A DNA stretch of 24,148 nt from a virus, in the IMG/VR virus record IMGVR_UViG_3300028025_000130, positions 1 through 24,148 of that record, one strand, 5' to 3'. The notes under the pieces are model-generated. The model saw only the letters and a list, made by a program, of their open reading frames with translations, ran no database searches and was not told the origin of the DNA. The position numbers and the translations under genes were made by a program. Positions 1-24,148 of the stretch are shown here, in pieces. How positions within the stretch are numbered: position 1 is the first letter of the stretch; the number at the start of each line of letters is the position of its first letter.

Positions 1-2
1 GC

Positions 3-77
3 GAACACCGCGCAGCAGTGGTCAAAGCCCTTGCGCCGAAACGTGTCGCGGGTTGCATAATCGCGTCATTCCATTAA
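3..77 (+). CDS. Possible 3' end of an upstream gene (frame uncertain)
   Basis: The window opens inside what is probably the end of another plus-strand gene. Two frames are open from the edge: one stops with TAA at 58-60, the other with TAA at 75-77. The second gives an Arg/Ala/Val-rich tail beginning EHRAAVVKALAPKR and was chosen only because it looks slightly more protein-like. In phages of this layout the large terminase often lies just before the portal region, so this could be its C-terminus, but 24 residues cannot show that. The reading frame itself may be wrong. Confidence 0.25.
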   Translation, partial: EHRAAVVKALAPKRVAGCIIASFH

Positions 78-94
78 CTTTGAAGGGGTAGGCT

Positions 95-280
95 ATGAAG
101 ATGACAGCAGCAGCCAAGAAGATTGGCAAGGTCATGGGCGAATACAAATCTGGCACTTTGCACTCAGGCAAGGGCGGCAAGGTTGTGAAGAATCCAAAGC
201 AAGCCATTGCCATCGCAATGTCTGAAGCCAAGATGCCTATGCGCGGTCAACGCACTGCAAAGAACAAAGCCAAAAAGTGA
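95..280 (+). CDS. Small basic DUF6496-like phage protein
   Basis: A 61-residue, Lys-rich protein with no membrane segment. The pattern KVMGEYKSGTLHSGKGGKVV followed by K-QAIAIAMSEA matches the compact DUF6496 family, which is common in phages and some bacteria and has no assigned function. The length suits a single complete domain. The ATG at 95 has a good Shine-Dalgarno sequence, AAGGGG at 83-88, six bases upstream, which fixes the start. The stop overlaps the GTG start of the glycosyltransferase by two to three bases, so the two are probably translationally coupled. The strong positive charge could mean nucleic-acid binding, but that is inference. Confidence 0.75.
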   Translation: MKMTAAAKKIGKVMGEYKSGTLHSGKGGKVVKNPKQAIAIAMSEAKMPMRGQRTAKNKAKK

Positions 281-975
281 TTCCAATCTGCATTGCAACA
301 GTACACGGCAAGGGGTTGCCTGTACTGCTTGAGTCGATCAAGCAATACGCGCCAGAAGCGTTTGTCTATCTTCGCGGCCCTGAGTCCGTGATTTCCAAGA
401 TGGAGAACTTGTCCAATGTCCGCATCATGGTTGGCGAGGCGCGTAACTTTGGCGAGGACTACAACGAGATCATTGACGATGCGTTGAAGTACCACACAGC
501 TTGCATCGTCTGCAATGACGATGTTGTTCTTACCCCCACCAGCTACAGCAAGTTGCTGGATGATGTGGACACAATCCGATCTCTTGAACCGTCAGTTGGT
601 TGGGTTGCTGCGCGTAGCGATTCGGTTCGTGCTGTGCAGAACATTCGGTACAACCGAGAGTCAGACCCGTTGTATATGAACCGTTTTGCGTCCGAGGACT
701 ACATCTTCCCGACTGACGTTGTGGCTCCAATCTTTGCTTATGTCTCGCGTGATGCGTGGAATCATGGTCGGTTTGGACCGATCAATTGGTACTCTGACGA
801 TGCGTCCTGCTTGGATATGTCAGCCAAGGGATATACGCACTATGTCTCCACTTCTTATGTCCACCACGTTGGAAGCCAGACAGTTGGCACTGACGTGGAG
901 AAATTAAACGCGCAAGCCCGTCCGTGGATTGAGCAAAACAGACCGCAATATGTCAAAGAGTTTTTTGGTTCTTAA
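277..975 (+). CDS. GT2-like glycosyltransferase
   Basis: A 232-residue protein with the order of motifs expected of a GT-A fold, family 2 type glycosyltransferase, which moves a sugar from a nucleotide-sugar donor to an acceptor. It has an N-terminal beta strand (PICIATVHGKG) and a GEARNFGEDYNEII segment at 53-66. The acidic NDD triplet at residues 80-82 stands where the metal-binding DxD usually lies. A late WYSDDASCLDMSAKGY segment is followed by VHHVGSQTVG, the usual acceptor-side pattern. The start is GTG at 277, fused to the stop of the preceding gene; the ribosome site is weak, so coupling is likely. Its neighbours are a methyltransferase and head genes, so the target could be a virion protein, host surface glycan or DNA. 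Donor and acceptor cannot be read from the sequence. Confidence 0.75.
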   Translation: MIPICIATVHGKGLPVLLESIKQYAPEAFVYLRGPESVISKMENLSNVRIMVGEARNFGEDYNEIIDDALKYHTACIVCNDDVVLTPTSYSKLLDDVDTIRSLEPSVGWVAARSDSVRAVQNIRYNRESDPLYMNRFASEDYIFPTDVVAPIFAYVSRDAWNHGRFGPINWYSDDASCLDMSAKGYTHYVSTSYVHHVGSQTVGTDVEKLNAQARPWIEQNRPQYVKEFFGS

Positions 976-1483
976 TCTTGGTTCGGGTAAAGATTGGCGC
1001 GAGGACTGCATCAACGCAGACATCCAGCGCCGAATCAAATCCGATTGGTGTCTTGACATCCAAGACGTGCAGTGGGGTTCGCTGCTGGTTACACGCTTTG
1101 GCGACTTCCGAGTCAAGGCTGAGATGTTTGATGTGATTTTGGCAAACGACATTCTTGAACACGTCCCTGACTTGGTGAAGGCCATGACCAACTGCAAGGA
1201 GTTGCTGAAGGTTGGTGGCGAGATGCGCATCCATGTGCCTTACGACTTGTCGTATGGTGCTTGGCAAGACCCAACACACGTCCGAGCGTTCAACGAGAAG
1301 TCATGGCTGTACTACACGGATTGGCATTGGTATCTAGGTTGGGAAGATCGCTTCTTTGTGAAGCATCTGGAGTTCACGCTCTCAGAGGTCGGGGAAAGTC
1401 TAAAATTGCCACAAGATGAGATTTTGAGGACTCCACGGGCGGTGGACTCCATGTACGTCATATTGCAAAAGGGCAAGAAATGA
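950..1483 (+). CDS. Class I SAM-dependent methyltransferase
   Basis: A 177-residue Rossmann-fold methyltransferase. The glycine-rich SAM-binding loop LNLGSG is at residues 8-13 and an acidic residue ends strand two (NADIQ). The motif-IV-like region DVILANDILEHV is followed by LLKVGGEMRIHVP. The segment DPTHVRAFNEKSW is typical of methyltransferases found in polysaccharide or sugar-modification clusters, so a glycan acceptor is a reasonable guess, not a demonstration. A TTG at 929 would add seven residues, but ATG at 950 puts the SAM loop at the usual distance and is preferred. It overlaps the upstream glycosyltransferase by 26 bases, and its TGA overlaps the portal ATG (ATGA at 1480-1483), tying it to the head operon. 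Confidence 0.8.
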   Translation: MSKSFLVLNLGSGKDWREDCINADIQRRIKSDWCLDIQDVQWGSLLVTRFGDFRVKAEMFDVILANDILEHVPDLVKAMTNCKELLKVGGEMRIHVPYDLSYGAWQDPTHVRAFNEKSWLYYTDWHWYLGWEDRFFVKHLEFTLSEVGESLKLPQDEILRTPRAVDSMYVILQKGKK

Positions 1484-3753
1484 AAGTTCCATACGAGTTT
1501 GAGTCTGAGACTACAAGTGCTTTGCTGAACAAGGCGAAAGAGCAGATTGAGGACTTGATGGAGTCAAAAGACCCTGAAGAAGTCAAAGAGGAAGAAGCCG
1601 AACACCAGCCGATGGATGACGAAGAACTTGAGGCCATGATTGGTCAAGAGATCACGGACGCTGTTTCTTATATTGATTCCGACCTGTCGCCTATTCGTGC
1701 GATGGCTACACGCTACTACCGTGGCGACCCTTTCGGTAATGAGGAAGAAGGCCGTTCGCAGGTCGTGGCGATGGAGACACGCGACACGATTTCGGCAATG
1801 ATGCCTTCCTTGATGCGCGTTTTCTTTAGTTCTGAGAACGTGGTTGAGTTTGTACCCCGTGGCCCTGAAGACGTAAAGAACTCGCAACAAGCCACCGACT
1901 ATGCAAACTTCGTGTTTTCGTCCGACAACAACGGCTTTATGACGGCCTACGCCACCTTCAAGGATGCCTTGGCGCGTAAGTGCGGCATCATGGAAGCGGT
2001 CTGGGAGGAGTCAGAGGAAGTACGGATTGAGCAGTATTCTGGCCTTGATGACTCCACCTTGCAGGTGCTGATGCAAGAGCCAGAAGCCGAGATGAAGATT
2101 GTCGTGTCTTACCCTGACGAAGACGCGATGCAGATGCAGCCGATGGTTGACTCTGCCACGGGTATGCCTGTTGTGCAGCCACCCGCCATGCTGCACGATG
2201 TCGAAATCAAGCGCATCGTGAAGTCTGGTCGCATCCGCATTAACTCTATCGCTCCAGAGGAGTTGCTGCTTTCGCGTCAGGCTTTGGATTTTGAGAACGC
2301 ACCGATTATTGGTCGGCGCAAGATGGCTACGGTTGCCGAGTTGATTGCCATTGGGTATGACGAAGACGAGGTGATGGAACACGTTGGCTCGTCCGACCTG
2401 AACGACAACGAGGAAGCCATTGCCCGTCATGCGCTGAACAACCAGCAATTCCCAACGGAAAGCGCCAACCCGATGGAGCAGCGCGTTCTGTACTGCGAGG
2501 TGTACGTCCGTGTTGACTTTGACGGTGATGGCATCCCTGAGTTGCGCAAGGTATGCACGATGGGTGCAAGCTACGAAGTCAAGCGCAACTTGCCTTCTTC
2601 TTACATCCCATTTGTGGCCTTCCCTTGCGACCCAGAGCCACACACATCGCCACTTGAGGCTGGCTCAATCTTTGACTTGACTCACGACATCCAAGAGATC
2701 AAGTCTGAGATTCTGCGCAACACGTTGGACTCGCTGGCTCAGTCGATTCACCCACGTACTGCCATCGTTGAAGGCCAAGTCAACATTGACGATGTGCTGA
2801 ACAACGAGACAGGCGCTGTCATCCGTATGCGCGCGCCAAACATGGTGCAGACCTTTGCACAGCCGTTTGTTGGTCAGGCTGCTTTCCCGATGCTGGACTA
2901 TGTGGACAGCATCAAGGAAGACCGCACTGGCATGAGCAAGGCGGCAATGGGCTTGAACGCTGATGCCTTGCAGTCTTCTACCAAGGCTGCTGTTGCTGCC
3001 ACCATCAGCGCCAGCCAAGGCCGTATTGAGCTGACATCGCGTCTGCTGGCTGAAGGCATGAAGACCCTGTTCAAGAAGATTCTTTTCTTGACGGTGACTC
3101 ATCAGGACAAGGCCCGAATGATTCGTCTGCGCAACGAGTGGGTGCAGATCGACCCACGTTCGTGGGATACGTCAATGGACGTGACCGTGAATATCGGCTT
3201 GGGCAATGGCGACACCAACGAGAAGCTGGCTGCTTTGGCTCAATTCGCGGCAAAGCAAGAGCAAATCATTGCTCAATACGGTTTGGATAACCCTGTTGTT
3301 ACACCACAGCAATATGTCCGTACTTTGCGCAAGATGGTGCAGTTGTCTGGCTTCACGGACGCATCTGCCTTCATCAACGACTTGCCTGATGATTGGAAAG
3401 CCCCGCAAAAGCCTCAGAAAGCCACGCCAGAGGAAGTGTTGGCACAGGTTCAGGCTCAGTCGATTCAAGCTGACATACAGAAAAAGGCGGCAGAACTAGA
3501 GCTGAAACGTCAACAAATGATGTTGGATGACGATTTCCGCAGAGATCAAATGAATCAAGATCGACTACTTAAACAATACGAACTTGAGTTAAAGTACAAC
3601 ACACAGATAAGCACTGCCCAAATCGTGGCAGAGCAGAATGTAAACCGCGAGGCTGTGAAACAACAAGCCGCGATTGTTCAGCAAGCAGTTGAGCAAGCGC
3701 AGCCAGAAATGCAGCAGCCTATGCAACCCATCAACCCACAAGGAATGGTCTAA
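1480..3753 (+). CDS. Portal protein (P22-like)
   Basis: A 757-residue protein, close to the roughly 725 residues of the P22 portal. Portals form the dodecameric ring at one head vertex through which DNA is packaged and leaves. After an acidic, low-complexity N-terminus (about residues 25-55) comes a mixed alpha/beta core starting around YIDSDLSPIRAMATRYYRGD. It includes the MPSLMRVFFSSENVVEF helix region and a later DGDGIPELRKVC strand turn typical of podovirus portals. From about residue 650 the tail is a Gln/Lys-rich coiled coil (barrel-like helix), ending in a Pro/Gln tail. It precedes scaffold and capsid genes, the usual order. The start overlaps the methyltransferase stop. The family call rests on recognition of the core and on gene order; subfamily is less certain. 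Confidence 0.88.
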   Translation: MKVPYEFESETTSALLNKAKEQIEDLMESKDPEEVKEEEAEHQPMDDEELEAMIGQEITDAVSYIDSDLSPIRAMATRYYRGDPFGNEEEGRSQVVAMETRDTISAMMPSLMRVFFSSENVVEFVPRGPEDVKNSQQATDYANFVFSSDNNGFMTAYATFKDALARKCGIMEAVWEESEEVRIEQYSGLDDSTLQVLMQEPEAEMKIVVSYPDEDAMQMQPMVDSATGMPVVQPPAMLHDVEIKRIVKSGRIRINSIAPEELLLSRQALDFENAPIIGRRKMATVAELIAIGYDEDEVMEHVGSSDLNDNEEAIARHALNNQQFPTESANPMEQRVLYCEVYVRVDFDGDGIPELRKVCTMGASYEVKRNLPSSYIPFVAFPCDPEPHTSPLEAGSIFDLTHDIQEIKSEILRNTLDSLAQSIHPRTAIVEGQVNIDDVLNNETGAVIRMRAPNMVQTFAQPFVGQAAFPMLDYVDSIKEDRTGMSKAAMGLNADALQSSTKAAVAATISASQGRIELTSRLLAEGMKTLFKKILFLTVTHQDKARMIRLRNEWVQIDPRSWDTSMDVTVNIGLGNGDTNEKLAALAQFAAKQEQIIAQYGLDNPVVTPQQYVRTLRKMVQLSGFTDASAFINDLPDDWKAPQKPQKATPEEVLAQVQAQSIQADIQKKAAELELKRQQMMLDDDFRRDQMNQDRLLKQYELELKYNTQISTAQIVAEQNVNREAVKQQAAIVQQAVEQAQPEMQQPMQPINPQGMV

Positions 3754-4017
3754 GTGAGCAACGAAGAAACCGTAAGAAAAGGGAAGAAGGCCGAGAGTCT
3801 GGTTCAAGACGAAGCCTTCTCAGCAGCTCTGCTGCAAATGGAGAACGATGCTGTCTGGCTTTGGAAAAGTACGAAGTCAGAGGACACCGTAAAAAGAGAG
3901 AGCGCGTGGCACATGATTCAGGCGATTGAGCAATTCCGTACCCAGATGAACAAGATCATGGACAACGGAAAGATTGCACAGCGTCAGATTGAACGCGCTC
4001 AGAAAAATCTGGTTTAA
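3754..4017 (+). CDS. Small hypothetical protein between portal and scaffold
   Basis: An 87-residue, charged, helical protein with no membrane segment or signal peptide. GTG at 3754 directly follows the portal TAA, and AAGGA at 3740-3744 is a plausible ribosome site. The central part, AVWLWKSTKSEDTVKRESAW, and a C-terminal amphipathic helix (RTQMNKIMDNGKIAQRQIER) suggest a small helical bundle. Small proteins at this position are common in SU10-like and T7-like phages, and some take part in head assembly. I do not recognise a named family, so head assembly is inferred from position only. Confidence 0.7.
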   Translation: MSNEETVRKGKKAESLVQDEAFSAALLQMENDAVWLWKSTKSEDTVKRESAWHMIQAIEQFRTQMNKIMDNGKIAQRQIERAQKNLV

Positions 4018-4029
4018 AGGAATTTGGAA

Positions 4030-5037
4030 ATGTCAGACGGAAACGCCAACCCCACAGGGAGCATCCCAACAGGTCCAATGTCAGTGGACGAAGCGTCCAA
4101 TGCACTCGCTCAAATGTTTGGTCCCGATGAGGGAGAAACCGAACAGGAAGTTGAGGCGCAGTTGCCATCCGATGAGGATGGCGCGGCATCTGTCGATGAA
4201 GAACTAGACGTGCAAGACGATGAGTCTAGTGATGAAACGAAAGATGAACAGTCGGAAGATTCTGATGAAACCGAGGAAGACGAACAGCCACAGGTTTTCA
4301 CCGTCAAGGTAGACGGTAAGGAAATCGAGGTGACGCTGGACGAACTCCAACAAGGTTACAGCAGGACACAAGACTACACACGAAAGACGCAACAGATCGC
4401 TGAAACCCGTAAAGCGGTTGAGGCTGAAGCTGCTGCTATTCGTGCCGAGCGTGAACAGTACGCTCAATTGTTGGGAGCGTTGCAACAGCAACTTGAGTCG
4501 GCTGGTGAACAGCCCGTTGATTGGGACCGTCTTTACGCAGAAGACCCCATTGAATGGGTACGCCAGAGAGAGTTGGCCCGTGACAAGCAAGAAAGACAAG
4601 CAGCTATTCAATCCGAGCAGCAGCGCCTTTCTCAATTGACACAGAAACAACGTGAGGAAGAATTCAAGGCAACACTTGCGAAAGAAAGTGAAGCATTGAT
4701 TCAAGCTATTCCTGAATGGAAGGACGCGAATAAAGCAAAGGCCGAAAAGGCTTTGTTAATCGAGTTTGGACAAAAGGTCGGCTACTCAGAAGACGAACTC
4801 AAGAATGTTTTTGACCATAGGGCTGTCTTGACGCTGCGTAAAGCTGCGCTGTATGACCAGATGGTGTCCAAGCGTAAGGACATCAAACCCGTAGTCAACA
4901 ACGGTCCACGCCCAGTAAAGCCTAGTGCTGCTGGTCGTGTCTCCTCAACAACTGAAGGTACTCGCGCAAAACAGCGTCTTGCAAAAACTGGTCGTGTCGA
5001 TGATGCGGCTAGAGCAATTGAACTTCTTTTGAAATGA
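4030..5037 (+). CDS. Capsid scaffolding (assembly) protein
   Basis: A 335-residue protein with the signature build of podovirus scaffolds. The N-terminal half is very acidic and disordered (about residues 20-90, long runs of Asp/Glu/Ser). A short conserved segment follows, FTVKVDGKEIEVTLDELQQG then YSRTQDYTRKTQQ. The rest is a long coiled coil (RKAVEAEAAAIRAEREQYAQ) and a basic C-terminus (KQRLAKTGRVDDAARAIELL). Scaffolds nucleate procapsid assembly on the portal and leave before or during packaging. The ATG at 4030 lies eight bases after AAAGGA (4016-4021), which makes it a better start than the TTG at 4024. The major capsid gene follows nine bases later. Confidence 0.85.
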   Translation: MSDGNANPTGSIPTGPMSVDEASNALAQMFGPDEGETEQEVEAQLPSDEDGAASVDEELDVQDDESSDETKDEQSEDSDETEEDEQPQVFTVKVDGKEIEVTLDELQQGYSRTQDYTRKTQQIAETRKAVEAEAAAIRAEREQYAQLLGALQQQLESAGEQPVDWDRLYAEDPIEWVRQRELARDKQERQAAIQSEQQRLSQLTQKQREEEFKATLAKESEALIQAIPEWKDANKAKAEKALLIEFGQKVGYSEDELKNVFDHRAVLTLRKAALYDQMVSKRKDIKPVVNNGPRPVKPSAAGRVSSTTEGTRAKQRLAKTGRVDDAARAIELLLK

Positions 5038-5046
5038 GGCACTTAA

Positions 5047-6009
5047 ATGGCTATCGTAACTAACACCTTTACCACCTTCGATGCCAAAGGCATCCGTGAA
5101 GACCTGTCAAACGTCATCACCAACATCGCTCCTGAAGAAACTCCTTACATGAGCAACATCGGTCGTGAGTCAATCAGCAATTCGTTGTTCGAGTGGCAAA
5201 CAGACACATTGGCATCTGCCGCTGCTAACAAGCAGTTGGAAGGTGACGATGTGACTTCTTTTGACGCTGTTGTCGCAACTGTGCGTTTGCAAAACTACGC
5301 TCAGATCAGCCGCAAGACAATCGTTTTGTCTGCTACTGAAGAAACCGTCAACAAGGCTGGTCGCAAGTCTGAATTGGCTTACCAGATCGCCAAGCGCGGC
5401 GCTGAGTTGAAGCGTGACCAAGAATTCACAATGCTTAACGGCGCTGTGGCTGCTGCTGGTAACACTACAACTGCCCGTGGCACTGCCTCTTTGGGCGCTT
5501 TCGTGAAGACAAACGTGGATATGCAAACGAACGGTGCAAACCCTTCGTACACCACTTTGCCTAACAGCGCGCGTACTGACGGCAACGTTCGTACATTCAC
5601 CGAAACCATCTTGAAGAACGTGATTCAACAAGTGTGGACTGCTGGTGGTACACCAAAGATGTTGATGTGCGGTCCAGTGAACAAGCAGCGCGTGTCTGGC
5701 TTCTCTGGCATTGCATCAAGCCGCTTCAACATTGACGGTGGCGCAAAGCCAGCAACTTTGGTTGGCGCTGTTGACATCTATGTGTCTGACTTCGGCAACG
5801 TGCAAGTGATCGCAAACCGCTTCCAGCGTGAGCGTGACGCATGGGTGATCGACCCTGACATGGCTAAGATGACCACTCTGCGTCCTTACCAACAAGTTGA
5901 ACTCGCCAAGACAGGTGACGCTGAGAAGCGTATGCTGATCGTTGAGTGGGGTCACAAAGTGTTGGCTGAGAACGGCATGGGCTTGGCTGCTGACTTGGTA
6001 ACTTCTTAA
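5047..6009 (+). CDS. Major capsid protein, DUF5309/SU10 type
   Basis: A 320-residue HK97-fold major capsid protein, the shell subunit. The opening TFTTFDAKGIREDLSNVITN followed by IAPEETPYMSNIG, and the segment WQTDTLASAAANKQLEGDD, are hallmarks of the DUF5309 (SU10-like) capsid family. So is the KAGRKSELAYQIAKRGAELK helix, which corresponds to the long spine helix of the fold. The length is normal for the family. No maturation protease is seen nearby. ATG at 5047 has an AGG seven bases upstream. The gene is directly followed by a strong intrinsic terminator (6024-6050), a usual arrangement for the most highly expressed virion gene. Confidence 0.92.
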   Translation: MAIVTNTFTTFDAKGIREDLSNVITNIAPEETPYMSNIGRESISNSLFEWQTDTLASAAANKQLEGDDVTSFDAVVATVRLQNYAQISRKTIVLSATEETVNKAGRKSELAYQIAKRGAELKRDQEFTMLNGAVAAAGNTTTARGTASLGAFVKTNVDMQTNGANPSYTTLPNSARTDGNVRTFTETILKNVIQQVWTAGGTPKMLMCGPVNKQRVSGFSGIASSRFNIDGGAKPATLVGAVDIYVSDFGNVQVIANRFQRERDAWVIDPDMAKMTTLRPYQQVELAKTGDAEKRMLIVEWGHKVLAENGMGLAADLVTS

Positions 6010-6023
6010 TCGAAGTAACGGAA

Positions 6024-6050
6024 GGGGCGGGGAAACCTGCCCCTTTTTTT
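6024..6050 (+). terminator. Intrinsic terminator after the capsid gene
   Basis: GGGGCGGG at 6024-6031 pairs with CCTGCCCC at 6036-6043 (eight pairs, one of them G-T) around a GAAA tetraloop at 6032-6035. Seven T residues follow at 6044-6050. It starts 14 bases after the capsid stop and is the only clear rho-independent terminator I see in the window. Genes downstream need read-through or their own promoter. Confidence 0.92.
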
Positions 6051-6052
6051 AT

Positions 6053-6367
6053 ATGAATGAATCACGACTCTTTGACTACGATGACTACACGGGCATCAAA
6101 AAAGTCTGGCACTACGATGCTGAAAAAGATGAAGCAACAATTGAGACGCTGCAAGATGTAGCACCAATCATTGAGATGAACAAGACTGATTTAACTCAGT
6201 CCGACAACACTGGCTGGAAAGGTGAGTTCCATCATGTTGCTCGTATCCCATTGTCTGTTTACTACAAGCTCAAGGCTGAAGGCAAATTGGATGATGACGC
6301 TTACATGAAGCGTTGGCTCAACGACCCTGACAATAGATTCTTTCGCGTGAAAGAAGGACAAGTATAA
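6053..6367 (+). CDS. Small hypothetical phage protein downstream of capsid
   Basis: A 104-residue acidic, soluble protein. The N-terminal half (YDDYTGIKKVWHYDAEKDEA followed by TIETLQDVAPIIE) and the C-terminal block YMKRWLNDPDNRFFRVKEGQ resemble short proteins next to capsid genes in other podovirus-like phages. The RWLNDPDNRFFR segment is the kind of pattern shared among them. No function is assigned. The ATG at 6053 sits two bases after the T-run of the terminator, so any ribosome-binding purines lie inside the hairpin. The next in-frame Met, at about 6176, would remove the conserved N-terminus, so 6053 is kept. A minor capsid or head-completion role is a guess from position. Confidence 0.7.
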   Translation: MNESRLFDYDDYTGIKKVWHYDAEKDEATIETLQDVAPIIEMNKTDLTQSDNTGWKGEFHHVARIPLSVYYKLKAEGKLDDDAYMKRWLNDPDNRFFRVKEGQV

Positions 6368-6371
6368 AAAA

Positions 6372-7046
6372 ATGACACAAGAAACCGTTAAATACATTGC
6401 AGTATGCACACCAGCGAGAGATATGGTCCATGCGAACTTCACGTTCTGCTTGGTCAATATGGTGGCGTACCACACACTCAACACGCCTGATGCGATCTGC
6501 CTGAAGATCAACCAAGGCACTCTGATTCAAAACCAACGCGCAGATTTGTGCCTTGAGGCAATGCGTGAGGACTGCACCCACGTCTTGTTTATTGATTCAG
6601 ACATGACCTTTCCGCAGGACATGGTTGGTCGTTTGCTGGCTCACGATAAGGACATCGTGGCAACCAACTGCGCAAGGCGCAGGATGCCAACAGGACCAAC
6701 AGCCCGTGGCTTGGATGGTCAACTTATCTATTCAATGCCTGACTCCACTGGTCTTGAGGAAGTCGAGTCAATTGGCATGGGCGTGATGCTGATTTCACGC
6801 AAGGTTTTTGAGTCATTGTCAGAGCCTTGGTTTGAAACTCCTTGGCGTACAGACAAGCGTGGCTATATTGGCGAGGACGTGTTCTTCTGCCGTAAAGCAA
6901 CGGCTGCTGGTTTTAAAATCTACATTGACCACGATGTGTCCAAAGAGATTGGGCATATCGGTACATTTGAGTTCAAGCATGACCACACTTGGGTGATGAA
7001 GGACTTGGAGAAGGCTCAGAAGGAAGCGTCCAAACCAGACGCTTGA
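6372..7046 (+). CDS. Second glycosyltransferase-like protein (GT-A fold)
   Basis: A 224-residue protein with GT-A glycosyltransferase features. It opens with VKYIAVCTPARDMVHANF, followed by LIQNQRADLCLEAMREDCTH leading into VLFIDSDM, where DSD at residues 75-77 is the DxD metal/nucleotide-sugar motif. A GMGVMLISRKVFE strand and GEDVFFCRKATAAGFKIYID follow, the usual acceptor-binding acidic block. The late EIGHIGTFEF contains a His often used for metal binding. It is not an obvious copy of the glycosyltransferase at 277; only the fold is shared. It lies between capsid and adaptor genes, so the product may decorate virion proteins or host glycans; the acceptor is unknown. The ribosome site before ATG 6372 is weak (an A-run follows the previous stop). 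Confidence 0.75.
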   Translation: MTQETVKYIAVCTPARDMVHANFTFCLVNMVAYHTLNTPDAICLKINQGTLIQNQRADLCLEAMREDCTHVLFIDSDMTFPQDMVGRLLAHDKDIVATNCARRRMPTGPTARGLDGQLIYSMPDSTGLEEVESIGMGVMLISRKVFESLSEPWFETPWRTDKRGYIGEDVFFCRKATAAGFKIYIDHDVSKEIGHIGTFEFKHDHTWVMKDLEKAQKEASKPDA

Positions 7047-7076
7047 CGCATACAATTAGGGGAACGGAAGTAAGAC

Positions 7077-7697
7077 ATGGCACTCAATACATACGCAACC
7101 CTAAAGTCAGCCATCGCGGATTTTCTAAACCGCGATGACTTAACGTCTGTCATCCCTACATTTATCACTCTGGCAGAGTCGAAGTTCAACCGAGCAATTC
7201 GCACTCGCCAGATGATTAAACGTGCAACAGCGACTGTGGACGGTCGCTTTTTTGCCATGCCTACGGACTTCCTAGAAGCTCGTAGTTTCCAGTTGAACAC
7301 CAACCCGATCACCGTGTTGGAGTATGTCACTGAAGGCTATGGCAACACCTTAAACGCCAATGTGTACATATCTTCTGGAAAGCCATCACGGTTCACAGTT
7401 GTCGGCACTCAGTTGGAAGTCATCCCTGCGCCTGACTCGTCTTATGACGCAGAATTGACTTACTACTCAAAGATTGCTGCATTGGCTGATGACAACACCA
7501 GCAACTGGTTGCTGATTGCTAACCCTGACATCTACTTGTACGGTTCTTTGCTTCAGTCTGCACCGTACTTGAAGGACGATGCACGAATTGCGGTGTGGGC
7601 GCAGCTCTACACTGCTTGTGTGGATGAATTGAACGTATCAGATCAAAGGGCATCTGTTGCGTCTACTCTTGTTTCACGCGCCCGAACATTTGGATAA
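7077..7697 (+). CDS. Head-tail adaptor protein (SU10 adaptor-like)
   Basis: A 206-residue helical connector protein that would sit under the portal and join it to the tail. The N-terminal pattern TYATLKSAIADFLNRDDLTS, then FITLAESKFNRAIRTRQMI, is the standard start of SU10-type adaptors (also comparable to P22 gp4 and T7 gp11 in role). A beta insertion (PSRFTVVGTQLEVIPAP, then YDAELTYYSKIAAL) and a C-terminal helical region (PDIYLYGSLLQSAPYLKDD) follow, all typical. The length fits. Purines GGAACGGAAG precede the ATG at 7077. Position after the capsid and before fibre genes agrees with the role. Confidence 0.85.
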   Translation: MALNTYATLKSAIADFLNRDDLTSVIPTFITLAESKFNRAIRTRQMIKRATATVDGRFFAMPTDFLEARSFQLNTNPITVLEYVTEGYGNTLNANVYISSGKPSRFTVVGTQLEVIPAPDSSYDAELTYYSKIAALADDNTSNWLLIANPDIYLYGSLLQSAPYLKDDARIAVWAQLYTACVDELNVSDQRASVASTLVSRARTFG

Positions 7698-7702
7698 ACA
7701 TC

Positions 7703-8089
7703 ATGGCAGCAATGAGCAACTACTTGGAGACAGCATTGGTCAATGCTGTTTTGCGCAACACTTCGTACACAAGCCCAACGACTGTGTACGTTGGTTTGTT
7801 TACGTCTGACCCGACTGATGCTGGTTCAGGCACTGAGGTGTCTGGTGGTTCTTATACGCGCAAGGCTATGGCCTTCAGCTCTCCATCCAACGGTGCAACA
7901 TCCAATAGCTCTGCTGTGGAGTTTGATCAAGCCACTGCTTCTTGGGGAACTGTCACGCACTTTGGTTTGTTTGACGCATCTTCGTCTGGCAACTTGTTGC
8001 TGCATGGGGCTTTGACTACATCCAAGACTATTGATAACGGCGATGTATTCAAGTTCGCAACTTCTGCTCTGACTGCAACCTTCGCATAA
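7703..8089 (+). CDS. Gp80-like small tail-fibre/decoration protein
   Basis: A 128-residue, Ser/Thr/Gly-rich beta protein. SNYLETALVNAVLRNTSYTS followed by TVYVGLFTSDPTDAGSGTE is the recognised opening of a phage family usually annotated as tail-fibre or Gp80-like. The repeated beta strands (YTRKAMAFSSPS, ASWGTVTHFGLFD, GNLLLHGAL) and final FKFATSALTATF fit that family from end to end. The product is presumably a virion component near the tail or fibre attachment. ATG at 7703 is six bases after the adaptor stop; a second in-frame ATG at 7712 gives the family's usual MSNYLE start and could be the true one. The exact place in the virion is unknown. Confidence 0.7.
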   Translation: MAAMSNYLETALVNAVLRNTSYTSPTTVYVGLFTSDPTDAGSGTEVSGGSYTRKAMAFSSPSNGATSNSSAVEFDQATASWGTVTHFGLFDASSSGNLLLHGALTTSKTIDNGDVFKFATSALTATFA

Positions 8090-8091
8090 AT

Positions 8092-9918
8092 ATGTCCACC
8101 ATCGTCACACGCTCTGGCAAGGGTTCTCCTCTGACTCATGTCGAGGTGGACGCAAACTTCACCAACCTGAACAGCGACAAGACTGAGAACGCAACTGCTG
8201 CCATCACAGGCGGTACGATCAACGGCGCTACAGTAGGCGCTACAACCCCTGCTGCTGGTACGTTTACTACGTTGACTGCTACTGGCACATCTTCATTTGG
8301 TACTGGTTCTGCTGCCTATTGGTCTGCCATTGGTGGTTCTGCTCCAAACTTGCGTTCTACTGCTGGTGGAACAATTGATATTGGTGGTTCTAACAACCTT
8401 TCAATTCGCACCAACACAACAGCAGAACAACTTCGTGTCTCCCACACAGCCTCCGCAGTCAACTATGTTCAAGTAACAGGTGCTGCTACTGGTGGTTCGC
8501 CTACGATCAGCGCACAAGGTAGCGACTCAAACCCAAACATTACATTACAAAGCAAGGGAACAGGCAACGTAGTTTTAATGGACGGCGGCGGTAATACTGG
8601 TGTTCGTTTATTACGCGCTGTTGCATCTGGGGATACGTTTGTAGACGTTCAGCGTTTAGTTGGCGGTGTCTCTTTTACTGCGGCAAGTAGCGTCACAAAC
8701 GGCGCTTTAGTATTCCAAAGCAAAGGCACAGGAGCCATTGACCTAGCAGCAGGTTCAAGCGGTGTGAACATTAGTAACGGTGGTACTGTTACTGCTATTA
8801 CTCGGACTGCAACGGGCGGTAGCTACACTAGCATTCCAAGCGTTGCGATTACCGCGCCTACAACTGCGGGTGGCGTACAAGCAACTGCAACAGCAACAAT
8901 GTTTGCCGCCTCTGCGACTGTGCAATCTGGCGGGACAGGCTACACGGTTAATGATGTTTTAACTGTTGTTGGTGGGACTTTTTCATCCGCTGCAACATTT
9001 ACTGTTTCTGCTGTGAGTGCTGGTGTTGTAACAGCGGTTACTTTGACTTCTGGCGGCACTGCTTACTCAGTGTTACCTACAAACCCTGTGTCAACAACAG
9101 GCGGTACTGGGACAGGCGCTACGTTAAACATTACTGGTTACGGTCTTTCAACAACCTTCACCATAACCAACGCAGGTAGTGGCTACGTAGAACAACCAAC
9201 AGTGACCTTCTCAGGTGGTGGTGGCTCTGGTGCTGCTGCTTATGCAAGTGTTGGAGCTGCAACAACTATTAAGACGCTTTTTGGGACTACTACAAGTGGA
9301 CTTGATTTAGCAACTCCTGCTGGTGCTCAAGTAAGAATTGCTGACATTGGCGATGGCACTAGACCTCTGCAATTAAACGGCGGTTCTGCTAGTGCTACGC
9401 AAATTGCTGGTTTGTTTATGAACACTAGCGGTGCATCTTTAGGATATAGCACCAACACAGGAACTCATGCTTTTTACACTGGTGGTAGAGCAGCAACAGA
9501 ACAAATGCGTGTATCCCACACAGCCTCTGCTGTGAACTACGTACAGGTTACTGGTGCGGCTACTGGTTCATATCCAATTATGTCGTCACAAGGTAGCGAT
9601 TCAACTGTCGGTCTTGGGTTTCAATCAAAATCTGCCAGTATTTTATTTTTTACAAGAACTGGCGTACAACGTTCTTTTAATATTCTTGATTCGGCGTCAA
9701 CAGCAAACTATCTGCAAGTGCAAGGCGCTGCAACAACAGTTGCCCCAACACTTTCAAGCCAAGGCACAGACACAAACATAGACCTAACCCTGACACCAAA
9801 GGGAACAGGTAACGTCAGGTTCGGCACTTACACGGCAAACATGGCCCTGACGATTCAAGGCTACATTGAAATCAAAGACAGTGGCGGTACAACCCGTAGA
9901 CTTGCTGTTATCGCTTAA
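8092..9918 (+). CDS. Repeat-built tail fibre protein
   Basis: A 608-residue, nearly Cys-free, Gly/Thr/Ser/Ala-rich fibre. The N-terminus, GSPLTHVEVDANFTNLNSDK, is a common virion-anchoring start of phage fibres. Repeats of a beta motif (core Y-VQVTGAATG-P-S-QGSD-N then QSKGTGN) occur near residues 116-165, 185-222 (degenerate), 474-520 and 530-580. A middle section (about 235-390) has several GG-GY--P-VTFSGGGGSGA-A type repeats seen in other phage structural proteins. Such repeats usually form trimeric beta-helical shafts. A short C-terminal domain ends in YIEIKDSGGTTRRLAVIA. It heads a run of fibre genes. Receptor specificity cannot be told from sequence. Confidence 0.82.
   Translation: MSTIVTRSGKGSPLTHVEVDANFTNLNSDKTENATAAITGGTINGATVGATTPAAGTFTTLTATGTSSFGTGSAAYWSAIGGSAPNLRSTAGGTIDIGGSNNLSIRTNTTAEQLRVSHTASAVNYVQVTGAATGGSPTISAQGSDSNPNITLQSKGTGNVVLMDGGGNTGVRLLRAVASGDTFVDVQRLVGGVSFTAASSVTNGALVFQSKGTGAIDLAAGSSGVNISNGGTVTAITRTATGGSYTSIPSVAITAPTTAGGVQATATATMFAASATVQSGGTGYTVNDVLTVVGGTFSSAATFTVSAVSAGVVTAVTLTSGGTAYSVLPTNPVSTTGGTGTGATLNITGYGLSTTFTITNAGSGYVEQPTVTFSGGGGSGAAAYASVGAATTIKTLFGTTTSGLDLATPAGAQVRIADIGDGTRPLQLNGGSASATQIAGLFMNTSGASLGYSTNTGTHAFYTGGRAATEQMRVSHTASAVNYVQVTGAATGSYPIMSSQGSDSTVGLGFQSKSASILFFTRTGVQRSFNILDSASTANYLQVQGAATTVAPTLSSQGTDTNIDLTLTPKGTGNVRFGTYTANMALTIQGYIEIKDSGGTTRRLAVIA
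8434..8493 (+). repeat. Fibre repeat, copy 1 core
   Basis: This encodes 20 residues (RVSHTASAVNYVQVTGAATG) that are identical in the copy at 9508-9567. The two DNA copies differ at ten codons, all silently. More diverged members of the same motif lie at about 9680-9820. Confidence 0.9.
9508..9567 (+). repeat. Fibre repeat, copy 2 core
   Basis: Second copy of the fibre repeat core in the 8092 gene. Its protein is identical to that of 8434-8493 over 20 residues, but with ten synonymous codon changes. The flanking parts (Q-GSDS and the QSK that follows) are only partly conserved. Confidence 0.9.
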
Positions 9919-9940
9919 CTTTTTAAAAGGAAACATAAAC

Positions 9941-10210
9941 ATGGCACTCATTAAAGCAATCATGACCGACTATGGCTGCACAGCCGATTATTGGCACATC
10001 GGAGCAGTACAAGAAGACTTCAAAGGCCAAGGTACTGAAGTGACCTTCTACGGCTACGCATCCAAGGAAGCCCGTGACGCAGGTAAGCAACCCTTGAGCG
10101 CAGGTAAGGTGCAGATCGCTGGTAACGAATACGTTGCTGGTGCTGATCGTGCTGCTTTGTACGCAATCATCAAACAAAAGCCTGAGTTTGAAGGCGCAGA
10201 GGACGCTTAA
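9941..10210 (+). CDS. Small hypothetical protein in the tail-fibre cluster
   Basis: An 89-residue protein starting at ATG 9941, with AAAAGG at 9925-9930 as ribosome site. An upstream in-frame start at 9866 would lie inside the fibre gene and is unlikely. The sequence MALIKAIMTDYGCTADYWHI is the opening of a small family found beside tail-fibre genes in related phages. The body alternates strands (QGTEVTFYGYASKEARDAGK, QIAGNEYVAG), ending in a helix and a short acidic tail. It may be a small structural protein or fibre-assembly factor, which is inference from position. Its stop overlaps the next start by one base (TAATG at 10208-10212). Confidence 0.75.
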   Translation: MALIKAIMTDYGCTADYWHIGAVQEDFKGQGTEVTFYGYASKEARDAGKQPLSAGKVQIAGNEYVAGADRAALYAIIKQKPEFEGAEDA

Positions 10211-10824
10211 TGTCCAAATACTCTGACCAGTATGTTCTTTACGGATATTGGGAATACCAATATGCCGAAGGAGATGTACTGGCTTCAGAGGGCAGTGCTT
10301 CTATTGATGCCGTTGTCACAACGGTTGCAAATGGTGGCGTAAATAGAAGCACAGCAAATGCTTCAATCAGCGCAACAGTCACAACAACTGCGCAAGCAAT
10401 CAGGCAAAAGTTAGGTGCATCAGACGTTAGTGCGTCAGCCACTACAACGTCAGCAGCAATCAGGTTAAGGCTGTCTGGCTCGTCCGTCAACGCCACAGCC
10501 ACAACAACATCAGCGGCAAGGATTGTTGCTGGTGGAGCGTCTGCGATCTACGCATACGGCACAGCATCAGCAACTGGCAACTTCACAGCATCAGCCAACG
10601 CTGCCATTTACGGCTACGTCACGACAACAGCCAGAGGCTATCGCTACGGCGAGGAGTGGACGGGCGTTAATGATGTTTCAGAATCTTGGACTAATGTTAG
10701 TGATAACTCACTTACATGGACAGCATCATCAGACACATCAAAGTCGTGGACAGGTATTTCAGATCAATCGAAAACTTGGACTCAGGTCAGCGATAATTCA
10801 TCATCTTGGACACCAGCAGATTAA
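10210..10824 (+). CDS. Repetitive Ser/Thr/Ala-rich virion protein with Trp ladder
   Basis: A 204-residue protein of two repeat types. After an aromatic N-terminus (YSDQYVLYGYWEYQYAEGD), residues about 25-145 carry four or five degenerate units of roughly 22-25 residues around A-ATTTSAAIR-RL. From residue 150 to the end there are five complete ten-residue units plus a partial sixth, each starting with Trp (W150, W160, W170, W180, W190, W200). The consensus is close to WT-VSDNSKS. Both are expected of elongated beta-structured fibre or decoration proteins. It is low in charge and lacks a signal peptide. Similar short Trp-repeat tails occur in small proteins near phage fibres. The TAATG overlap couples it to the preceding gene. 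Function unknown. Confidence 0.75.
   Translation: MSKYSDQYVLYGYWEYQYAEGDVLASEGSASIDAVVTTVANGGVNRSTANASISATVTTTAQAIRQKLGASDVSASATTTSAAIRLRLSGSSVNATATTTSAARIVAGGASAIYAYGTASATGNFTASANAAIYGYVTTTARGYRYGEEWTGVNDVSESWTNVSDNSLTWTASSDTSKSWTGISDQSKTWTQVSDNSSSWTPAD
10657..10821 (+). repeat. 30-bp coding repeat (Trp ladder)
   Basis: TGG codons lie at 10657, 10687, 10717, 10747, 10777 and 10807, exactly 30 bases apart, with five full units and a 15-base sixth. The units have diverged in DNA (mostly in the three residues before Trp and the two after Thr), while W-T and S-D are kept. Confidence 0.92.
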
Positions 10825-10833
10825 GGGCGCATC

Positions 10834-12138
10834 ATGGCAGATACCACCACCACTAACCTATCTTTGACAAAGCCAGAAGTTGGCGCGTCAACAGACACAT
10901 GGGGAACCAAGATCAATGCTGACTTGGACACCATTGATGCGTTGTTTGATGCTGGTCCAATCTTGAAAATTACCAAAGGCGGTACTGGTGGTGCGACTGC
11001 ATCTGCTGCCCGTACAGCTTTAGGTCTTGCCATCGGCACTGATGTACAAGCCTACAACGCTAATCTTCAAGGCGCTACTCAAGGTGGCATCAACGGCTTC
11101 AAGAACCGCCTCATAAATTCCGCAATGGTGATTGACCAGCGTAATGCGGGGGCTAGTGTTGCAACCAGCTCTGGCTCTGATGTATACACATTAGATAGAT
11201 GGGTTGCTGTTTATTCTGCGACAACAAAATACACTGTGCAGCAAAACGCTGGTTCTGTAACACCACCAACAGGTTTTACTAACTATGCTGGTATAACTTC
11301 AACGTCTGCCTATTCAGTTCCTTCAGGCGGATATTTTGCTTATGTCCAGCGTGTTGAGGGCTACAACGTAGCTGATTTAGGTTGGGGTGCTGCTGGTGCT
11401 GCCTCTGTTACTTTGTCTTTTTGGGTTAGGTCAAGCCTGACAGGTACGTTTGGTGGCTCTATAACTAACAACGCTGAAAATAGATCATATCCGTTTAGCT
11501 ACACAATTTCAGCCGCAAATACTTGGGAGCAAAAGTCCGTAACTATTGCTGGCGACACAAGTGGTACATGGCTAACCACAAACGGTACAGGTTTAAAAAT
11601 ATGGCTTGGCTTAGGAGTGGGATCAACATATAGCGGAACTGCTGGTTCATGGGCAGGTGCTAGTTACTTTTCAGCCACAGGCGCAACCAGCGTAGTCGGC
11701 ACAAACGGAGCCACCTTCTACATCACAGGCGTTCAACTAGAAAAAGGCTCAACAGCAACGAGCTTTGACTACCGCCCGTATGGTACTGAGTTGGCTTTGT
11801 GCCAGCGGTATTTTGTTGAGTTGTTTGGCGGTACAAACGCATACCAGTCTATGGGATTAGCTGATACATACAGCACAACTCAAGGTTCTTATGTTTTGTA
11901 TTTGCCTGTGCCAATGAGGACAGCAACGCCTTCGCTTACGACTGTTGGGAATGTGTACCTGCAAAACTTAGGCAACGTAAACATTAGTGCTTTTGCTGGC
12001 CCATACAGTCAAAAAGGCACAATTGTTGAAGGTGACATTACGATGGCAAGTGCTGTAACTGCAAACCAATGCGGGTTTATGCGTTTCAACAACGTCAACA
12101 CTGCCACTGCCAAGTTCAACTTTTCTGCGGAGCTGTAA
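10834..12138 (+). CDS. Receptor-binding-type tail fibre/tailspike-like protein
   Basis: A 434-residue fibre. The N-terminal part ([29 protein letters not shown], then [20 protein letters not shown]) is a widespread phage-fibre anchor/linker. A globular C-terminal domain from about residue 88 starts [20 protein letters not shown], then YTLDRWVAV. It continues with a beta-sandwich of carbohydrate-binding-module style ([34 protein letters not shown]) and ends [20 protein letters not shown], then [11 protein letters not shown]. This module is found on many phage fibres and is likely to bind the host surface. No catalytic residues for a depolymerase are evident. The ATG at 10834 is preceded by AAGGG. 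The fibre receptor is unknown. Confidence 0.85.
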
Positions 12139-12297
12139 ATGTATAAGTTAATCAACACACGTAGCGGTGAAGCTGTCATTCGATTCAATGCTGATGGTTC
12201 AACAACGTCATTTGCAAAAAGCGAAGACAACACAGACTACCAAGCCTATTTGAAATGGCTGGAAGAAGGCAACACGCCAGAGGCAGCAGATGAGTGA
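12139..12297 (+). CDS. Short fibre-adjacent protein (52 residues)
   Basis: A 52-residue ORF starting at the ATG directly after the fibre stop (TAAATG). It ends in TGA at 12295-12297, eight bases into the next gene. The protein begins MYKLINTRSGEAVIRFNADG and has DYQAYLKWLEEGNTPE near the end. Small proteins with this Y--YL-W---GN-P-P ending are common right after fibre genes in many phages and prophages, and some are annotated as XkdW-like. The spacing and protein pattern support a real gene despite its size. It may help fibre folding or attachment, which is inference. Confidence 0.75.
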   Translation: MYKLINTRSGEAVIRFNADGSTTSFAKSEDNTDYQAYLKWLEEGNTPEAADE

Positions 12298-12508
12298 CAC
12301 GCACGAACTAGCGACAGAGACAGACAAGAAATTGGCTGTGCATGAGGCTGTCTGCGCTCAACGCTATGAGGGCATCCAAAAGCGATTTGACGATGGCTCC
12401 AAGCGTATGCAACGCATTGAGTACATCTTGTATCTAATCGCTGGTATGACTTTGCTTGGCTCAAATCAAGGTGCTGAATTGTTGATGAAGTTATTTGTTA
12501 GGGGATAA
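12290..12508 (+). CDS. Small membrane protein, XhlA/holin-like
   Basis: A 72-residue protein with a charged helical N-terminus (HELATETDKKLAVHEAVCAQ, then RYEGIQKRFDDGSKRMQRIE). One hydrophobic segment follows, YILYLIAGMTLLG, at about residues 45-57, with a short second hydrophobic stretch at the end. This layout, an amphipathic helix then one membrane span, is that of XhlA-type haemolysin/holin accessory proteins. It overlaps the preceding gene by eight bases and opens the membrane/lysis block, which supports a lysis role. A holin function is possible but unproven because three other small membrane proteins follow. Confidence 0.65.
   Translation: MSDTHELATETDKKLAVHEAVCAQRYEGIQKRFDDGSKRMQRIEYILYLIAGMTLLGSNQGAELLMKLFVRG
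12500..12504 (+). promoter_or_regulatory. Shine-Dalgarno supporting an ATT start
   Basis: AGGGG at 12500-12504 lies six bases before ATT at 12511-12513. The first in-frame ATG of the same gene, at 12535, is preceded by a pyrimidine-rich stretch with no purine site. Confidence 0.6.
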
Positions 12509-12510
12509 CC

Positions 12511-13239
12511 ATTGACCCAATATCTCTTCTCCTTATGGCACAAAGTGCGGTCGGTGCTATCAGGGCTGGTTGTCAAATGCTATCTGAAGGGAAAGCAGAA
12601 ATTGGAAAATTCAAAAAACAAATTGAAGGTGGAGTTGCGGACGCTAAAGCGATCTATGCAGAAGTCACTGGCATCTGGGGATGGATTAAAGGTCTATTGG
12701 GAACGCCTAATAAATCTGCTGGAAGCATTAGTGCCAAGCAAATCGAAGTCTCAAAGCCAACCACCAAAAAAGCCAAGAAAGAGCCAGAGTCAGAACTGAG
12801 TTACGAGGAGTTTCAAGCAAGGGCTGTCCACGAAATCTGCGAAAACTTGAAGATTTACTTTGAGGCCATGAGGCATCTCAAAGCGCACTGCCGAGAACTA
12901 GACGAGCTGGCATTGACCACCGACAAGGTTGCCGATAGTGCGATTGATAGGATTGAGATTCAGTGGCAGATGAATCAGTTGTCAGCTCAGTTGAAGCAAG
13001 CAATGATTTACGGGACACCAGAGTCGTTGGGCTTGGGGTCCATGTACAAGGAATTTTTAAATAAGTACGATGAGATTCTGGAGGGGCAGGAAGTCGCGCG
13101 CGAATTGAAGGCTAAACGAGATCGGGATAACAGATGGCGACTAGAACACCGCAGAGAAATCCTGATCGCCAAGATGACTTACGCAATAGCAGTAGGGATG
13201 GGATTCCTACAAGTGATTGGAATGTATTTCAGTCTATGA
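12511..13239 (+). CDS. Helical protein with C-terminal membrane span, unknown function; probable ATT start
   Basis: The frame is open from 12502. With ATT at 12511 as start, the protein has 242 residues and opens MDPISLLLMAQSAVGAIRAG, a start pattern I associate with several phage proteins. With ATG at 12535 it has 234 residues and no ribosome site. After a first helical segment (residues about 1-65, GIWGWIKGLLG near the end) comes a Lys/Pro-rich linker. A long helical, charged domain with an EFQARAVHEICENLKIYFEA segment follows. The last 25 residues (KMTYAIAVGMGFLQVIGMYF) can span a membrane. It sits between an XhlA-like gene and another small membrane gene, overlapping the latter by ATGA. 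I do not recognise the family; a lysis-associated or virion-membrane role is inferred from context. Confidence 0.65.
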   Translation: MDPISLLLMAQSAVGAIRAGCQMLSEGKAEIGKFKKQIEGGVADAKAIYAEVTGIWGWIKGLLGTPNKSAGSISAKQIEVSKPTTKKAKKEPESELSYEEFQARAVHEICENLKIYFEAMRHLKAHCRELDELALTTDKVADSAIDRIEIQWQMNQLSAQLKQAMIYGTPESLGLGSMYKEFLNKYDEILEGQEVARELKAKRDRDNRWRLEHRREILIAKMTYAIAVGMGFLQVIGMYFSL

Positions 13240-13421
13240 AAGAATTTTGGTTTTGGGTTGCCATCGTCACACTGCTGATCTTCTGCATCATGATGTTGTC
13301 ATTCGTGGTGCTGCACACGGACAAGCAGCTCAAGAAGGTCAACGCGCTGGTCATCAGGCTTGAAGAAAAGGAAAAGAAACGAAATGAAAAGAATCGTACT
13401 GACCCTGCTGATGCTGATTAG
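13236..13421 (+). CDS. Small single-span membrane protein
   Basis: A 61-residue protein starting at ATG 13236, which overlaps the preceding TGA (ATGA). An upstream in-frame start at 13134 lies inside the previous gene and is unlikely. Residues about 3-26 (FWFWVAIVTLLIFCIMMLSF plus VVL) form one strong membrane span, followed by a short charged helix (KQLKKVNALVIRLEEKEKKR) and a mixed tail. The layout, an N-terminal anchor then a coiled coil, fits a small lysis accessory protein or antiholin. The 3' end overlaps the lipoprotein gene by 38 bases. No family recognised. Confidence 0.65.
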   Translation: MKEFWFWVAIVTLLIFCIMMLSFVVLHTDKQLKKVNALVIRLEEKEKKRNEKNRTDPADAD

Positions 13422-13599
13422 CATTGCTGGATGTGAAGATAGGTACAGGTATTATTGCCAAGACCCTAAGAACTTCCCACAAAAGAGATGTCAAAGACCT
13501 GATTGCCTATTCACTCAAGATTGCCCTGATTATTTAGTCGCACCTGTATTGGAGAAACAAATTGCCCAACCAACACCAGCAGCATCGTCTGACCGCTGA
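13384..13599 (+). CDS. Cys-rich phage lipoprotein
   Basis: A 71-residue protein with a clear lipoprotein signal: MKR, a hydrophobic segment (IVLTLLMLISI) and a lipobox ISIAGC with Cys at 17. The mature part (about 55 residues) has four more Cys (25, 36, 41, 47) in RYRYYCQDPKNFPQKRCQRP and what follows, probably two disulphides in the periplasm. ATG 13384 gives a normal signal length and is preferred over the TTG at 13360. Similar small Cys/Pro/Arg-rich lipoproteins occur in other tailed phages of Gram-negative hosts. It is not Rz1, which is nested downstream. It may block superinfection at the outer membrane or help lysis; neither is shown. Confidence 0.75.
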   Translation: MKRIVLTLLMLISIAGCEDRYRYYCQDPKNFPQKRCQRPDCLFTQDCPDYLVAPVLEKQIAQPTPAASSDR

Positions 13600-14059
13600 A
13601 GAACTTGAAGTCAGAACTTGGAGCTTTGTCGTTGTCGTAGTCACGTTCATCTTGGCTGGCATCGTGGCTTTCATGTTGTACAGCTTGGCCTTCGTTACCC
13701 AACCACTCAAGGCTATGGCTCCAATGGACCAAGCCTTTGCCAAAATGCTGAACGACATTGTTCTTTTGGTGGTTGGCGGTATCGGTGGCGTGATGAGCCG
13801 CAAGGGTGTTCAAGCCATTGCTGACAAAGTTACATCTTCACCGAGTCCATCCCCACAGCCCCAAGCCGTAGCACCTAGCACACCTCCAGTGACTACGGCA
13901 GCAGGAGGAATGTTTGACTTTAACTTTGGTGGTTTCAAGAATCCAGAGCTGGACGAAACATGGAGAGCGCCTCCACCACCAACAACACCACCAGACTTCA
14001 TTGACCCGTCAGCAGAAGAAATTGCACATGAACGTGCAGCAGCTAAAGGGGAAGTCTGA
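13562..14059 (+). CDS. Two-span membrane protein, holin candidate
   Basis: A 165-residue protein. The start is TTG at 13562, with GGAG at 13551-13554 seven bases upstream; no early ATG exists. After a polar N-terminus (about 18 residues) comes a very hydrophobic segment WSFVVVVVTFILAGIVAFML. A linker and a second span follow, MLNDIVLLVVGGIGGVMSRK (about 60-80). The rest is a Pro/Ser/Thr-rich, soluble tail with a FDFNFGGFKNP patch. Two spans and a location upstream of Rz and the endolysin make it a candidate holin, though the long tail is unusual for one. The stop overlaps the Rz start (TGATG at 14057-14061). Confidence 0.6.
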   Translation: MPNQHQQHRLTAEELEVRTWSFVVVVVTFILAGIVAFMLYSLAFVTQPLKAMAPMDQAFAKMLNDIVLLVVGGIGGVMSRKGVQAIADKVTSSPSPSPQPQAVAPSTPPVTTAAGGMFDFNFGGFKNPELDETWRAPPPPTTPPDFIDPSAEEIAHERAAAKGEV

Positions 14060-14517
14060 TGGTAAACCCTTGGATGATTATTGGCGTTATCTTCGTGGTT
14101 CTTGGAACGTACAAGTACGGTACGCATGAGGGCTACAAGGAGCGCGATGCAGAGATGCAAGTTGAGATCGCAAGGCTCAATGAGGAATCTCGCGCCAAGG
14201 AGCAAAAGCTCTCTGAAGACTTGAACCAGACATCTTCACAACTGAAAGAGGCAAACGATGTTGTCACCAAAAAACAAACTGATCTTGATGCTGCCATTCG
14301 TTCTGGCAGGGTGCGCTTCGGCTCCTCAAGTTGCGTACAAACCGCCACAAATACCACCCCTGCCAGCGGAAATCAAACCGATGCAAGCGAATCTGACAGA
14401 CAGACTCTCCTCCTTATTGCTCAACTCATCGCAGAAGGAGATCAAGCCATCAACAGACTCAACGCCTGTATCGCGGCCTACAACCAAGTAAGGGACACGA
14501 TCAATGGTCAACGCTGA
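14059..14517 (+). CDS. Rz: i-spanin (Rz-like)
   Basis: A 152-residue inner-membrane spanin. An N-terminal anchor (WMIIGVIFVVLGTYKYG, residues 5-21) is followed by a long coiled coil (YKERDAEMQVEIARLNEESR to about residue 80). A C-terminal helical domain has RFGSSSCVQ and AINRLNACIAAYNQVRD, as in Rz proteins. It would cross the periplasm and pair with the Rz1 lipoprotein to fuse inner and outer membranes at the last step of lysis. Evidence is the fold pattern, plus an Rz1-like lipoprotein in another frame inside it and the endolysin directly after. TGATG overlap with the previous gene; 14-base overlap with the endolysin. Confidence 0.85.
   Translation: MVNPWMIIGVIFVVLGTYKYGTHEGYKERDAEMQVEIARLNEESRAKEQKLSEDLNQTSSQLKEANDVVTKKQTDLDAAIRSGRVRFGSSSCVQTATNTTPASGNQTDASESDRQTLLLIAQLIAEGDQAINRLNACIAAYNQVRDTINGQR
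14258..14491 (+). CDS. Rz1: o-spanin (Rz1-like), nested in Rz
   Basis: A 77-residue protein read in a different frame, wholly inside Rz. It has a signal peptide with lipobox VLAGC (Cys at 19) and a Pro-rich mature start (YKPPQIPPLPAEIKP). Both are typical of Rz1-like outer-membrane lipoproteins, which pair with Rz. Full embedding of Rz1 in Rz is known from lambda-type arrangements. The mature protein has about 59 residues, a usual size. Confidence 0.88.
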   Translation: MLSPKNKLILMLPFVLAGCASAPQVAYKPPQIPPLPAEIKPMQANLTDRLSSLLLNSSQKEIKPSTDSTPVSRPTTK

Positions 14518-15103
14518 ACAATTAGCCAAGCTCCACATTAGTGCTGAATGGGTTGATGCGCTCAATGAGACATTTGAGCGTTTTGGAATCAATACGCCAC
14601 GCCAACAGGCTGCTTTCATTGGGCAGTGTGGACATGAGTGCGGCAACTTCAAAGTGCTTGAGGAAAACCTTAACTATCGTGCAGCAACCTTGATGAAGCT
14701 GTGGCCTAAACGCTTCCCAACGCAAGAGGTTGCCAATGGATACGAGAAAAACCCAAAGAAAATTGCAAACATGGTCTATGCTTCTCGCATGGGTAACCGT
14801 GATGAGTCATCTGGGGATGGTTACCGTTTTCGCGGTCGTGGGTGTATTCAGCTTACTGGTCATGCTAATTATTTCCACGCTGGTAAAGCATTGGCAATTG
14901 ATTTTGTTGCTGACCCTGACTTGGTGGGTACTCCAAAGTATGCAGCCCTGACTGCTGGCTGGTTCTGGTCAACGCACAACTGCAACGTCTTGGCTGAAGC
15001 CGCAGATTGGATTGCCTTGACGAAGAAAATCAACGGCGGGACGATAGGTTTGGATGCCCGCATCAAACACACCAATGAAGCACTGGCGGTTTTGCAGGGC
15101 TAA
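14504..15103 (+). CDS. GH19 chitinase-type endolysin
   Basis: A 199-residue, single-domain enzyme of glycoside hydrolase family 19 type, expected to cut peptidoglycan at the end of infection. Residues QAAFIGQCGHECGNFKVLEE carry the likely catalytic Glu pair E45 (HEC) and E54 (EENLNY). DGYRFRGRGCIQLTG at 105-119 and KKINGGTIGLD near 174-184 are standard family motifs. There is no signal peptide or SAR segment, so it needs a holin to reach the wall. No separate wall-binding domain is seen. It overlaps Rz by 14 bases; an endolysin following its spanins is an unusual but possible order. Confidence 0.92.
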   Translation: MVNAEQLAKLHISAEWVDALNETFERFGINTPRQQAAFIGQCGHECGNFKVLEENLNYRAATLMKLWPKRFPTQEVANGYEKNPKKIANMVYASRMGNRDESSGDGYRFRGRGCIQLTGHANYFHAGKALAIDFVADPDLVGTPKYAALTAGWFWSTHNCNVLAEAADWIALTKKINGGTIGLDARIKHTNEALAVLQG

Positions 15104-15123
15104 TTTGGGGGAAAATATGGGCT

Positions 15124-15795
15124 ATGTCAAACACAACGCAAAAGCTAGACGCGCCAGCATTATCTGACTTGCCTAACCCGCAAGACAGGTATGACCGTCT
15201 AACTGTTGCGCAGACCAATGGCGTGTTGAGGACGTTCTTTTTACGTCTGTTTTCTGTTCTTTCTGACCTGTTTGGCACTCGCGGTGGACGATTCCTGAAT
15301 ATGCCTTACGGGGCATTTCAGGACACGACAGACCAGACAGCCACGGCAAACACTGCAACCGTGATGACGTTCAACACAACAGACTTTGCAAATGGCGTGT
15401 CTGTTGTAACAAGTGGTGGAAAAGCGTCAAGGCTAACAGTTGTACAAGCTGGCATCTACAACCTTCAATTCAGCGCACAGTTTCAAAATACAGACACACA
15501 AGAGTATGATGCAAGTATTTGGCTGCGTAAAGATTCGTCTGGTGCTGGCGTAGATATTGATGGTTCAACAGGATTTGTTGGAATTCCAAGTAAACACGGC
15601 GGAATAGATGGTCACATCATTGCTGGCTGGAACTACTTTGTCACACTCAATGCAAATGACTTTGTTGAGATTTGGTGGTCAACGCCAAACACTGCTGTAA
15701 CAATTCAAGCCTACCCTGCTGGCACATCACCAACAAGGCCAACAACAGCATCTGTGGTTGCCACATTGACCTTCGTGTCTAACCTTACTTCATAA
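15124..15795 (+). CDS. Virion protein with C-terminal C1q/TNF-like beta-sandwich
   Basis: A 223-residue protein. Residues about 1-60 include RYDRLTVAQTNGVLRTFFLR, probably a virion-attachment or trimer-forming region. From MPYGAFQDTTDQTATANTAT on there is an all-beta domain (LTVVQAGIYNLQFSAQFQ, WNYFVTLNANDFVEIWWS). This pattern, with an AG-Y-LQFS strand and a late NDFVEIWW strand, resembles jelly-roll domains of phage fibre heads and C1q/TNF-like folds. The role is probably minor fibre or decoration; fold assignment is by eye. A GGGGGAAA stretch at 15107-15114 is a good ribosome site for ATG 15124. Confidence 0.72.
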   Translation: MSNTTQKLDAPALSDLPNPQDRYDRLTVAQTNGVLRTFFLRLFSVLSDLFGTRGGRFLNMPYGAFQDTTDQTATANTATVMTFNTTDFANGVSVVTSGGKASRLTVVQAGIYNLQFSAQFQNTDTQEYDASIWLRKDSSGAGVDIDGSTGFVGIPSKHGGIDGHIIAGWNYFVTLNANDFVEIWWSTPNTAVTIQAYPAGTSPTRPTTASVVATLTFVSNLTS

Positions 15796-15802
15796 TTGAA
15801 CT

Positions 15803-17284
15803 ATGGCACTCGTACCACTCAAAATCCCTGCTGGTATCTACCGCAACGGCACTGAATACCAATCTGCTGGACGTTGGTTTGACTCCAATCTGATTCGTTG
15901 GTTTGAAGGAACTTTGCGGCCTTTGGGTGGGTGGCGTAAGCGTTCAAACTCACAGATGACAGGCAAATGTCGTGGCTTACTAACTTGGCGTGACAACTCC
16001 AATGAGCGTTGGATTGCTGCTGGTACAAACAGCAAGCTGTACGCCATGAATGAGGCTGGTTCTTTGAAGGACATCACCCCCACCACGTTTACAACAGGCT
16101 CTGCTGATGCCGTTGTCAAACTTGGCTATGGTTATGGCACTTACGGCTCGTATGCTTATGGCGTTGCTCGTCCAGACTTAGGTTCATACGTTGCTGCAAC
16201 AACTTGGACAATGGACGCATGGGGCGAATATCTAGTTTCTTGTTCATCTTCTGATGGTCAAATCCTTGAATGGCAATTAGGTTTTGGGACACCAACAAAG
16301 GCTGTTGCCGTGTCAGGCGCTCCAACATCATGCGCTGCCGTGATGGTGACTGCTGAACGCTTTGTCTTTGCACTTGGCGCGTCAGGCAACCCACGCAAAG
16401 TCTCTTGGTGTGATCAAGAAGACAACACAGATTGGACTCCTTCGACAACAAATCAGGCTGGCGACTTTGAGTTGGCTAGTGTTGGTTCATTGAAGTGCGG
16501 TAAGCGCGTTCGCGGTATTAACTTGCTGTTTACTGACGTTGACGTTCATGCTGGTACTTACATTGGCGGGACATACGTCTATTCTTTTGATCGCGTTGGT
16601 TCAGGCTGCGGTGTTATTTCTGCGCAGTCTGTTGCTGCAATTGACACGGCTGCAATCTGGATGTCTCGTTCAGGATTCTGGATATATGACGGTTACGTCA
16701 AGCCTTTGCCATCAGATGTTGGCGACTACATCTTCCAGAATATCAACTACACACAGGCAAGCAAGATTTACGCTGTTCACAACAGCAAGTACGGTGAAAT
16801 CACTTGGTTCTACCCCTCAAGTCAGTCAAACGAAAACGACTCTTATGTGACTTACAACTATCGTGAAGGTCATTGGGCAATTGGCTCAATGGGTCGGACT
16901 GCTGGCAGTGATCGAGGCGTGTTCTCAAACCCATTGATGGTTTCTGCTGATGGCTATGTCTACGAACACGAAGTCGGTTATGACTACGAGGGCGGTACGC
17001 CTTTTGCTGAGTCTGGTCCTTACGAGATTGGCAACGGCGACAACATCATGTCTGTGCGTAGAGTTATCCCTGACGAGCAAACGCTTGGCGAGGTCGTTGT
17101 GTCGTTTAAGACTCGGATGTACCCGATGGCGACAGAAACGACTCACGGCCCGTATTCAGCCTCTCAACCAACCGATGTGCGCTTCTCAGCACGTCAGGCC
17201 AAGATTCGCTACACAGGAAATGTTTTGGGTGATTGGCGCATTGGCGTAACCCGTGTTGATGCAATTGCTGCTGGACAACGGTGA
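15803..17284 (+). CDS. Tail nozzle / packaged-DNA stabilisation-like protein
   Basis: A 493-residue beta-rich virion protein. The start PLKIPAGIYRNGTEYQSAGR, then WFDSNLIRWFEGTLRPLGGW, is the opening shared by P22 gp10-like and podovirus nozzle proteins. Repeating beta motifs (WIAAGTNSKLYAMN; WGEYLVSCSSSDGQILEW; FVFALGASGNPRKVSWCDQE) suggest a beta-propeller. Proteins of this kind form the lower part of the short tail, below the adaptor, and plug the DNA exit. The length fits. It follows the beta-sandwich protein and precedes ejection genes. Which exact family (gp10, T7 gp12-type or SU10 nozzle) cannot be settled by eye. Confidence 0.75.
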   Translation: MALVPLKIPAGIYRNGTEYQSAGRWFDSNLIRWFEGTLRPLGGWRKRSNSQMTGKCRGLLTWRDNSNERWIAAGTNSKLYAMNEAGSLKDITPTTFTTGSADAVVKLGYGYGTYGSYAYGVARPDLGSYVAATTWTMDAWGEYLVSCSSSDGQILEWQLGFGTPTKAVAVSGAPTSCAAVMVTAERFVFALGASGNPRKVSWCDQEDNTDWTPSTTNQAGDFELASVGSLKCGKRVRGINLLFTDVDVHAGTYIGGTYVYSFDRVGSGCGVISAQSVAAIDTAAIWMSRSGFWIYDGYVKPLPSDVGDYIFQNINYTQASKIYAVHNSKYGEITWFYPSSQSNENDSYVTYNYREGHWAIGSMGRTAGSDRGVFSNPLMVSADGYVYEHEVGYDYEGGTPFAESGPYEIGNGDNIMSVRRVIPDEQTLGEVVVSFKTRMYPMATETTHGPYSASQPTDVRFSARQAKIRYTGNVLGDWRIGVTRVDAIAAGQR

Positions 17285-17316
17285 TGCGCTATTGAGTCGC
17301 CAAGAGACTAAAATTC

Positions 17317-17622
17317 ATGCAAGAGTTGAAGGCGGGAAAAGTACCAGTGTGCATCCGTAAGGATTACACGATGTATCTTGAGTTCTTTGATGGTCATTTA
17401 TGGTTTCACATTGACATCCGTAAGTGGTCGGCAAGGGTGAAAAGATGCTGCGATAGGGACTTTTCTAGCATTGCGGATTTGGTTGGCGTTGCTGTGCTGG
17501 CGCTAATTCGTGAAGATGACATCAAGCTCAAGAGATTTGCCAAGTGCTTTGGCTGGTCTGAGAAATGTCAAATAAATTTGATTGATGGCTCAAGGGCTTA
17601 CATCTACGCTTCAAGGGCGTGA
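17317..17622 (+). CDS. Small hypothetical protein before ejection genes
   Basis: A 101-residue, basic protein with no membrane segment. The N-terminal half (VCIRKDYTMYLEFFDGHLWF then HIDIRKWSARVKRC) has strands around conserved-looking aromatic residues; the C-terminal half is helical (VAVLALIREDDIKLKRFAKC). Short proteins with an IR-D-TM-LEF---LWFH-D-RKW pattern occur next to ejection genes in other podovirus-like phages; their function is not known to me. ATG 17317 has a weak AGAGA ribosome site. Confidence 0.7.
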   Translation: MQELKAGKVPVCIRKDYTMYLEFFDGHLWFHIDIRKWSARVKRCCDRDFSSIADLVGVAVLALIREDDIKLKRFAKCFGWSEKCQINLIDGSRAYIYASRA

Positions 17623-17624
17623 AA

Positions 17625-17630
17625 AGGGGA
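17625..17630 (+). promoter_or_regulatory. Shine-Dalgarno fixing the 17636 start
   Basis: AGGGGA lies five bases before ATG 17636. It decides against the in-frame TTG at 17582, which has no purine site and lies inside the previous gene. Confidence 0.75.
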
Positions 17631-17635
17631 ATGAT

Positions 17636-18658
17636 ATGGGTGGTGCAGTAAGTAACGTGGTTGAAGGCATTGGCAATATCGGTCAAGGCGCAATTGATAC
17701 CGTCAAGGATGTTGCAGAGTCTGATGTTGGCAAAGCTGCAATGCTTGCTGCTGGCGCTTATTACGGCGCTCCATATTTGATGGGTGAAGCTGCTTTAGGC
17801 GCTGGAGCATTAGACGCAGCAACTGCTGCTGAAGGCTTTGGTGGAGCTGGCGCATTAGGTGTTGGCGGTAGTGCTGGACTTGCTGGTTCTACTGCGGCTA
17901 AAGCTGCTGCTGGAGCTGGCGGTTTAGGTCTTGGCAGTTTAGGCAGCATGGGTTGGGGTACGGCTCTTGGCGCTGGCGCTTTGGCAAGCAAAGTCCTTGG
18001 CGGCAATCAACCAACATCAGCCACGTCAAGCACATCAATTGACCCGCAGATGAAAGAGGCGTACTTGCGCAACCTTGAGGAAGCGCGTCAGACTGCTGCT
18101 GGCCTTGGCACACGTCAGTTTGCTGCCTTCCCTGAGTACAGCACGAACATGGTTCAGAAGTACATGAATCCGTATCAGCAAGAAGTGATTGATGCTTCTA
18201 TGGCTGATTTGGAGCGTCAACGTCAGATGCAACAGATGCGCGATCTGAACACAGCTACTCAAGCAAAAGCCTTTGGTGGTTCGCGTCAAGGTGTTGCACA
18301 GGCATTGACAAACGAAGCCTATGACCGCACACAAGCAAGCACATTGGCTAACTTGCGCAGCCAAGGCTTTGGCAACGCTCAAGCCGTTGCGTTGGCTCAA
18401 GAGCAAGCACGTCAAGCATACGAACAGCAAAAGCTGGACGCTACACGCAACCTTGGCTTGGAGCGTTTGAACATTGCTCAAGGCGCTTTGAGCTTGCAGC
18501 CAGCAAACCTTGGCGGCACACAGACAACACCAATTTATCGCAATGCTGGTGCAACTGCACTTGGCGGCGCATTGGGTGGCGCTACGATTGGCAAGATGAT
18601 TAGTCCTGAGTACGCTGGCTATGGCGCTTTGGCTGGCGGTCTGCTTGGATTCATGTAA
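17636..18658 (+). CDS. DNA ejection (internal virion) protein, first of cluster
   Basis: A 340-residue, Ala/Gly-rich protein. The N-terminal half (about residues 30-125) is small-residue rich and could insert in a membrane (AAMLAAGAYYGAPYLMGEAA, repeated GAGALGVGG-type segments). The middle is a long Gln/Arg helical region (EYSTNMVQKYMNPYQQEVID, QARQAYEQQKLDATRNLGLE). The last residues are again glycine-rich (ALGGALGGATIGKM). This is the usual build of podovirus ejection proteins (T7 gp14 or P22 gp7 type) that leave the head before DNA and form a channel. ATG 17636 follows AGGGGA (17625-17630); the earlier TTG 17582 lies in the previous gene and is rejected. Sequence similarity to named families not claimed. 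Confidence 0.8.
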   Translation: MGGAVSNVVEGIGNIGQGAIDTVKDVAESDVGKAAMLAAGAYYGAPYLMGEAALGAGALDAATAAEGFGGAGALGVGGSAGLAGSTAAKAAAGAGGLGLGSLGSMGWGTALGAGALASKVLGGNQPTSATSSTSIDPQMKEAYLRNLEEARQTAAGLGTRQFAAFPEYSTNMVQKYMNPYQQEVIDASMADLERQRQMQQMRDLNTATQAKAFGGSRQGVAQALTNEAYDRTQASTLANLRSQGFGNAQAVALAQEQARQAYEQQKLDATRNLGLERLNIAQGALSLQPANLGGTQTTPIYRNAGATALGGALGGATIGKMISPEYAGYGALAGGLLGFM

Positions 18659-18665
18659 GGGGTAA

Positions 18666-19958
18666 ATGATGGCAACAATGCAAGACTTCGGCGGTTTACT
18701 CTTTGGTCAAGGCGGTACTGGCCTTGAGGAATATCTAACGCCAGCACAGACACAAGCAATCCAGCAGCAGGGTATGCTGCAAGCAGCCGCTGCCTTGTTG
18801 CAAGCTGGTGGTCCTAGCGCACGTCCAACTTCGCTTGGTCAAGCTCTTGGCGGTGCATTGATGGCTGGTCAGCAAGGCTACAACCAAGCACAGCAGGGTG
18901 CTGTTGCTAACTTGATGACACGCCAAAAATTGGATGAGATTCAACGCGAACGTCAATTGCAGCAATATATTCTTGGCGGTGGACAAGCTGCACCAGCAGC
19001 AGCACCAATGCCAGCTATTCCAACTGAGCCTGTTAGCGGAACTGATCTTGGTGGTAGTGGTGCTGCACCAGTGTCTATGCCTGTTTCTCAACCTACGGTT
19101 GGCGGTGGAATCTTGCAAAACTTGTCACCACAAATGAGAGCAATTGCTGCAATTTCTCCAAAGACTGCGCTGCCTAAGATTCTTGAAGAAGAACTCAAGC
19201 GTGAAAGTTTCAACATCTTGACTCCTGAGCAAGCAACTGCAATGGGTCTTCCAACAGATGCAACTTATCAACGGAACGCTCGTACTGGTCAAGTGACTTC
19301 TGTTGTTTCTTCTGAAGCAACTCCAACTGAAGTGCGTTTGTTGAAGGCTTCTGGCAAGCCAGTTACTTTTGAAAACATCATGGCAATCCGTAGGGCTGGC
19401 GCTGTAACCGTAAACATGGGTGAAGGTCAAAAGGGTTTTGAAAACGAAGTCAACTTGAAAAAGATGTTTTCTAATGAGCCAATCTACAAAGACTATTCTG
19501 ATATGCAGTCTGCGTTTAAGCAAGTCAAATCTTCATTGGCGCAAGAGAATCCAATTGGTGATGTTGCTGCTGCCACCAAGATTATGAAGCTGCTGGACCC
19601 TGGCTCGGTGGTGCGTGAATCTGAACTCGGCATTGCTATGGCTGCAACTGGAAAGATGGATAGATTGCAGAACTATGTGACGAATTGGACTCAAGGAACA
19701 AAGCTCACGCCAACACAACGTCAAGACTTCCAAAACCTTGCAAACGAGTTGTACGCTGCTGCTGGTCAGACTTACAACACTAAGCGCAATGAATATGTTG
19801 ACTTTGCTTCTAAGTACAACCTTGACCCGACTAAAGCTCTTGGCGCTCCTGCGACTATCCCTTCAGTAATGAAAGGTTCAGGCTCTATTGCTGGAGGCGG
19901 TGGTGGTCAACAACGCAAGCCATTAGGCTCAATCTTCGGCGTACAACCACAACAATAA
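18666..19958 (+). CDS. DNA ejection (internal virion) protein, second of cluster
   Basis: A 430-residue protein, Gln/Ala/Gly-rich and mostly helical. It opens MQDFGGLLFGQGGTGLEEYL with TPAQTQAIQQQGMLQAAAAL, followed by a Pro/Ala linker (about 110-140). A more mixed charged domain follows (PKILEEELKRESFNILTPEQ; FENEVNLKKMFSNEPIYKDY). It ends in a Gly-rich tail (SGSIAGGGGGQQRKPLGSIF). This suits the second protein of a podovirus ejection set (P22 gp20/gp16 or T7 gp15 roles). Two Met codons start it (18666, 18669); the AAGGGG before them serves either. Seven bases separate it from the preceding gene. Confidence 0.75.
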   Translation: MMATMQDFGGLLFGQGGTGLEEYLTPAQTQAIQQQGMLQAAAALLQAGGPSARPTSLGQALGGALMAGQQGYNQAQQGAVANLMTRQKLDEIQRERQLQQYILGGGQAAPAAAPMPAIPTEPVSGTDLGGSGAAPVSMPVSQPTVGGGILQNLSPQMRAIAAISPKTALPKILEEELKRESFNILTPEQATAMGLPTDATYQRNARTGQVTSVVSSEATPTEVRLLKASGKPVTFENIMAIRRAGAVTVNMGEGQKGFENEVNLKKMFSNEPIYKDYSDMQSAFKQVKSSLAQENPIGDVAAATKIMKLLDPGSVVRESELGIAMAATGKMDRLQNYVTNWTQGTKLTPTQRQDFQNLANELYAAAGQTYNTKRNEYVDFASKYNLDPTKALGAPATIPSVMKGSGSIAGGGGGQQRKPLGSIFGVQPQQ

Positions 19959-19968
19959 GGACTAGATC

Positions 19969-22056
19969 ATGGACGGTCTACAAAGCAAAATCTCTGAGGC
20001 TCGTAAGGCTGGCTACGGTGACGATGAGATCGTCCAGTTCTTGTCCCAGATGCCTGATGTTGGCGCTCAAGTCAATGAGGCGCTAAAGAATCAATATCAG
20101 CCAAACGAAATCTTGAAGTTCTTAGCGGAACGAAAGTCACCAGCATACGAGGCTGGCGCAAAGCTGCCTGAGTCACAACGTGCGTTAATCAGCGCAATGC
20201 AAGGTCCAACATTCGGCTTCATGGATGAGCTGGCTGGCGCTGTACTTGCTCCAATTGGCGCAATGAGAACAGGCAAACCATTAGCAGAGCAATACGCAAA
20301 GTATCGTGATGTTGCTCGTGGTGCTGCTGAGTCTTATGGCAAGGAAAGCCCTTGGACTTCTGCTGGGTTACAAGCCGCAGCCTCTTTGCCAATGATGGCA
20401 ACACAGGGCGTGAGCCGAGGTGTTCAGGCTGCTGGCACTGCGGCAGCTCCTTACGTTGCACCAATGATCGCCAAGGCTGGTCAGTATTTGGCTGGTACTC
20501 CTGCTGCTGGTCAGGTTATGGGATTAGGCCAACGCGCTGTTCAGGCTGGCGCTTCTGGCCTTGGCTATGGCCTTATTGGTGGCCTTGGTTCAACCGAGGC
20601 TGAATCCATTGGCGACATCACAAAAGACGTATTGAAGTCAGGCGCTGTTGGCGCTGGACTCGGTGCAGCAACACAACCCGTGATGGCTGTGCTTGGTGCT
20701 GGTGGTCGCCAAGTTATTGGTCGTGTCTCTGACAAGGCTGCTGGACGCTACGCTGAACAGAAGGTTGCTGAAGCCTTGCTGCGTGATACGCCACCAGACT
20801 TGCTGTCTAGCGCGTTGGGTATCTCTCAGGCTCGTATGGGCAAGCTCGGCGCTGAAGCCCGTATTGCTGACGTTGGTGGTGCTAACACACGTCAGTTGTT
20901 AGACACTGTTGCAACGCTTTCTGGTGAGACTAAGCAGGCATTGGAACGCGCAATCCGTGAGCGTCAATCAGGTCGTGCTGGTCGCTTGATGGGGGCTGCT
21001 GATACTGCACTCGGAACGCAGGGTGCAGACTTCCTTGGAAGCCTTGAGCAATTTAACTTGCAACGTCAAACTGCTTCGCGTCCTTTCTATGACGTGATCG
21101 ACAAGGCTGTCATCACGGTTGACAACCAACTGATGGACGTGCTGAACCGTTCTAAACGCGCTCAAGGCGCTGCTGAGCTGCTGTTTGAAACAAAGACAGG
21201 CCAGACTCTGGACTTGTCCAAACTGAAGGTTGGTGAGCAAGTTCCAATGAACGTGCTTGACACCTTGAAGCAATCCTTGTACGACTCAGCTCAAACGCTG
21301 AAACGCGCTGGCAGCGGTCAGCAAGCAAACGCATACGATGATGTGCGTACAAGCCTTGTCAAGTTGCTTGAAGATAAATCACCAAAGGTTGGTGGTCAGT
21401 CTGCTTACACGCAAGCCATGAAGACTTGGGCTGGTCCTTCTCAGATGATGGATGCTGCCGAAGCTGGTCGCAAGGCTTTGACTGGTGACATCATGGACAT
21501 CAAGCAATTGACCAAAGGATTCACACCATCAGAGATGGATGCTTATCGCATTGGCGCTTTGCAAGCCTTACGTCAAAAGACAGGCACAGAGGCTGGTCAA
21601 ACATCATTGCTCAAGATGTGGAAAGAGGACGCAACGAAAGACCGTTTGCGCGAAGTTTTTGGCAATGACTACCGCAAGTTTGCTGCTGATGTTGCGCGTG
21701 AAGCTCGATTGAAGGGCATGGAGTCTGCTGGTCGCGGCTCTCAGACTGCTGCTCGTTTGGCTGGTGCTGCTGATTTGGATGTCGCACCATTGATGCAAGG
21801 CGTTCAAGCTGCTGGTACTGGTAATGTTCCAGCAATGGTTTCTGCTGGTTCATCCTTGATGAGCAAGGTGCAAACACCAGAGCCAGTGCGCAACGAAATT
21901 GGTCGCATCCTGCTTTCACGCGAACAGCAAAAGCTGCTTGACTTGAACGAGACAATGCGCAAGCTGAACGCATCACGCGCTGCGGCTGCTGGTTACGGTG
22001 GCTACACTGGTGGACAGATTGGCAGCAACTTGGCATTTCCACAAAACGGACAATAA
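19969..22056 (+). CDS. DNA ejection (internal virion) protein, large
   Basis: A 695-residue, the largest, ejection-type protein. The N-terminus holds two copies of a short helical motif: RKAGYGDDEIVQFLSQ (about 12-27) and NQYQPNEILKFLAE (about 41-54). A Gly/Ala-rich region (about 75-260, e.g. GAMRTGKPLAEQ, GQRAVQAGASGLGYGLIGGL) may be membrane-active. The rest is long and helical (QALERAIRERQSGRAGRLMG; DVLNRSKRAQGAAELLFETK). No lysozyme-type catalytic motif is visible. It is expected to be packed in the head and ejected with DNA. ATG 19969 follows AAGGA at a good distance. Whether it belongs to the T7 gp16 family cannot be said from sequence alone. Confidence 0.75.
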   Translation: MDGLQSKISEARKAGYGDDEIVQFLSQMPDVGAQVNEALKNQYQPNEILKFLAERKSPAYEAGAKLPESQRALISAMQGPTFGFMDELAGAVLAPIGAMRTGKPLAEQYAKYRDVARGAAESYGKESPWTSAGLQAAASLPMMATQGVSRGVQAAGTAAAPYVAPMIAKAGQYLAGTPAAGQVMGLGQRAVQAGASGLGYGLIGGLGSTEAESIGDITKDVLKSGAVGAGLGAATQPVMAVLGAGGRQVIGRVSDKAAGRYAEQKVAEALLRDTPPDLLSSALGISQARMGKLGAEARIADVGGANTRQLLDTVATLSGETKQALERAIRERQSGRAGRLMGAADTALGTQGADFLGSLEQFNLQRQTASRPFYDVIDKAVITVDNQLMDVLNRSKRAQGAAELLFETKTGQTLDLSKLKVGEQVPMNVLDTLKQSLYDSAQTLKRAGSGQQANAYDDVRTSLVKLLEDKSPKVGGQSAYTQAMKTWAGPSQMMDAAEAGRKALTGDIMDIKQLTKGFTPSEMDAYRIGALQALRQKTGTEAGQTSLLKMWKEDATKDRLREVFGNDYRKFAADVAREARLKGMESAGRGSQTAARLAGAADLDVAPLMQGVQAAGTGNVPAMVSAGSSLMSKVQTPEPVRNEIGRILLSREQQKLLDLNETMRKLNASRAAAAGYGGYTGGQIGSNLAFPQNGQ

Positions 22057-22059
22057 ATC

Positions 22060-23421
22060 ATGGCAGACAATATCCAAGCAACGCCACGAAACTATCTTGG
22101 TGGCCTACTGAGTGACGCATACAAGTGGATGCAGTCACCTGAACGCACTCAGCAGATGCAGGGCTTTGCTGGTTTGCTTGGAACTACTGGCGTACCACAG
22201 ACAATTGAGCGTATGGCCTACGGTGAACCATTGACAAACATAGGTCGTGCCAATGTGCCATTGCTCAAGCCTGAAACTGCTGATGCAATGATGACGGTTG
22301 CGCCAATGGTTGGTCCTGCTGCGCGTGGAGCAAAAATGCTTCCCAAGAATCTTCCTGTTGGAATGAGTGTCAAACCAGTTGATGATGTTGTTGGGCTACT
22401 CACACCAAAGATTGATGAGATTACTGGTTTGCCATTAAATTCTGATGGTACTGTTACGCTTTTCCACCACACAAATAAGTCTGCTGCCGAACAAATCGCA
22501 AAAACAGGCAGATTGAAATCTGCTGGAGAGCCTAGCGTTTACCTGACAACTCAGAAAGCAACAGACACTGGATATGGTGATGTTGCTGTCCCTGTTCGCG
22601 TCAAGCCATCATTGCTTAATCTTGATGATGAGTTTCCTAGTGGTCGCATGGACTTCAGTATTGATACAGGAAAGCCAAAAGGCTCAATCCCTGTAACTGT
22701 TGAAAAGCCTTCATTCACCTACCCACAAGAAGAAGCACTACGTCTTGCGCAGCAACGAGCTGCATTGCCAGTTGAGCAAGGTGGACTTGGTTTATTGTCT
22801 AACAATACTGCTGCTGAACGTGCTGCTGCAATGGGAGGCAAAGATGCAATCCACTTTTCTCGAACTGGTGGTGACTTCAATGTTTTAGATTCTGGTCAAT
22901 ATGCAGTTGCACCATTTGATGCCGTAGGAACTCACGTTGGCACTAAAGAAGCCGCGCTTGATAGATTCAGAAATACATCTGGAACAATAGACACGCCAAA
23001 AGGCTCAACATATCCTGTTCAAATACTTGGTGATAGGCCTTTGATGAATCAAAATGGTATGCCTTGGGGAGAAGATGATTTAAACGCATTTTTACGTCAA
23101 TCAGGTGAATACAACTCTACTAACGCAAAGATGACTTATCAAGACATGAATAAGGAATTGCGCAAAAAGTTGTTTGAAGAACAAGGATATACAAGCATCC
23201 CATATTTCAATGAAGTTGAAGGGAAAGGGAGCATTAGTTATATTGTTCCACCAGAAAATTTACGATCACAGTTCGCAGCCTTTGACCCGTTCCGTAGGAC
23301 TGCTGCAACCGCTGCGGCAATGGGTGTTGCTGCGCCAGACTTACTGGCTCAAGAACAGCCCGTCATCACTCAACAACAGATTGATGATGAGATGGCTAAG
23401 TACGGTTTACTTGGACGCTGA
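22060..23421 (+). CDS. Ejection-cluster protein with ADP-ribosyltransferase-like domains
   Basis: A 453-residue protein, last of the late genes. Residues 1-130 look like an N-terminal virion/ejection segment (SDAYKWMQSPERTQQMQGFA, then PVGPAARG-type patches). Residues 131-220 begin TVTLFHHTNKSAAEQIAKTG and go on SVYLTTQKATDTGYGD with PVRVKPSLLNLDDEFPSGR. Residues about 275-413 contain FDAVGTHVGTKEAALDRFR, LRKKLFEEQGYTSIPYFNE, then SISYIVPPENLRSQFAAFDP. Both patterns recall ADP-ribosyltransferase-type domains of phage polyvalent and toxin proteins (His-Thr in the first motif; a Y-IV-P-LRS-F ending). Activity is not proven; key residues need structural comparison. The C-terminal half is AT-richer than its neighbours. 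Its stop overlaps the convergent minus-strand gene by 15 bases. Function inferred. Confidence 0.7.
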   Translation: MADNIQATPRNYLGGLLSDAYKWMQSPERTQQMQGFAGLLGTTGVPQTIERMAYGEPLTNIGRANVPLLKPETADAMMTVAPMVGPAARGAKMLPKNLPVGMSVKPVDDVVGLLTPKIDEITGLPLNSDGTVTLFHHTNKSAAEQIAKTGRLKSAGEPSVYLTTQKATDTGYGDVAVPVRVKPSLLNLDDEFPSGRMDFSIDTGKPKGSIPVTVEKPSFTYPQEEALRLAQQRAALPVEQGGLGLLSNNTAAERAAAMGGKDAIHFSRTGGDFNVLDSGQYAVAPFDAVGTHVGTKEAALDRFRNTSGTIDTPKGSTYPVQILGDRPLMNQNGMPWGEDDLNAFLRQSGEYNSTNAKMTYQDMNKELRKKLFEEQGYTSIPYFNEVEGKGSISYIVPPENLRSQFAAFDPFRRTAATAAAMGVAAPDLLAQEQPVITQQQIDDEMAKYGLLGR

Positions 23422-23787
23422 CCCAAAAAACGCAGCCACCAACGGGTCGCGTTTGACTTTCCTTCTTAGCTGACGCTGACGCGCAAGCCTGAAGGCTTTA
23501 CGCTCAACGTCCTCTGTCTCTCGCAACTTACGTCCACGCTCTGCCTGAGTCATTGGCCTTGGCTTCTTCGCGTCCACGCCAATGCCGTAACGGTAAGCAG
23601 CAGCAGGGATTGAGTTGTACTCAACCCTGCGCCACTCTTGAATGAAAACCTTGCCTTCGCGGTAGAGCTTGGCAACAATCATCCTAGATGTACGGACATG
23701 GCAGTGGACAATTCCAGCCAGTTCCACAGCCGTGAATGGTTCATCCATGATGGCGTGGATGATGCGAGGACGAATGACGGAGTTCAT
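23407..23787 (-). CDS. Basic helix-turn-helix protein
   Basis: A 126-residue, strongly basic protein. Residues about 18-50 (FTAVELAGIVHCHVRTSRMI, then VAKLYREGKVFI) form a winged helix-turn-helix: helix, turn, recognition helix, wing. The C-terminal half is Arg/Lys-rich (AKKPRPMTQAERGRKLRETE; RLARQRQLRRKVKRD), likely DNA or RNA binding. Similar small HTH proteins with a Y-YG-G-DA-KPRP-T-AERGR linker are common in phage early regions. It is the last gene of a minus-strand chain, starting in ATGA overlap with the DUF6378 gene, and could regulate the early/late switch. Its target is unknown. Confidence 0.75.
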   Translation of the reverse strand: MNSVIRPRIIHAIMDEPFTAVELAGIVHCHVRTSRMIVAKLYREGKVFIQEWRRVEYNSIPAAAYRYGIGVDAKKPRPMTQAERGRKLRETEDVERKAFRLARQRQLRRKVKRDPLVAAFFGSASK

Positions 23788-24047
23788 TTGAGTCTGTTAG
23801 CCACCAAAGTTGCATATCCAGCAATGTCGTGCCAATGATCATGCAGATCAGGATTGCCGTTCAAGATGCGAGCAATTTTGTGGCAAATCATTTCTAAAGC
23901 CTCACGTTGATCTTGATCTAAATCACAGCCACGCTCTGCTTCGTAAGCTCGCAAGATAGCTTTTAATCTTTGCGAGATGTCAGCATGGCCTTGAAAATCT
24001 CCATGCGTTTCTTGGCGCTGCGCCAATGTTTCATTGATGTCTGTCAT
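23784..24047 (-). CDS. DUF6378-type small phage protein
   Basis: An 87-residue protein. LAQRQETHGDFQGHADISQR, DLDQDQREALEMICHKIARI and LHDHWHDIAGYATLVANRL are the conserved blocks of DUF6378, a family widespread in phages and without an assigned function. His/Asp/Glu-rich blocks (THGDF, DHWHDIAGY) resemble an HD-like or MazG-like metal site; that is suggestion only. ATGA overlaps at both ends (24044-24047 and 23784-23787) couple it to its neighbours. Confidence 0.85.
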   Translation of the reverse strand: MTDINETLAQRQETHGDFQGHADISQRLKAILRAYEAERGCDLDQDQREALEMICHKIARILNGNPDLHDHWHDIAGYATLVANRLK

Positions 24048-24148
24048 GTGTTATCTCTTAATGCTTTTTTTCCAATTTCAGTCAATATGCTGCCCGAGTT
24101 CACCAAACCTCTGCGCCTGAGTGACCAATATGTGTTCCATGAGCCAGC
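24044..24148 (-). CDS. Partial gene, probable winged-helix C-terminus
   Basis: The frame is open from the window edge for 34 codons and stops with TGA at 24046-24044, overlapping the ATG of the DUF6378 gene (ATGA). The sequence includes WSLRRRGLVN and ILTEIGKKALRD, the pattern of a winged-helix recognition/wing end (L-RRGLV--- L T--G--AL). The N-terminus is outside the window, so the family is unknown. The overlap with the next gene strongly supports it as real. Confidence 0.6.
   Translation of the reverse strand, partial: AGSWNTYWSLRRRGLVNSGSILTEIGKKALRDNT

Follow-up and report, generated by a model that had tools for sequence, protein, structure and literature searches.

Why does a tailed phage carry a glycosyltransferase gene and a methyltransferase gene directly at its portal gene, and what would the two enzymes modify? 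The question is raised by a virus record of IMG/VR, analyzed here at its full length of 24,148 bases (the window). It stems from a tailed phage that has not been cultivated and whose portal, capsid and adaptor genes are of the SU10 type. The original prediction saw two enzymes at this place, designated here GT1 (the glycosyltransferase) and MT (the methyltransferase). Both were retained in our analysis, but the two-enzyme picture had overlooked a second glycosyltransferase gene of the window, GT2b (6372–7046), as well as the swapping of the methyltransferase among related phages.

Organization of the Locus

The following features of the window are referred to below:

95–280, + strand: DUF6496 gene, 61 aa, strongly basic, net charge +14 (PF20106, 43 bits, cut-off 24)
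277–975, + strand: GT1, GT-A fold glycosyltransferase as modelled, 232 aa, GTG start
950–1483, + strand: MT, class I SAM-dependent methyltransferase, 177 aa, ATG start, with an AWQDPTH segment
1480–3753, + strand: SU10-type portal gene (PF23899, 620.8 bits)
4024–5037, + strand: head scaffolding protein (phrog_3927, 223.3 bits)
5047–6009, + strand: SU10-type major capsid protein (PF17236, 298.4 bits), putative glycan acceptor
6020–6047, + strand: terminator-like stem 3' of the capsid gene, 12 pairs, 7 of them GC (the terminator scan was overall near chance, 12 found against 8.5 expected)
6372–7046, + strand: GT2b, second glycosyltransferase, 224 aa (PF03452 Anp1, 31.6 bits, cut-off 28.8; phrog_1574)
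7077–7697, + strand: SU10-type adaptor (PF24175, 117.6 bits)
7703–8089, + strand: GP4 fiber I (gp80)-like protein, Ser/Thr-rich by eye (PF23140, 175.3 bits), putative glycan acceptor

The genes in front of the portal gene are packed tightly. The TGA stop of the DUF6496 gene overlaps the GTG start of GT1 by 4 bp, a stretch of 26 bp is common to GT1 and MT, and the last 4 bp of MT (1480–1483) also belong to the portal gene; the last two overlaps had been predicted and are measured here. The mechanical open reading frame of MT begins with TTG at 929. We took ATG 950 as the preferred start, because all 71 distinct complete MT proteins (71/71) start with ATG at the equivalent position. The 26-bp overlap of GT1 and MT was kept in 131 of 134 loci (counted without de-duplication by contig), while in the other three the genes are 483 bp apart; in L029, L030 and L031 a spacer of about 480 bp separates them and the 26-bp overlap is lacking.

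The GT1 and MT frames are real genes under strong purifying selection: in comparisons with 20 relatives their dN/dS values, where computable, were 0.03–0.30 and 0.03–0.28, respectively. No promoter-like site was found on the + strand before position 4636, in a promoter scan that was overall no better than chance. Together with the overlaps, this makes it probable that GT1 and MT are co-transcribed with the head genes, in agreement with the co-expression proposed originally.

Several other features of the region should be mentioned. Small basic proteins of the DUF6496 and DUF6321 types recur between the terminase and portal genes (95–280 in the window; e.g., L303:1337–1630), and their genes shift their place relative to GT1 and MT among the loci. 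The adaptor gene (7077–7697) exists in two forms, with 92–98% identity to that of the window in L016 and L013 and 51–55% in most other loci. Since the portal and capsid genes of these loci are otherwise close, the two forms suggest recombination at the head-tail boundary. Further downstream, a Glyco_hydro_19 (chitinase class I-like) protein encoded at 14504–15103, near holin-like and Rz-like spanin genes, is probably the endolysin.

Fold and Distribution of GT1

No family match beyond chance was obtained for GT1 in Pfam, PHROG or NCBIfam; the best matches in these libraries, CD225 (E 0.07) and phrog_17441 (E 0.36), were rejected as chance. A PDB sequence-profile search with GT1 likewise returned no glycosyltransferase. 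The structure of the protein was modelled with AF2 from a 31-sequence alignment (pLDDT 87, pTM 0.87). The model matches the folds of polypeptide GalNAc-transferase 2 (Z 17.6, rmsd 4.4, 219 aligned) and chondroitin polymerase (Z 17.1, rmsd 2.9, 195 aligned), and its best PDB matches in Foldseek are glycosyltransferases (best E 1.2e-8).

The motifs of GT1 are almost invariant among 157 distinct relatives. The metal-motif position is NDD in 154 and DDD in three of them, the motifs SDD, HH and GS occur in all (157/157 each), and the fifth residue past SDD is D (154) or E (3). By analogy with other GT-A enzymes, NDD is presumably the DXD-type metal/nucleotide motif, and SDD with the acidic residue behind it the acidic catalytic region farther downstream. 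By its predicted fold, GT1 is clearly a GT-A glycosyltransferase with intact catalytic motifs. The label "GT2-like" given to it originally thus holds at the level of fold (GT-A model, PDB fold matches) but not at that of a named family, and GT1 belongs to a glycosyltransferase group that is unnamed in Pfam, PHROG and NCBIfam. Among the tabulated fold matches to the GT1 model there is also a 450-aa protein of an uncultured Caudovirales phage (A0A6J5KT09), titled AdoMet_MTases, which is possibly another fusion of a glycosyltransferase with a methyltransferase.

A relative of GT1 is encoded in 343 of 346 pattern-matched IMG/VR stretches. A search of 50,697 phage records gave no match at 1e-5, with chance partial matches only at E values up to 10, and we found no cultured phage record carrying GT1. 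Six loci were detected in bacterial genomes. L264 is a short contig with the order GT1-MT-portal, a binned phage fragment; L265 resembles a phage contig and includes an SU10 adaptor gene; L266 encodes a GT1 relative of 34% identity beside genes that appear non-phage by eye; and L267–L269 comprise short partial matches and a frame interrupted by stops. No host was assigned through these six loci.

Two of the collected arrangements deserve mention in their own right. In L265 (2824–11697, binned as an Opitutae genome), genes for collagen-repeat proteins lie next to the gene of a GT1 relative (41% identity), which in turn overlaps a GT2-TPR gene, and these collagen-like proteins could be glycan acceptors. 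A tandem duplication of GT1 was revealed in L048, L049 and L050 (G006:C1:12964–14330); the second copy in G006 has 36% identity to GT1 of the window.

MT and the Third Enzyme, GT2b

As predicted, MT was confirmed as a class I SAM-dependent methyltransferase by Pfam scores, motifs and a model of moderate confidence. Its scores exceed the cut-offs of both PF13489 (27.6 bits, cut-off 27) and PF08241 (28.1 bits, cut-off 21.2). The model (pLDDT 73) agrees with this assignment (best fold match Z 10.2, rmsd 3.7, 150 aligned), and the PDB sequence-profile search gave weak methyltransferase matches only. Among 124 MT sequences, the segment that we take to be the glycine-rich SAM loop is NLGSG in 119 and NLGCG in five. 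The residues D24 (presumably the acidic ribose-binding residue), D36, D67 and EH are present in all of them (124/124), and AWQDPTH in 122.

The third enzyme, GT2b, is an Anp1/phrog_1574-type glycosyltransferase encoded between the capsid and adaptor genes. Its motif reads DSD in 105 of 116 sequences, DTD in 10 and DAD in one, and its dN/dS values of 0.02–0.10 indicate the strongest constraint among the three enzymes. Every GT1 locus extending as far as the adaptor gene also contains GT2b (109/109, counted without de-duplication by contig). It also occurs without GT1 in sister phages, namely in 19 of 33 GT1-less loci with enough flanking sequence. None of GT1, MT and GT2b has a transmembrane segment in hydropathy analysis, which predicts soluble enzymes.

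Sugar Transfer and Methylation Are Linked in Related Proteins and Loci

In the named records of phages and plasmids, the closest relatives of MT form part of larger proteins that also contain a glycosyltransferase domain, which is of two different kinds. Protein g90 of cyanophage S-CRM01 (417 aa) consists of an N-terminal GT2 domain (PF00535, 40.9 bits) and a C-terminal methyltransferase domain (PF08241, 38.3 bits), the latter being 45% identical to MT over 62 aa, a match that covers only 62 of the 177 residues of MT. In plasmids, a match to MT was found in only two of 72,556 records, both from Mesorhizobium, where the C-terminal part of the protein is 47% identical to MT over 171 aa. The Mesorhizobium fusion that was scanned has an N-terminal Glyco_trans_1_2 domain, and next to it lie a gene of the GT25 type and two genes annotated as methyltransferases. 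The original prediction had connected the DPTHVRAFNEKSW (DPTHV) segment of MT with glycans; this suggestion is borne out to the extent that a variant form of the segment is present in both fusion proteins.

We then compared the genes located behind GT1 in 132 distinct loci with both the terminase and portal genes in view. MT was present in 109 of them, an unrelated methyltransferase (MTB, phrog_32762) in eight and a further PF00535 glycosyltransferase (GT2c) alone in three, while no such gene was detected in 12. Because the searches that yielded the loci started from GT1, MT and two sister portals, these values are not population frequencies. After removal of 22 MT-seeded loci, the numbers for the remaining 110 were 87, eight, three and 12, respectively. 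MT and MTB were never found together (0 loci), and the similarity between them is just 31% over 32 aa (E 0.004).

On a portal tree of 123 rows, the presence of GT1 required two changes, and the tailoring gene nine changes among the GT1-bearing rows; in the branch with the close relatives of the window, MT was present in 32 of 32 rows. The tree was built by a quick method for 123 of 193 loci. Portals shorter than 400 aa (27 rows, including three MTB, two GT2c-only and two GT1-only loci) were dropped, and 43 near-copies of MT-bearing or GT1-less rows were thinned. The phage record with the portal closest to that of the window (60%) is MW202879; this record lacks both GT1 and MT, and its terminase-portal slot (L136:4646–5437) encodes a 263-aa protein that matches nothing in Pfam.

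The relatives of MTB show a similar association. In S-CBS4, phiPsal1, Zuko and MW202524 they lie next to genes whose annotation is glycosyltransferase or sugar-polymer synthase (4/4), and in two of these four phages they stand beside portal or capsid genes.

Thus, the gene overlap, the two glycosyltransferase-methyltransferase fusions and the replacement of MT behind the same GT1 by an unrelated methyltransferase or a further glycosyltransferase support the view that sugar transfer and methylation belong together, as had been supposed. Judging from these sequence comparisons, MT probably methylates a sugar. Methylation appears to be dispensable, since 12 of the 132 GT1 loci contain no detected tailoring gene.

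A Putative Glycan Pathway and Its Target

We hypothesize that GT1 and MT are consecutive enzymes of a single glycan pathway operating alongside the production of the phage head, presumably late in infection. GT2b would put the first sugar on a virion protein, a position in the order suggested by its wider spread and stronger conservation. GT1 would extend the glycan using a nucleotide sugar supplied by the host, and MT would cap it with a methyl group. Neither NTP_transferase nor Epimerase genes were found in ten related records (0/10 each), and the sugar donor is therefore taken to be host-made. GT1 has no characterised relative that would point to a particular donor or acceptor; the acceptor would be the capsid protein, the fiber or another head protein. 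Such a glycan might mask the virion or alter adsorption, as suggested originally.

That the glycan is built on a virion protein during head production is the reading we favor, with somewhat better than even confidence. A virion target is made likelier by the overlap with the head genes, the predicted solubility of the enzymes, the lack of an integrase gene in ten related records of 36–44 kb (0/10; the records are possibly incomplete) and the existence of glycosyltransferase-methyltransferase cassettes beside head genes elsewhere. A location among head genes does not in itself prove that the virion is modified. In addition, the MTB relative of Zuko sits among small genes at the genome end, away from the head genes, and g90 of S-CRM01 is likewise encoded outside the head genes.

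The strongest competing explanation, to which we assign a clearly smaller share of confidence, places the modification on the host. During infection, the pair would act on a glycan of the cell surface (LPS, O-antigen or a capsule precursor), possibly so that other phages are kept out or progeny stay clear of debris. The nearest bacterial relative of MT, the Mesorhizobium fusion, fits this explanation, for it lies in what appears to be a surface-glycan cluster on a plasmid, with a GT25 gene (named "LPS biosynthesis protein" in Pfam), and the repeated swaps of the tailoring gene would also suit an arms race at the surface. However, the tight coupling to the head genes and the lack of transmembrane segments in all three enzymes argue against it, and the integrase-free records give no sign of lysogenic conversion. 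A virion target is thus likely to be the better of the two; it is plausible and is backed by precedents in other viruses.

It is also conceivable, though unlikely, that the two functions are separate, GT1 glycosylating its substrate and MT methylating a protein directly, e.g., at capsid lysines. Methylation of phage capsid lysines does exist; in Cellulophaga phages it is attributed to host enzymes, according to excerpts of PMC13288928. Many of the fold matches of MT are non-sugar methyltransferases, a point in favor of separate functions. This is outweighed in our opinion by the fusion of MT-type domains to two different kinds of glycosyltransferase and by the unrelated methyltransferase that stands in for MT at its position and has relatives accompanying glycosyltransferases in other phages. 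Finally, glycosylated and methylated (hypermodified) bases in the phage DNA, suggested by the fact that some phage glycosyltransferases act on DNA, are a most improbable product of the pair and were set aside because the thymidylate-synthase-family gene PF00303 is missing from all ten related records (0/10, possibly incomplete), and both the head-gene position and the fusion of an MT-type domain with a glycosyltransferase in a bacterial carbohydrate cluster disagree with them.

Returning to the virion glycan, a more specific scheme can be proposed only tentatively: the head cluster may encode a modular assembly line consisting of the widespread and highly conserved GT2b as the first glycosyltransferase, the clade-specific GT1 as the second and an exchangeable capping gene, so that close relatives would differ in their sugar caps while their particles are otherwise alike. 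The capping gene would be either of the two unrelated methyltransferases, a third glycosyltransferase, or nothing. Such differences would resemble serotype switching, but on the virus.

Comparison With Known Systems

The closest parallel in gene arrangement is mycobacteriophage Corndog, in which gp35–gp38, located between the portal and protease genes, comprise an O-methyltransferase, two glycosyltransferases and a putative N-acetylglucosaminyltransferase (excerpts of PMC4351075). Protein or virion glycosylation of Corndog is reported (Freeman et al., 2023, as cited in excerpts of PMC12363180). In Corndog as in the phage of the window, genes for a glycosyltransferase and a methyltransferase are neighbors of the portal gene inside the head cluster, and for Corndog capsid modification has been proposed or reported. 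The two differ in that Corndog is a mycobacterial siphovirus with the order portal, enzymes, protease, whereas in the SU10-type phage the enzymes precede the portal gene.

A parallel in activity is provided by chlorovirus PBCV-1. Excerpts of PMC9614988 describe A064R as combining two rhamnosyltransferases with a sugar O-methyltransferase acting on the capsid glycan, and A064R together with A061L as supplying the rhamnosyltransferases and sugar O-methyltransferases for the glycan of the major capsid protein. There, viral glycosyltransferase and methyltransferase activities work in turn on one capsid-protein glycan, as is proposed from the genes for the phage of the window. PBCV-1, however, is a virus of eukaryotic algae and uses one three-domain protein plus a separate methyltransferase.

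Among phage records, the best match to MT is the C-terminal domain of S-CRM01 g90, with GAWQDPTHV common to both; unlike MT, this domain is fused to a recognisable PF00535 GT2. Cassettes of glycosyltransferase and SAM methyltransferase genes beside portal or capsid genes are present in Synechococcus phage S-CBS4 (gp14–gp16) and Pontimonas phage phiPsal1 (gp10–gp12), but the methyltransferase of these cassettes is not MT and belongs to the MTB type of the sister phages, and their glycosyltransferases are of other kinds as annotated. In the Streptomyces phage Zuko, the MTB relative is near glycosyltransferase genes but not among the head genes.

Implications

Cassettes of glycosyltransferase and methyltransferase genes among phage head genes are thus already known, and the GT1-MT pair adds another one. 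We found no description of this phage group or gene pair in the literature, as judged by titles and the openings of abstracts. It is less usual that the glycosyltransferase belongs to an unnamed family and that close relatives exchange two unrelated methyltransferases at a single position. To our knowledge, phage-encoded enzymes have been shown to glycosylate virions in only a few cultured phages, mainly those of mycobacteria. If the proposed pathway is correct, the fixation of a methyl-capped glycan cassette in a large group of uncultivated phages, together with the swapping of its capping enzyme between close relatives, would point to glycan-coated particles as a common phenomenon in nature and to changing selection on them. 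The swapped capping enzymes would then offer a natural set of variants for testing the role of such a coat in adsorption, avoidance of debris and stability.
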